NCBI GenBank assembly: GCA_025999455.1
Contig: AP024683.1
Coordinates: forward strand, 2,425,501 to 2,489,500
Direction: 5' to 3'
Length of the DNA: 64,000 nucleotides
From: Geminicoccaceae bacterium
GTDB taxonomy: Bacteria > Pseudomonadota > Alphaproteobacteria > Geminicoccales > Geminicoccaceae
Program-made: the position numbers and the translations under genes
Shown: piece after piece, positions 1 through 64,000 of the stretch
How the letters are laid out: the number at the start of each line of letters is the position of its first letter
Position numbering within the stretch: position 1 is the stretch's first letter
Notes under the pieces: model-generated
The model's input: the letters and a program-made list of their open reading frames with translations, nothing else
Databases searched by the model: none
Told to the model about the DNA's origin: nothing

Positions 1-1
1 G

Positions 2-1639
2 CGCTACCGCTACACCGCCCGCGACGGGGTCGCGACGGAGGTGACACTCCGGGCCGAGCCGAAGCCGCGCGAGCTGCGCCGCGGGCAGCTTTCCTGGACG
101 GTCGAGCTCGAACCGGGCGAACGCTGCGCCTTCGACTGGGCGGTCCTCCTCGAGCCCGCCGCGGCCCGGCCGGTCGGCTTCACCCGGGCGCTTTCCCGCC
201 TGCGCCGCGAACGCCGAGCGGCACCCTGGGCCGTCGCCCGGATCGAGACCTCGAGCAGCCTCGTCGACGAGATCTTCGCCCGCGCGCTGGGTGATCTGCG
301 GATGCTCACGACCGACACCCCGCACGGGCCCTACCCTTACGCCGGCCTTCCCTGGTTCGCGACGATCTTCGGCCGCGACGGGGCGATCACCGCGCTCGAG
401 ATGCTCGAGCTCGCCCCGGGGCTCGCCCGCGGTGTGCTCGAGGTGCTCGCCGCCACCCAGGCCCGGACGCTCGATCCGGCGCGCGACGCCGAGCCCGGCA
501 AAATCCTCCACGAGGCCCGCGAGGGCGAGCTCGCGCGGCTCGGGGAGGTGCCCTTCGGCCGCTACTACGGCAGCGTCGATGCGACCCCGCTCTTCGTCGT
601 GCTGGCCGGGCGCTTCCTCCGGCGGACCGGGGATCTGGCGACGATCCGCGGGATCCTGCCGGCGATCCGCGCCGCGCTCGACTGGATCGAACGGTTCGGC
701 GACGGCGACGGCGACGGCTTCGTCGAATACGGCCGGGTGAGCGAGCGCGGCCTCGTCAACCAGGGCTGGAAGGATTCCGAGGACGCGGTGTTCCACGCCG
801 ACGGGCGGCCGGCCACACCTCCGATCGCGCTCGTCGAGGTCCAAGCTTACGTCCACGCCACCTGGTCGGAGGCGGCGCGGCTCTTCGAGCGGCTCGGCGA
901 GCCCGACGAAGCCCGCCGCTGCGCCGCCCGTGCGGCGGCCCTCGCCGAGCGGTTCCGGGAGGCGTTCTGGTCGGAAGAGCTCGGCAGCTTCGTGCTCGCC
1001 CTCGACGGCGCGAAGCGGCCCTGTCGGGTGCGCACCTCCAACGCCGGCCACGTGCTGCTCGCCGATCTCGCGAGCCCCGCGCAGGTCGAACGGCTCGCCG
1101 AGCTCTTGGCCTCGCCGCGCTTCTTCTCGGGCTGGGGGATCCGCACCGTGGCCGAGGGCGAGCCGGGCTACGTGCCGATCTCCTACCACAACGGCTCGGT
1201 CTGGCCGCACGACACGGCGCTCGTCGCGATGGGGTTCGCGCGTCACGGCCGCACCGAGCTCGCGCGCCGGCTGTTCGACGGGCTCCTGGCCGCGGCGGCG
1301 GCGAGCCCGCTCCGGCGTCTGCCGGAACTCTTCTGCGGCTTCCGACGCCGGCGCGGCGCCGGGCCCACACCGTACCCGAGCGCCTGCTCGCCGCAGGCCT
1401 GGGCGGCGGCGGCCCTGCCCGCCTGCCTCGGCGCGAGCCTCGGGCTCGAGATCGAGGCCGAGCCGGCGCGGATCCGCCTCGCCCATCCGCGCCTGCCGGC
1501 TTCGCTCGACTGGGTGCGGCTGCGCGGGCTCGAGGTCGGCGCCGCCCGGGTCGATCTCCTCTTGCGTCGGCACGAGGAGGACGTCGCGGTCAACGTGCTC
1601 GAGCGGACCGGGGCGGTCGAGATCCAGGTCGTGCTGTGA
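2..1639 (+). CDS. Glycogen-debranching-type amylo-alpha-1,6-glucosidase, 5' partial
   Basis: Cytoplasmic glucosidase of the bacterial glycogen-debranching (GDE_C, (alpha/alpha)6 barrel) family, expected to act on alpha-1,6 branches or related alpha-glucans. The reading frame is open to the left window edge, so the N-terminal domain is cut; the GTG at base 41 is only an internal codon. Family landmarks are the GLPWF..IFGRDG block near base 340-375, the WKDSEDAVFHADG block near 768-806 and YHNGSVWPHDT near 1184-1216, which carry the usual acidic and aromatic active-site residues. The last 27 codons are repeated almost exactly at 2423-2503, past a toxin-antitoxin pair. Family assignment is firm; the exact substrate cannot be read from sequence. 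Confidence 0.88.
   Translation, partial: RYRYTARDGVATEVTLRAEPKPRELRRGQLSWTVELEPGERCAFDWAVLLEPAAARPVGFTRALSRLRRERRAAPWAVARIETSSSLVDEIFARALGDLRMLTTDTPHGPYPYAGLPWFATIFGRDGAITALEMLELAPGLARGVLEVLAATQARTLDPARDAEPGKILHEAREGELARLGEVPFGRYYGSVDATPLFVVLAGRFLRRTGDLATIRGILPAIRAALDWIERFGDGDGDGFVEYGRVSERGLVNQGWKDSEDAVFHADGRPATPPIALVEVQAYVHATWSEAARLFERLGEPDEARRCAARAAALAERFREAFWSEELGSFVLALDGAKRPCRVRTSNAGHVLLADLASPAQVERLAELLASPRFFSGWGIRTVAEGEPGYVPISYHNGSVWPHDTALVAMGFARHGRTELARRLFDGLLAAAAASPLRRLPELFCGFRRRRGAGPTPYPSACSPQAWAAAALPACLGASLGLEIEAEPARIRLAHPRLPASLDWVRLRGLEVGAARVDLLLRRHEEDVAVNVLERTGAVEIQVVL
1559..1639 (+). repeat. 81-bp direct repeat, copy 1 (3' end of the glucosidase gene)
   Basis: This segment encodes the glucosidase C-terminus (LLRRHEEDVAVNV... 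to the stop). It matches 2423-2503 at 78 of 81 positions by direct comparison, in the same orientation and with an offset of 864 bases. The two copies bracket the toxin-antitoxin pair. Confidence 0.95.
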
Positions 1640-1703
1640 GGGGAGCCGTCCCCGCGCGATCGCGCCGCGTCGGATCGGTTCCCCGGGTGTTCGATCGCCC
1701 GAG

Positions 1704-1973
1704 CTAACGGGCGAAAACCTCCGGATGTCGAGCCACGACCCTCAAGAGTGCCAAAGCGGGCCCACGGGGCATGCGGCGACCCCGCTCCCAGTCCTGCAAC
1801 GTCCGCACGCTCACGCCCACGAGAGCCGCGAAGGCGGACTGCCCGAGGCCGAGCCGGTCGCGGATCGCTTTCACGTCGCCCGGCGTAGCGACCTCGTAGC
1901 GCCGGCCTTCACCCCGCTTGATCGCCCGGACCGCCTCCAAGAGCTCGGCACCGAGATCGCGCTCGGTGTTCAT
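1704..1973 (-). CDS. HigA/NadS-type antitoxin, XRE helix-turn-helix
   Basis: An 89-residue DNA-binding antitoxin expected to neutralise the toxin encoded just upstream and to repress the shared promoter. Residues about 30-85 form an XRE/Cro helix-turn-helix (VKAIRDRLGLGQ, then AFAALVGVSVRTLQDWERG), followed by the RHPEVF tail common in this antitoxin family. The ATG at 1973 overlaps the toxin stop by four bases (ATGA), so the order is toxin first, as in higBA-type modules. A longer open frame runs upstream to 2204 but only duplicates the toxin region out of frame. It converges on the glucosidase gene with a 64-bp gap. Confidence 0.85.
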   Translation of the reverse strand: MNTERDLGAELLEAVRAIKRGEGRRYEVATPGDVKAIRDRLGLGQSAFAALVGVSVRTLQDWERGRRMPRGPALALLRVVARHPEVFAR

Positions 1974-2284
1974 TTTTCGATCTCCTCTCGAATCGCCCAC
2001 AGAACGTCGGCGGGCAGGTCGGTCTCCTCGTTCTTGGCGTACACCGCGAGCAACCAAATTTCCCGGACCGACGGCCGCCAAAAAAAATAGATGATACGGT
2101 ACCCGCCCGATTTGCCGCGGCCCGACCCACGCCATCGGAGCTTTCGCAGGCCGCCAGAGCCCGGGATCAGCGTCCCGGCCTCGGGCCGCGTGGCGAGCGT
2201 CCATTGCAGCGCGGCGAGTTCGGCATCGTCGAGATAGTCGGCGACCCTGCGGGTGAAACCGGGCGCTTCGACGAACCGAACCAC
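1970..2284 (-). CDS. RelE/HigB-family toxin
   Basis: A 104-residue protein of the RelE/ParE superfamily, probably an mRNA-cleaving ribosome-dependent toxin as in HigB. The pattern fits: an N-terminal helical part, then GSGGLRKLRWRGSGRGKSGGYRIIYFF, the basic beta-sheet core seen in HigB-like toxins, then LLAVYAKNEETDLP. The start codon is GTG at 2284 with no strong ribosome site. It is translationally coupled to the antitoxin by an ATGA overlap. Activity is inferred from family only. Confidence 0.84.
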   Translation of the reverse strand: MVRFVEAPGFTRRVADYLDDAELAALQWTLATRPEAGTLIPGSGGLRKLRWRGSGRGKSGGYRIIYFFWRPSVREIWLLAVYAKNEETDLPADVLWAIREEIEK

Positions 2285-2422
2285 GACGACACTCTAAGGC
2301 GGTGCCGGGACCTTGCCCAGACGCTCGCGCCGAGAGACGTGGAAGGAGCGGGCTCCCCGAGAACCAGGCGGAGGGCTCGCGATGATCCGACCGTTCCCCC
2401 GCAGAACGCCCGTGCCGCGTTG

Positions 2423-2503
2423 CTCTTGCGTCGGCACGAGGAGGACGTCGCGGTCAACGTGCTCGAGCGGACCGGGGCGGTCGAGACCCAGGTGGTGCTC
2501 TGA
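2423..2503 (+). repeat. 81-bp direct repeat, copy 2 (displaced copy of the glucosidase 3' end)
   Basis: A second copy of the last 27 codons of the glucosidase, with three substitutions (ATC to ACC, GTC to GTG, CTG to CTC) and the stop kept. No start codon or upstream domain accompanies it, so it is a fragment and not a gene. The few codons before it also resemble the parent (AR..LLLRRHEED). It is followed by a hairpin and then by a short stretch resembling the antitoxin 3' end. Confidence 0.93.
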
Positions 2504-2527
2504 GCGGAGGCGGGGACGTGCCTCCGC
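2504..2527 (+). terminator. Hairpin after repeat copy 2
   Basis: An 8-bp perfect stem, GCGGAGGC with GCCTCCGC, encloses an 8-base loop directly after the duplicated stop codon. There is no T-tract, as expected at this GC level. It could be a terminator or a relic of the duplication. Confidence 0.4.
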
Positions 2528-2589
2528 CTCGCCGAAAGCCTTCGGATGTCGAGACGGGCGAAGCCCCGGATCCCGCGCTGGGCGAAGGC

Positions 2590-3051
2590 TCAGATCTTGA
2601 GATAAGCGAAGCCCTCGCGCTGCTGCAGCCGGGCGATCTCGAACACGCCCGAGGGCACGAGGTCGCTCTCCTCGGCGTCGTAGAGCTCCGCGAGCGGGAT
2701 GTTGCCGCGCTTCAAGGTGATCGAGCAGATCTGGAAGCGCACGCCCGCGAGCTTGAGCTCGTCGATGGTCGCGGCGATCTGCTTGTCGGCCGGGGCGGCC
2801 CGCCGCAACAGGTTGACGCCCGGGCCGTGCATGACGATGCGGATCTCGAGCCCTTCGGGCGGGGCGATGCTCAGATGGTTCTGCACGTTGGTGAGCATCT
2901 GCCGATAATAGGCGAAATCTTCGCCGCCCGGCTGGTTCAGGTGGTAGACGACCTTGTAGGGGCCGGCGGCGGCCTGCGCCGCGGCGGCGGGCAGCGTGGC
3001 GCCGGCCGCGAGCGCCGGCACGGCGAGACGACGCGAAAGCTCGCGCGCCAC
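2590..3051 (-). CDS. Exported DsrE/DsrF-like family protein
   Basis: A 153-residue protein of the DsrE-like fold, a family tied to sulfur relay although many exported members have no known reaction. A signal peptide is evident (basic ARELSRR, then an Ala/Leu-rich core ending near AAAAQA), so it should be periplasmic. The mature part has the family strands KVVYHLNQ, IRIVMHGPGV and a helix around ADKQIAATIDELKLAGVRFQIC with one conserved-position Cys. I chose GTG at 3051 because GGGAGG lies 8 bases before it; an ATG at 3096 would add 15 residues ahead of the signal peptide. The neighbours do not suggest a pathway. Confidence 0.8.
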   Translation of the reverse strand: MARELSRRLAVPALAAGATLPAAAAQAAAGPYKVVYHLNQPGGEDFAYYRQMLTNVQNHLSIAPPEGLEIRIVMHGPGVNLLRRAAPADKQIAATIDELKLAGVRFQICSITLKRGNIPLAELYDAEESDLVPSGVFEIARLQQREGFAYLKI

Positions 3052-3143
3052 GGACTTGCCTCCCTCGCGCGGCCGCGCCACCGCGGCGCGGCGCATCCTG
3101 AAGCATTCGCTGATGGAAGGAGGCGGTCAAGAGCGCGGGCGGT

Positions 3144-3219
3144 TGGCTGGGGGACTAGGGATCGAACCTAGGACCTCCTGATCCAGAGTCAGGCGTGCTA
3201 CCAGCTGCACCATCCCCCA
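3144..3219 (-). tRNA. tRNA-Gln (anticodon CUG)
   Basis: A 76-nt cloverleaf including an encoded CCA end. The acceptor TGGGGGA pairs with TCCCCCA, the anticodon stem CCTGA/TCAGG encloses loop CTCTGGA (anticodon CUG, reading CAG), and the T arm CTAGG/CCTAG encloses TTCGATC. The U1 start and G73 discriminator suit glutamine tRNA. It lies directly after the cca gene, whose product repairs tRNA 3' ends, but it has its own promoter. Confidence 0.95.
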
Positions 3220-3229
3220 ACGCGCGCGG

Positions 3230-3259
3230 CAGATAGGAAGCCCCCTCCCCGCTTGTCAA
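3230..3259 (-). promoter_or_regulatory. Promoter of tRNA-Gln
   Basis: A perfect -35 box TTGACA (3259 to 3254) and a -10 box CTATCT (3236 to 3231), 17 bases apart, end 11 bases before the tRNA 5' end. The TGA stop of cca (3256-3258) lies inside the -35 box. Confidence 0.7.
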
Positions 3260-4521
3260 CCCGGGCCCGCACGAGCACCCGCCTCGGCCGCCAAGAGTAC
3301 GTCCAGCCGGGCAAGACAGGCGGCCCGGTCGGGGCGGAAGCCCTCCGCCTCCCACCAGGACCGCACCGCCTCGAGCAGCCGCCCCAGGCGCGGCCCCTGC
3401 GGCACGCCGCGGGCCAAGAGATCGGCCCCGGCGAGCGGGAAGCGGGGCGGAACGAAGCGGGCGAGCTCGGCGAGGCGAGCGCGCAGCGTCTCGGCCGGGA
3501 CGCCGCGTTCGGCGGCGGCGATCGACAAGAGGTCGCGGGCGAGCGGGAAGCCCAGCCGGTAGACGAGCCGCTCCTGCTCGCCCCGGCCGGCGAGAGGGTC
3601 GGGAAGCTCGAGCGTCGCGAGGGCGAGGAGCCGATCGCGCTCGAGGTTGGAAAGGCGCAGCCGGGCGGCGAAGGCCAGGAGCCCCGTGCGGTCGAGCCGG
3701 CCGCGCAGGAGGGCCGAAAGGCGCAGGAGCCAATCGGCCTCGGGCGCGGTCGCGACGAGCCGGGCGAAGCGGTCGAGGTCGAAAGAGACGGACACGAGCC
3801 GGGCGCGCACGCCCGTGGCTTCGACGAGCTTGAGGGCCGGCAGCGCGCCCGGGGCCGGCAACAAGCGCGAGAGCTCGGCACGGATCCGCTCGCCCGAGAG
3901 CCGGTCGAGGCCGGCCGCTTCGGCGGCACAGGCCTCGAGGGCGGCCGGGTCGGCGGGCGGGCGTCCGAAGCGCGCCCAGAAGCGGAAGAAGCGGAGGATC
4001 CGCAGATAATCTTCGCGGATCCGCTGGCGCGGCTCGCCCACGAAGCGCACCCGCCCGGCCAAAAGGTCGGCACGGCCGCCGAAATAGTCGAAGAGCCGCC
4101 CCTCGCGGTCGCAGCTCATGGCGTTGATCGTGAAGTCGCGACGCGCCGCGTCCTCTTCGAAATCGTCGGAGAACTCGACCTCGGCGTGGCGGCCGAAGCA
4201 GGCGACGTCGCGGCGCAGTGTGGTGACCTCGAAATGCCGGCCGGCCAGGATCACCGTGACGGTGCCGTGCTTCAAGCCGGTCGGCACGAGATGGAAGCCC
4301 AGCGCCGGCAGCCGCTCCATCAGCCGCTCGGGCCGTTCGGGGGTCGCGAGGTCGAGGTCCTGCGGGTCGAGCTCGGGGTCCAAGAGCGTGTCGCGCACGC
4401 AGCCGCCTACGAAGCGCGCCTCGCGCCCCTCGGCCTCGAGCGCGGCCAAAAGCGCGCGGCTCTCGGGGGCACGGAGCCAGCGGGCCTCGGCGAGGGGGCG
4501 GTCGAGGTCGACGCCGCTCAA
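3256..4521 (-). CDS. cca: CCA tRNA nucleotidyltransferase
   Basis: Adds or repairs the CCA end of tRNAs using CTP and ATP. The 421-residue protein is a class II nucleotidyltransferase: GGCVRD at residues 39-44, catalytic aspartates D55 and D57 in QDLDLA, and RRDFTINAM at about 127-135, then the neck region with REDYLRILRFFRFWARF and a helical body. There is no HD phosphohydrolase domain. The start is TTG at 4521, overlapping the previous stop as TTGA. It is the last gene of a four-gene run with 4-base overlaps or very short gaps, a gene order common in alphaproteobacteria. Confidence 0.95.
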   Translation of the reverse strand: MSGVDLDRPLAEARWLRAPESRALLAALEAEGREARFVGGCVRDTLLDPELDPQDLDLATPERPERLMERLPALGFHLVPTGLKHGTVTVILAGRHFEVTTLRRDVACFGRHAEVEFSDDFEEDAARRDFTINAMSCDREGRLFDYFGGRADLLAGRVRFVGEPRQRIREDYLRILRFFRFWARFGRPPADPAALEACAAEAAGLDRLSGERIRAELSRLLPAPGALPALKLVEATGVRARLVSVSFDLDRFARLVATAPEADWLLRLSALLRGRLDRTGLLAFAARLRLSNLERDRLLALATLELPDPLAGRGEQERLVYRLGFPLARDLLSIAAAERGVPAETLRARLAELARFVPPRFPLAGADLLARGVPQGPRLGRLLEAVRSWWEAEGFRPDRAACLARLDVLLAAEAGARAGPG

Positions 4522-4781
4522 GGGGTGCGGAACCCACCGGGCACGAGCCGGCCGTCCTCGAGCCGTGGCGGGACGTAGGTGGCCCCGGGCGGTGCCCCGG
4601 GCTCCAGGACCACGAAGAGGACGAAACCCGCGCAGACCGAAACGAGGCCCAGAAGCGTCAAGACGAACCAGGGCGTGTCGTCGAGGAAGCGGGCGCCGCG
4701 GGTCGCCAGGAGCCGCCAGGCGAAATAGACGACGAACGGCAAGAGGAAGGCCAGAAGCTCGTAGAGCGCGATGCGCGCCAA
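4518..4781 (-). CDS. DUF6111-family small membrane protein
   Basis: An 87-residue protein with two predicted membrane helices, residues about 7-25 (LLAFLLPFVVYFAWRLL) and 38-60 (WFVLTLLGLVSVCAGFVLFVVL), and a short Pro-rich C-terminal tail. It fits the alphaproteobacterial DUF6111 family by sequence pattern and by its usual place between a Nudix gene and cca; its function is unknown. The start is TTG at 4781, preceded by GGGGAG and 4 bases after the Nudix stop. No ATG or GTG exists at a better position. Confidence 0.7.
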   Translation of the reverse strand: MARIALYELLAFLLPFVVYFAWRLLATRGARFLDDTPWFVLTLLGLVSVCAGFVLFVVLEPGAPPGATYVPPRLEDGRLVPGGFRTP

Positions 4782-4785
4782 GCCC

Positions 4786-5418
4786 TCACTCCCCCACGAG
4801 CCGGGCGAGGTTGACGAGGATGCCGGCCGTGGCCCCCCAGATGTAGCGGTTCTGCCAGGGCACCACCCAGAATTCGCGCCGCCGGCCGTCGCGCTCGATC
4901 GCGTCGCGGCGGTGGTTCGCAGGGTCGAGCACGTAGGCGAGCGGGACGTCGAAGACCTCCGCGACCTCGAACGGATCGGGGCGGAAGGTGGCCGGTGGCT
5001 CGACCCAGCCGACCACCGGGTGGATCGAGAAGCCCGTCCGGGTGCGGTAGCGGGCGATCTGGCCCAGGACCTCGACCCGCCGGGGGTCGAGCCCGATCTC
5101 CTCCTCGGCCTCGCGCAAGGCGGCGGCGACCGGATCCGGATCCTCGGGCTCGATCCGCCCGCCCGGGAAGGCGATCTGGCCGGCATGGTCCTTCAGATGA
5201 TCGGTCCGCCGGGTGAGCAGGATCCGCGGCCCGTCCTCGGCCGGCAGGAGGGCGATCAAGACGGCGGCGGGTGTGGCGGGCCCCGCGAGCTCGTGGGCCT
5301 CGGCGTGATCGCTCGGATAGGGGGCGGGCCGGTCACGACAGGCGGCGAGCTTGGCGCGCAGCCAGGCGCGGTCGAGCGGGCCGGGACCGGCGAGGCAGGG
5401 CGGCCGCGACGGGCTCAT
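4786..5418 (-). CDS. Nudix hydrolase, CoA pyrophosphatase-like
   Basis: A 210-residue Nudix hydrolase, probably acting on CoA or its derivatives. The Nudix box starts at G86 (GGRIEPEDPDP) and ends LREAEEEIGL at about 101-110, with the spacing and the UPF0035-like LLTRRTDHLKDHAGQIAFPGG lead-in typical of NudL-type CoA pyrophosphatases. The ATG at 5418 overlaps the DUF1285 stop by four bases, indicating translational coupling. The specific substrate is inferred from subfamily pattern only. Confidence 0.85.
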   Translation of the reverse strand: MSPSRPPCLAGPGPLDRAWLRAKLAACRDRPAPYPSDHAEAHELAGPATPAAVLIALLPAEDGPRILLTRRTDHLKDHAGQIAFPGGRIEPEDPDPVAAALREAEEEIGLDPRRVEVLGQIARYRTRTGFSIHPVVGWVEPPATFRPDPFEVAEVFDVPLAYVLDPANHRRDAIERDGRRREFWVVPWQNRYIWGATAGILVNLARLVGE

Positions 5419-5969
5419 CCCGGGGCCTCGACCTCGGCTGCGGCCGGAGCCGGCTCGAGCGGGAAGAACCGGCCGGCGCTCCAGACCCCGAGCCGGCCGT
5501 CCTCGGGGCCGGGCTCGGCGAGCTCGGCGAGTTCGTAATAGACGCTCGTGAGGAGCCGGGCCTCGAGCCGATCGCGGACCAGGACGTAGGGCACGGGGCC
5601 GGGTGGTGTCGCGCGGGTCGCGATCCGGAGCGGATGGGCGTCGTCGAGCGGGACCCAGGCGTCGAGATTGGTGCGGAAGCGCAGCCGGCGTTCGCGCCCC
5701 TCGCCACGGGCCGCGAGCTCGACCGCGAGGAACGGCACGTCCGCGACCTCGACCCGGCCGCGTTCGACCGGCGTCACGAGCCAATAGTCGCCCGCGGCGT
5801 CGCGGTGGAGCGCGCTCGCCAAGAGCTTCACGAGCTCGATCCGGCGGATCGGCCGGCCGGCGTGCCACCAGGTGCCGTCGCGGTCGATCGCGATCGAGAA
5901 ATCCTCGACCGGCAGCTCGCCGCGCGCCACCGCCTCGAGCGCGGCCTCGGGATCGAAGGGCCGCCGCAC
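5415..5969 (-). CDS. DUF1285 domain protein
   Basis: A 184-residue cytoplasmic protein matching DUF1285, a two-barrel family common in alpha- and gammaproteobacteria, with landmarks DFSIAIDRDGTWWHAGRPIRR near residues 23-45, LVKLLAS, YWLVTPVERGRVEVADVPFLAVE and LRFRTNLDAWVPLD. Its role is unknown; its Nudix and cca neighbours are the usual ones. The start is GTG at 5969 with GGGAGG seven bases upstream. It is divergent from the moxR gene with a 107-bp spacer. Confidence 0.85.
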   Translation of the reverse strand: MRRPFDPEAALEAVARGELPVEDFSIAIDRDGTWWHAGRPIRRIELVKLLASALHRDAAGDYWLVTPVERGRVEVADVPFLAVELAARGEGRERRLRFRTNLDAWVPLDDAHPLRIATRATPPGPVPYVLVRDRLEARLLTSVYYELAELAEPGPEDGRLGVWSAGRFFPLEPAPAAAEVEAPG

Positions 5970-6076
5970 CGGTCCACCTCCCGTTGATCGCCGGCCGTGT
6001 CAATTGCCTCGGCGCCTTCTATGTATGATCATCCGGTGGCGGTTCCAGGCGGGACCGCCGGACCTGTGGAGCGGCG

Positions 6077-7084
6077 ATGAGCGTGGTGACGGCGGACGTG
6101 GCGGCCGAAGCGGCGGTGGTCGAGGAGGCCGAGCGGGCGATCGAGCGGCTGGCGCGGGTGCGCGCCGAGGTCGCCCGGGTGATCCTCGGCCAGGAGCGGG
6201 TGATCGAGGAGACCTTGATCACCATCCTCTCGGGCGGCCACGCGCTGCTCGTGGGCGTGCCCGGGCTCGCCAAGACGCGGCTCGCCGAGACCTTGGGCGT
6301 GGTGCTCGGGCTCGCGCAGAAGCGGGTCCAGTTCACCCCCGACCTCATGCCGGCCGACATTTTGGGCTCGGAGGTCCTCGAAGAGGGCCCGAACGGCCGC
6401 CAGGGCTTCCGCTTCATCCCGGGGCCGGTCTTCACCCAGCTCTTGATGGCGGACGAGATCAACCGGGCGAGCCCGCGGACCCAGGCCGCACTCCTCCAGG
6501 CCATGCAGGAGCGGAAAGTGACGGTGGCCGGCCACGACCACCCGCTGCCGCAGCCCTTCCACGTGCTCGCGACCCAGAACCCGATCGAGCAGGAAGGCAC
6601 CTACCCCCTTCCCGAGGCGCAGCTCGACCGGTTCCTCTTGCAGGTCGACGTCGCCTACCCTTCGGCCGAGGCCGAGCGGCGGATGATGATCGCGACGACG
6701 ACCGACAGCGAGGCCAAGGCCAGCCGGGTCCTCGATGCCGCCGAGCTCATGCGGCTGCAGGCGCTCGTCCGCAAGCTGCCGGTCGGCGAGAAGGTGGTCG
6801 ACACGATCCTGGCGCTGGTCCGGGCCGGGCGGCCGGAGACCGGCGCGATCGAGCGGCTCGGTGAGCTCGTGGCCTGGGGGCCGGGGCCACGGGCGAGCCA
6901 GGCCTTGATGCTGGCGGTGCGGGTGCGGGCACTCTTCGACGGTCGGCTCGCGCCTTCGGTCGACGACGTGCTCGCTCTGGCCGGGCCAGTGCTCCGCCAC
7001 CGCATGGCCGTGACCTTCGCGGCGCGCGCCGAGGGGATCGGGGTGGACGAGATCATCGCGCGATTGTGCCGGCATGTCGCCTGA
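6077..7084 (+). CDS. MoxR-family AAA+ ATPase
   Basis: A 335-residue AAA+ ATPase of the MoxR class, a chaperone-like motor that usually matures or regulates complexes containing von Willebrand A proteins encoded beside it. Walker A is GVPGLAKT (60-67), Walker B LLMADE (122-127), then ATQNPIEQEGTYPLPEAQLDRF with sensor and arginine-finger positions; the C-terminal lid domain follows. The gene ends 11 bases inside the DUF58 gene. The 107-bp upstream spacer holds TATGAT at 6024 but no convincing -35 at the right distance. Confidence 0.95.
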   Translation: MSVVTADVAAEAAVVEEAERAIERLARVRAEVARVILGQERVIEETLITILSGGHALLVGVPGLAKTRLAETLGVVLGLAQKRVQFTPDLMPADILGSEVLEEGPNGRQGFRFIPGPVFTQLLMADEINRASPRTQAALLQAMQERKVTVAGHDHPLPQPFHVLATQNPIEQEGTYPLPEAQLDRFLLQVDVAYPSAEAERRMMIATTTDSEAKASRVLDAAELMRLQALVRKLPVGEKVVDTILALVRAGRPETGAIERLGELVAWGPGPRASQALMLAVRVRALFDGRLAPSVDDVLALAGPVLRHRMAVTFAARAEGIGVDEIIARLCRHVA

Positions 7085-7976
7085 GGCGGCGCCCCCCCCG
7101 CCCGATCTGGTCGCGCTCCGGCGCGGCGCGGAAAGGCTCGCCGATCGCCTGCCCGGCCTTCTCGTCGAGGCCGACCGGGTCGCGGCGACGGTCGCGCAAG
7201 GCGTGCACGGCCGCAGGCGGACCGGGATCGGCGAGACCTTCTGGCAGTTCCGGCCCTACCAGCCGGGCGACGACCGCACCGACATCGACTGGCGGCAATC
7301 GGCCCGCTCGCGCCAGCTCTTCATCCGCCAGCAGGAGTGGGAAGCGGCGCAGAGCGTGTGGCTCTGGTGCGATCTGTCGCCCTCCATGCGTTACCGCTCC
7401 GACCGCAAGCTGCCGGCCAAGGCCGATCGGGCGGTGCTCCTCACGCTCGCGCTCGCCGCCCTGCTCGTGCGCGGCGGCGAACGGGTGGCGCTCTTGGGCT
7501 CGGGTGATCGGCCGCGGCCCGGACGCGCCGGGCTCGAGCGGGTGATGCGGGGGCTCGCCGCTGCCGCCGAACGCCGCGAGCGGCTGCCGCCGCCGGCCGA
7601 GCTGCCGCGCTTTTCGACCCTCGTCTTGATCTCCGACTTCCTGGAGCCGGTCGAGGAATTGGCGGCACGGCTCGCCCCTTGGATCGGTGCGGGGGTGCGC
7701 GGCTGCCTCCTGCAGATCGCCGACCCGGCCGAGGAGCTCCTGCCCTATGGCGGGCGGGTGCTGTTCGAGGGCCTCGAGAACGACGGCCGGGCGCTGGTCG
7801 GCAACGTCGCGGCCGCCCGCGGGCGCTGGCAGGAGATCTGGCGGGCCCATCGCGAGGAGGTCGAACGGCTCGCCGGCCGCCAGGGCTGGCGTGCCTTGCG
7901 CCACCGCACGGACGCGAGCGCGCAAGCCGCCCTCCTCGCCCTCTACCAAGCCCTGGCCCCCGACGCGGTCCGCTGA
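7074..7976 (+). CDS. DUF58 domain protein (MoxR partner)
   Basis: A 300-residue protein with the DUF58 signature FRPYQPGDD...DIDW (59-73) and a von Willebrand A-like core holding DLSPSM (100-105), a DxSxS metal-binding motif. DUF58 proteins accompany MoxR ATPases and are thought to be their substrates or partners, often at the membrane; no membrane helix is visible in this one. The ATG at 7074 lies inside the moxR reading frame (11-base overlap), so the two are surely co-translated. The next gene starts two bases after its stop. Confidence 0.92.
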   Translation: MSPEAAPPPPDLVALRRGAERLADRLPGLLVEADRVAATVAQGVHGRRRTGIGETFWQFRPYQPGDDRTDIDWRQSARSRQLFIRQQEWEAAQSVWLWCDLSPSMRYRSDRKLPAKADRAVLLTLALAALLVRGGERVALLGSGDRPRPGRAGLERVMRGLAAAAERRERLPPPAELPRFSTLVLISDFLEPVEELAARLAPWIGAGVRGCLLQIADPAEELLPYGGRVLFEGLENDGRALVGNVAAARGRWQEIWRAHREEVERLAGRQGWRALRHRTDASAQAALLALYQALAPDAVR

Positions 7977-7978
7977 GC

Positions 7979-10735
7979 ATGCTCGACCTCGGCCTCTTGG
8001 CGTTCACCCAGCCCTGGCTCTTGGCGGCGCTCGCCGCTTTGCCGGCGATCTGGCTCCTCTTGCGGGTGACGCCGCCCGCGCCGCGCCGCGAGCCCTTCCC
8101 GCCCTTGCGGCTCCTGCTCCGCCTGGAGCGGCAGGAAGAGACCCCGGCCCGCACGCCCTGGTGGCTCCTCCTCCTGCGCACCGTCCTCGCGGCCCTGATC
8201 ATCCTCGCCCTCGCCGGACCCGTCCTGCAGCCGGCGGCGCGGCTCGGCGGCAGCGGCCCCGTGCTCGTCGCGATCGACGACGGCTGGGCCGCGGCGCCCG
8301 ATTGGGAGGCGCGGATCGCCACGCTCGACGGGATCCTGGAGCAGGCCGAACGCGAAGGTCGCGAGGCGGTCGTCCTGCGCACCGCCCCGGGCGACGGGCC
8401 GCTCGTCCCCGAGCGCGGCTTCGCAGCCGATCTGCGCAAGCGGGTCGTCGAGTGGAAGCCCAGGCCCTGGCCGGTCGACCGCGAGGCCGCGCGGGCCGCC
8501 CTCGCGGGCCTGGGCGGCGGGTCCTTCACGACCTTCTGGCTCGCCGACGGGCTCGCCCACGACCCGGCCGGCGCCGGCGCAGCCGCGAGCTTCGCCGCGG
8601 CGCTGCGCGAGCGCGGCCCGCTCACCATCCTCGCGCCGAGCGTCGACCGGCTGCCGCCCCTCCTCCTGCCGCCCGAGCTCGTGGGCGAAGGGCTCGAACT
8701 CGCGGCACTCCGCGCCGCGCCGGGCGAGCCCGAAACCCGCCCGGTTCGCGCCCTCGGCCCCGAGGGCGAGGTGCTGGCGGTCGGCGAGTTCGCCTTCCCC
8801 GCCGGCGAGCGTCGGGCGAGCCTGCGTCTGTCCCTGCCGCCCGATCTGCGCAACCGGGTGGCGCGGGTCGAGATCCCGGCGGTCGGGATCGGCGGCGTGG
8901 TGCTCCTCGACGAGCGTTGGCGGCGGCGCAGCGTCGGCATCGTGGCCCCACCCGGGGGTGCGGTCGACCAGCCGCTCCTCTCCGACGTCTACTTCCTCGA
9001 GCGGGCGCTCCTGCCCTTCGCCGAGGTCCGCCGCGGCCCGCTCGCCGAGCTGCTCGAGGGCGAGCTCTCGCTGCTCGTCCTCCCCGACATCGGCAAGCTC
9101 GCCGACCCCGACCGCGACAAGCTCGCCCGCTGGATCGAGAAGGGCGGTGTCGTGCTGCGCTTCGCCGGCCCGCGGCTCGCGGCGGGCGGCGGCGACGGCT
9201 TGTTGCCCGTGCCGCTCCGCGCCGGCGATCGCGAGCTCGGCGGCGCGCTCTCCTGGTCCGAGCCGCTGCCGCTCGCGCCCTTCCCGCCCGACAGCCCCTT
9301 CGTCGGCCTCGTGCCGACCGCCGAGACCGTGGTCCGCCGCCAAGTGCTCGCCGAGCCGGGCCCGGCGCTCGCCGGTGCCACCCTCGCCACGCTCGTCGAC
9401 GGCACGCCGATCGTGACCGGCCGGCGGCAGGGTGCGGGCTGGCTCCTCCTGGTCCACACGACCGCCAACACGAGCTGGAGCAACCTTTCGATTTCCGGCC
9501 TGTTCGTCGAGATGCTGCGCCGCACGCTGGCGCTCGCCCCCGGTGTGGGGCTCGTCCAGCGCGGCCCGCTCGAGCTGCACCGGGCGCTCGCCGCCGACGG
9601 CAACCTCGAGCGACCCCCGCCCACGCTTCTGCCGATCGAAGCCGCGGCGTTCCGCGAGGCGAAGGCGAGCCCGCGCACCCCGCCGGGGCTCTGGGCGCCG
9701 GTCGCCGCGACCGAGGCCGGCGAGGCCGAGCCCGCCCGCGTGGCGCTCAACCTGCAGAGCGGGGTCCCCGACCTCGTGGCGCTCGGCGTCGACGCCTTCG
9801 GCCAGCCGGCGGCGAGCTTCGGCCGCGCCCGCGAGCTCGATCTCGGCCCCTGGCTCCTGCTCGCCGCCCTCCTCCTCGCCTTGGCCGACCTCGTGATCGG
9901 CTGGGCGCTGCGCGGCTTCCTGCCGCTTCCCGCCCTCCGGCCGGCCGCCGGTGCGGCGGGCGTGGCGCTCCTCCTCGCCGCCGCTTCCGGCCCGGCTTCG
10001 GCACAGAGCGCGGTCGAGGAGCGGTTCGCCGCGGCCTACGAGACGAGGCTCGCTTACGTGCTGACCGGCCGGCCCGACGTCGACGAGGTGACGGAAGCCG
10101 GGCTCCGCGGGCTCGGCCGGGTCCTGATCGAGCGGACGAGTGTGGAAGTGGGCGATCCCGTGCCGGTCGACCCGGCGCGCGACGAGCTCGCCCTCTACCC
10201 GCTCCTCTATTGGACCGTGCCGCCCGACCATCGCGACCTGCCGCTCGAGGCCCTGCAGCGGATCCAGCGCTACCTCGAGAGCGGCGGGATGATCTTCGTC
10301 GACACCCGTGACGCCGGCGTGCTCCTGCCCGGCCAGGAGGGTGGTGGGCCCGGCGAGCGGCGTCTCGCGAGGCTCTTGGCCGGCCTCGACCTGCCGCCGC
10401 TGATCCGCGTCCCGCCCGACCACGTGATCGGCCGGACCTTCTACCTCCTGCAGGACTTCCCGGGCCGCTTCACGGGCCAGCCGCTCTGGATCGACCAGGC
10501 CTCGTCCTCGATCAACGACGGGGTCTCGAGCCTGATCGTCGGCGCCAACGACTGGGCGGCCGCCTGGGCCGAGGACGAGCGCGGTCGCACGCTCTTCCCG
10601 GTCGTGCCGGGTGGCGAGCTGCAGCGCGAGATGGCCCGCCGCTTCGGCGTCAACCTCGTCATGTACGCCTTGACCGGCAACTACAAGACCGACCAGGTCC
10701 ACATCCCGGCGCTCCTCGAGCGCCTCGGGCAGTGA
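7979..10735 (+). CDS. BatA/DUF4159 membrane protein
   Basis: A 918-residue membrane protein. Residues about 5-85 form the BatA N-terminal module: a helix at 8-28, the PFPPLRLL loop and a second helix at 60-80. A long extracytoplasmic region follows, then a helix near 620-640 (WLLLAALLLALADLVIGWAL) and a hydrophobic AAGVALLLAAASGPASAQ stretch that looks like an internal signal peptide. The last third (from about residue 685, AYETRLAYVLTG, with ALYPLLYWTVPP and GGMIFVDTRDAG) is DUF4159, a GATase-like fold. The start ATG at 7979 follows the DUF58 stop by two bases; longer upstream frame is a shadow. Function is unknown; context ties it to MoxR. Confidence 0.88.
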   Translation: MLDLGLLAFTQPWLLAALAALPAIWLLLRVTPPAPRREPFPPLRLLLRLERQEETPARTPWWLLLLRTVLAALIILALAGPVLQPAARLGGSGPVLVAIDDGWAAAPDWEARIATLDGILEQAEREGREAVVLRTAPGDGPLVPERGFAADLRKRVVEWKPRPWPVDREAARAALAGLGGGSFTTFWLADGLAHDPAGAGAAASFAAALRERGPLTILAPSVDRLPPLLLPPELVGEGLELAALRAAPGEPETRPVRALGPEGEVLAVGEFAFPAGERRASLRLSLPPDLRNRVARVEIPAVGIGGVVLLDERWRRRSVGIVAPPGGAVDQPLLSDVYFLERALLPFAEVRRGPLAELLEGELSLLVLPDIGKLADPDRDKLARWIEKGGVVLRFAGPRLAAGGGDGLLPVPLRAGDRELGGALSWSEPLPLAPFPPDSPFVGLVPTAETVVRRQVLAEPGPALAGATLATLVDGTPIVTGRRQGAGWLLLVHTTANTSWSNLSISGLFVEMLRRTLALAPGVGLVQRGPLELHRALAADGNLERPPPTLLPIEAAAFREAKASPRTPPGLWAPVAATEAGEAEPARVALNLQSGVPDLVALGVDAFGQPAASFGRARELDLGPWLLLAALLLALADLVIGWALRGFLPLPALRPAAGAAGVALLLAAASGPASAQSAVEERFAAAYETRLAYVLTGRPDVDEVTEAGLRGLGRVLIERTSVEVGDPVPVDPARDELALYPLLYWTVPPDHRDLPLEALQRIQRYLESGGMIFVDTRDAGVLLPGQEGGGPGERRLARLLAGLDLPPLIRVPPDHVIGRTFYLLQDFPGRFTGQPLWIDQASSSINDGVSSLIVGANDWAAAWAEDERGRTLFPVVPGGELQREMARRFGVNLVMYALTGNYKTDQVHIPALLERLGQ

Positions 10736-10751
10736 GGGAGGGCACGGGCCG

Positions 10752-12812
10752 ATGACCACGAGCCTCTCCCTGGCCTTCGAGCCGCACCTGCCCTGGGCGG
10801 TGATCGCCGCGCTCGCGCTCCTGAGCGCGGCGCTGCTCGCCTACGGCTTCGTCCGCCGCGCCCGCGGCACGTTCCTCCGGCTGCTGTTCGCCGCCCTCCT
10901 CCTCCTCGCCCTCGCCAATCCCGTCCTGCGCCGAGAGGAGCGGGCCCCGCTCGACGACGTCGTCGTGCTCGCCCTCGACCGCTCGCCGAGCATGCGCCTG
11001 CCCGGCCGGACCGAACGGCTCGAGGAGACCGCGGCGGCGCTGCGTGAGCGGCTCGCCGAGCTCGGCCGGGTCGAGCTCAAGGAGATCGAGCTGCCCGGCG
11101 GGCCGGACGGGACGCGCCTCCTGGCCCCGCTCGACGAGGCGCTCGGCCGGGTCGACCGGGCCCGGCTCGGCGCGGTCCTCGTCGTGACCGACGGGGTGAT
11201 CCACGATGCGCCGCGCGATCCCGAGCACGCCCGGGCGATCGGCGCGCCGGTCCACGCCCTCCTGGTCGGCCGGCCGGACGAAGTCGACCGGCGGCTCGTC
11301 GTCGAGCAGGCGCCGACCTTCGCCATGGTCGGCGAGCCGCAGCGCCTGACCGTCGGCTTCGACGATCTGCCCGGGGGCACGGGCGAGGCGGCGCGGATCA
11401 CCGTGCGCCGCGACGGTCGTGTGCTCGCCGAGCTCGAAGCCCGTGCAGGCGAGCGGGCGTCGGTCCCCTTCACGCTCGACCGGGCGGGCCGCAGCGTGCT
11501 CGAGGTCGAGGTCGCGGCCCGCGAAGGCGAGCTCACGACGCTCAACAACCGCACGGCCGTCACGATCAACGGCGTGCGCGATCGGCTGCGGGTGCTCCTG
11601 GTCTCGGGCCAGCCCTATCCGGGCCTGCGCGTCTGGCGGAACCTCCTGAAGGCCGACGCCGCGGTCGACCTCGTCCACTTCACGATCCTCCGGCCGCCCG
11701 AGAAACAGGACGGCACGCCGATCCGCGAGCTCGCGCTGATCGCCTTCCCCTCGCGCGAGCTGTTCGAGCTCAAGCTGCACGAGTTCGACCTCGTCATCTT
11801 CGACCGCTACAACCGGCGGGGCCTCCTACCGCTGCCCTATCTCGAGAACGTCGCCCGTTACGTCGAGCGCGGCGGCGCGCTGCTCGAGGCGGCCGGCCCC
11901 GAATTCGCGACCCCGACCGGGCTCTACCGGACGCCGCTCGCCCGGGTCCTGCCCGGCCGGCCGTCGGGCGAGGTCGTCGAGCGGCCCTTCCTGCCGCGGC
12001 TCACCGAGGTCGGCCGGCGCCATCCGGTGACGAGCGGGCTCGCGGCCGACCCGGCCGAGCCGGGCTGGGGCCGCTGGCTGCGCCAGATCGACGTCGACCC
12101 GGGCGATGCGACGGTGGTCATGAGCGGCGCCGCCGACCGCCCGCTCCTCCTCTTGAAGCGGGTCGGCGAGGGCCGCGTCGCCCAGCTCCTCTCCGACCAT
12201 CACTGGCTCTGGCAGCGCGGCTTCGAGGGTGGCGGGCCGCAGGCGCAATTGCTGCGCCGGCTCGTCCACTGGCTCATGAAGGAGCCGGAGCTCGAAGAGG
12301 AAACGCTCACCGCGCAGCCGCACGAGGAAGGCATCGAGGTCGTCCGCCGCTCGCTCGCGCCACAGCCCGTCGAGGTCACGCTCACCTCGCCCTCGGGCGC
12401 GCAGCGCAAAGCCACCCTGGTCCCCGATGCCGACGGGATCGCCCGGCTCCGGGTTCCGGCCGAGGAGGACGGGCTCTGGCGGGTCGAGGACGGGACCCGG
12501 GTCGCCCACGTCGTGCCGCGGCCGATCGCGGCGGCCGAGCTCGCCGAGCTGCGCGCCAGTGCCGAGCGGCTGCGGCCCCTGGTCGAGGCGACCGGCGGGG
12601 CGAGCCTCTGGCTCGGCCAGGAGGGCGTGCCGGAGCTCCGCCGGGTGGCGGCCGACCGGCGGGCGGCCGGGCGTGGCTGGCTCGGGATCGTGGCCAACGA
12701 GGCCTACACGGTGACCGGCGCGAGCCGCACGGATCTGTTACCTCCCTGGCTCGCGCTCCTGCTCCTCACGGGTGCCGCGGCCGCCGCCTGGTGGCGCGAA
12801 GGGCGCGCCTGA
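10752..12812 (+). CDS. Membrane protein with VWA-like and glutamine amidotransferase-like regions
   Basis: A 686-residue protein that closes the MoxR cluster. Two N-terminal helices (about 14-33 and 42-59) precede VLALDRSPSM near residue 75, a DxSxS motif of von Willebrand A type. A beta-rich part follows (180-260), then LRVLLVSGQPYPGLRVWRNLL and FDLVIFDRYNRRG..RYVERGGALLEAAGPEF, which resemble the class I GATase-like fold without the catalytic Cys. A C-terminal helix (PPWLALLLLTGAAAAAWW) anchors the end. The gene starts 16 bases after the DUF4159 gene. It probably forms a membrane complex with its neighbours; this is inference. Confidence 0.8.
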   Translation: MTTSLSLAFEPHLPWAVIAALALLSAALLAYGFVRRARGTFLRLLFAALLLLALANPVLRREERAPLDDVVVLALDRSPSMRLPGRTERLEETAAALRERLAELGRVELKEIELPGGPDGTRLLAPLDEALGRVDRARLGAVLVVTDGVIHDAPRDPEHARAIGAPVHALLVGRPDEVDRRLVVEQAPTFAMVGEPQRLTVGFDDLPGGTGEAARITVRRDGRVLAELEARAGERASVPFTLDRAGRSVLEVEVAAREGELTTLNNRTAVTINGVRDRLRVLLVSGQPYPGLRVWRNLLKADAAVDLVHFTILRPPEKQDGTPIRELALIAFPSRELFELKLHEFDLVIFDRYNRRGLLPLPYLENVARYVERGGALLEAAGPEFATPTGLYRTPLARVLPGRPSGEVVERPFLPRLTEVGRRHPVTSGLAADPAEPGWGRWLRQIDVDPGDATVVMSGAADRPLLLLKRVGEGRVAQLLSDHHWLWQRGFEGGGPQAQLLRRLVHWLMKEPELEEETLTAQPHEEGIEVVRRSLAPQPVEVTLTSPSGAQRKATLVPDADGIARLRVPAEEDGLWRVEDGTRVAHVVPRPIAAAELAELRASAERLRPLVEATGGASLWLGQEGVPELRRVAADRRAAGRGWLGIVANEAYTVTGASRTDLLPPWLALLLLTGAAAAAWWREGRA

Positions 12813-12883
12813 GGCGCGGGCGGAGCGCGGCAAGGGCGCGGAGGTCCACGGCCCACGCGGCCGGCCGGGCGTTTCGCGACGCG

Positions 12884-12912
12884 TTGTGCGGTGCCGTTGC
12901 GGCCCCTATATC
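12884..12912 (+). promoter_or_regulatory. Possible purC promoter
   Basis: TTGTGC (12884-12889) and TATATC (12907-12912) lie 17 bases apart in the 178-bp spacer between the VWA-like gene and purC. The match is moderate. The rest of the spacer shows no aptamer-like or terminator structure. Confidence 0.3.
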
Positions 12913-12990
12913 CGGAGGGGTTCCGGCCGCAGCGCAAGCCGGTCGGCGTCGGTTGCGGCGCCCCCCTTCCGCGCACGAGGCTGATCGGAC

Positions 12991-13755
12991 ATGGCCCGAC
13001 GCAGGCAAGTCTACGAGGGCAAGGCCAAGATCCTCTACGAGGGGCCCGAGCCCGGCACGCTCATCCAGTATTTCAAGGACGACGCGACCGCCTTCAACAA
13101 CAAGAAGCACGCGATCATCACCGGCAAGGGCGTGCTCAACAACCGGATCTCCGAGTATTTGATGCTCAAGCTCGGCGAGATCGGGATCCCGACGCATTTC
13201 CTGCGCCGGCTCAACATGCGCGAGCAGCTCATCAAAGAGGTCGAGATCATCCCGCTCGAGGTCGTGGTCCGCAACATCGCCGCGGGCAGCCTCGCCCAGC
13301 GGTTCGGCCTCGAGGAAGGCTCACCCCTGCCGCGCTCGATCGTCGAATATTATTACAAGAACGATCAGCTCGGCGATCCGATGGTGACCGAGGAGCACAT
13401 CACCGCGTTCGGCTGGGCGACCTATCAGGAGCTCGACGAGATCCTCAATCTCTCGCTCCGCATCAACGATTATCTCTTGGGCCTGTTCACGGGCGCCGGG
13501 CTCAAGCTCGTCGATCTCAAGCTCGAATTCGGCCGGCTCTGGGAAGACGAGGACATGCGCATCGTCGTGGCCGACGAGCTCAGCCCCGACAACATGCGCC
13601 TCTGGGACGCGCGGACCAACGAGCGGCTCGACAAGGACCGCTTCCGCCGCGACCTCGGCAACGTCCAGGAGGGTTACGCCGAGATCGCCCGCCGGCTCGG
13701 CATCCTGCCGGAAGCCGGCCCGCGCGACCTCAAGGGTCCGGAAGCCGTCCAGTGA
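12991..13755 (+). CDS. purC: SAICAR synthetase
   Basis: Phosphoribosylaminoimidazole-succinocarboxamide synthase joins CAIR and aspartate with ATP in purine biosynthesis. The 254-residue length is normal for the single-domain enzyme. Motifs include [11 protein letters not shown] at 8-18, FNNKK and [28 protein letters not shown], and [10 protein letters not shown] with [12 protein letters not shown]. Its stop codon lies 26 bases inside the end of the convergent sensor gene. Other alphaproteobacteria usually have purS directly next to it; here 3.8 kb intervenes. Confidence 0.97.
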
Positions 13756-16700
13756 GCGACGGGCGCGGCTGACAGGGCGCGCCGGAGAGCGCGCAGGCAC
13801 AGGGCCCGGGTGCCGACCGACCGAGCAGCTCGACGAGCGCCTCGGCTGCGACGGGGCCGGACCAGAGCGGCCCCTGGCCGGCGTGACAACCGAGGGCCGC
13901 AAGGGCCCGGCGCGCGTCCTCGCTCGCGACGCCGAGCGCCGTGACCTGCATCCCGAAGCGCGTGGCCAACTCGACCACGGACGCGGCGAGCGCTTCCGTC
14001 GCACCGGGCTCCTCACGCCCGTCGCTCGGCTCGGCCAGGAGGTTGATCCCGTCCACGCGGCGCTCCAGAACCGGTTTCAGGCTGCACGCGCCGAGGCCGA
14101 AACGGTCGAGGATCACCCGCACGCCCGCTTCGCGGAGCCGCGCCACCGCGTCGAGCACGGGACCGCGGTCACGCCCACCGAAGGCGGCTTCGTCGAGCTC
14201 CAGGAGGAGACGCTGCGGCGGGAGGCCACGATCCTCGAGGAGACGCAGAGCCCGTGCCACCCCGCCCTCGGTCGTGAGCAGCCCGATGGGAACGTCGACC
14301 GCGACGGCGAGAGGCGGCAGGCCCATCCGGTCGCGCGCGAGACAGGCGTCGAGCGCCCGGCCGAGGGTTTCGAGAGCGAGCTTCGCGGCGACGCCACATT
14401 CGTTCGCGAGGTCGAGGAGCGCTGCTCCGAAAATCGGCTCGGCGCCGACGGGTGACCAGAACGGCACGGCTTCGACCGCCAGCGGGCGACCGTCGTCGAG
14501 GGCGACGCGAGGCTCGTGCCGGAGCTCGAACCGACCGGCCTCGACCGCCTCGCGAAGTTCCTCGCCGAGCCGGATCCGCCGCGCGAAGGCGAGCCGCATG
14601 GCGTCGTCGACCATGGCGAGCCCGCCGCGACCCTCGGCTTTGGCCCGGTAAAGCGCCAGGTCAGCGTGCTTGAAGAGCGTGTCGATGTTCGTCCCGTCGG
14701 TCGGGAAGAGCGCCGCGCCGACGCTCGCCTCGGCACGGAGGGTTCGCCCCCGGTGGCGGACGGGCACGGCGAGGACCGCACGAATCCGCTCGGCGACCCG
14801 CTCGACGGTCGCGGGATCGCGGATCGGGTAGAGGAGGAGCGCGAACTCGTCGCCGGCGAGCCGGACGACGGTGTCGGATCGGCGGATGACGCGTCGGAGC
14901 CGGCGGGCCACGCCGCGCAACAGCGCGTCGCCGGCATCGTGCCCCAGGCCGTCGTTCACCTGCTTGAAGCCGTCGAGGTCGAGCAAGAGGAGGGCACCGA
15001 GCCGGCCCTCGCGTTCGGCGAGCTCGACGGCCTGAGCGAGGCGGTCGAAGAAGAGCGCTCGGTTCGGGAGACCGGTCAGGGCGTCGTGGTAGGCGAGTCG
15101 ACGGAGCTCCGCTTCGAGTCGTTTCCGCTCGCTCACGTCCTCGATCAAGACCTGGATCGCCGGCCGTCCGCCGACCCGGATCGGCGCCCCGCGCGTCGCG
15201 ATCACCGCGGTGCCGCCGTCGAGCCGGCGCATCTCGATCTCCAGCGGCGGCTCGCTCGGGCCGCCGGCGAGGAGCCGCGCCGCCCGCTCACGAATGGCCT
15301 CGTGGTAGGGTTCGAGGATCAGCGTGAAGGGGTCGAGCCCGACCAGCTCGTCCGGACGTTGCGCCCCGAGAATCCGCGCCGCGGCCGGATTGGCGTAGCG
15401 GTAGCCGCCGTCGCGGTAGAGGAGGAAACCGATCGGCGCGACTTCGACGAGCGTGCGCCAGCGCTCCTCGGCTTCCTTGAGGGCCCGTTCGGCCGCCTTG
15501 CGTTCGCTCACGTCGCGCATGACGATCTGCAAGGCGAGCGCGCCGCGATCGTGGATCGCAGCGGTGACCGTCTCGACCGTCACGACCCGACCGTCGAGCC
15601 GGCGCATCTCGATCTCGATCGGAGGTGCCGTGAGGCCGGTCGCGAGGACCCGGTCGGCGCGCTCGCGGATCGCGGCGCGGTAGGGTTCGTCGATGAGCTC
15701 GAACGGATCCACGCCGACGAGGGCCGAAGGATCGGGCGCACCGAGGATCTCGGCGGCGGCGCGATTGGCGTAGCGGTAGCGACCCTCGCCGTAGACCAGG
15801 ATCCCGACCGGTGCGACTTCGACGAGCGTGCGATAGCGCTCCTCGGCCTCCGCGAGGGCTCGCTCGGCGGCTTTGCGGGCGCCGATGTCCCGCAGCACGC
15901 CGAGCAGCCGTCGCTTGCCCTCGTGCAGGACGAGCGAGCCTTTGGCCTCGATCTCGGCCCGGGTGCCGTCGGGCCGCCGGATCTCGAGCTCGATCGGCGG
16001 GAGGGACTCGCCCTCGCGGAGTGGCGTCGCGTGGCGGCGCCGGATCGCCTCGTGCTGCGGTTCGGGGAAGAAGTCGAACAGCGGCCGGCCGATCAGCTCG
16101 GCGGGAGCGCCCACGCCGAAGAGCTCGGCCGCGGGCCGGTTGGCGAAGACGAAGCGGCCCTCTTCGACCATGACGGTCGGATCGGGACTGAGCTCGACCA
16201 ACGCCCGATAACGCGCCTCGGCCTCCTTGAGCGCCCGTTCGGCCGCTTTGCGCTCGCTCACGTCGCGCAGCAAGACCTGGATCGCCCGGGCATCACCGTC
16301 CGCGATGGCGACCCCTGCCGTTTCGACCTCGACCGGGGTGCCGTCCAAACGGGTCATGGTGATTTCGAGCGGCGGCGTCGTCCCGCCCCGCTCGAGCAGC
16401 CTGCGCGCGCGTCCCGCGATCCGCGCGCGATCCGCCGGAGCCACGAGCTCGAGGGCCGGGCGACCGATCAATTCATCGGGTGAAGCGGCACCCAGGATCG
16501 CTGCCGCTGCACCGTTCGCGAGGACGATCCGACCCTCCCGGTGCACGAAAAGACCCACCGGCGCGACCTCGACGAGCCGCCGGTAGCGCTCCTCGGCGGC
16601 GCGCGCCGCCTCGCGCTGGCGGACGAGCTCGGTGACGTCGCGGCCGGTCCCGCGATAGCCCTGGAAGGTGCCGTCGGCCGAGAAGAAAGGCTTGCCGCTG

Positions 16701-17425
16701 ATCCACAGCCAATGATCACCCGCCGGACTGCGCCGACAATATTCGACGTCGCGGAACGGCTCGCGGCGGAGCATGAGTTCCTGGATCCGCTCGGCGATCT
16801 CGCGATCGGCCGGGGTCGCCGCGATCTCGAGCCGCGTCTTGCCGTAATGCCAGGCCGGATCGAGGCCGAAGAGCGCGCGAACGGACTCGGAGATCCAGGA
16901 AAAGCGCAGCTCGGCGTCCATCTCCCAGAACCAGTCGGACGCCGTCTCGGCGAAATCCTGGAACCGCTCTTCGGAGGCTCGGAGCGCTGCGGCCAGCCGT
17001 GCGTGGCTCTCGCGCTCGCGCTCGAGGAGAAGCTGGTCGCCGACGAGGGCGGCCAAACTCTCGAGGAGTGCCAAATCTTCGGGTGAGAGGATCCGCGGCA
17101 CGACGTCGCCGGCGCAGAGCGTGCCGACGAGCCCGCCGTCCGGGCCGCGGATCGGCACACCCGCGTAGAAGCGGAGCGGCCGGCCGTCGATCGCAGGCAC
17201 GGGCACCGGCGGGTCGAGGGCGGCGAGATCCGTCACCACGGTGGGGACGCCGGCATCCAACGTCCGACCCGGAAGCGAGCCGCAGCGCGGCATCGAATCG
17301 AGCGGGCAGCCCTCGTGCGCGACGACGACGAGCCGATCGCCCTCGGCCATGGCGATCGCCGCCGCCCGCACCGCGAGCACACGGGTCACGAGGCGAACGA
17401 TCCGCTGCCAGCCCGTGTCACCCAT
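13730..17425 (-). CDS. GAF-PAS(x5)-GGDEF-degenerate EAL signalling protein
   Basis: A 1231-residue cyclic-di-GMP signalling protein without visible membrane helices. Order: GAF about 5-135; PAS1 with PAC 152-268; four more PAS at about 278-392, 402-517, 527-642 and 652-767; GGDEF 770-935; EAL-like 955-1200. The GGDEF site reads AGDEF (857-861) and an inhibitory RxxD (RRSD, 848-851) lies five residues before it, so cyclase activity is plausible. The EAL part has EAV for EAL, LDRFG for DDFG, ALGVA for AEGVE and lacks the KID lysine, so phosphodiesterase activity is unlikely. I chose ATG 17425, just before the GAF; a TTG at 17557 would add 44 low-complexity residues. Confidence 0.9.
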
Positions 17426-17536
17426 CGCCCCCGACCCGTATGTTCGCCGACCGCGTGCCGCGAACCGGCTTTCGCAGCGCCCGGTCTTTCGCCGGATTCG
17501 ACCACGGAAGAATTGCCGAACCTTTAACGACTCCTC

Positions 17537-17564
17537 TTGTCCATGCAACTGCGACAAGCTAGCG
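17537..17564 (+). promoter_or_regulatory. Candidate purS promoter with overlapping inverted repeat
   Basis: TTGTCC (17537-17542) and CTAGCG (17559-17564) are 16 bases apart, 25 bases before the purS start. The same box pair (TTGTCG, N16, CTAGCG) precedes the solute-binding protein gene at 33984-34011. CTTGTC (17536-17541) and GACAAG (17553-17558) form an inverted repeat across the spacer that could bind a dimeric regulator. Confidence 0.5.
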
Positions 17565-17589
17565 AGGCCGAGCCGAGGGTGGAGCGGTC

Positions 17590-17832
17590 ATGCGAGCGAT
17601 CGTCACGATCCGGTTCAAAGAGGGCGTGCTCGACCCGGAGGCGGTCGCGATCGGCCGCGCGCTCCGGGGTCTCGGATTCGAGGAAGTGCGCGCGGTGGCC
17701 CGGCGCAAGGTGATCGAGCTCGAGCTCGACGGCGAGGATCGCGAGGGGGCGTGCCGGCGCGTGCAGGCGATGTGCGAGCAGCTCCTCGCCAACCCCGTGA
17801 TCGAGAGCTACGCGATCGAGATTCCCGACTGA
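17590..17832 (+). CDS. purS: FGAM synthase subunit PurS
   Basis: The 80-residue PurS is the small dimeric subunit needed by small-type PurL and PurQ to make formylglycinamidine ribonucleotide. It shows the family order VTIRFKEGVLDPEA (4-17), GFEEVRAV, KVIELEL and a helix ending CEQLLANPVIESYAIE. ATG at 17590 with GGTGGAG upstream. It is isolated: purC ends 3.8 kb before and purQ begins 1.7 kb after, with opposite-strand genes on both sides. Confidence 0.93.
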   Translation: MRAIVTIRFKEGVLDPEAVAIGRALRGLGFEEVRAVARRKVIELELDGEDREGACRRVQAMCEQLLANPVIESYAIEIPD

Positions 17833-17851
17833 GGCGTCGCCGTCGGGCAGA

Positions 17852-17878
17852 GCCGGCGGGCGGCGAGCGCCCGCCGGC
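17852..17878. terminator. Strong hairpin between purS and a convergent gene
   Basis: A perfect 10-bp stem (GCCGGCGGGC with GCCCGCCGGC) and a 7-base loop fill the 57-bp gap between the ends of purS and the convergent gene at 17890. It has no T-tract, but its position suits a two-way terminator. Confidence 0.6.
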
Positions 17879-17889
17879 CCGGGTGGCGT

Positions 17890-18705
17890 TCAACGCAGGT
17901 CAACGACCGCGAGCTTGGCTTTCGAGGCGGCGGCGAGTGCCGCGCCGGCATCGGCGGGTGCGCCGGGTCGCGCCGCGGGATAGAGCGGCTTCAGCGCGGC
18001 GAGCGCCGCCGAGAGCGCGGTAGCGGCCTCGGCCCGGCTCTTCGAGAGCTCCGGCAGGAGGTTCGCAGCCTTCCGCTCGGCCACGAGCTTCCACCCCACC
18101 CCGTCGAGATAGGCTTCGAGATCGTCCGGCCGCGCCGCCGCCGACTGGTACTGCAAGGCGGCGCGGTCGATCGTCTCGGCGAGCACGCCGGCTTCCACGG
18201 CGAGCCGCGAGCGACCGTCGGCGGGGGCCTTTTCCATGGCCGCGGCGGTCGCCGCCAGCACCCGGTCGACCGCCGCGCGGATCTCGGCCGGGCTGCCGTT
18301 TTCGGCCACCGCCTGGGCCTTTTCGAGGTCGGCGAGGAAAGGCGGTACGCCGCGCGCCTCGAGGGTGGGCTCGAGATCGACGTAGACCTCGGCGATGGCG
18401 TGACCGAAGAGGGTGGCGCCGAGCTCGCGCTCCCCGGCTTCGATGGCGGCGAGCCCGGCGAGCAGATGCGCGTCGACCACGGCGAGCGCGGTCCCGAACA
18501 CGACCGGGTCGCGCCGTGCCGCCTCGGGGTCGATCCCGCCTTCCCCGCCTTCCCCACCCTCGCCGCCTTCACCACCCTCACCGCCCTCGGCACCGGCCGC
18601 GCGGGCGAGGCGCGCGAGGAGCCCCGAGGTCTCGGGCACGAGCTCGGCCGCACCGGGCAAGAGCACGGCCACGCCCACACCGAGCCAGATCTTCCTTCGA
18701 TTCAT
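17890..18705 (-). CDS. Exported protein with Glu-Gly-Gly repeat, unknown function
   Basis: A 271-residue protein I do not recognise with certainty. A signal peptide is clear (MNRRK, then WLGVGVAVLLPGAAEL). Residues 40-57 are six EGG triplets encoded by a 9-bp tandem repeat. The rest is Ala-rich and helical (VDAHLLAGLAAIEAGERELGA, FLADLEKAQAVAE, EAYLDGVGWKLVAER), reminiscent of helical periplasmic domains. The start at 18705 is supported by GGAGA eight bases upstream. It sits on the opposite strand between purS and purQ and has no obvious link to them. Confidence 0.7.
   Translation of the reverse strand: MNRRKIWLGVGVAVLLPGAAELVPETSGLLARLARAAGAEGGEGGEGGEGGEGGEGGIDPEAARRDPVVFGTALAVVDAHLLAGLAAIEAGERELGATLFGHAIAEVYVDLEPTLEARGVPPFLADLEKAQAVAENGSPAEIRAAVDRVLAATAAAMEKAPADGRSRLAVEAGVLAETIDRAALQYQSAAARPDDLEAYLDGVGWKLVAERKAANLLPELSKSRAEAATALSAALAALKPLYPAARPGAPADAGAALAAASKAKLAVVDLR
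18535..18588 (-). repeat. Six 9-bp tandem repeats coding for EGG
   Basis: Six in-frame 9-bp units of the type GA(A/G)GGXGGX, each coding Glu-Gly-Gly, within the exported protein gene. Units differ at third positions. Slippage would change the protein in steps of three residues without a frameshift. Confidence 0.9.
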
Positions 18706-18797
18706 TCTCGTTCTCCACTCGAGACGACCGTTGCGTCCGACGGCGGTGCAGAATAGGGAGAGGTCGTCGGACAAGTCGAGAGCCGGGAGCCAGCTTC

Positions 18798-19460
18798 GTG
18801 ATCATTTGCATTGGAGAAATTCTAACGGCGACGGATCTGGCCGAGATCCAGTCGACTGCCGAGCGGATCCGGTTCGTCGACGGCAAGTCGACCGCCGGCT
18901 GGGCGGCGCGCGCGGTCAAGGCGAATCTGCAGGCGGCCGGCGACGACCCGCTCACGGAGGCGACCCTCGCCCGGCTGAAGCGCCGCATCGAGGCCCATCC
19001 GGTATTCGCCATGGCGGCCCGGCCGCATCGTTTCGGCCCTCTGCTCCTGAGCCGCTACGAGGCCGGGATGGGCTACGGCCGGCACGTCGACGACGCGGTC
19101 ATGGGTGGGGTGCGCTCCGATCTCTCCTTCACACTCTTCCTGACCGACCCCGACTCGTACGAGGGCGGCGAGCTCGTGATCGAGAGCCCGGCCGGCGAAC
19201 AGGGCTTCAAGCTCGAGCCCGGCCATCTCGTCCTCTACCCCTCGACGACGCTGCACCGGGTCGAGCCCGTCAGGCGCGGGACCCGGCTCGCCTGCGTCGG
19301 CTGGCTGCAGAGCCAGGTCCGCGATCCGGCCCGCCGCGAGCTTCTCTTCGAGCTCGACACCGCCCGCCGGCGGCTGTTCGACGAGCAGGGCAAGGGCGAG
19401 GTCTTCGATCTCGTCGACAAGAGCTTCCGCAATCTCCTGCGGATGTGGGTCGAGGTCTGA
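18798..19460 (+). CDS. PiuC-type Fe(II)-dependent PKHD hydroxylase
   Basis: A 220-residue Fe(II)/2-oxoglutarate oxygenase of the PKHD hydroxylase (PiuC/YbiX) family, often linked to iron uptake. The double-stranded beta-helix holds the metal triad: RHVDD (HxD, near residues 94-98), the distal His in [13 protein letters not shown] and the 2-oxoglutarate-binding Arg in [14 protein letters not shown]. The length is normal. GTG at 18798 is preceded by GGGAG. It lies between purS and purQ but there is no purine connection known; no iron receptor gene is nearby, so the substrate is open. Confidence 0.9.
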
Positions 19461-19539
19461 GCGGCACGGGGCCGCGCTTGCGGGCGGTGAGCCCGGCGGC
19501 TACCAAGCGGGCGCCCCCGGACCCGCGGAGCCCAGGGCC

Positions 19540-20202
19540 TTGCGCGCCGCCGTCGTCACCTTTCCCGGCTCGAACTGCGACCGCGACCTCGTGGTCGCCA
19601 TGGAGGCCTGCTTCGGCAAGCCGGTCGTCCGGGTCTGGCACGCCGATCACGAACTGCCGCCGGTCGACCTCGTGGGCCTGCCCGGCGGCTTCTCGTGGGG
19701 GGATTATCTGCGCTGCGGGGCGATCGCGGCGCGGGCCCCGATCATGGCCGCGATCCGCCGGCACGCCGAACGGGGCGGCTATCTCCTCGGCATCTGCAAC
19801 GGCTTCCAGATCCTGACCGAGGCGGGCCTCTTACCCGGCGCCCTCGTGCGCAACGCGGGCCTGCGCTTCGTCTGCCGGCCGCTGCGCCTCGCCGTCGCCA
19901 ACCGCAACTCGGCCTTCACCTCGGCCTATGGCGAGGGGCCGGTCACGATCCCGGTCGCGCACCACGACGGCAATTACGTGATCGACCGCGAGGGCCTCGC
20001 CCGGCTCGAGGGCGAGGGCCGGATCGCCTTCCGCTACCTCGACAATCCGAACGGCTCGGTGGCCGACATCGCCGGCGTGCTCGATGCCCGGGGGCGGATC
20101 CTCGGCATGATGCCGCATCCCGAACGCGCCGTGGATCCGCGGCTCGGCAGCGAAGACGGCAAGCCGCTCTTCGCCTCGCTGCTCGCGGCGATCGGCGGCT
20201 GA
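19540..20202 (+). CDS. purQ: FGAM synthase glutaminase subunit PurQ
   Basis: Class I glutamine amidotransferase that releases ammonia for PurL. In 220 residues it has [10 protein letters not shown] (8-17), [18 protein letters not shown], the nucleophile C86 in LLGICNGFQ and the His/Glu pair near the end ([10 protein letters not shown]). The start is TTG at 19540 with GGAG nine bases upstream; no ATG or GTG precedes the conserved N-terminus. It is followed after 12 bases by purL. Confidence 0.95.
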
Positions 20203-20214
20203 GGAGGCTTCCCC

Positions 20215-22428
<2,214 letters not shown>

Positions 22429-22434
22429 GCGCGC

Positions 22435-22668
22435 ATGCCGATGCCGGCCTCGGAAATCGAGCGGCTCATCCGCGCGGCGTTGCCCGATGCGCGGGTCGAA
22501 ATCCACGACCTCGCGGGCGACGGCGACCATTACCGGGCGATCGTCACGAGCGAGGCGTTCCGCGGCAAGAGCCGGTTGCAGCAGCACCAGCTCGTCTACA
22601 AGGCGCTCGGTGAGAAGATGGGCGGCGAGCTGCACGCGCTCGCGCTCGAGACGCGGGTGCCGGGCTGA
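22435..22668 (+). CDS. BolA-family protein
   Basis: A 77-residue BolA-like protein, which binds [2Fe-2S] clusters together with monothiol glutaredoxins. Shows SEIERLIRAALPDARVEIHDL, DHYRAIVTSEAFRGKSRLQQHQLVY and the conserved His in that helix. Two ATG codons (22435 and 22441) are possible; AAGGA favours the first. The pairing with the CGFS glutaredoxin gene 57 bases downstream matches their physical partnership. Confidence 0.92.
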   Translation: MPMPASEIERLIRAALPDARVEIHDLAGDGDHYRAIVTSEAFRGKSRLQQHQLVYKALGEKMGGELHALALETRVPG

Positions 22669-22725
22669 GCGGGTGCGGGTCGCTCGAGCGGGCACGAGAG
22701 GCAGCGGGTCGGAAAGGAGCGAAGG

Positions 22726-23058
22726 ATGAGCGAGGCGGTCTTCGAGCGGATCCGCGAGCAGCTCGCGGCCGACGACGTCGTGCTCTACATGAAGGGCACG
22801 CCCGTCTTCCCGATGTGCGGCTTCTCCGCGCGGGTCGTCCAGATCCTGAGCAACGCCGGGATCAAGTTCCAGGCCTACAACGTGCTCGAGGATCCGGAGC
22901 TGCGCCAGGGCCTCAAGGACTTCTCGAACTGGCCCACCTTCCCGCAGCTCTACGTCAAGGGCGAGCTCGTGGGCGGCTGCGACATCGTCACCGAGATGGC
23001 GCAGAGCGGCGAGCTGCAGCAGCTCTTGGTCGAGAAGGGCGTCGTCGCCGCCGCTTGA
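22726..23058 (+). CDS. grxD: Monothiol glutaredoxin, Grx4 family
   Basis: A 110-residue CGFS glutaredoxin that carries and delivers [2Fe-2S] clusters. The active site CGFS is at 31-34 within [14 protein letters not shown]; the glutathione-binding [19 protein letters not shown] segment follows. Strong ribosome site AAGGAGCGAAGG. It ends eight bases before the convergent DUF3108 gene. Confidence 0.95.
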
Positions 23059-23065
23059 GCGGCGC

Positions 23066-23917
23066 TCAGCCGCCCTGGGCCGGGCAACGGACCCGCTGGC
23101 AGTCGCGCACGAGCTCGATCACCGGCCCGGCCCGCCGATCCGGTACGTCGAGCCGCAGCGGCAAGAAGCTGCCGTCCGCCCGCACGAGGACGCGGAGCGG
23201 CGCCGGTTCGTCCCCGTCCGGCAGATGGATCAACTCGTCGTCCTCGTCGAAGCCGAAGATCCCGACCAGGCGGACCGCGAGCTCCAGGACCTCACCGTTC
23301 TCCCCGTCCGGCGCCGGGGCCCGCCCGACGTAGCGGGCCTCGAGGTCGAGCCGCTTGCGACCGTCGAAGACCGGGACCGTGACCGCGGGCCCGGCCCGAC
23401 CGGCGACCGCCTGCTCGAGCCACACCCGCAGCCGCGCGAACGCGGTCAAGGGATCGACCGTGCCGACCCGGAGCTCGGGCGGCACCTCGCTCGCTTTCTT
23501 GCGGCCCCGGCTCGTGATCTCGACGGCGGCGACGGCACCCGCCGGATCGTAGCGGATCTCGACCGCGCGATCGCGGTCGCGCTTCTCGACGCGGGAGGTG
23601 AAGCGCGCCGGCAGAGGCCGGCCCGCGCCGTCCAGCCGACCGACCGTCGCGAGCTCGGAGCGCGCGCCGTTCCAGGCGGCGGCGAGGCCGACCGCTCGCA
23701 CGAGGAGGCGGCTCTCGAGCGCTCCCTCGGCCTCGCGGAAGGCGAAGCCGAGCTCGGCGATCGGGATCCCGGCCACGCTCACCCGATAGCGCGCGTCGAG
23801 CTCGCCGGCGCCGGCCGCGGCCGGTCCGATGCCGGGGAACGAGAGGAGCGTCGCGGCGAGCGCGGCGCACAGCGCCCGGCGCAGCCGGTCGGTCGAGGTC
23901 GGGCGGGTTCGGGCCAT
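23066..23917 (-). CDS. DUF3108 exported protein
   Basis: A 283-residue DUF3108 protein with an N-terminal signal peptide (RLRRALCAALAATLLSFPG, cleavage near AAA-GA). The body has the family pattern LDARYRVSVAGIPIAELGF, RVEKRDRDRAVEIRYD, VDPLTAFARLRVWL and VFDGRKRLDLEARYVG. It should be periplasmic and its role is unknown. The ATG at 23917 shares the tetranucleotide CATG with the ATG of the divergent gene, so no intergenic space remains; no alternative ATG, GTG or TTG lies between it and the signal core. Confidence 0.82.
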   Translation of the reverse strand: MARTRPTSTDRLRRALCAALAATLLSFPGIGPAAAGAGELDARYRVSVAGIPIAELGFAFREAEGALESRLLVRAVGLAAAWNGARSELATVGRLDGAGRPLPARFTSRVEKRDRDRAVEIRYDPAGAVAAVEITSRGRKKASEVPPELRVGTVDPLTAFARLRVWLEQAVAGRAGPAVTVPVFDGRKRLDLEARYVGRAPAPDGENGEVLELAVRLVGIFGFDEDDELIHLPDGDEPAPLRVLVRADGSFLPLRLDVPDRRAGPVIELVRDCQRVRCPAQGG

Positions 23918-25178
23918 GACCGCTGACATAGCGGCCGGCCCGCGCCTGTCCAGGCGGCGGGTCGTGGTCGGACTGGGCGGCGTGGGTCTCCTCTGGGCCT
24001 GCACGCCCGGTTCCCCGCCCCCGACCGGCGCGCCCGGCGCACGCGCCGCATCACGGCTCGTCCGCCGGCCGGGCATCGTGCTCGTCGATCCGGTGGTGCG
24101 GCGGGCCGAATTGCGGGCGGCGCCGGAAGCCCGAGCCCTCTGTGCGGCCGATGATCTGCAGTTCCGGAGCTTGCCGCCGCCCGGCTCGATCGGGCCGCGC
24201 GACGGCCACGCCACCGACACCCGGCTCAACCCCTTGGCCTGGCTCGTCATGCGCGCCGCCGCCGCGAGCCTCGTCGACACCGAACGACCCTACGCCGCCG
24301 AGCTCGCCCGCGCCCTCGATCGCTGGGCGAGGGCCGATGCCCTCCTCCTCCCGCCGACCGCCGATGCCACCGCTTACTTCGCGGTCAACCGCTTCCTCTT
24401 CCCGACGATCGTCGGTTGGGCGCTGATCCGCGACGCGCCCGAGGTCCCGGCGAGCGCACGGCGGCGGATCGAGGCCTGGCTCGGCCGGCTCGCCGAAGCG
24501 TCACGCGCCCGCCTCGAGGGCCAGCGGCCGGACGAGATCACGGCGCGCAACAACCACGCCTATCTGGCGGCGAGTGCGATCACGGCCTGGGGGGCGCTCG
24601 CGGGCGAGGATTCGGCCTTCGCACTCGGGCTCGAGGTCTATCGCCGGGCCCTCGGCGAGATGCGCGCGGACGGCAGCTTGCCGCTCGAGACGGGGCGCGG
24701 CGCGCGGGCGCTCTGGTACCAGCGCCAGGCGATCGCCTCGCTCGTGGCGCTCGCCGAACTCGCCGCGCTGCAGGGCCACGATCTCTTCGGGCTCGAGCGC
24801 GAGGGCCGGAGCCTGCACCGGGCGATCCGCTTCCTCCTCGACGCGATCGACGAGCCGGAGCGCGTGCTCCCTTACGCGGCGGAGAACCGCAACCCGGGGC
24901 CGTCCGCCGATTGGCGACGCCAGGATCTTTCGTTCCTGAGCCGACGCGGCCACGACCGTCACTACATGGCCTGGGTCGAGATCTACCGCGCGCGGTTCCC
25001 GGATCGCGAGGAGACCCGCAGGCTCGAGGCCCTGCTCCGGCGCGACGGCGACCCGCGACCCCTGGTCGACGAGTTCGCGGGCGGCAATCTCAGCTGTCTG
25101 CGCGGGCCGCTTTCGTCGCCGCGTCTTTCCCGGGATCGAGGGCGTGACCCGTGGCCGGGCCACGGAACGGCTGGGTGA
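23916..25178 (+). CDS. Alginate lyase-family protein, Tat-type lipoprotein
   Basis: A 420-residue protein of the alginate lyase superfamily (PF05426-type alpha/alpha toroid), probably a periplasmic polyuronate lyase. The N-terminus has a twin-arginine motif (LSRRRVVVG, 11-19) followed by LLWAC with C29, so it looks like a Tat-exported lipoprotein. Catalytic-type landmarks are LNPLAWLVM, ITARNNHAYLAAS (Asn/His pair) and LPLETGRGARALWYQRQA. The last 29 codons overlap the convergent desaturase gene, next to a stretch with sequence errors, so the true C-terminus is uncertain. No alginate-export or exopolysaccharide genes are adjacent. Confidence 0.83.
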   Translation: MTADIAAGPRLSRRRVVVGLGGVGLLWACTPGSPPPTGAPGARAASRLVRRPGIVLVDPVVRRAELRAAPEARALCAADDLQFRSLPPPGSIGPRDGHATDTRLNPLAWLVMRAAAASLVDTERPYAAELARALDRWARADALLLPPTADATAYFAVNRFLFPTIVGWALIRDAPEVPASARRRIEAWLGRLAEASRARLEGQRPDEITARNNHAYLAASAITAWGALAGEDSAFALGLEVYRRALGEMRADGSLPLETGRGARALWYQRQAIASLVALAELAALQGHDLFGLEREGRSLHRAIRFLLDAIDEPERVLPYAAENRNPGPSADWRRQDLSFLSRRGHDRHYMAWVEIYRARFPDREETRRLEALLRRDGDPRPLVDEFAGGNLSCLRGPLSSPRLSRDRGRDPWPGHGTAG

Positions 25179-25963
25179 GCATCCGGTCGAGCCAGAGCTC
25201 GCGACGGTCGCGGAAGAGCTCGATGCCGATCGTCATGCCCTCGTGGCCGGCGGCCGGCTGCGGCCGGTAGGTGCCGAGGAGCCGGTCCCACCAGGACAAG
25301 TTGAAGCCGTAATTCGAGTTCGTCTCGGCCGGCAGGATCGAATGGTGCACCCGGTGCATGTCCGGGGTGACGATCACGAGCCGCAGCAGCCCGGTCGAGC
25401 TTCTCGGGCAGCTTCACGTTCGAGTGGTTGAACATGGCCATGCCGTTCAGGATCACCTCGAACAGCAGCACGGCCACGCGGCGGGGCGCCGAGGGCCGCC
25501 ACCGCGGCGAGCTTGATCGCCATCGAGAGCAGGATCTCGATCGGGTGGAAGCGCAGGCCCGGTCGTGACGTCGATCTCGAGGTCGGCGTGGTGCACCCGG
25601 TGCAGCCGCCAGAGGCCCGGCACGGCGTGGAACAGCACGTGCTGGAGGTAGATGACGAGGTCGAGGATCACGATCGAGGCGAGGACCGCGAGCCAGGCCG
25701 GGGCCTCGACGAAGTTGAAGAGGCCGAAGCCGCGCGCCTCGGCGATCGCCCGCGACAGCCGACCGCGAGCACCGGGAAGACGAGGCGCAGGACCACGGTG
25801 TCGAGCGACGACGAGGGCGAGATTGTTGGTCCAACGCAGGACGCGCGGGATCTCGCGGCGACGACGCGGTGAGGCGACCTCGGCGGCGGCCATGACCGCG
25901 AGGACGAGGACAGAAGAAGGCGCCCCGAACGAGGGGCTCGTGGCTCAACAGGAGTTCGCCCAC
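25090..25963 (-). CDS. Sterol desaturase/fatty acid hydroxylase-type protein, frameshifted
   Basis: A membrane-bound di-iron hydroxylase of the sterol desaturase family of about 290 residues when frames are joined. The His clusters are present: YLQHVLFH, WRLHRVHH and DMHRVHHS, with FNHSNVKLPE between. No single frame is open. Joining homologous segments needs apparent extra bases near 25392, 25482, 25559, 25807 and 25912 and a missing base near 25757. The start is GTG at 25963 (GELLLSHEPLVRGAFF). The next gene, rpsD, has the same type of defect, so I favour sequence error over true decay. Substrate unknown. Confidence 0.8.
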
Positions 25964-26053
25964 GACCCGAGAGATCGCCCGTGTCGCTGGGCGGCGGATC
26001 GAGTCCGTCCCGCTGCGACCGCGGCGCCGCGGCCCGGCCGCCGCCTCGATGCC

Positions 26054-26671
26054 TCAGCGCGAATAGTACTCGATGACGAGGTTCGGTTCCATCTGCACGG
26101 GATAGGGCACGTCGCCGAGCTTCGGCACGCGCAGAAAGGTCGCCTTCATCGCCTTGGCGGTCGAACTGGATGTAGTCCGGCACCTCGCGCTCGGGCCGCT
26201 GCTGCGTCTCGAGCGACCATGGGGATCGTCTTGGCCCGGTCGGTGAGCTCGATGACGTCCCCCTCCTCGACGAGATAGGAGGGGATGTTGACGCGCTTGC
26301 CGTTGACCTTCACGTGCCCGTGATTGACGAGCTGACGGGCGGCGAAGACGGTCGGCACGAAGTTGACCCGGTAGCACACCATGTCGAGCCGACGCTCGAG
26401 CAGGCCGATCAGGTTCTCGGCCGTGTCGCCGCGCATCCGGGTGGCGAGCTCGTACATGCGGCGGAACTGGCGCTCGCCGACGTCGCCGTAATAGCCCTTG
26501 AGCTTCTGCTTCGCCATGAGCTGCGATGGCGAAGTTCGAGAGCTTGCGCCGCTTCTGACCGTGCTGGCCCGGACCGTAGTTGCGGCGGGCGAGCGGGTCC
26601 TTGCTGCGACCCCAGAGGTTCACCCCCAGGCGACGGCAGATCTTGGTCTTGGCGGCAACGCGCTTGCTCAT
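26054..26671 (-). CDS. rpsD: Small ribosomal subunit protein uS4, frameshifted in this sequence
   Basis: Primary 16S rRNA-binding protein of the 30S subunit, about 205 residues. The order [20 protein letters not shown], the long S4 RNA-binding domain ([42 protein letters not shown]) and the C-terminal [15 protein letters not shown] are all present but in three frames. Apparent single extra bases lie at 26524, 26215 and about 26158. Because uS4 is essential and no other copy is in view, these are very likely sequencing or assembly errors. As usual in alphaproteobacteria, it lies outside the rpoA operon. Confidence 0.93.
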
Positions 26672-26732
26672 CGGGCCTCGGAACGATGGGGACGAAGAGG
26701 ACCGCGCGATCCAGGGGATCGCAGCGCTCGCG

Positions 26733-26760
26733 CTCATAGCCGAGGTGGCGCGCCTGTCAA
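26733..26760 (-). promoter_or_regulatory. rpsD promoter
   Basis: TTGACA (26760 to 26755) and TATGAG (26738 to 26733) are 16 bases apart, about 60 bases before the rpsD start. The boxes lie inside the 3' end of trmJ, whose TGA stop (26734-26736) falls within the -10 region. Confidence 0.55.
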
Positions 26761-27504
26761 CCCCCGCCGGCCGTGGGCGAGCTCCTTGACGATCCCGCGC
26801 AGGAGATGGACCTCGGACTTGGTGAGGCCACGCCGCGCGAGCATCACCTGGATCGCCGCACCCAGGCTCACCCGCCGATCGGGGCTCTTGAAGAAGTCGA
26901 CCGCCTCGAGCTCGCTCAAGAGCTGGTCGACGAGCCCCGCGAGCTCGGCCTTCTCGGCCTGCGGCTCGGTGGCCGCCGGATCGCGCACGGGCGGCGTGCG
27001 GTCGCCCGCGCGGTGCCATTCGTAGGCCAGGATCAACACCGCCTGGGCGAGGTTCAAGGAAGCGAAGTCCGGATCGGTCGGGATCGTCACGAGCGCATCG
27101 GCCGAGAGCAGCTCCTCGTTCTCGAGGCCGGTCCGCTCCGGGCCGAAGAGGAAGCCCACCTGGCGCCCTTCGCCCACGAGGCGGCGAGCTTCGGCCGCGG
27201 CCGCCTCGGCCGTGAGGACGGGCAATTTCAGCTCGCGGGCACGGGCGGTCGTCGCGAAGACGTGTTGGAGATCGGCGACCGCCTCGCGGGCGGACGGGTA
27301 GAGCTGGGCGGCACCCAGCACGTCGTGCGCGCCCGAGGCCGCGACCACGGCCTTGGCCGAGGGCCAGCCGCATTCGGGGGCGACGAGGCGCAGCGCGCGC
27401 AGCCCGAAATTGCGCATCGCCCGGGCCGTGGTGCCGATGTTCTCGCCGAGCTGCGGGCGGACGAGGACGACCGCCGGGCCCGCCTGCGGAGTGGGCTCGC
27501 TCAC
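26734..27504 (-). CDS. trmJ: tRNA (cytidine/uridine-2'-O-)-methyltransferase TrmJ-like
   Basis: A 256-residue SPOUT methyltransferase that probably 2'-O-methylates tRNA position 32 using SAM. N-terminal [23 protein letters not shown] and the knotted SAM site [26 protein letters not shown]...SLNLAQAV are diagnostic of the TrmH/TrmJ family. The C-terminal helical extension ([20 protein letters not shown], then [15 protein letters not shown]) matches TrmJ. GTG start at 27504 overlaps the cimA stop (GTGA). Confidence 0.9.
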
Positions 27505-29117
27505 GCGCCGGGCCCCGTGCCGTCGGGTGGTGTGGCGCCGTCGACGAGGAGCTTCCAGGTGATCGAATCGTGGAGTGCCATGTAGGAGGCGTCGATGATG
27601 TTCCCCGACACGCCGACCGTCTGCCAGACGCGGCCTTCGTCGTCGCCGCTTTCGATGAGCACGCGGGTGACGGCGGCGGTGCCGCGTTCGGGGGCGAGGA
27701 TCCGCACCCGGTAGTCCAAAAGGCGCATGTGGCCGAGCGAGGGGTAGACCGGAGCGAGGGCTTGGCGCAGCGCGGCATCGAGCGCGTTCACGGGGCCGTT
27801 CCCTTCGGCCACGGTGAAGAAGCGGCGCTCGCCGATCCGCACTTTGGTCGTGGCCTCCGAGAGCGTCACGAGCTCGCCCTTGGCGTTGCGCCGCCGCTCG
27901 TCGATGACGCGGAAGGAGAGGAGCTCGAAATAGTCCGGCACCCGATCGAGGATCCGGCGGACCAGGAGCTCGAAGGAGGCGGACGCACCTTCGTAGGCGA
28001 AGCCCTGGGCCTCGCGCGCCTTGAGCTCGGCCAGGAGCGTGGCGGTCTCTTCGGGGTCGGGCTCCACCGGCAAGCCCATGCCGCGCAGCCGGGCCAGGAG
28101 ATTGGCCCTTCCGGCCTGATCGGAGACCAGGATGTCGCGCTCGTTGCCGACGAGTGCCGGATCGACGTGCTCGTAGAAGGAGGGGTCGCGCAGCACGGCC
28201 GAAGCGTGGAGCCCGGCTTTGTGGGCGAAGGCCGCCGCCCCGACATAGGGGCGATGGCGGTCGGGGGTGCGGTTCAAGGCCTCGTCGAAGGTGCGCGAGA
28301 GCTGGGTGAGGCCCTGGAGCGCCTCGGCCGACACGCCGGTCTCGTAGCCGAGCTTCAAGACCAGGGTCGGAAGCAGCGTCACGAGATCGGCGTTGCCGCA
28401 GCGCTCGCCGAGCCCGTTCAAAGTGCCCTGGATCTGGCGCACACCGGCCCGCACCGCGGCCAGACTGTTGGCGACGGCGTTGCCCGTGTCGTCGTGGGCG
28501 TGGATGCCGAGCCGCTCGCCGGGGAAGCGGGCGAGGACCCGCTCGCAGATCCGTTCGACCTCGTGGGGGAGCGTGCCGCCGTTCGTGTCGCAGAGCACGA
28601 GCCAGCGCGCCCCTGCCTCGGCCGCGGCTTCGAGGGCGGCCAAGGCGTAATCCGGATCGTCCTTGAAGCCGTCGAAGAAATGCTCGGCGTCGAACATGAC
28701 TTCCGCGGCCCGCCGGGCGGCGGCGCGGATCGAATCGGCGATCATCGCGAGGTTTTCCTCGCGCGTCACGCCGAGGGCACCTTCGGCCTGGCGTGCCGAC
28801 GCCTTGCCTACCAGGGTGACGGTGGGTGCCCCGGTCGAGAGCACGGCGACCAGGCCCGGATCGTTCTCGGCGCTGCGGCCGGCCCGCCGCGTCATGCCGA
28901 AGGCCGCGAGCCGCGCTCGCTCGAGCCGCGGAGGTTCGGCGAAGAAGCGCTCGTCGGTCGGGTTCGCCCCGGGCCAGCCGCCTTCGATCCAGTCGATCCC
29001 GAGCCGGTCGAGCTGGAGGGCGATGCGGCGCTTGTCGGCGAGCGAGAAGTCGACGCCTTGGGTCTGGGCGCCGTCGCGCAAGGTCGTGTCGTAGAGGAAG
29101 ATGCGCGTCCCCGCCAT
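27501..29117 (-). CDS. cimA: (R)-citramalate synthase
   Basis: Condenses acetyl-CoA and pyruvate to citramalate, starting a threonine-independent route to isoleucine. The 538-residue protein has the HMGL-like barrel ([17 protein letters not shown] at 9-25; [33 protein letters not shown]) and the C-terminal LeuA allosteric domain. The subfamily features FKDDPDYAL and CDTNGGTLP favour CimA over LeuA or homocitrate synthase. It overlaps trmJ by four bases and follows cysS by 16 bases. Confidence 0.92.
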
Positions 29118-29133
29118 CGCCCGTTCCGCCCGC

Positions 29134-30528
29134 TCAGCGCCGCTCCCAATCGGTCCGGCCGTCGGGCCGGTCCTTGAGGACGATCCCGGCCGCCTCGAGC
29201 TCGGCGCGGAGCGCGTCGGCGGTGGCGAAGTCCCTGGCCTTGCGGGCCGCCCGCCGGCGCTCGAGCCGCTCCTCGACCTCGGCGTCGGACAGCGTCGCGG
29301 CCGGGGCCGCGTGCTTGAGCCAGGCCGTGGGCTCGGCGCGCAAGAGGCCGAGGAGCCCCGCTTCGCCCTTGAGCAGCCGGGCGAGCTCCTCGCGCTCGCC
29401 CGCGCTCTCGGCCTTGTTGGCGCGGGTGGCGAGGCCGTGCAGCACGGCGATCGCCGCAGGCGTCGCGAGATCGTCGCAGAGCGCCGCCTCGACCCGCCCT
29501 TCGGAAACGCCCGGATCCTCGGCGGCGATCCGGGCGTCGGCGAGCACGCGGTACCAGCGGCGGAGCGCGTCGCGCGCCTCGGCGAGGGCCGGCTCGCTGC
29601 AGTCGAGCGGCTGGCGGTAGTGGGCGGAGAGGAGCCAGAGGCGCACCGCCTCGCCCGGGAAGCGCTCCAGGACCTCGGCCACTCGCACGACGTTGCCGAG
29701 CGACTTCGCCATCTTCTCGCCCGCCATCTGGACGAAGCCGTTGTGGAGCCAGAAGCGGGCCATGACCTCCAGGCCGCGGGCGCAGCAGGATTGGGCGATC
29801 TCGTTCTCGTGGTGAGGGAAGATCAGATCCTGGCCGCCCGCGTGGATGTCGAACGGCAAGGGGCCGAGATAGCGCTCGGCCATCGCCGAACATTCGATGT
29901 GCCAGCCCGGTCGCCCCCGCCCCCAAGGGCTCGGCCAGCCGGGCTCGTCGGCCGCGGCCGGCTTCCACAAGACGAAATCGGCCGGGTCCCTCTTGTAGGG
30001 CGCGACCTCGACCCGGGCACCGGCCACGAGCTCCTCGCGGTCGCGGCCGGAAAGCCGCCCGTAGGTCGGCATCGAGGGGACGTGGAAGAGCACGTGCCCC
30101 TCCGCCTCGTAGGCGTGGCCCTTGGCCAGGAGCGTTTCGATCAACGCGATCATCTCGGCCAGATGCTCGGTCGCCCGCGGCTCGTGGGTGGGCGGCAGGC
30201 AACCGAGTGCCTCGGCATCGGCGTGGAAGTCGCGGATCGTGCGTTCGGTGAGCGCCTCGATCGGCTCGCCGTTCTTGCGCGCCTGATCGATGATCTTGTC
30301 GTCGACGTCGGTGACGTTGCGCACGTAGACGACCCGGTCCGCTCCGTAGATCCCGCGCAGGAGCCGGAACAGGAGGTCGAAGACGACGAGCGGGCGGGCG
30401 TTGCCGACGTGGATCCGCTGATAAACCGTGGGGCCGCAGACGTAGAGGCGGACCCGGGCCGGGTCGATCGGCTCGAAGCGTTCCTTGCGGCGCGCGAGCG
30501 TGTTGAAGAGGAAAAGGCCGCGGCTCAC
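29134..30528 (-). CDS. cysS: Cysteinyl-tRNA synthetase
   Basis: Class I aminoacyl-tRNA synthetase charging tRNA-Cys, 464 residues. Zinc-site C31 in YVCGPTVY, the HIGH motif as HVGN (40-43), GGQDLIFPHHENEIAQS with the other zinc ligands, and the KMSKS loop as EKMAKSLGN. The C-terminal anticodon-binding helices end RRAARKARDFATADALR. The start is GTG at 30528. The 88-bp gap to efp shows no clear promoter. Confidence 0.97.
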   Translation of the reverse strand: MSRGLFLFNTLARRKERFEPIDPARVRLYVCGPTVYQRIHVGNARPLVVFDLLFRLLRGIYGADRVVYVRNVTDVDDKIIDQARKNGEPIEALTERTIRDFHADAEALGCLPPTHEPRATEHLAEMIALIETLLAKGHAYEAEGHVLFHVPSMPTYGRLSGRDREELVAGARVEVAPYKRDPADFVLWKPAAADEPGWPSPWGRGRPGWHIECSAMAERYLGPLPFDIHAGGQDLIFPHHENEIAQSCCARGLEVMARFWLHNGFVQMAGEKMAKSLGNVVRVAEVLERFPGEAVRLWLLSAHYRQPLDCSEPALAEARDALRRWYRVLADARIAAEDPGVSEGRVEAALCDDLATPAAIAVLHGLATRANKAESAGEREELARLLKGEAGLLGLLRAEPTAWLKHAAPAATLSDAEVEERLERRRAARKARDFATADALRAELEAAGIVLKDRPDGRTDWERR

Positions 30529-30616
30529 CAGGCTGGCTCCGTCGCTGCGTCGCGGCAGCGGTTAGCAGAGGCCGAAAGCGCGGTCCACCGAAGGCCGCCG
30601 GGCGCGGCCGGACGCC

Positions 30617-31186
30617 TCAGTCCTTGGCGCGCTCGAGATAGGAGCCGTCCTCGGTCGAGACGACGATGCGCGTGCCGACCTGGACGTGCGGCGGGACCAT
30701 CGTGCGGACGCCGTTCGAGAGCTTGGCCGGCTTGTAGGAGGCGGCGGCCGTCTGGCCCTTCGTCACGGGCTCGGTCTCGACCACCTCGAGCACGACCCGG
30801 GGCGGCAAGGTCACGGCGAGCGGCACGCCGTTGTGGGTGGCGATCGTCACCGTCATCCCGTCGGTCAAGTAGACCGACTGCTCGCCGATCACGTCCTTCG
30901 GCACCGTGATCTGCTCGTAGGTCTCGGGGTTCAAGAAGTGACAGCCCTCGCCGTCCTCGTAGAGGAAGGTGTATTCGCGCTCGTCCAGGAAGGCGCGCTC
31001 GACCATCTCGGTCGTGCGGAAGCGCTCCGAGACCTTGACCCCGTCGGTGATCCGGCGAAGCTCGAGCTGGGTGACGGGCGTGCCCTTGCCGGGGTGGATG
31101 TTCTGCGCCGTCAGGACCACGTAGAGCTTGCCGTCGATCTCGACGGCGTTGCCCTTCCTGAGCGAGCTCGCGATGACCTTGGGCAC
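30617..31186 (-). CDS. efp: Elongation factor P
   Basis: Relieves ribosome stalling at polyproline. In 189 residues it has the KOW-like N domain with K34 in HPGKGTP, the site of beta-lysylation by EpmA, then [23 protein letters not shown] and a C-terminal OB domain ending [20 protein letters not shown] start at 31186 is set by GGAGG four bases before it. Directly divergent from epmA, which encodes the enzyme that modifies it. Confidence 0.97.
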
Positions 31187-31294
31187 GAAGCCTCCAACAG
31201 ACCAGGCCCGGGCCGTGCCGGGCCGTCCGGCACCCCGCGCCGGGGTCTTAGCCCCTGCCGCGGGCGCGGTCCAGAGCGGCCGGCCGCTGTCGCC

Positions 31295-32350
31295 GTGACC
31301 GCCCCTCGGCCCTGGTGGGCGCCGGATCGCCACGCCGACCGGCGGCCCTTTCTGTTGGCCCGGGTCCGGATCCTCAGGGCGCTGCGGCGCCATTTCGAGG
31401 CCGAGGGCTTCCTCGAGGTCGAGCCCTCGTGCCTGCAGGCTTCACCCGGCAACGAGCCCCATCTCCACGCCTTCCGCACCGAGCTCCTCGACGTCGCGGG
31501 CCGGCCGGTGCGCTCGCTCTATCTCCACACCTCGCCCGAATTCGCCTGCAAGAAGCTCCTGGCCGCGGGCGAGCGGCGGATCGTGGCGATCGGCCCCGTG
31601 TTCCGCAACCGCGAGGCCGGGCCCCTCCACCATCCCGAGTTCACGATGGTCGAGTGGTACCGGGCGGACGAGCCCTACGAACGGCTCGGGCGCGATTGCG
31701 AGGCGCTGCTCGCGACCGCGGCCGAGGCGGCCGGCACGAAACGCTTGCGCTTCGGCGGGATCGAGGCCGATCCTTTCCAGCCGGCGGAACGGCTCACGGT
31801 GGCCGAAGCGTTCGAACGACATGCCGGGATCGACCTGCTCGCGACCGTCGCCGCCGACGGCTCAACCGACCGCGAGGGGCTCGCCCGGCAGGCCCGCGCG
31901 GCGGGGATCCGGGTGGCGGCCGACGATTCCTGGTCGGACATTTTTTCCCGGGTGCTCACCGCGAAGATCGAGCCCGAGCTCGGCCGCGGGCGGGCGACGA
32001 TCCTCGACGCCTATCCGATCCCGGAAGCGGCCCTCGCCCGGCCGAATCCGGCGGATCCGCGCACGGCCGAGCGTTTCGAGCTCTACGTCTGCGGCGTCGA
32101 GCTCGCGAACGCGTTCGGCGAGCTCACCGACCCGGTCGAGCAACGGCGGCGCTTCGAGGACGCGATGGCGCTCAAGGAGCGGCTCTACGGCGAGCGGCAC
32201 CCGATCGACGAGGAGTTCTTGGAGGCACTCTCGCTGGTGCCACCGACGGCCGGGATCGCGCTCGGCTTCGAGCGGCTCGTCATGCTCGCGACCGGGGCCG
32301 AGCGGATCGAGCAGGTTCTGTGGGCGCCGGTGCCGCTCGAGCCGCCCTGA
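31295..32350 (+). CDS. epmA: EF-P--lysine ligase EpmA
   Basis: A class II LysRS-like enzyme without the anticodon-binding domain that attaches (R)-beta-lysine to EF-P Lys34. The 351-residue length fits the GenX/EpmA family. Motif 1 to 3 landmarks: [43 protein letters not shown] and [15 protein letters not shown] at 31295 is the first plausible start. It is divergent from efp with a 108-bp spacer. No epmB (lysine 2,3-aminomutase) is in the window. Confidence 0.94.
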
Positions 32351-32365
32351 GCCGCCCCTTCGAGC

Positions 32366-33955
32366 TCACCCCTTCTCGACGTTCCAGGCCACGAAGAGGA
32401 GTGCGTTCGGCACGTTCTTCACGGTCTTGCGCCAGGCGACCGGGGTCACGAACTGGCCCGTGTTGATGTAGGGGAAGGTCTCGTAGTAGCGCTTCTGCAA
32501 AGCCTCCACGATCTTCATCTGCTCCTCTTTGGTCGTGGCCTCGAGGAACTGGGCGCGGAGCGTCTCGATCACCTCGTCCTTGGGCCAACCGAACCAGGCG
32601 GTCTTGGGATCACCGGTCGCGACGAGCGGGGCGTTCGTGATCGGGCTCGACATCGGCACGCCGGTCCACCAGGTCGGGAAGATGTGCCAGCCGACCTTGG
32701 GCTCCTTGTTCGGGTCCTCCATCTTGGTCCGCCGCGACGTCAAGGTCGACCAGTCCATCGACTGGGCGTCGACGTTCACCCCGATCTCCTTCAAGAGCCC
32801 GATCATCACGAGCACGTTGTTCATGATGATCTGCTGGTCGGTCGGGACCAGGACGACGATCGGATCCTTGAAGTTGTAGCCGGCCTCGGCCAGGAGCTGC
32901 TTCGCCTTCGCCTTGTCCTGCTTCATCCAGGGCTCGGCGTGGGCGAGCGTGGTGAAGGGCGCGTCGCACATGAAGATGGCGTAGCACACCTTCTCGTATT
33001 TCGGGTTGCCGACCTGGGCGGCCAGGAATTCACGCTGGTCGACGAGGAGCTGGAGGGCGGCGCGCGCCCGCGGATCGTTGAAGGGCGGATGCAGATTGTT
33101 GGGCCGGATGTGGCCCATCTTGCCGAGCGGATCGAGCACCTTGACCACGATGTTCGGATCGGCCTCGAGCATCGGCAAAAGATCCATGGGCGGGATCTCG
33201 TAGACGTCGACTTCGCCGGCGATCAGCGCCTGGGTGGCGGTGTTCGTGTCCGGAATGTATTTCCACTCGACGCGGTCGACCTTGACGACCTTGCCGCCGG
33301 CGAAGCCCGAAGACGGCTCGTTGCGGGGGACGTATTTGTCGAACTTCTTGTAGACGACCGTGTCACCCGGCTTCCATTCCTCTTTGACGAAGACGAACGG
33401 TCCCGAGCCCACCGTCTCGGTCACCTGGGTGTTGGGATCGGTGAGCGCGTCCTTCTCGCGCATGACGAAGGTCGGCAAGGACGGGTCGGCCAGGACCGTG
33501 AGCATCGGCCCGAACTTGGCCTTCAGCTTGATCTCGAAGGTGCGGGCGTCCTTGGCGGTGATCGATTCGGCGCGCGCGGCGAGCACCTGGCCACCCGCCC
33601 GCTTGACGTTCCAGCGCTTCAAGGAGGCCACCGCGTCCTTCGCCTCGACGGGCGTGCCGTCGTGGAACAGGAGACCCTCGCGCAGCGTGAAGGTCCAGGT
33701 GAGGCCGTCGTCGCTCACCGTGTGGCGCTCGACCATTTGCGGCCGCGGCTCGAGCTTCTCGTCGAGCGCGTAGAGCGTGTCGTAGATCATGTAGCCGTGA
33801 TTTTGCGTGATCGCGGCCGTGGTCCAGATCGGGTCGAGGTTCTTGAGGTCGGCCTGCGGCACGACCTTGAGCGTCTGCGCCGTCGAGAGGCTGGTGCCGG
33901 CGAGGAGCGCCGCGGCGAAAGCGAGACCGGCGAGCCGGGTCCGACCGAGGATCAT
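32366..33955 (-). CDS. ABC transporter solute-binding protein, family 5
   Basis: A 529-residue periplasmic binding protein of the peptide/nickel (SBP_bac_5) family. Signal peptide: RTRLAGLAFAAALLAGTSLSTAQ. Family landmarks are NLDPIWTTAAITQNHGYMIYDTLY, WTFTLREGLLFHDGTPVEAKD and the C-terminal lobe. I chose ATG 33955 because GGGAGG lies five bases before it; a GTG six bases upstream overlaps that site. No permease or ATPase genes are next to it, so it is an orphan in this window, with a convergent epmA and divergent MFS gene. Ligand unknown. Confidence 0.92.
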   Translation of the reverse strand: MILGRTRLAGLAFAAALLAGTSLSTAQTLKVVPQADLKNLDPIWTTAAITQNHGYMIYDTLYALDEKLEPRPQMVERHTVSDDGLTWTFTLREGLLFHDGTPVEAKDAVASLKRWNVKRAGGQVLAARAESITAKDARTFEIKLKAKFGPMLTVLADPSLPTFVMREKDALTDPNTQVTETVGSGPFVFVKEEWKPGDTVVYKKFDKYVPRNEPSSGFAGGKVVKVDRVEWKYIPDTNTATQALIAGEVDVYEIPPMDLLPMLEADPNIVVKVLDPLGKMGHIRPNNLHPPFNDPRARAALQLLVDQREFLAAQVGNPKYEKVCYAIFMCDAPFTTLAHAEPWMKQDKAKAKQLLAEAGYNFKDPIVVLVPTDQQIIMNNVLVMIGLLKEIGVNVDAQSMDWSTLTSRRTKMEDPNKEPKVGWHIFPTWWTGVPMSSPITNAPLVATGDPKTAWFGWPKDEVIETLRAQFLEATTKEEQMKIVEALQKRYYETFPYINTGQFVTPVAWRKTVKNVPNALLFVAWNVEKG

Positions 33956-33983
33956 CGTCACCTCCCAGTTCCCACGCTCGCGA

Positions 33984-34011
33984 CGCTAGCCCCCGGCCAG
34001 GGGCGCGACAA
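33984..34011 (-). promoter_or_regulatory. Candidate promoter of the solute-binding protein gene
   Basis: TTGTCG (34011 to 34006) and CTAGCG (33989 to 33984), 16 bases apart, about 29 bases before the ATG. The pair matches the purS candidate promoter at 11 of 12 box positions with the same spacing. Confidence 0.5.
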
Positions 34012-34035
34012 GCAGGCGCGCGCTTGGAGGGCGCG

Positions 34036-35310
34036 GTGTCGGCTGCTAGAGCCGCCGCCATGGCCGCACCCGAGACGACCGCGCCCCGACCCGCCCCGCG
34101 GGGCCTCCTCTTCGTCCTTCCCGCCCTCGTCGCCTTCCAGGCCATCTCGACCGACCTCTATCTGCCGGCGCTGCCCGCGATCGGCGCCGATCTCCGGGCG
34201 AGCGTGGAGCAGGTCCAGCTCACCCTCTCGCTCTTCCTCGTGGGCTTCGGGGTGGCCCAGCTCGGCTGGGGGCCCTTCTCGGATCGGATCGGAAGGCGGC
34301 CGCTCCTCTTGGCCGGCACGGGCCTCTACGTCGCGGCGAGCCTCGCCTGCCTCGCCGCCCCCTCGATCGAGGCGCTCGTGGCCGCCCGCTTCGTCCAGGC
34401 GGTGGCCGCCTGCTCGGGTGTCGTGCTCGGCCGCGCCGTGGTGCGCGACCTCTTCGAGCCGGCCGAGGCCGCCAAGGTCCTGGCCTATCTCGGCACGGCC
34501 ATGGCGCTCGCGCCGATCCTGGGCCCGGTGCTCGGCGGCTGGCTCACCCTCACCTTCGGCTGGCGGTCGACCTTCGCCGCGCTGGCGCTGTTCGGTCTCT
34601 TCTGCGTCGCGGGCGTGCTCCTCGCCGTTCCCGAGACCAACCGGCGTAAGGACCCGAACGCGACGCGGCCGGCCGTGCTCGCCGCCAATTACGCGGGCCT
34701 CTTGGGCGATCGGCTCTACCTCGCGCGGGTCGCCGTGGCGGCACTCGGCTATGCGGGCATCTTCAGCTTCATCTCGGGCAGCCCGCACGTCCTGATCGAC
34801 GCCGTGGGCCTGCGGCCGGACCAGTACGGGCTCTGCTTCGCGGGTGGTGTGGCGGGTTGGATGGTCGGTACCTTCGCAGCCGGCCGCCTCAACCGCCGGC
34901 TCGGCCTCGCGGGACTGTTGCGGGTCGGCACCCGGCTCGCCGCGGCGGGCGCGCTCGCAGGCCTCGGGTGGGCGCTTCTGGCCCCGCCCTCTTGGCCGGC
35001 GGTCGTGGCGCCCATGTTCCTCTTCATGCTCGGCGCGGGCTTCACCCTCCCGACCGCCATGGCGCTCGCGATCGGCCCCTATCCGCAGAAAGCCGGGCTC
35101 GCCTCGGCGCTCTTGGGCTTCCTCCAGCTCCTCTTCGCCGCCCTCGTGGGGCTCGCGGTGAGTGCGCTCTACGACCGCACGGCGGTGCCGATGATGGGCG
35201 CGCTCGTGCTCGTGACCGCGGCGGCACTGCTCCTCGTTCGGCGCGCGGCCGGCGAGCGGCCGAGGCCGGCCGACGAGGCGCTCAGCGCACCGGGCCGCTC
35301 ATCGCCGTGA
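34036..35310 (+). CDS. MFS multidrug efflux transporter, Bcr/CflA type
   Basis: A 424-residue major facilitator protein with about 12 membrane helices. The opening AFQAISTDLYLPALPAI and GWGPFSDRIGRRPLLLAG (the MFS loop 2-3 motif) are typical of Bcr/CflA drug exporters, as is RFVQAVAACSGVVLGRAVVRDLF. I chose GTG 34036 because GGAGG lies five bases before it; TTG 34024 and ATG 34060 are alternatives. Its 3' end overlaps the convergent lipoprotein gene by 29 bases. Substrate unknown. Confidence 0.9.
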   Translation: MSAARAAAMAAPETTAPRPAPRGLLFVLPALVAFQAISTDLYLPALPAIGADLRASVEQVQLTLSLFLVGFGVAQLGWGPFSDRIGRRPLLLAGTGLYVAASLACLAAPSIEALVAARFVQAVAACSGVVLGRAVVRDLFEPAEAAKVLAYLGTAMALAPILGPVLGGWLTLTFGWRSTFAALALFGLFCVAGVLLAVPETNRRKDPNATRPAVLAANYAGLLGDRLYLARVAVAALGYAGIFSFISGSPHVLIDAVGLRPDQYGLCFAGGVAGWMVGTFAAGRLNRRLGLAGLLRVGTRLAAAGALAGLGWALLAPPSWPAVVAPMFLFMLGAGFTLPTAMALAIGPYPQKAGLASALLGFLQLLFAALVGLAVSALYDRTAVPMMGALVLVTAAALLLVRRAAGERPRPADEALSAPGRSSP

Positions 35311-35668
35311 CGACCGGCCCCTCGGCCGTCCGCAACACCGAGAAGATCCGCTCGCCTTCGCCCCGACAGCGCGCCGCGCCCGGGCTCAGGGATGGCGCTT
35401 CCCACTCGTAGGCGACCACGACCCGGGTGGGCGCACCGAACGCCGCGTCGCTCACGACCCGGCCGCTGCGGATCCGGGTGATGAACGGCTCGCCGCAGCC
35501 TTCGCTCTCGCGGGCGTGCGCGTCGTAGTGGGTGCGGATCGCCCGCAGGGCCCGCTCGTCGGCCAACAGCCGGCCGCCCGTCACCGGGCCGCAGGCGGCG
35601 AGGCCCACGAGCAGCGCGAACAGACACCACTGGCCCGGAACCCGCCGCACCCGCTCGCCTCCGGCCAT
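35282..35668 (-). CDS. Small putative lipoprotein
   Basis: A 128-residue protein I do not recognise. It has a lipoprotein signal (CLFALLVGLAACG, lipobox LAAC, Cys near residue 26). The mature part is short with three further cysteines (EGCGEPF, AARCRGEG) and strands such as TRVVVAYEWEAP, suggesting a small disulfide-bearing periplasmic fold. It is divergent from the ZIP transporter gene; its end overlaps the MFS gene. Confidence 0.65.
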   Translation of the reverse strand: MAGGERVRRVPGQWCLFALLVGLAACGPVTGGRLLADERALRAIRTHYDAHARESEGCGEPFITRIRSGRVVSDAAFGAPTRVVVAYEWEAPSLSPGAARCRGEGERIFSVLRTAEGPVVTAMSGPVR

Positions 35669-35698
35669 GCGCCTTCACCCCTCCTCGCCGGGGCGGAC

Positions 35699-35726
35699 CC
35701 TAGACAGAGGACGAAGAGCACGGCAA
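35699..35726 (-). promoter_or_regulatory. Candidate promoter of the small lipoprotein gene
   Basis: TTGCCG (35726 to 35721) and TCTAGG (35704 to 35699), 16 bases apart, about 31 bases before the ATG. It shares the CTAG core seen in the purS and solute-binding protein candidates. Confidence 0.4.
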
Positions 35727-35762
35727 GGGCGGGCGACCCGCGATCCGGGACCACGAGATCGC

Positions 35763-36536
35763 ATGGAGACCGTCTGGCTCGGCCTCTCGGGGAGCACGCT
35801 CGCCGGCCTGTTGACCGGGGCGGGTGCTCTTCCCGTCCTCTTCGCCCGGGAGGTCGCGCAGCGGACCCAGAACCTCTTCTTGGGCTTCGGTGCCGGCGTG
35901 ATGCTCGCCGCGACCGCCTTCTCGCTGATCGTGCCCGGCCTCGATGCGGCACGGGAGCTCGGGCTCGGCCGACTCTGGGCCGCGCTCGTCGTGAGCGGCG
36001 GGATCCTGGCGGGTGGTCTCGCCCTCGTCCGGATCGGCTCCTGGCTCGCGGCCCACGATCTGGGGAGCGGCCCTTACGCCGAAGACGTCGCCGGCCGGGC
36101 CCGAGTGCTGCTCTTCATCCTCGCGATCACGCTGCACAATTTCCCGGAAGGGCTCGCGGTCGGCGTGGGCTTCGCTTCGGGCGACGTCGCCAACGGCACG
36201 GCGCTCGCGGTCGCGATCGGGCTGCAGAACGTGCCCGAGGGGCTCGCCGTCGCGATGGCGGCGCGGGCCGCCGGTGATCCGCCGCGGCGGGCCTTCCTCG
36301 TGGGCCTGCTCTCGGGCCTGGTCGAGCCCGTGGGTGGCGTGCTCGGCGCCGGGCTCGTCTTCCTCGCCGCCCCGTTCCTCCCGGTGGCGATGGGCTTCGC
36401 GGCCGGGGCGATGCTGTTCGTCATCAGCGAGGAGGTGATTCCGGAGATCAACCGCGAACGCAACGGCGGGCTCAACAGCGTGGGCCTGCTCACGGGCTTC
36501 GTCGTGATGATGATGCTCGACGTGGTCCTGGGCTGA
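35763..36536 (+). CDS. ZIP-family metal transporter
   Basis: A 257-residue ZIP protein importing zinc or another divalent metal, with about eight membrane helices. The metal-site helices IV and V carry HNFPEGLAVGVG and LQNVPEGLAVAMA; in the second the usual His is replaced by Gln, as in some ZupT/GufA relatives. GAGVMLAATAFSLIVP opens helix II. ATG at 35763. Its last 47 bases overlap a convergent gene. Confidence 0.92.
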   Translation: METVWLGLSGSTLAGLLTGAGALPVLFAREVAQRTQNLFLGFGAGVMLAATAFSLIVPGLDAARELGLGRLWAALVVSGGILAGGLALVRIGSWLAAHDLGSGPYAEDVAGRARVLLFILAITLHNFPEGLAVGVGFASGDVANGTALAVAIGLQNVPEGLAVAMAARAAGDPPRRAFLVGLLSGLVEPVGGVLGAGLVFLAAPFLPVAMGFAAGAMLFVISEEVIPEINRERNGGLNSVGLLTGFVVMMMLDVVLG

Positions 36537-36981
36537 GCCGGCGACGGGCCCGCGCGAGCTTGGCGAACTCGCGGCGCAGCCCGGCCAGGACTTGAAGCTC
36601 GAGCGCCGGCAGCACGTAGCCGGCCCAGAAGGGCGGCCAATCGGCCGGGTCGGGAACGTAGACCGCGAGCTGGCACGCGGTCGCGTCGACGATCTCGACG
36701 TAGCGGCCGCCCTCGGGCGTGAGCCAGCACCAGACCGCGAGATCGGCGCGGCGCAGATCCTCGAGCGGGAGAAGCCGGGCGTCGGTGCAGCCGGTGGCGT
36801 CCGCCACGGCTTGCGGCCAGGGCACCTCGCGCTCCTCGGCGGCCCGGAGGGCGGCGAGATACCATGAGGGTGGCGCCGCGACCACGAACCGTCCGGCCGT
36901 GTAGGTGACGAGCTCTTCCTCACCCGGTCCGGGCGGCTCGAGCGCGAGCCCCGGTGCCGCTTCCGCCTCGTCCTCGACCAT
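36490..36981 (-). CDS. Hypothetical protein
   Basis: A 163-residue cytoplasmic protein I do not recognise. An acidic N-terminus (MVEDEAEAAPG) is followed by a compact middle with LVTYTAGRFVVAAPPSWYLAAL, two cysteines (TGCTDAR, TACQLAVYV) and DWPPFWAGYVLPALELQVLAGL, then a very basic tail. That tail is the part that overlaps the ZIP gene. ATG at 36981 follows the xth stop by six bases, so it is likely co-transcribed with xth. Confidence 0.6.
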   Translation of the reverse strand: MVEDEAEAAPGLALEPPGPGEEELVTYTAGRFVVAAPPSWYLAALRAAEEREVPWPQAVADATGCTDARLLPLEDLRRADLAVWCWLTPEGGRYVEIVDATACQLAVYVPDPADWPPFWAGYVLPALELQVLAGLRREFAKLARARRRLSPGPRRASSSRRSP

Positions 36982-36987
36982 CGCGGC

Positions 36988-37767
36988 TCAGCCGTCGCGC
37001 AGCCGGCAGAGGATCGGGGTGTGGTCGGAGGCCTTGGGCCGACCGCGCGGCTCCTTGTCGATCCGGACCTCCAAGAGTCGGTCGGCGGCGAGGGGCGAGA
37101 GGAGGAGATGGTCGATGCGGATCCCGTGGTCGAGCTGGAAGGCCCCACCCTGATAGTCCCAGAAGGTGTAGGCACCCCGCTCCTCGGGATGGAGGGCGCG
37201 GTAGGCGTCGGTCCAGCCCTGGTGCAAGAGCGCGCGGAAGGCGCGCCGGCTCTCGGGGCGGAAGAGCGCGTCCTCGGCCCAGGCGGCCGGGTCGTGGCAG
37301 TCGATCGGCTCGGGGATGACGTTGAAATCGCCGGCGAGCACGACCGGCTCGTCGAGCTCGAGCAGGCTCTCGCCGTGGGCCCGCAGCCGATCGTGCCAAG
37401 CGAGCTTGTAGGTGAATTTGTCGCTGCCCACTGGGTTGCCGTTCGGCGCGTAGATCGAGGCCACGCGGAGGCCGCCCGTGAAGGCCTCGAGATAGCGCGC
37501 CTGGCCGTCCTCGGGATCGCCCGGCAGGCCGCGCAGTGGATCCTCGATCGGGAAACGCGAGAGGATCGCCACGCCGTTCCAGCTCTTCTGGCCGACGATC
37601 GCGAGATTGTAGCCCAGATCCTCGATCGGCTCGCGCGGGAACGCCTCCTCGGTGCATTTGAGCTCCTGGAGGCAGACGATGTCGGGCTTCGCGGCCGCGA
37701 GCCAGGCGAGCAGGTTGGCGAGCCGGGCGTTGATCGAGTTGACGTTGAAGCTCGCGATCGTCGGCAC
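36988..37767 (-). CDS. xth: Exodeoxyribonuclease III / AP endonuclease
   Basis: A 259-residue endonuclease/exonuclease/phosphatase-fold enzyme that cuts DNA at abasic sites. FNVNSINARL (8-17), CLQELKCTEEAFP with the metal-binding Glu, SIYAPNGNP, LAGDFNVIPEPID and the terminal KASDHTPI (catalytic Asp-His) are all present. GTG at 37767 begins exactly at the conserved N-terminus PTIASFNVN. Confidence 0.96.
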   Translation of the reverse strand: MPTIASFNVNSINARLANLLAWLAAAKPDIVCLQELKCTEEAFPREPIEDLGYNLAIVGQKSWNGVAILSRFPIEDPLRGLPGDPEDGQARYLEAFTGGLRVASIYAPNGNPVGSDKFTYKLAWHDRLRAHGESLLELDEPVVLAGDFNVIPEPIDCHDPAAWAEDALFRPESRRAFRALLHQGWTDAYRALHPEERGAYTFWDYQGGAFQLDHGIRIDHLLLSPLAADRLLEVRIDKEPRGRPKASDHTPILCRLRDG

Positions 37768-37817
37768 CTGGGGCGCTCCGGCCGGGTCGAGACTGGCGGG
37801 TTCGACGCGGCCGGAAG

Positions 37818-38669
37818 CTAGCCCGTGCGTTCGGGGGCGGCCAGCGTCTCGGCGCGGCCGCGGGTCGGGGCGGTGCGGCGGAGCTCGGCGAGCTCGGCGC
37901 GGATCGCCCGGAGCTCCGCCATGACCTGGGCGTGGTCGACCTCGAGGGTCTTGCCGAGCCCCTCGCTCTCGTGGACCTGCTGCATGGCGTTGACGATGAG
38001 CGCGATGAAGAGGTTCAAGACCGCGAAAGTCGTGATCAATATGAAGGGGACGAAGAAGAGCCAGGCCTGCGGGTGCTTCTCCATGACCGGCCGGACGATC
38101 CCCATCGACCAGCTCTCGAGGGTCATGATCTGGAAGAGCGTGTAGAGCGAGGCGCCGACCGAGCCGAACCAATCCGGGAAGCTCGGCCCGAAGAGCTTGG
38201 TCGCCATGACCGCGAAGACGTAGAAGACGAGGATCAACAGCGCGACGACCGAGCCCATACCGGGCAGTGCCGAGAGCAGCGCCTCCACCACCCGGCGCAT
38301 CTGCGGGACGACGGACAAGAGGCGGAGCGCGCGGAGGATCCGCAGCGCCCGCAGGACCTGGAAGCCCTCGCTCGCCGGAGCGAGCGAGATCGCCACGATC
38401 GCGAAGTCGAAGAGGTTCCAGGGCCCGCGGAAGAAGGCGAGGCCGTAGGCCACGATCCGGATCGCGAGCTCGACGCAGAAGAAGAGCAGAGCGAGCCGGT
38501 CGAGGGCGACGAGGAGTGGCCCGGCCACGGCCATCGCGGTCGCCGAAGTCTCGAGGCCGAGGGTGATCGCGTTGACGACGATCACCGCGACGACCAGCCG
38601 CTCGAAGGGTTTCGTCTCGACCATGGCACGCAGGCGCGCGCGCCAGGAGGGGACGGCGATGCTCTCCAT
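37818..38669 (-). CDS. NaChBac-type voltage-gated sodium channel
   Basis: A 283-residue single-domain six-helix ion channel that would form a tetramer. S1 about 24-42, S2 54-76, S3 85-98, and S4 with arginines every third residue (R107, R110, R113, R116). The pore filter reads TLESWS (183-188), the signature of bacterial Na+-selective channels. S6 is about 205-230, followed by a C-terminal coiled coil (VDHAQVMAELRAIRAELAELRR). Ion choice is inferred from the filter. ATG at 38669. Confidence 0.93.
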   Translation of the reverse strand: MESIAVPSWRARLRAMVETKPFERLVVAVIVVNAITLGLETSATAMAVAGPLLVALDRLALLFFCVELAIRIVAYGLAFFRGPWNLFDFAIVAISLAPASEGFQVLRALRILRALRLLSVVPQMRRVVEALLSALPGMGSVVALLILVFYVFAVMATKLFGPSFPDWFGSVGASLYTLFQIMTLESWSMGIVRPVMEKHPQAWLFFVPFILITTFAVLNLFIALIVNAMQQVHESEGLGKTLEVDHAQVMAELRAIRAELAELRRTAPTRGRAETLAAPERTG

Positions 38670-38759
38670 CCGCTACCTCTTCCTCGTCGATCGCGTGGTC
38701 GGGGCGCAGAACGGCCCCTCATATGGCCCGGCCGCGCCGGGGGCTCCAGAGCCGGCGGC

Positions 38760-40745
<1,986 letters not shown>

Positions 40746-40918
40746 GGCGTGGTCCCGCTGCGGGGCGACGCGGCTCGCCTAGCATCTCGCGACTGCGAGA
40801 GCCAGCGCCGCGACGCCGCGCGACGGAGCGCAACCGAAAGTCCTCCGATGCTGCGCTCCGTGGCAGCGGCGCGGCGACAGCCGGAGCCGGGCGTGATAGG
40901 TTGGCCGCGGAGGTGAGC

Positions 40919-41983
40919 ATGAAACCGCGCATCACGGCAGCGGTGATCAGTCACGAGCGTGCCGATCGCGCGCTCCGCTGTCTGGCCGCCTTGTCGGCGC
41001 AGAGTGTCGCGCCGGAAGAGATCTTGGTCGTCGACAGCGGCTCGCGCGACGGGACGCCCGAGAAACTCCGCGCGGCACGGCCGGACGTGCGGGTGATCGA
41101 GTTGCCCGGCAATCTCGGCCCCGGGGCGGCGCGGAACCGGGCCCTCGAGGAGGCCGAAGGCGAGCTCGTCCTGCTGATCGACGACGACATCTACCCCGAT
41201 CCCGATTGCCTCGAAGAGCTGCTGCGGGCGAAAGAGCGCATGCCGGCCGAAATCCTCGTGCCGCGCATCGTGCTCGAGCCCGAGCGGGACATCGTCCAAT
41301 GCGAGGGCGGCGCGCCGCACGTGATCGGCACGCTCGTTCTGACGAACGGCTTCAAACCACTCGCCTCGATCACCTCCGATACCGCCAGCTATCAGAACGC
41401 CGCGCCCTCGGGTGTTCTTCTGGTGGAGCGCGAGCCGGTCTCGGCTGCCGGCGGGTTCGACGCGAGCTATTTCTTCTATCTCGAAGATCTCGAGATGTCG
41501 CTTCGGGCGCGGATCCTCGGGCTGCGCATTCTTTCGGTGCCGCGCGCGGTCGTGCGCCACGACCGCGGCACCGGAACCGCCCTCGCCTTCCGCGGCGCGG
41601 GCTCCTATCCGCGCGAGCGCGCCCACCTCTTGATGCGTAACCGGCTGCGGACGCTCGCCACCCACTTCGCCGGGCGCACTCTGCTCGGGCTCGCGCCCGC
41701 CCTGCTCGTCTACGAGGTCGCGACGCTCCTCTTCGCTCTCGCCCGGGGTTGGGGCGGGGCCTGGCTCGACGCCTGGCGATGGGTGTTCGCGCACCGCGAG
41801 GAGATCGCCCGCAAACGACGCTGGATCCAGGAACGTCGGCGCGTGCCGGACCGCGAGCTCCTGGTCGGCGGGCCTTTGCCGGCGGCACCCGGTCTTTTGG
41901 GCTCCGGGGTGCAAAAGTTCCTGTTCGACCTCCTGGGCGGCTTCTTGAGCGGGTGGTGGCGGCTCGTCCGATCGGTCGTGTGA
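40919..41983 (+). CDS. Glycosyltransferase family 2
   Basis: A 354-residue GT-A-fold glycosyltransferase. N-terminal ITAAVISHERADRALRCLAAL and VVDSGSRDGTPEKL bind the nucleotide sugar; LLIDDDIYPDPDCL holds the DxD-type metal site, and YFFYLEDLEMSLRARILG is the acceptor-side motif of rhamnosyl-like GT2 enzymes. A hydrophobic segment lies near 265-285. ATG 40919 has an excellent GGAGG. It is alone on the plus strand between pccA and pccB, with no surface-polysaccharide cluster nearby. Confidence 0.88.
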   Translation: MKPRITAAVISHERADRALRCLAALSAQSVAPEEILVVDSGSRDGTPEKLRAARPDVRVIELPGNLGPGAARNRALEEAEGELVLLIDDDIYPDPDCLEELLRAKERMPAEILVPRIVLEPERDIVQCEGGAPHVIGTLVLTNGFKPLASITSDTASYQNAAPSGVLLVEREPVSAAGGFDASYFFYLEDLEMSLRARILGLRILSVPRAVVRHDRGTGTALAFRGAGSYPRERAHLLMRNRLRTLATHFAGRTLLGLAPALLVYEVATLLFALARGWGGAWLDAWRWVFAHREEIARKRRWIQERRRVPDRELLVGGPLPAAPGLLGSGVQKFLFDLLGGFLSGWWRLVRSVV

Positions 41984-42013
41984 GGCGCCGGACCGCCACA
42001 CCCGCCGTCCCGC

Positions 42014-43546
<1,533 letters not shown>

Positions 43547-43603
43547 GGCTCGTCCCCCCTTCTCGCGCCGCAGCGATCGATCGTGACGGTCGTGTGCGCG
43601 CTC

Positions 43604-43630
43604 GGCTAGCAGCTCGCGGCGCTGCGGCAA
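43604..43630 (-). promoter_or_regulatory. Possible pccB promoter
   Basis: TTGCCG (43630 to 43625) and CTAGCC (43609 to 43604), 15 bases apart, about 58 bases before the TTG start. The -10 carries the same CTAG core as other candidates here, but the spacing is short. Confidence 0.3.
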
Positions 43631-43706
43631 AGACGGCAGGGCTGCGGGGATGCGCCGAGGCCGCGGCGTCGCCATATCCGGGGCGAGGTACCGAGGCGGG
43701 GCGAGG

Positions 43707-44618
43707 ATGAGCGAGATCCTGGCGGCGGTGTTCGAGGGTGCCACGACCGCGGCGCGCGTGCTGGAGCGTTTGCGTCGTGGCGCCGCGCCGGGCGCGGGGT
43801 GGCTCCAGGAGGCGTGCGCGCTGCGCCGCGAACCCGACGGCCGGCTGCGGCTCGAAGAAGCGCTCCACCCGCCGGCGGCACGGCGCCTGCCGCACGGCTT
43901 CTGGCACCGGCTCTTGGCCCATCTCCTGGACCGCGAGCAGGGTTCGATCGACAAGACGGCGCGCTGCTTCGGTCCCGCCTTCTGCGAGGCGGTCGCCGAA
44001 GCCCTCGGCCCCGATCGGTCGGCGATCTTCCTCCACCTCGAGCCCGCCGAAGCCGACGCGCTCGAGCCCGTCCTCGCCGCCGAGGGCGCCCGGGTCCTGC
44101 GCACGGGGCCGACCGGCGACGGGCGCACGCTCGTCGAGAAGCTCGAGGAAGCGCTCGTCGAGGTGCCGCCTGCTTCGGCGCTCGCGCGGCTCGCCGAGGC
44201 GGTCGAGCTCGAGCGGCTGCGCGAAGCCCGCGCCCGGCAGCGCGCCGCGGAAGAGGCCCGTCGGCTCGAGCTCGAGCGGCAGCGCGCCGAAACCCTCGCG
44301 CCGAGCGAGATCGAAGCGATCCTCCGGCGCTGTGCCGAAGCCGCGCGGCACGGTGCCAAGAAGCTGCAGGTCCTGACCTTCCCGGCCGAGCTCCTCGACG
44401 ATCGCGGGCGACGGATCCTCGCACACGAGCCCGACTGGCCCACGACCCTTTCCGGCCGGCCGAAAGCCTTCCACCGCTTCTTCGAGACCCGCCTCGCCCC
44501 GCTCGGCTACCGGCTCGAAGCCGAGGTCGCGAGCTTCGAGGACGGCGTGCCGGCGAGCTTCGCGCTCTGGCTCGACTGGTCAGGTGCCGGTGGGGCGAGA
44601 GGGCTCGAGCAGGCGTAG
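43707..44618 (+). CDS. DUF1269-like protein with coiled coil, unknown function
   Basis: A 303-residue protein. Residues 1-150 resemble DUF1269 by layout: [18 protein letters not shown], then a GIDD-like position ([22 protein letters not shown]) and [34 protein letters not shown]. The Gly-rich membrane segment of that family is absent. Residues 155-197 form a strongly charged coiled coil ([20 protein letters not shown]). Residues 200-303 are a separate alpha/beta region with [13 protein letters not shown] and [25 protein letters not shown] 43707 has a GCGAGG site. It overlaps the convergent ATP12 gene by 39 bases. The DUF1269 link is my reading of the pattern and needs a profile search. Confidence 0.65.
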
Positions 44619-45293
44619 GAAGCGCTCGGCCGCGGCCAGGTCGCGCTTCAGCGTCGCGTGGCGGCGCTGTTGCTCGCGCTCCTCGCCCCAGCGCTCGATC
44701 TCGTAGAGCTCGTCGAGCTGGGCCAGCGCGAAGGCCTCGCTCGCACCCAGGGCACCCGCGAGCATGGCGAGGCCGAGGACGATCGAGCCGGTCGCCGTCA
44801 CGGCCGCGTGCAGGCCCACGAGCGGCCAATCCCCGACCCGCTCGACCGCGGCGCGCAGCGCCAGGAGACTGGCCTCCGGCTGCGGGGCGGGGTCGAGCGA
44901 GCGGACGAGCTCGAGCCGGGCACCCAGGGTCGCCGCCGCCCAATCGAGCCAGGGTTGCCAGCGCTCGTGCTGGCGGGCGACGAGCTCGGCCGGCGCGACG
45001 GCGCGGTAGCAGAGGAGATCGGTGCCGGCGTAGCCCACGACCTCTTCGATCGCGTCGCCTCGCCGTGCCGGCATGAGATCGGTGGCGGTCGTCGCAAGCC
45101 GGGTGAGCGGCATGGCGTGCGGCTCGATCCGCTCGCCCTGGGCCGCCCATTCGGCGGCGACCGCCTCGGCGAGGGCTCGGGTCGGCAGTCGCAGGACGTG
45201 GCGGGCCGGGGTCAGGACCGGCCGACCGTCGAGCAGCACGCCCGCCGGCCCCTCCCCCGCCTCGACCGTGACCTCGCGATAGAAACGTCTCAT
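44580..45293 (-). CDS. ATP12-family F1-ATPase assembly chaperone
   Basis: A 237-residue protein of the Atp12 family, which in mitochondria binds the F1 alpha subunit during assembly and is otherwise found in alphaproteobacteria. Landmarks: RRFYREVTVEAGEGPAGVLLDGRPVLTPAR, LAEAVAAEWAAQGERIEP, MPLTRLATTATD and YAGTDLLCYRA, then the helical C-terminal domain (GLHAAVTATGSIVLGLAML). The ATG overlaps the ppsA stop (ATGA), indicating coupling to ppsA, an unusual partner. Confidence 0.93.
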   Translation of the reverse strand: MRRFYREVTVEAGEGPAGVLLDGRPVLTPARHVLRLPTRALAEAVAAEWAAQGERIEPHAMPLTRLATTATDLMPARRGDAIEEVVGYAGTDLLCYRAVAPAELVARQHERWQPWLDWAAATLGARLELVRSLDPAPQPEASLLALRAAVERVGDWPLVGLHAAVTATGSIVLGLAMLAGALGASEAFALAQLDELYEIERWGEEREQQRRHATLKRDLAAAERFLRLLEPSRPTGT

Positions 45294-47713
45294 GCGGCGC
45301 GCGCCGGCAGGCCGAGACGCCGTTCGACCTCGCGCACGAGCTCGACCGTGCGGATCAGGACGTCGGGGGTGACACTGATCGATTCGATGCCGCACTCGAC
45401 GAGGAAGGTCGCGATCTCGGGATAGTCCGAAGGCGCTTGGCCGCAGATCCCGATGTGCCGACCGGTGGCGCGTGCCCCCTCGACCGCCTGGCGGAGGAAG
45501 GCCGTGACGGCAGGGTCGCGCTCGTCGAAGGCCTCGGCCACGAGCGCACTGTCGCGATCGACGCCGAGCACGAGCTGGGTCAAGTCGTTCGAGCCGATCG
45601 AGAAGCCGTCGAACCGCTCGGCGAAAGCGGCGAGGTTGATGACGTTACTCGGGATCTCGCACATCACGTAGACTTCGAGTCCGTCCCGACCGCGCACGAG
45701 CCCCTCCTCGGCCATCGCCGCGAGCACCGCATCGGCTTCCTGCACGCGCCGGCAGAAGGGGATCATGAGGACGAGGTTGGTGAGCCCCATGACCTCGCGC
45801 ACCCGCCGCATCGCCCGGCATTCGAGGGCGAAGGCTTCGCGGTAGGCGGGATGCGCGTAACGCGCCGCCCCGCGCCAGCCGAGCATCGGGTTCTCTTCGT
45901 GCGGCTCGAAATCGCGCCCGCCCAGAAGGCGCGCGTATTCGTTGCTCTTGAAATCCGAGAGCCGGGCGATCACCGGCCGCGGCCAGAAGGCGGCACAGAT
46001 CGTGCCGACCGCCTCGGAGAGCTTCGTCACGAAATAGTCGGCGGGCGAAGGCCAACCCGCGACGAGCTCCTCGATCGCCCGCCGTTCGGCCGGATCGCGC
46101 ACCCGCTCGGGGTGGAGGAGCGCCATGGGATGGGCGCGGATGTCCTCGTTGATGACGAATTCGAGCCGGGCGAGCCCGACCCCGTCGGCCGGCAGCGCGG
46201 CGAGGGCGAAGGCGAGGTCGGGGTTGCCGAGATTGACCATGACGCGGGTGCGCGGCCGCTCGAGCCGGGCGAGGTCGGTCCGTTGCACCTCGAACGGTAC
46301 GGCACCCTCGTAGACCTTGCCGACCTCGCCCTCGGCACAGGAGACGGTGACGGTCGTACCGTCGGCGATCGCCCGCGTCGCCCCCTCCGCGCCGACCACC
46401 GCGGGAATACCGAGCTCGCGCGCGACGATCGCGGCGTGGCAGGTGCGACCGCCGCGGTTCGTGACGATCGCGGCGGCCCGCTTCATGACGGGCTCCCAAT
46501 CGGGCGTGGTCGTGTCGGCGACCAGCACTTCGCCGTCGCGGAAGGCGGCGAGCCCGCGCGGATCGGCGACGATCCGGGCGGGGCCCGTCGCGATCTTCAC
46601 GCCCACCGCGCGGCCGGTCGCGAGCAGCTTGCCGGTGCCGGTGAGCCGCCAGGTCTCGGCGAGCTGCCCCCGGCGCTGGGAGGCGACGGTCTCGGGCCGG
46701 GCCTGGACCAGGTAGAGCTCGCCGTCGAGCCCGTCGAGCGCCCATTCCATGTCCATCGGCATGGGCTTGCCGGCGCGCTTCGAATAGTGCCGCTCGATCG
46801 CGATCGCCCAGCCGGCGAGCTCCAGGACCTGCTCGTCGGTCAAGCAGAAGCGCCGTCGCTCCTCGGGCGAGGTCGGCTTGTTGACGACCGGCTCGCGGGT
46901 GCGGCCCTCGGCGTAGACCATCTTGACCTTCTTGGCCCCGAGCCGCCGCCGGAGGACCGCGCGCTTGCCCGCCTCGTAGGTGGGCTTGTGGACGTACCAC
47001 TCGTCGACGTCGACCGCACCTTGGACGACGTTCTCACCGAGCCCCCAGGCGCCGGTCACGAACACGACGTCCGGGAAGCCCGTCTCGGTGTCGATCGAGA
47101 ACATGACCCCGGCCGAAGCGAGGTCGGAGCGGACCATCCGCTGCACGCCGACCGAAAGGGCGACCTTGAAATGGTCGAAGCCCTTGTCGATCCGGTAGGA
47201 GATCGCCCGGTCGGTGAAGAGCGACGCCATGCAGCGGCGGACCGCGTCCAGGAGCATCGCCCGGCCGCGCACGTTCAAATAGGTGTCGTGCTGGCCCGCG
47301 AAGCTCGCGGTCGGCAGATCCTCCGCGGTCGCCGAGGAGCGGACGGCGAAGGCGATCTCGAAACCGTATCGGGCGGCGAGCCGGTCGTGGGCTTCGAGGA
47401 TCTCGGCCTCGATCTCGGCCGGCAGGCCCGCGCCGTAGACGAGCTCGCGGCAACGGGCGCCGGCCCGGGCGAGCGCCGCGACGTCGCGCTTGTCGAGGCC
47501 GGTGAGCGCGGCGCGGAGCTCGGCCTCGATCCCGGCGCGCGCGACCACGGCCCGGAACGCCTCGGCGGTCACCGCGAAACCGTCCGGGATGCGCACGCCC
47601 AGCGGTCGCAGCTCGCGGACGAGCTCGCCCAGCGAGGCGTTCTTGCCGCCCACGAGCGGCACGTCGGCCATGGTCAGATCGGCGAACCAGCGGATCCAGC
47701 GCCCGGTCGTCAC
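45290..47713 (-). CDS. ppsA: Phosphoenolpyruvate synthase
   Basis: Makes PEP from pyruvate, ATP and water for gluconeogenesis. The 807-residue length is normal. ATP-grasp domain: LVGGKNASLGELVREL and VRSSATAEDLPTASFAGQ. The swivelling domain has the phospho-His near residue 425 in GGRTCHAAIVARELG. The C-terminal barrel ends with GIDSISV-like and GICGQAPSDYPE (catalytic Cys). The start GTG at 47713 has GGGGAGG upstream; the frame beyond it is a shadow. Located between HAD and ATP12 genes that are otherwise often adjacent. Confidence 0.96.
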   Translation of the reverse strand: MTTGRWIRWFADLTMADVPLVGGKNASLGELVRELRPLGVRIPDGFAVTAEAFRAVVARAGIEAELRAALTGLDKRDVAALARAGARCRELVYGAGLPAEIEAEILEAHDRLAARYGFEIAFAVRSSATAEDLPTASFAGQHDTYLNVRGRAMLLDAVRRCMASLFTDRAISYRIDKGFDHFKVALSVGVQRMVRSDLASAGVMFSIDTETGFPDVVFVTGAWGLGENVVQGAVDVDEWYVHKPTYEAGKRAVLRRRLGAKKVKMVYAEGRTREPVVNKPTSPEERRRFCLTDEQVLELAGWAIAIERHYSKRAGKPMPMDMEWALDGLDGELYLVQARPETVASQRRGQLAETWRLTGTGKLLATGRAVGVKIATGPARIVADPRGLAAFRDGEVLVADTTTPDWEPVMKRAAAIVTNRGGRTCHAAIVARELGIPAVVGAEGATRAIADGTTVTVSCAEGEVGKVYEGAVPFEVQRTDLARLERPRTRVMVNLGNPDLAFALAALPADGVGLARLEFVINEDIRAHPMALLHPERVRDPAERRAIEELVAGWPSPADYFVTKLSEAVGTICAAFWPRPVIARLSDFKSNEYARLLGGRDFEPHEENPMLGWRGAARYAHPAYREAFALECRAMRRVREVMGLTNLVLMIPFCRRVQEADAVLAAMAEEGLVRGRDGLEVYVMCEIPSNVINLAAFAERFDGFSIGSNDLTQLVLGVDRDSALVAEAFDERDPAVTAFLRQAVEGARATGRHIGICGQAPSDYPEIATFLVECGIESISVTPDVLIRTVELVREVERRLGLPARAA

Positions 47714-47756
47714 CTGAGCCCCTCCCCTTCCGTTGCCGTTCCGTCCCGCGCGACGC

Positions 47757-48446
47757 TCACGAGGATCCGACGACCGCCAGATCCGCGCTCGGCCCGGCCG
47801 CGTGGTCGAGCAGCTCCTCGAACCGGGCGAGGATCCGCTCGGCACCGGCCGCCACGAGCTCCTCGGCCGGATGGTTCCCCCACGCGACCCCGATCGGTCG
47901 GACCCGCGCCGCCTTGGCCATCGCCATGTCGAAGCTCGTGTCGCCGATCATGAGCGTCGCGGCGCGCGCCGCCCCCGTCTCGGCGAGGGCCGCCTCGATC
48001 ATCGCCGGGTGCGGCTTCGAGGGGTGGAGATCGGCGGTCTGGAGGGTCGTGAAATGCCGCTCGAGCCCGTGCCGCTCGAGCACGGCCCGGAGCCCGCGCA
48101 TCGCCTTGCCGGTCGCCACGCCCAAAAGCCAGCCCTCGGCCAAGAGCCCGTCGAGCACCGCCCGCGCCCCCGGGAAGAGCGGCTCTTCGAAGTCCGGCCG
48201 AGCGCGCATCGCGAAGAAGGCGGCCTTGTAGTGCTCGGCGAGCCGTTCGGCCAGGACCGGATCGGGCTCGCCCAGGAGTTCGGCCGTGGCGATCGGCAGC
48301 GTGAGGCCCACGATGCGGCGGACCGCTTCGGGTGCGGGCGGCGGCAGACCCTCGGCCGCGAAGGCTTGCTGCATGCAGGCGACGATCGTCGCCTGGCTGT
48401 CGACGAGCGTGCCGTCGACGTCGAAGATGGCGAGGCGCAGGGGCAT
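47757..48446 (-). CDS. HAD-family phosphatase, phosphoglycolate phosphatase-like
   Basis: A 229-residue haloacid dehalogenase hydrolase. The nucleophile motif is FDVDGTLVDS (D9, D11), the cap domain follows, then GVATGK (motif II), KPHPAMI (motif III Lys) and GDTSFDMAMAKAA (motif IV). It resembles Gph/PpaX-like proteins. In related genomes this gene lies between rluC and ATP12; here an opposite-strand acetamidase gene precedes it and ppsA follows after 43 bases. Substrate unproven. Confidence 0.9.
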   Translation of the reverse strand: MPLRLAIFDVDGTLVDSQATIVACMQQAFAAEGLPPPAPEAVRRIVGLTLPIATAELLGEPDPVLAERLAEHYKAAFFAMRARPDFEEPLFPGARAVLDGLLAEGWLLGVATGKAMRGLRAVLERHGLERHFTTLQTADLHPSKPHPAMIEAALAETGAARAATLMIGDTSFDMAMAKAARVRPIGVAWGNHPAEELVAAGAERILARFEELLDHAAGPSADLAVVGSS

Positions 48447-48517
48447 GAAGGCCGGTCCGGAGGTCTCGACCGAGAGATCGGCGCAGCCCGGGGCGGCGAC
48501 AAGAGGAGAGCGACCAG

Positions 48518-49480
48518 ATGGGACGCCATCACGAGGTGCCCTTCGGGCCCGAGACCATGGTCATGGGCTTCTTCGACGCGGCGCTGCCGCCGATCCTCGA
48601 GGTCGAGTCGGGTGACAGCGTGACGCTCGCCTCCTGGCACGCAGGTGGCTCGTCCCGCCTGCCGCCCGACCCGACGTGGGTCGATCCGGCGCATCGGGCC
48701 TGCCTCGAAGCCCTCGAGCCGGGGTTCGGCCCGCATCTGATCACGGGGCCGATCGCGGTGCGCGGTGCCGAGCCCGGCGACGTCTTGCAGATCGACATCC
48801 TCGCGATCGAGCCGATCTCGGATTGGGGCTTCGTGCTCGTGGCCCCCTTGCTCGGGACGCTGCCCGAGCAGGACGAGCACGCCATCATCCACCCGCGGAT
48901 CGACCGCGCGCGCGGGGTCTGCCACCTGCCCTGGGGCACCGAGATCGCGCTCCGGCCCTTCTTCGGGATCTTGGCGACCCAGCCACCGCCGCATTGGGGC
49001 CGGGTCCCCTCCTCGCCGCCGCGCATCTTCGGCGGCAACATGGACAACAAGGAGCTCGTGGCCGGCACGACGCTCTATCTGCCGGTGTTCGTCCGCGGCG
49101 CCGGCTTCTGCGCGGGCGACGGCCACGGCGTGCAGGGCGACGGCGAGGTCTCGATCACCGCCCTCGAGACGGCCTTGCGCGGCACCTTCCGCCTCACGGT
49201 CCGCAAGGATCTCGACTATCGCCGGCCGTTCGCCGAGAGCCCGACGCACCTGATCGCGATCGGCCTCGACGAGGATCTCGACGATGCCGCGATCCAGGCG
49301 ACCCGCGAGTTGGTCGAGCACGTCTGCCGGCGCACGACGCTCTCGCGCAACGAGGCCTACATGCTCTGCTCGCTCGTGGGCGATCTGCGCGTCACCCAGA
49401 CGGTCGACGGGGTCAAGGGCTGCCACATGATGCTGGACAAGGCGCATCTGCAGCCGGTGCTCCGAGGGACCGGCGGCTAG
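48518..49480 (+). CDS. Acetamidase/formamidase family protein
   Basis: A 320-residue FmdA/AmdA family enzyme that hydrolyses short amides to acid and ammonia. Landmarks: ESGDSVTLASWHAG near 30-43, GPIAVRGAEPGDVLQIDIL, PPRIFGGNMDNKELVAGTTLYLPVFV and GDGHGVQGDGEVSITALE, which carry the metal and active-site residues. ATG 48518 with AGGAGA upstream. Its stop overlaps the convergent rluC by four bases. It splits the conserved rluC-HAD order, suggesting a later insertion. Confidence 0.93.
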   Translation: MGRHHEVPFGPETMVMGFFDAALPPILEVESGDSVTLASWHAGGSSRLPPDPTWVDPAHRACLEALEPGFGPHLITGPIAVRGAEPGDVLQIDILAIEPISDWGFVLVAPLLGTLPEQDEHAIIHPRIDRARGVCHLPWGTEIALRPFFGILATQPPPHWGRVPSSPPRIFGGNMDNKELVAGTTLYLPVFVRGAGFCAGDGHGVQGDGEVSITALETALRGTFRLTVRKDLDYRRPFAESPTHLIAIGLDEDLDDAAIQATRELVEHVCRRTTLSRNEAYMLCSLVGDLRVTQTVDGVKGCHMMLDKAHLQPVLRGTGG

Positions 49481-50484
49481 GTCTCGGCCGGCCAGTCCTC
49501 GAGCGAGGCGCCGGGAAGCTCGGGCCGGTCGAGCCCGAGCCAGGCGAGTGCTTCGCGGAAGGCGGGCGGTGGGTCGGCCGTGATCCGAAGCGGCCGGCCC
49601 TTGGGCCCCGGCAGCTCGAGCTCGCGGGCGTGGAGCATGAGGCCGCGCGGCGCGCCCTTGGGGTGCGCGGCCTTCCCGCCGTACTTGCCGTCGCCCAGGA
49701 TCGGCGCGCCGATCGCCGCGCAATGGGCGCGGAGCTGGTGCGTCCGGCCGGTCCGCGGCAAAAGCGCCACCCAGGCCGCGACCTTGCCGGCACGCGCCAG
49801 CACCTTGAACTCGGTCTTCGCCCAGCGCGCCGACTCGTCTTCCTCGTCCGCTTCGGCGGGCTCGACCTTCTCGCGACCGGGCGGGCCGCGCTTGGTGAGC
49901 GGCAGGTCGATCACGCCCTCGTTGCGCAAGGGCCCGCCCACGAGGATCGCCCAATAGAGCTTGCGCACGCGGTGCTGCTGGAAAGCGAAGCCGAGCTCGC
50001 GCGCCGCCTCGGCGGTCTTGGCGACGACCAGCACACCCGAGGTGTCGCGGTCGAGCCGGTGGACGAGGCGCGGCTTCTCCCCGCCCTTCGCGAGCCCCTC
50101 GAGCAGCGCGTCGAGATGGCGGACCGTGCCGCTGCCGCCCTGGACGGCCAGACCCGCGGGCTTGGCGAGGGCGAAGAGCCGCTCGTCCTCGTAGATGACG
50201 AGGCTGCGGACGAAGGCGCGGTCGGCGGCGCTCAACGGGCGCGGGCCGGCGGTCGCGGCCGGCGGGCTCGCCGCTTCTTCGGGCAGCGGTGGGATACGGA
50301 TGCGCTGCCCGGCCATGAGCCGCTGGCCCGCTTCCGGGCGCTTGCCGTCGACCCGGAACTGGCCGGTCCGCAAAAGCTTCTGCAGCCGCGCGAAAGGCAA
50401 GCCCGGGAAATGGGTCTTGACCCATCGATCGAGCCGCCAGCCGGCTTCCTCGGGGGCGACCGTGCGTTCCTCGACGCCGCTCAC
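49477..50484 (-). CDS. Ribosomal large-subunit pseudouridine synthase, RluC/RluD family
   Basis: A 335-residue pseudouridine synthase for 23S rRNA. An N-terminal S4 domain (about 14-60, FARLQKLLRTGQFRVDGKRPEAGQRL) precedes the catalytic domain with HRLDRDTSGVLVVAKT (catalytic Asp), KLYWAILVGG and RTGRTHQLRAHCAAIGAPILGD. RluC is more likely than RluD from context, since rluC follows rarA in related genomes. GTG start at 50484 overlaps the rarA stop (GTGA). Confidence 0.92.
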   Translation of the reverse strand: MSGVEERTVAPEEAGWRLDRWVKTHFPGLPFARLQKLLRTGQFRVDGKRPEAGQRLMAGQRIRIPPLPEEAASPPAATAGPRPLSAADRAFVRSLVIYEDERLFALAKPAGLAVQGGSGTVRHLDALLEGLAKGGEKPRLVHRLDRDTSGVLVVAKTAEAARELGFAFQQHRVRKLYWAILVGGPLRNEGVIDLPLTKRGPPGREKVEPAEADEEDESARWAKTEFKVLARAGKVAAWVALLPRTGRTHQLRAHCAAIGAPILGDGKYGGKAAHPKGAPRGLMLHARELELPGPKGRPLRITADPPPAFREALAWLGLDRPELPGASLEDWPAET

Positions 50485-51860
50485 GACCCTTTCCTTTCCC
50501 GCTCGGCGCGCAGCCGATCGAGCTCGGCGAGCCGCTCCTCGAGCCGAGCCTCGAATCCCTCCCGGGTCGGCCGGTAGTAACGTTCGCGCGGCATGCCGTC
50601 CGGAAAATAGTTCTGGCCCGAGAACCGGTCGGGCGCGTCGTGGTCGTAGACGTAACCTCGGCCGTAGCCGAGCCGGCGCATGAGGGCGGTGGGCGCGTTC
50701 AAGATGTGCAGAGGTGGCGGCAGCGAGCCCTTCTCCTCGGCCGCCCGGGTCGCGGCACCATAGGCGCGGTAGACGGCGTTCGATTTCGGGGCGAGCGCCA
50801 GATAGACGACCGCTTGGGCCAAGGCGAGCTCGCCCTCGGGGCTGCCGAGCCGCTCGTAGGCTTCCGCCGCGGCGAGCGCCTGGCCGAGGGCGGAGGGATC
50901 GGCGAGGCCCACGTCCTCGCTCGCCATGCGGACGATCCGCCGAGCGAGATAGCGCGGGTCCTCACCGCCCACGAGCATGCGGCAGAGCCAATAGAGCGCG
51001 GCGTCGGGATCCGAGCCGCGGACCGATTTGTGGAGCGCGCTGATGAGGTTGTAGTGTGCCTCTTCCTGCTTGTCGTAGATCGGCAAGCGGCGCTGCAGGA
51101 CCTCGCCCAATGCCGCCACGTCCAAGATCGGCTCGGCCGGGAGGTCGGCGATCGCCTCGACCATGTTGAGGAGGTAGCGGGCATCGCCGTCGGCGAGCTC
51201 GCACAGTCGGGTGCGGGCCGCGGGGTCGAGCGGCAATCGGCGGCCGAGATGGGCCTCGGCCCGCTCGACGAGCTTTTCGAGGGCGTCGAGCGAGAGCCGC
51301 TCGAGCACGACCACGTGGCAGCGCGAGAGGAGGGCCGCGTTCAAGGCGAAGGACGGGTTCTCGGTCGTGGCGCCCACGAGGGTGACCGTGCCGTCCTCGA
51401 CCTCGTGCAGCATCCCGTCCTGTTGGGCGCGGTTGAAGCGGTGGATCTCGTCGATGAAGAGGATCGGGTGGCGCCCCTGGGCGCGGAGCCGCCGGGCTTC
51501 GTCGAAGGCTTTGCGCAGATCGGCCACCCCCGCCATGACCGCGGAGAGCGACAGCAGCGGCTCGCCCACCGCCTTGGCGAGAAGGCGGGCGAGCGTCGTC
51601 TTGCCGGAGCCGGGCGGGCCCCAGAGGATCAAGGAGGCGAGCCGCTTCCGCGCGAGCATCCGGCCGAGCGGGCCCTCGGGGTCGAGGGCTTTCTCCTGGC
51701 CGAGGAGATCCTCGAGCCGGGTCGGCCGCAGCCGCTCGGCCAAAGGCGCGTCGGCCGGCGTGGCGGGTGCGGCGGGCGGCGGGGCGAAGAGCTCGCCCGT
51801 GCCGTTCAGCCCACGCTCAGAAGGAGCTGCTGGTCGCCGCGACGGACGCCGATCTGCCAT
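50481..51860 (-). CDS. rarA: Replication-associated recombination protein A (AAA+)
   Basis: A 459-residue RarA/MgsA ATPase that acts at stalled replication forks. N-terminal [20 protein letters not shown], Walker [10 protein letters not shown], Walker [19 protein letters not shown], sensor [19 protein letters not shown], then the tetramerisation region with [15 protein letters not shown] and [15 protein letters not shown]. The ATG at 51860 puts the first 18 codons inside the protease gene, a 55-base same-strand overlap; no later start is as good. Confidence 0.93.
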
Positions 51861-53233
51861 CTGCCCTGGGCTCCCCGGCGCACGACCTCGCGCAGCTCGC
51901 CGACCGATCCGACCCGCCGGCCGTTCACGCTCTCGATGACGTCGCCGCGGCGCAGGCCGAGCCGGCCGGCGAAGCGCCCCGCCTCGGCGCCGAGCACGAC
52001 GACACCCCGGTCGAGATGGCCGAGCTCGAGCTCTTCGGCGAGGCCGGGGGTGAGCTCGCCCACGACGAGGCCGTCGAGCGGGTGCCGGCCCTCGAGGGTC
52101 GTGACGTTGCGCGGCCGACGATCGGCCGCCTCGACCGGCACGGCGAGGATCCGCTCCTGGCCGCGCCGCCAGACCTGGAGCCGCGCCCGGTCGCCCATGG
52201 GCTTGAGCGAGAGCCGGTAGGCGAGGCTCGGCGGATCGTCGACCGGCACCCCGTCGACGCTCAAGATCACGTCGCCGGGCTGGAGGCCACCGCGGGCGGC
52301 GGGCGACTCGCCGATCACCCGGCGGACCACGACGCCGCGCGGCCGATCGAGCCCGAGCCCCTTGGCGAGCTCGCCGTCCACGGGCTGGAGCTCGGCGCCG
52401 AGCCAAGGTCGGGCGATCTCGCCGCGCCCACCTTCGAGGGCGGCGAGCCGGGCCGCGACGAGGTTGGCGGGCACGGCGAAGCCGATCCCGATCGAGCCGC
52501 CCGAGCGCGTGAAGATCGCCGTGTTGATGCCGACGAGCTTGCCGTCGAGTGTCACGAGCGCGCCGCCCGAATTGCCGGGATTGATGGCGGCATCGGTCTG
52601 GATGAAGGAGACGTCCTTCTCGAGCGAGGGGTGGGTGCGCCCCTTGGCCGAGACGATGCCCGAGGTCACGGTCTGGCCGATGCCGAAGGGGTTGCCGATG
52701 GCGAGGACGAGGTCGCCCACCTCGATCGCGTCCGAATCGCCGAGGGCGAGCGTGGGCAACCGCTCGCCGCGCACATCGAGCCGCAGGAAGGCGAGATCGC
52801 TCGACCGGTCGGTGCCGAGGATGCGTGCGGCGAAGGTGCGCCGGTCGGCGAGCACGACCTCGATCTCTTCCGCGCCTTCGACGACGTGGTGGTTCGTGAC
52901 GACGAGCCCGTCGGGCCGCAAGATGACGCCCGAGCCCAAGGAGGTCTCGACCCTCGGCCGCTGCCGGCCGAGCCCGCCGAAATCGCGGAAGAAGAAGTCG
53001 AAGAACGGATCGCCGAAGCTCGGCCCGCGCTCGATCGTGACCTTGCGGCTCGTGATGCTTACGACCGCGGGCGCCACCTTGCGGACCACGGGCGCGAAGG
53101 AGAGCCGGACGCTCGTGGCGTCGCCCGGGACGACCCGCTCGACCGGCTGAGCCCCGCCCGCGGCACAGCCGCCGAGCAGGCCGAGGGCGAGCCCGATCGC
53201 CGCGGCGAAGCCGAGGAAGAGCGGGCGGCGCAC
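51806..53233 (-). CDS. DegP/DegQ-type serine protease, lipoprotein
   Basis: A 475-residue HtrA-family periplasmic protease. The signal ends in LLGGC (C23), so it is probably lipid-anchored, unlike classical DegP. Trypsin-like triad: H116 in [11 protein letters not shown]146 in DRSSDLAFL and S222 in NPGNSGGAL. Two PDZ domains follow, about 275-370 and 385-470, with [14 protein letters not shown] and [15 protein letters not shown]. Start GTG 53233. It follows rplQ by 15 bases, the usual alphaproteobacterial arrangement. Confidence 0.94.
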
Positions 53234-53248
53234 CGGCCCGCTCCCGGC

Positions 53249-53680
53249 TCAGGCGGCTCGGGCCGGCTCCGCCTGGGCGGCCGGCTGCGGGCTCGGGCCG
53301 GAATCCTTGCCCTTGGCCGTCACGTCGCGATCGACGAGCTCGATGATCGCGATCGGCGCGTCGTCACCCCGCCGATAGCCGGCCTTGAGGATGCGGCAAT
53401 AGCCGCCGGGCCGATCCTTGTAGCGGGGCCCGAGCACGTCGAGGATCTTGGCGGCGGTCGCTTCGGAGCGGGTGCGGGCGATCAACAGCCGCCGGGCGTG
53501 CAACCCGCCGCGCTTGCCGAGCGTGATGAGCTTCTCGACCACCGGCCGGAGCTCCTTGGCCTTGGGCAGCGTGGTGGTGATCTGCTCGTGCTTGACGAGC
53601 GCCTGGGTGAGGTTGGCCAAGAGGGCCTTCCGGTGCTCGGTGGTCCGGCTCAAGCGCCGGCCGCGCTTCCTGTGCCGCAT
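53249..53680 (-). CDS. rplQ: Large ribosomal subunit protein bL17
   Basis: A 143-residue bL17. N-terminal [24 protein letters not shown] is the universal signature; RVRAI-type helices and the [21 protein letters not shown] segment follow. A short Ala/Pro-rich tail extends beyond the core. Last ribosomal gene of the rpsM-rpsK-rpoA-rplQ run. Confidence 0.97.
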
Positions 53681-53734
53681 CGTCTCCTCTTCCCGTGCTC
53701 ACGAGCCTCGTGGGCGGCTCCCCTCCGGCCGGTC

Positions 53735-54781
53735 TCAGAAGGGCTCCTCGACCTTGCGGGCGAGCTCTTCGATGTTGTCCGGCGGCCAGCCCGGCACCTC
53801 CATGCCGAGGTGCAGGCCCATCTGCGCCAGGACCTCCTTGATCTCGTTCAAGGACTTCCGACCGAAGTTCGGAGTCCGCAGCATCTCCGCCTCGGTCTTC
53901 TGCACGAGGTCGCCGATGTACACGATGTTGTCGTTCTTGAGGCAGTTGGCCGAACGGACCGAGAGCTCGAGCTCGTCGACCTTGCGCAGGAGGTTCGGAT
54001 TGAACGGCAGCTCCGGCCGCCGCTCGCTCGGCATGGCGAGGTGCGGCTCCTCGAAATTGATGAAGAGCTGGAGCTGGTCCTGCAGGATCCGCGCGGCGTA
54101 GGCGACCGCATCCTCCGGCGCCACCGAGCCGTCGGTCTCGACCTGCATGACGAGCTTGTCGTAGTCGGTCTGCTGGCCGACCCGGGCATTGTCGACCCGA
54201 TAGGCCACTTTACGGACCGGGCTGTAGATCGCGTCGATGGCGATGAGCCCGATCGGCGCGTCCTCGCTCTTGTTGAGGTGCGCCGGGACGTAGCCCTTAC
54301 CGTTGTTGACGGTGAGCTCCATCGAGAGCTTGCCGCCCTGGTCGACGTGGCAGATCACGTGGTCGGGGTCCATGATCTCGAGGTCGTGGCCGCACTCGAT
54401 CATGCCGGCGGTCACGACCTTCGGCCCCTCGACGCGGAGATGGAAACGGCGCGGCCCGTCGCTGTGCAGGCGCAGCCCGAGCGCCTTGAGGTTGAGGACG
54501 ATGTCGGTCACGTCCTCGCGCACGCCCGGGATCGTCGAGAACTCGTGGAGCACGCCGTCGATGTGGATCGCGGTGATCGCCGAGCCCTGCAGCGAAGAGA
54601 GCAGCACCCGCCGGAGCGCGTTGCCGAGGGTGATGCCGAAGCCCCGCTCGAGCGGCTCGACGACGATGATCGCCTCGCGGTCGGGACGGCGACCGGGCTG
54701 GACGTCGAGCTTCTGCGGCTTGATGAGGTCCTGCCAGTTCCTCTGGATCGACGGGTTGGTGCGGGTCTGCACGGCTGCCAT
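53735..54781 (-). CDS. rpoA: RNA polymerase alpha subunit
   Basis: A 348-residue alpha subunit. The N-terminal assembly domain has [24 protein letters not shown] and the C-terminal domain (about 260-330) has [19 protein letters not shown] and [15 protein letters not shown], which contact DNA and regulators. ATG 54781 fits the normal start for alphaproteobacteria ([20 protein letters not shown]). A 20-nt perfect palindrome lies just upstream at 54802-54821. Confidence 0.98.
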
Positions 54782-54801
54782 GCCCAATGGGTCCGGGCCC
54801 A

Positions 54802-54821
54802 CGGGCCGCTCGAGCGGCCCG
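54802..54821. promoter_or_regulatory. Perfect 20-nt palindrome upstream of rpoA
   Basis: The palindrome centred on GCTCGAGC, with arms CGGGCCGCTC and GAGCGGCCCG, lies in the 73-bp rpsK-rpoA gap, 21 bases before the rpoA ATG. As RNA it could fold to a short hairpin or act as an attenuator, processing or translational control site. Function is unproven. Confidence 0.4.
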
Positions 54822-54854
54822 GGGCGAGTTGCGCGGAGAATCGACACCGACGGC

Positions 54855-55247
54855 TCAGACTCGGCGGCGCTTGCGCGGCCGACAGCCATTGTGGGGGATC
54901 GGCGTCACGTCGCGGATGGATGTGATGGTGAAGCCGACCGCCTGCAAGGCGCGGAGCGCCGATTCCCGACCCGATCCGGGCCCGCGCACCTCGACCTCGA
55001 GGGTCCGCATGCCGTGCTCCATCGCCTTGCGGCCGACCGCCTCGGCGGCGACCTGGGCGGCGAAGGGCGTCGATTTGCGCGAGCCCTTGAAGCCCTGCGA
55101 GCCGGCCGACGCCCAGGCGATCGTGTTGCCCTGCGCGTCGGTGATCGTGATCATGGTGTTGTTGAAGGTCGCGGCGACGTGCGCCACGCCCGAAGTGATG
55201 TTCTTGCGTTCGCGACGGCGGACGCGGGCGGTGCTCTCGGTCGCCAT
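54855..55247 (-). CDS. rpsK: Small ribosomal subunit protein uS11
   Basis: A 130-residue uS11 with [43 protein letters not shown] and the basic end [12 protein letters not shown]. It lines the mRNA exit platform of the 30S subunit. ATG 55247 lies three bases after the rpsM stop. Confidence 0.98.
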
Positions 55248-55250
55248 GGC

Positions 55251-55631
55251 TTACTTCTTCGTCGCCTTCTTCTTGCCGGCGATGGGCCGTGCCGGCCCCT
55301 TGCGGGTGCGCGCGTTGGTGTGGGTCCGCTGACCGCGGACCGGCAGGCCGCGCCGGTGCCGCAGGCCGCGGTAGCAGCCCAGATCCATGAGCCGCTTGAT
55401 GTTCATCGCGACTTCGCGCCGCAGGTCACCCTCGACCTTGTATTCGCGGTCGATGACCTCGCGGATGCGGGAAAGCTCGGCATCGGTCAGCTCGTGCGTG
55501 CGGCGGTGATGGGCGATGCCGCAGCGGTCGAGGATGACCTTCGAGTTGCTCGGGCCGATCCCGTAGATGTAGGTCAAAGCGATCCAGATCGGCTTCTGGC
55601 TCGGGATGTTGACACCGGCGATACGGGCCAA
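55251..55631 (-). CDS. rpsM: Small ribosomal subunit protein uS13
   Basis: A 126-residue uS13 with [25 protein letters not shown], helix-two-turn-helix region and [22 protein letters not shown]. It contacts the P-site tRNA and the 50S bridge. The start is TTG at 55631 with AGGAG ten bases upstream; the conserved N-terminus begins right there, so no other start is possible. First gene of the alpha operon, with its own promoter. Confidence 0.97.
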
Positions 55632-55709
55632 GTCAGGATCTCCTGGACTCGCTCGAACGAGCGACGCGCGAAGCCGCCCCTTCCGGCTCCACGCCCGAAA
55701 AGCGCGCGG

Positions 55710-55737
55710 AGTATAGAGGCCGCGGCCCGGTCGTCAA
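55710..55737 (-). promoter_or_regulatory. Promoter of the rpsM-rpsK-rpoA-rplQ operon
   Basis: TTGACG (55737 to 55732) and TATACT (55715 to 55710), 16 bases apart, about 79 bases before rpsM. The adk stop codon (55734-55736) lies inside the -35 box. This is the best promoter match in the window. Confidence 0.75.
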
Positions 55738-56390
55738 CCGCCGATCTCCGCGAGCACGCGGCCGATCGCCGCGGTCACCGCCTCGATCGGCGCCATGCCG
55801 TCGACCGTCCGCAACAGGCCGCGCGCCCGGTAATAGGGGAGGAGCGGCGCGGTCTGCGCCTCGTAGGCCTGGAGGCGGGTGCGCACCGCCTCCGGGTTGT
55901 CGTCCTTGCGGCGGGTGAACTCCGTGGACCCACAAACGTCGCACACGCCCTCGACCTTCGGCCGCTTGAAGCGGTCGTGGTAGCCGGCGCCGCACTTGGC
56001 ACAGGCGAACCGGCCGGCGATCCGCTCGACGAGCGCCTCGACGTCGACCCGGAGCTCGATCACCGCGTCGAGCTTCTGGCCGCGGGCGGCGAGCATCGCG
56101 TCGAGCGCCTCGGCCTGCGCCACCGTCCGGGGAAAGCCGTCGAGGACGAAGCCACGGGCGCAATCCGGCTGGGCGAGCCGCTCTTCGACGATCGCGTTGA
56201 TGATCGCATCCGAGACGAGCTCGCCACGCTCCATGACCGCCTTGGCTTGGCGCCCGACCTCGGTTCCCTTGGCGACCGCCTCGCGCAGCATGTCGCCGGT
56301 CGAGAGCTGCGGGATCCCGTACCGTTCGACGAGCCACTTCGCCTGGGTGCCTTTGCCGGCCCCGGGGGGGCCGAGCAGGACCAGCCTCAT
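55734..56390 (-). CDS. adk: Adenylate kinase
   Basis: A 218-residue long-form adenylate kinase (ATP + AMP to 2 ADP). P-loop GPPGAGKGT at 7-15, AMP site QLSTGDMLR and DGFPRT, and a zinc-binding LID with C130, C133, C150 and C153. It follows secY with an ATGA overlap, the usual end of the spc operon. Confidence 0.97.
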
Positions 56391-57733
56391 CCCCGCCTCC
56401 CGCGGAGCCGCGCCTTCTTGATGAGTCCTTCGTATTGGTGCGCGATCAGATGCGCTTGGATCTGGGCCACCGTGTCCATCGTCACCGAGACGACGATCAG
56501 GAGCGACGTCCCGCCGAAATAGAAGGGCACGGCATATTGCGAGATCAGGATCTCGGGCAGCACGCAGACCGCCGCGAGATAGATGGCACCCACCGCGGTG
56601 AGGCGCGTCAGGACGTAATCCAGATATTCGGCCGTGCGCTGGCCCGGCCGGATGCCGGGGATGAAGCCGCCGTGCTTCTTGAGGTTCTCGGCCGTCTCCT
56701 GCGGATTGAAGACGATCGCCGTGTAGAAGAAGGCGAAGAACACGATGAGTGCGACGTAGATCGCGATGTGGAGCGGCTGACCGTAGCCGAGCGCGCTCGT
56801 GATCACGATCAACCATTCGGGGCCACTCTGGCCCGTGAAGCTCCCGATCGTGGCCGGCAAGAGCAGGAGCGAGCTCGCGAAGATCGCCGGGATCACCCCC
56901 GAGGTGTTGAGCTTCAAGGGCAGGTGCGAGCTCTCGCCGCCGAACATCCGGTTCCCGCCCACCATCCGCTTGGGATATTGGACCAGGATCCGGCGCTGGG
57001 CGCGCTCGACGAAGACGATGAAGGTGATGACCGCGGCCGCGATCACGAGCAGGAGGAGAATGAAGAGCGTCGACATCGCCCCGGTGCGCCCGAGCTCCAG
57101 CAGGGCGGCGAGCGCCGAGGGTAAGGCTGCGATGATGCCGACGAAGATGATGAGCGAGATGCCGTTGCCGATCCCCCGCGCGGTGATCTGCTCACCCAGC
57201 CACATCAAGAAGACCGTTCCGCCCACGATCGTGATGACGGTCGTGATGCGGAAGAACCAGCCCGGGTCGATCACGGCCGAACCGTTCGGCCCCGAGGTCG
57301 CCTCGAGCCCGATCGCCATGCCCCAGGCCTGGAAGGCCGCGAGCACGACGGTGAGGTAGCGGGTGTACTGGTTGATCTTCTTGCGCCCGCTCTCGCCCTC
57401 TTTCTTGAGCTGCTCGAGCGTCGGCGAGACCGCCGTCATGAGCTGGAGGATGATCGAGGCCGAGATGTAGGGCAGGATCCCGAGCGCGAAGATCGACATG
57501 CGCTCGAGGGCACCCCCGGCGAACATGTTGAACATGCCGAGGATGCCGCCGCGCTGCTGCTCGAAGATCTGCGCCATGATCGCCGGGTCGATGCCCGGCA
57601 AGGGCACGTAGGTGCCGAGGCGGTAGACGATCAGGCAGCCGAGCGTGAACCAGATGCGCTTCTTGAGCTCGGTGGCCTTGGCGAAGGCCCCGAAATTGAT
57701 CGTGCTCGCGAGTTGCTCGGCCGCCGAGGCCAT
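56387..57733 (-). CDS. secY: Protein translocase subunit SecY
   Basis: The 448-residue channel-forming subunit of the Sec translocon with ten membrane helices. [26 protein letters not shown] opens the protein, [25 protein letters not shown] is the plug and TM2 region, and [22 protein letters not shown] the conserved loop before TM9. Follows rplO after 11 bases. Confidence 0.98.
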
Positions 57734-57744
57734 CGGAGCCTCCG

Positions 57745-58221
57745 TCAGGAGGCGGCCGGCTCGGCCGGCAGCACGACCTTGCCACCCGCCCGCTCGACCG
57801 CCTCGATCGCCTTCTTCGAGGCGTGCGCCACCTCGAGGATCAAGGGCACGTTGAGCTCACCCCGGCCCAGGAGGCGCACGCCGTCACGCGCCCGCCGCAA
57901 CACGCCGCTCTCGACGAGCGCCGCCGCGTCGAGCCTTTGGCCGGCCGCGATCTTGCCGGCCTCGACCGCCGCCTGGAGCGTGTCGAGGTTGACGACCGCG
58001 TACTCGCCGCGGGTCGGGTTCTTGAACCCACGCTTCGGCAAGCGGCGGAAGATCGGCATCTGGCCGCCTTCGAACCAAGGCGGCTTGGGGTTCGAGGTCC
58101 GGGCTTTCGCACCCTTGTGCCCCTTGCCCGCGGTCTTGCCGAGGCCCGAGCCGGTCCCGCGGCCGAGCCGCTTGCGCGCCTGCCGGGCCCCCGGATTGTC
58201 GCGCAGCTCGTTGAGCTTCAT
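57745..58221 (-). CDS. rplO: Large ribosomal subunit protein uL15
   Basis: A 158-residue uL15 beginning [22 protein letters not shown], with the Gly-rich [18 protein letters not shown] tail that threads into 23S rRNA and the globular C domain. Located between rpmD and secY as usual. Confidence 0.97.
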
Positions 58222-58231
58222 CCTTCGATCC

Positions 58232-58459
58232 TCACGCGCCCTCGACCGGCTCGACCCGCAAGAGATGGCGGACCTTCTCGATCCGCCCGCGATTGGCGGG
58301 CGTGTCGTCGACGATCCGCGATCGGTGCATCTTGTTGAGGCCGAGACAGACGAGTGTGGCCCGCTGGTCGGCCGGCCGACCGATCGGGCTGCCGATCTGG
58401 GTGATCTTGAGCTTGCCGCGCACCGCGCGACCCTCCGAACCGCTGCGATCCTCGCTCAT
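58232..58459 (-). CDS. rpmD: Large ribosomal subunit protein uL30
   Basis: A 75-residue uL30. The core [29 protein letters not shown] and [11 protein letters not shown] is standard, but about 15 residues ([15 protein letters not shown]) precede it. The ATG at 58459 overlaps the rpsE stop (ATGA), supporting this longer start. Confidence 0.95.
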
Positions 58460-59013
58460 TCGGCGCGCGCTCCCTCGACACCCTCGCGCCGCCCGACGAG
58501 ATCGCTCACCTTCTTGCCGCGCTTGGCGGCCACGGTGCGCGGCGAGCAGACCTGCTGCAAGGCCGCGAAGGTCGCCTTGACCATGTTGTGCGGATTGTTC
58601 GAGCCCAAGGACTTGGCGACGACGTCACCGATCCCGAGCGCCTCGAACACGGCCCGCATCGGGCCACCCGCGATGATCCCGGTCCCCGGCGGGGCCGCCC
58701 GCAGGACGACGCTGCCGGCGCCGAACCGGCCCTTGACGTCGTGGTGCAGGGTCCGGCCCTGGCGCAGCGGCACCCGGATCATGCTGCGCTTGGCCTGCTC
58801 GGTGGCCTTGCGCACCGCTTCCGGCACCTCGCGCGCCTTGCCGGCGCCGTAGCCGACCCGGCCCTTGCCGTCGCCCACCACGACGAGCGCCGAGAAGCCG
58901 AACCGCCGACCGCCCTTCACCACCTTGGCGACGCGGTTCACGCTGACGAGCCGATCGATCAGCTCGCTCTCGCCCCGCTCCTCGCCACCCGTCCGCTCGC
59001 GACCTCGCGCCAT
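58456..59013 (-). CDS. rpsE: Small ribosomal subunit protein uS5
   Basis: A 185-residue uS5, part of the decoding-fidelity region. [39 protein letters not shown] is the dsRNA-binding domain, followed by the second domain ending [20 protein letters not shown]. It has the usual short charged N-terminus and a C-terminal extension. Confidence 0.98.
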
Positions 59014-59025
59014 GCCCTTCCGCCC

Positions 59026-59388
59026 TCAGAAGACGAGCCCGCCCTCGCGGGCGCCCTCGGCCAGGGCCTGCACCCGGCCATGATATTTGTAGCCGCCGCG
59101 GTCGAACACCACGGCCTCGATCCCGGCCGCCTTGGCCCGCTGCGCGAGCAGGAGCCCGACGCGCTTGGCGGCTTCCTTGTCGGCGCCGGTCTTGAGCTCC
59201 CCCCGCAGCTCCTTGTCGAGCGTCGAGGCGGCGACCAGCGTGCGACCCGCCGCGTCGTCGATGATCTGGCCGTAGATGTGTCGGCTCGACCGGTACACCG
59301 AGAGGCGCAGCCGGCCACCCGACTGGGTACGGATCCGGTAGCGGACCCGCCGCGCCCGTCGCTCGAACCGCTCCTTGGCACTCGGCAT
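59026..59388 (-). CDS. rplR: Large ribosomal subunit protein uL18
   Basis: A 120-residue 5S rRNA-binding uL18. [35 protein letters not shown] and the end [24 protein letters not shown] are diagnostic. I chose the ATG at 59388; the longer open frame upstream overlaps rplF out of frame. Confidence 0.97.
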
Positions 59389-59390
59389 GG

Positions 59391-59924
59391 TCACTTCTTC
59401 TTGCCTTCCTTGCGGAGGATGATCTCCTCCGCGTATTTGATGCCCTTGCCCTTGTACGGCTCGGGCTTGCGGAACCCGCGGATCTCCGCCGCGATCTGCC
59501 CGACCTTCTGCTTGTCGGCGCCGCTGATCGTGATCTGCGTCGGACTTTCGCAGGTGATCTTGATGTCCGGCGGGATGGCGTACTTGATGTCGTGGCTGTA
59601 GCCGAGCTGCAGCGTCAAGATCTTGCCGTCCGACGCCGCGCGGTAGCCCACGCCGTTGATCTCGAGCTTCCGCTCGAACCCCTCGGTGACACCTTTGACG
59701 AGGTTGGCCACGAGCGAGCGCGACAGACCCCACATGGCCTTGGCGCGCTGCTCGGTGGAGCGCGGCTTGACCACGATCTTGCCGCCCTCGAGCGCCACCG
59801 TGACCTCGGGCGGCAGCACTTGCGCGAGCTCGCCGAGTTTGCCCTTGACCCGGACGGTGTTGCCTTCGACCGCCACGGTCACGCCGGCGGGAACCGGGAC
59901 CGGATGCTTACCGATACGGGACAT
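59391..59924 (-). CDS. rplF: Large ribosomal subunit protein uL6
   Basis: A 177-residue uL6 with two similar halves, beginning [17 protein letters not shown] and ending [25 protein letters not shown]. Two bases separate it from rplR and three from rpsH. Confidence 0.98.
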
Positions 59925-59927
59925 GGC

Positions 59928-60329
59928 TCAGAACACCGTGCAGAGGATCTCGCCGCCCACCTTGAGCTCGCGCGCCTCGGCGTCCGAGACCACACCCCGC
60001 GGCGTCGAGATGATCGCGATGCCGAGCCCGTTGTAGACCTTCGGCAGGTCCTTCACACCCGCGTAGATCCGCCGACCGGGCTTCGAGACCCGCTTGATCT
60101 CGCGGATCACCGGCTCGCCGTTGTGGTATTTGAGCTCGATCGACAGCTCCTTGATGCCGGGACGGACGTCGATCGTCTCGTAATTGCGGATGTAGCCCTC
60201 GCGCTTGAGCACCTCGAGCACGCGCTCGCGCAACTTCGAGGCCGGCGAGCGGACCGATGCCTTCTGCGCCCGCTGGCCGTTGCGGATGCGCGTCAGCATG
60301 TCGCCGAGCGGATCAGAACCCACCATCAC
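59928..60329 (-). CDS. rpsH: Small ribosomal subunit protein uS8
   Basis: A 133-residue uS8: [16 protein letters not shown] at the N-terminus and [27 protein letters not shown] at the C-terminus. GTG at 60329 and ATG at 60326 are adjacent starts; the ATG gives the more usual N-terminus. In other bacteria uS8 represses the spc operon. Confidence 0.97.
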
Positions 60330-60341
60330 CGTTCCCCGCCC

Positions 60342-60647
60342 TCACCAGCTCGCCTTCACGCAGCCCGGGATCTGCCCCTGGCTCGCGAGCTCCCGCAGCG
60401 CGATGCGCGACAGCCCGAACTTGCGGTAATAGCCGCGAGGCCGGCCCGTGAGCACGCAGCGATTGCGCACCCGTACGGCCGCGCCGTTGCGCGGCAGGGC
60501 CGCGAGTGCGAGGGTCGCCTCGAAGCGCTCCTCGGGATCGCGGTTCCTGTCCATCACGATCTTCTTGAGCGCCGCCCGCTTGGCCTCGAACTTCGCGACC
60601 AGGCGACGGCGACGCTCGTTCTTCTCGATCGCGCTCTTCTTGGCCAT
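60342..60647 (-). CDS. rpsN: Small ribosomal subunit protein uS14
   Basis: A 101-residue uS14 of the long, zinc-free type: [20 protein letters not shown], then [27 protein letters not shown]; the zinc-binding CxxC pairs of the short form are absent. It sits between rplE and rpsH as usual. Confidence 0.97.
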
Positions 60648-60650
60648 GGC

Positions 60651-61190
60651 TCACTTCCGGAACGGCATGTTGAACCCGGCGAGGAGGGCCTTCGCCTCCT
60701 CGTTCGTCTTGGCGGTGGTGCAGATGATGATGTCCATACCCCGCACCTCGTCCACCTCGTCGAAATTGATCTCCGGGAAGATGATCTGCTCCTTGATGCC
60801 GAACGCGTAATTGCCGCGCCCGTCGAACGCCTTGTCCGGCACGCCCCGGAAATCCCGCACCCGCGGTAAGGCGATGTTGATGAGCCGATCCAGGAACTCG
60901 TACATCCGCTCGCGCCGCAAGGTCACCTTGCAGCCGATCGCCATCCCCTTGCGGACCTTGAAGTTGGCGACCGACTTGCGGGCCCGGCACGGCACCGGCT
61001 TCTGCCCGGCGATGAGCGCCATGTCGCGCATCGCGTTCTCGAGCTTCTTGCGATCCGCGACCGCCTCGCCCACGCCCATGTTCAAGACGATCTTCTCGAG
61101 GCGCGGCACCTGCATCGGGTTCTTGTAGCCGAACCGCTCGACGAGCTGCGGCCGGATCGTGCTCTCGTAATACTCCTTGAGCCTCGCCAT
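60651..61190 (-). CDS. rplE: Large ribosomal subunit protein uL5
   Basis: A 179-residue 5S rRNA-binding uL5 with [25 protein letters not shown]-type [22 protein letters not shown] and the C-terminal [19 protein letters not shown]. Standard length and place. Confidence 0.98.
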
Positions 61191-61198
61191 GGCGTCCC

Positions 61199-61519
61199 TC
61201 AGCGGTCGATGAGCTCGCCGGAGCGCTTGGCGTAGCGCACCTTGCGGCCGTCCTCGAGGAAGCGGAAGCCGACCCGCGTCGGCTTGCCGTCCTTGGGGTC
61301 GATGTGGGCGAGGTTGGCGATCGAGATCGGCGCCTCTTTCGTCACGATCCCGCCCTGCGGGTTGCGCGGCGACGGCTTCACGTGCCGCTTGACGAGCCGC
61401 ACACCCTGCACGATCGCCCGCCCCTCGTCGGGGAAGACCTTGAGGACCTCGCCCTGCTTGCCCTTGTCGCGCCCGGTGGTCACCACCACCCGGTCGCCCT
61501 TCTTGATCTTGGCGGCCAT
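61199..61519 (-). CDS. rplX: Large ribosomal subunit protein uL24
   Basis: A 106-residue uL24 with the KOW motif [23 protein letters not shown] and [20 protein letters not shown]. Its ATG shares one base with the rplN stop (TGATG-type coupling). Confidence 0.97.
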
Positions 61520-61887
61520 CAGAGCACCTCGGGCGCCAGCGAGATGATCTTCATGAACTTCTTCGCCCGGAGCTCGCGCGTCACCGGCCCGAAGATGCGC
61601 GTCCCGATCGGCTCGCCCTGATTGTTGATGAGCACCGCCGCGTTCTTGTCGAAGCGGATCGAGCTACCGTCGGGGCGGTGGATCTCCTTGGCGGTGCGGA
61701 CGATGACCGCCTTCGCGACCTCGCCCTTCTTCACCTTGCCGCGCGGGATCGCTTCCTTGATGGCCACGACGATGACGTCGCCCACCGTGCCCCATTTGCG
61801 GTGCGAGCCGCCGAGCACGCGGATGCACTCGACTCGCCGCGCGCCCGAATTGTCGGCCACTTCGAGATCGGTCTCCGGCATGATCAT
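61519..61887 (-). CDS. rplN: Large ribosomal subunit protein uL14
   Basis: A 122-residue uL14 with [44 protein letters not shown] and [11 protein letters not shown]. First gene of the spc operon order. Two ATG codons open the frame (61887 and 61881). Confidence 0.98.
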
Positions 61888-61897
61888 GGCTGGATCC

Positions 61898-62152
61898 TCA
61901 CCCCTGGCTCGCCGCGGCCGCGTCCTCGACCAGCACCTCCCAGCGCTTGCGCGCCGAGAGCGGCCGGCACTCGCGGATCTTCACCACGTCGCCGACCTTG
62001 AACCGGTTCTCCGGATCGTGCGCCATGTACTTCTTCGAGCGCTTGACCGTCTTGCCGTAAACCGGATGCATGACGCGCCGATCGACGCGCACGACGATCG
62101 TCTTGTCGGCCTTGTCGCTCACCACCACGCCTTGCAGCACCCGCCTCGGCAT
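61898..62152 (-). CDS. rpsQ: Small ribosomal subunit protein uS17
   Basis: An 84-residue uS17: [45 protein letters not shown] and [20 protein letters not shown]-fold rRNA-binding protein, standard length. Confidence 0.98.
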
Positions 62153-62156
62153 CTCT

Positions 62157-62372
62157 TCAGACCCCTCGCGCCTTGGCCGCGGCCGCCCGACGCCGCTCGT
62201 TCATGACCGTCAACACACGCGCGATCTCGCGCCGCACCTCGCGCACCCGCCGGGTGTTCTCGAGCTGCCCGGTCGCCTTCTGGAAGCGCAGGTTGAACTG
62301 CTCCTTCTTGAGGTCGAGCAGCCTGGCCTTCAGTTGGTCGTCGGTCTGCGTGCGCAGCTCCGCCGCCGTCAT
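62157..62372 (-). CDS. rpmC: Large ribosomal subunit protein uL29
   Basis: A 71-residue uL29, a two-helix protein at the tunnel exit: [27 protein letters not shown] and [20 protein letters not shown]. Lies four bases after rplP and four before rpsQ. Confidence 0.97.
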
Positions 62373-62376
62373 CGCC

Positions 62377-62796
62377 TCACGCCCCTTCCTGCACGCGTGC
62401 CACGAACTTGGTCCGGATCGGCAGCTTCGCGGCCCCGCGGGCGATCGCCTCGGCCGCGAGCTCGGCCGGGACCCCGTCGATCTCGAACAGGATGCGCCCG
62501 GGCTTGACCCGGCAGATCCAATATTCGACCGAGCCCTTGCCCTTGCCCATCCGCACTTCCGCGGGCTTCTTGGTGACCGGCACGTCCGGGAACACCCGGA
62601 TCCAGAGCCGCCCGGCGCGCTTCAGATGGCGCGTGATCGCGCGGCGCGCCGCCTCGATCTGCCGCGCCGTCACCCGCTCGGGCTCGAGCGCTTTCATCCC
62701 GTAGGCACCGAAGGCGAGCGTGTAGCCGCCCTTGGCGAGCCCGTGGATCCGCCCTTTGTGCGCCTTCCTGTACTTGGTCCGACTCGGCTGCAGCAT
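62377..62796 (-). CDS. rplP: Large ribosomal subunit protein uL16
   Basis: A 139-residue uL16: [47 protein letters not shown] and [23 protein letters not shown]. Its ATG shares one base with the rpsC stop. Confidence 0.98.
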
Positions 62797-63503
62797 CAGG
62801 CCTCGCTCCCGCGCCGGCCCTCGGACCGCGGCGCCGGGCCCGCCTCGGCGAGCTTGCGGTCGTAGGCCATCGGATCGTGCTCGAGGATCTCACCCCGGTA
62901 GACCCACACCTTGACCCCGCAGGTGCCGTAGGGGGTCTTGGCGGTCGCCCGGCCGAAATCGATGTTGGCGCGCAGGGTGTGGAGCGGCACCCGACCCTCG
63001 CGGTACCACTCGGTCCGCGCGATCTCGGCCCCACCCAGCCGGCCGCCGCAGGTCACCTTGATGCCCTGCGCGCCGAGCCGCATCGCCGCCTGCACCGCCC
63101 GCTTCATGGCGCGCCGGAAGGTCACCCGCTTCTCGAGCTGCTGGGCGATGTTCTCGGCGACGAGCTTGGCGTCGAGCTCGGGCTTCCTGACCTCGACGAT
63201 GTTGAGCGTGACCTCGCCGGAGCAGCGCTGCGCGAGCTCCTTGCGCAGGGTCTCGATCTCGGCCCCCTTCTTCCCGATCACGACACCGGGCCGAGCGGTG
63301 TGGATCGTCACGCGCGCCTTCTTGGCCGGCCGCTCGACGATGACCCGGCTCACCCCGGCCTGCGCCAGCCGCTTCTCGAGGAACGAGCGGATGCTCAGAT
63401 CCTCGGCCAAGAGCTTGGCGTAGTCGTGGTCGGCGTACCAGCGCGAGTCCCAGGTCCGGTGGATGCCGAGCCGCAGCCCGACGGGATTGACCTTCTGGCC
63501 CAT
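62796..63503 (-). CDS. rpsC: Small ribosomal subunit protein uS3
   Basis: A 235-residue uS3: [23 protein letters not shown], the KH domain with [20 protein letters not shown], and [19 protein letters not shown]-like end. I chose ATG 63503, the universal start; the frame above it belongs to rplV in another frame. Confidence 0.98.
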
Positions 63504-63883
63504 CAGGCCGCCTCCTCGACTTGCCGCACGACGATCCGGAGCCGGCTCCAATGTTTGAGGATCCGTCCGGCGCGTCCGCGCGCCCGCGCGTGCAGCCGCT
63601 TCATGACGAGCTGCTTGCCGACGCTCGCCTCGGCCACGACCAGCCGGTCGACGTCGAGCCCGTGATTGTTCTCGGCGTTCGCGATGGCGCTCTCGAGGAC
63701 CTTCTTGACCGTCGCCGCCGCCCGCTTGCGCGTGAAGGTGAGCGCCGTCACCGCCTTGCCGGCCGGCAGACCGCGGATCAACCCGGCCACGAGGTCGAGC
63801 TTGCGCGGGCTCACCCGCAGCATGAGGCCCTGCGCCATGGCCTCGTTCTCGGCGAGCCGTCGCTCCTGCTTGGGCTTGCCCAT
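63503..63883 (-). CDS. rplV: Large ribosomal subunit protein uL22
   Basis: A 126-residue uL22, whose hairpin lines the exit tunnel: [47 protein letters not shown] and [21 protein letters not shown]. Its stop shares one base with the rpsC start. Confidence 0.98.
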
Positions 63884-63884
63884 C

Positions 63885-64000
63885 CTACTTCCTCTTGACC
63901 TTCTTGTCGGCGCCGTGGCCGTGGAACGTGCGGGTCGGCGCGAACTCGCCGAGCTTGTGGCCCACCATGTTCTCGGTGACGTAGACCGGCACGAACTTCT
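63885..64000 (-). CDS. rpsS: Small ribosomal subunit protein uS19, partial (5' end outside window)
   Basis: Only the last 38 codons are inside the window: [29 protein letters not shown] and the basic end ADKKVKRK with a TAG stop. This is the uS19 C-terminus that binds 16S rRNA near the A site, and its place before rplV is the S10-operon order. Confidence 0.95.

Follow-up and report, generated by a model that had tools for sequence, protein, structure and literature searches.

Background

The HigB2/HigA2 pair of Vibrio cholerae (higBA-2), which sits in the superintegron, is the closest described relative of the toxin–antitoxin (TA) module reported here. It provides the nearest solved structures for both proteins, and in both modules the toxin gene comes first and the two genes overlap. 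The module reported here differs in that it has no attC-like site and is flanked on either side by a copy of the end of a host gene. Genomic islands inserted by tyrosine recombinases resemble our locus in other respects: the target gene stays whole, a spare 3' end is found at the far side, and successive insertions stack. At the loci described below, however, there is no integrase, the repeat changes with the target gene, and its length ranges between 38 and 268 bp, unlike the fixed short target duplication of a DDE transposon. Small cassettes can also be gained between conserved genes without a recombinase, as captured by the concepts of homology-facilitated illegitimate recombination and minimal mobile elements. 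These two concepts alone do not predict a duplicated gene end at many unrelated targets.

The available part of a 2020 review states that the way in which TA pairs of the chromosome move and become integrated is unknown, and describes TA insertions between chromosomal genes, namely relA-mazG, dinB-yafP and folA-apaH (PMC7167474). These share with our locus a small TA operon between adjacent genes and the lack of a visible mobile element. Duplication of the end of the neighbouring gene, which is the signature here, is not described in that part of the review (PMC7167474). In the open-access literature we found no description of a TA insertion with gene-end duplication.

A TA pair between two copies of a gene end

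The locus lies at the beginning of the window, a stretch of 64,000 nucleotides from the genome of a Geminicoccaceae bacterium (contig AP024683.1). The 3' end of a glycosidase gene is present twice, and it is certain that the two copies enclose a TA pair (Table 1). Ungapped extension gave a direct repeat family of 106 nt with 90% identity and a spacing of 864. The initial annotation had reported that the last 81 bases of the gene recur with three mismatches, and our alignment agrees. The first 63 nt of this core are free of mismatches; five lie within the next ~25 nt, spanning the stop codon. The open frames and the repeat coordinates also place the TA pair between the copies, as had been claimed. 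The intact gene keeps its own end, and beyond the module there is a spare end which has kept the stop codon and lacks the gene. This spare end was recovered as a 31-residue fragment in the glycosidase protein search as well. The inserted segment has a GC content of 0.679 compared with 0.714 for the window.

Table 1. Features of the window locus (positions in the window) and repeats at other loci
Feature	Position	Strand	Basis or repeat
MGH1-like glycoside hydrolase gene (amylo-alpha-1,6-glucosidase-like), 3' part with intact end	2..1639	+	open frame; Pfam PF22422 8e-24, PF06202 9e-10; conserved in G001, G003, G004
Gene-end copy 1 (core 1559-1639), part of the intact gene	1543..1648	+	repeat search, alignment
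Insert (758 bp) consisting essentially of the TA operon	1649..2406		between the copies; absent in congeners G001, G003, G004
Antitoxin, 89 aa, HigA2-like Xre-HTH	1704..1973	-	HTH_3 2e-9; PDB matches
Antitoxin gene 3' end, matching 2533-2553	1712..1732	-	19/21 identical; unique pair in genome
Toxin, 104 aa, HigB2-like, GTG start	1970..2284	-	PDB matches; homologues in G006, G019
Toxin upstream region with presumed promoter, reaching the spare end	2285..2406		sequence only
Copy 2 of the gene end, spare (core 2423-2503)	2407..2512	+	repeat search, alignment
Possible remnant of the antitoxin tail, beyond the spare end	2533..2553	-	19/21; weak
DsrE-like gene, next neighbour	2590..3096	-	PF02635 8e-9; beside tRNA-Gln also in G005
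tRNA-Gln(CTG)	3144..3219	-	ARAGORN; directly follows the glycosidase gene in G001, G003, G004
L051, PhyH gene end			110 bp, 95%
L140, Phage_tail_S gene end, viral contig			104 bp, 95%
L145, unnamed phage gene end			38 bp, 95%
L155, ilvD end (G271)			47 bp, 96%
L229, RAYT-like gene end (match of relatives weak, below model cut-off)			71 bp, 90%
L117, SDR gene 5' end			268 bp, 88%
L060, ParE-like/VapB pair bracketed
L079, HicAB bracketed			HicB by Pfam; HicA assigned by us
L121, RelB/YafQ bracketed
L133, BrnT-like/RHH pair bracketed			assigned by eye, no Pfam match

From homology, the helix–turn–helix (HTH) domain and the gene order, the pair is predicted to be a TA system of the HigB2/HigA2 type. 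The solved structures nearest to the toxin in a phmmer search were those of HigB-2 (PDB 9tv9, 5ja8 and 5ja9, 3e-18 to 1e-17), and those nearest to the antitoxin were of HigA-2 (PDB 9tv9, 5j9i and 5jaa, 2e-13 to 5e-13). No Pfam or NCBIfam model reached the toxin. The antitoxin has a C-terminal HTH of the Xre type that matches HTH_3; a NadS-like model stayed below its cut-off. Both genes are on the minus strand in a toxin-first operon and overlap by 4 nt. Several relatives carry ATACGGCATTGCCGTAT-like palindromes upstream of the toxin gene, of which the window has a degenerate version only. Two further genera of the family, represented by G006 and G019, carry close homologues of the toxin (73-75% protein identity), there at other loci; plasmids searched with the toxin gave no match. 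Elsewhere in the window genome, at L050 (G000:C1:3573783-3574016), another HigB2-like toxin, a distant one (39%), is accompanied by an HTH antitoxin.

TA-free sites in relatives

The comparison set comprised one genome per species. In three congeners (G001, G003 and G004) a single glycosidase gene end is followed by a spacer of ~70-200 nt and then by tRNA-Gln(CTG) and a pcnB-like gene; neither a TA pair nor a second gene end nor dsrE was found at the glycosidase gene. The glycosidase gene itself was not found in G005 or G002. Single gene ends in relatives had been named as what would support an insertion, and the three congeners do so; a relative having the repeat and lacking the TA pair, named as what would speak against it, was not encountered among the congeners. 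The toxin was absent from all congeners examined. Since the congener sites have single ends and are TA-free, and no congener has the pair, the simplest reading of the sequences is that the TA pair and the duplication were gained together in the lineage of the window.

Two observations limit this comparison. The spacers of the window and the congeners are too diverged for telling the native from the new gene end. Furthermore, the sequence beyond the site differs in the congeners and also in G173 (see below), so that there is no empty site with both flanks conserved, which counts against the insertion reading. The dsrE gene adjoins tRNA-Gln in the window (2590-3219) and in G005. In G001 and G003 it has a different location, and the search for it in G002 and G004 gave nothing. 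Because its placement differs among the congeners, the interval from the glycosidase gene to tRNA-Gln is variable in the genus.

A further TA-free site was found for ilvD. In G173, the sister species of G271, ilvD (93% identity) occurs with a single end and lacks a TA at this place. The spare ilvD end of G271 (L155) matches this empty site fully and for 3 nt further. A relative of the same TA (86%) is present on another contig of G173. For the phage cases the search for empty sites in IMG/VR yielded no close phage relatives; the phage records show similarity at the level of the terminase only.

Recurrence at other HigB2-type loci

We surveyed 213 distinct HigB2-type loci (1.4 Mb), 194 of which were usable, for direct repeats of at least 30 nt with at least 85% identity and a spacing of 450-1600, present in exactly two copies per locus. 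The TA pair was bracketed by 10 of the 20 two-copy repeats found, with 0.75 expected under random placement; when twenty repeat pairs were placed at random, seven or more bracketing repeats occurred in none of 20,000 simulations. An earlier control with shifted placement (7/76 vs 18/626) mixed arrays with two-copy repeats and was hence replaced by the two-copy test. The survey counts duplications only, leaving out insertions with a deletion or without a duplication, and the loci were picked around TA pairs, so that the rate for non-TA genes comes from the same contigs only. About 95% of the usable loci have no such repeat, which is a point against the insertion reading. Consequently, either duplication is not the sole route of entry or it fades fast.

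Seven of the ten bracketing repeats are ends of neighbouring genes that are mutually unrelated (the window and the first six loci in Table 1). In these seven cases the insert measures 719-781 bp, which is little more than the TA operon. The repeats at L127, L232 and L242 also bracket the TA; they are not clear gene ends and were left out of the seven.

Two further repeated sequences were noted at these loci. The SDR repeat at L117 starts with a GGGATCGGATCTTGT motif, which is possibly a dispersed repeat (positions 639, 918 and 1688); a diverged third copy of the motif lies just upstream of the toxin gene. At L229 a sequence of 53 bases at the contig end (1-53) recurs with 85-100% identity in many genomes of the genus; a dispersed mobile element probably ends here.

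Other TA families and stacking of modules

Of the ten two-copy repeats that do not bracket a HigB2-type pair, at least four enclose other TA or TA-like pairs (the last four loci in Table 1). L163 contains an RHH antitoxin together with a putative RelE remnant. At L133 the repeated sequence comes from the 3' end of a gene that we identified by eye as an aldo-keto reductase gene, and HigBA abuts the spare end. At L140 the outer copy abuts the stop codon of a gene that we assigned as HicB-like.

Modules also accrete at one and the same gene end. In G890 three copies of a RAYT-like gene end separate a TA of the HI1419/HI1420 type from HigBA. Compared with the gene end at L229, the outer copy is 79% and the other 89% identical; the stronger divergence of the outer copy is what one would see if each new module went in beside the gene. 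In G972 a pair of the HigBA-1 type separates the HigBA2 block from the gene, and no additional copy of the gene end is present. In the genus of G483 (L311, L312, L313 and L321), the 3' end of a RAYT-like gene is adjoined by a cluster of TA or TA-like modules from several families (HigBA2, HI1419/1420-type, HigBA-1 and DUF4160/DUF2442), and repeats of the gene end lie between the modules.

We tentatively consider it possible that TA operons of many families are mobile units which, free of any recombinase, enter preferentially at gene ends with a target duplication of 20-270 bp and stack there, older spare ends being pushed outward.

A possible remnant of the antitoxin gene

Outside the spare end, the initial annotation had described a stretch (2531-2555) whose minus strand reads SRHPKAF, as is the case, and had likened it to the tail of the antitoxin. 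The likeness holds at the DNA level (Table 1): allowing up to 3 mismatches, a scan of the 3.76-Mb genome gave the sequence at 1712-1732 and 2533-2553 and nowhere else. The score was reached in 0 of 500 shuffles when the near flank only was compared and in 3 of 500 when the whole insert was compared with the whole downstream region. The remnant is therefore, by its match, probably real, though small. The decayed second module that had been derived from it fared less well, as the match is thin evidence for one and, these 21 bases aside, no trace of a toxin or antitoxin gene was found in the second flank.

A spare antitoxin tail may also come about in another way. The repeat at L079 consists of the last 23 nt of a HigA-type antitoxin gene plus 11 nt. 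Since this repeat includes the antitoxin end, a spare tail can mark the insertion of a different TA, here HicAB, at that place, and the 21-nt tail in the window may by analogy be the trace of another TA that entered at the antitoxin end. In the G019 homologue a degenerate antitoxin tail, encoding a SPARLRAVAKHPEALA-like peptide, lies behind the toxin gene (L018, 12036-12122).

How the module may have entered

We prefer the reading, with a probability of about 0.58, that a HigBA operon went into the glycosidase gene at its 3' end with a target duplication of ~100 bases, by illegitimate copying and with selection for an intact gene. A HigB2/HigA2-type operon of ~0.7-0.8 kb would have entered the 3' end of the gene, duplicating its last ~100 bases. 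The intact gene end would thereby have come to lie beside the antitoxin gene, and the old end would have been displaced beyond the toxin gene. As to the molecular mechanism, we infer that the operon was most likely inserted illegitimately, with the target being copied twice, either by strand switching in repair or replication or by fill-in of a long staggered break. An insertion in the coding end would survive only if all sequence downstream of the entry point were duplicated and the gene restored; selection for the restored gene would explain why the repeats are gene ends. Addiction would then guard the module against recombining out.

The main rival to a target-duplicating insertion is a one-sided import anchored by homology, in which a donor carrying the gene end and the TA recombines within the gene end and the other side is joined illegitimately; the donor would then have supplied the inner end, and the spare end would be that of the recipient. 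The clustering of the mismatches in the window, behind the long identical part of the repeat, is crossover-like (roughly p 0.002, post hoc); recombination of two alleles accounts for it better than uniform decay following a duplication, which counts against the insertion reading, and several of the repeats differ by 5-12%. The mismatches at L051 and L229, however, are scattered along the repeat, and the junction of gene end and TA was seen in no congener. Moreover, an import of this kind spreads existing junctions only, so that a first junction would still be needed at seven or more unrelated genes, and we regard it as rather unlikely. Still less probable, in our view, is a tandem duplication of the 864-bp unit of gene end and TA in which the second TA was later lost except for 21 bases of the antitoxin tail. 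It would account for the match directly beyond the spare copy, which has no equal in the genome, and the degenerate tail behind the toxin gene in G019 is in line with it. Yet the second module is otherwise traceless, the spare end at L155 continues into the sequence of the empty site and not into module sequence, the outer copy at L140 abuts the unrelated HicB-like gene, and L079 shows another route to a spare tail. Of the two origins that the initial annotation had proposed, duplication of the target on entry is borne out by the single-end congeners and the recurrence; a tandem duplication with a decayed second module has the 21 bases to go by.

Very improbable is an ordinary mobile element or integron cassette, with the repeats being att or attC sites or transposon ends. 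Related loci with multi-copy, array-like repeats (L103, L114 and L100) would suit such an element, as would the RAYT-like nature of the target gene in the L229/G890 group. The absence of a visible transposase or terminal inverted repeat, pointed out initially, holds at the window locus; the 758-bp insert contains the toxin and antitoxin genes only and no integrase, although a recombinase could act in trans. No inverted-repeat arms at the insert borders were among the 25 longest inverted repeats listed, and a comparison by eye of the insert borders of eight loci revealed no shared motif. A shared att core is absent as well, each repeat being a piece of its own target gene; the different targets, repeat sequences and variable lengths argue against a fixed attachment site. 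An integron origin was considered and rejected: RYYYAAC/GTTRRRY core pairs are absent, the fold z is near 0 at the window repeat, and folding at the recurrent gene-end cases is not strongly unusual. Chance similarity or an assembly artefact can practically be dismissed as the source of the repeat; beyond the short remnant nothing speaks in its favour, and the length and identity of the repeat, a window genome that is one 3.76-Mb contig and the bracketing enrichment speak against it.

Implications

The duplicated gene end marks the unit that moved (~0.7-0.8 kb, TA only), its entry point and the order of insertions, and TA movement thereby becomes testable on public genomes. Target-duplicating insertion predicts that homologous deletion between the repeats restores the empty site, which addiction would oppose. 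That the arrangement recurs at unrelated genes, both in distantly related bacteria and in phages, is a clue to how TA modules may move without a transposase.
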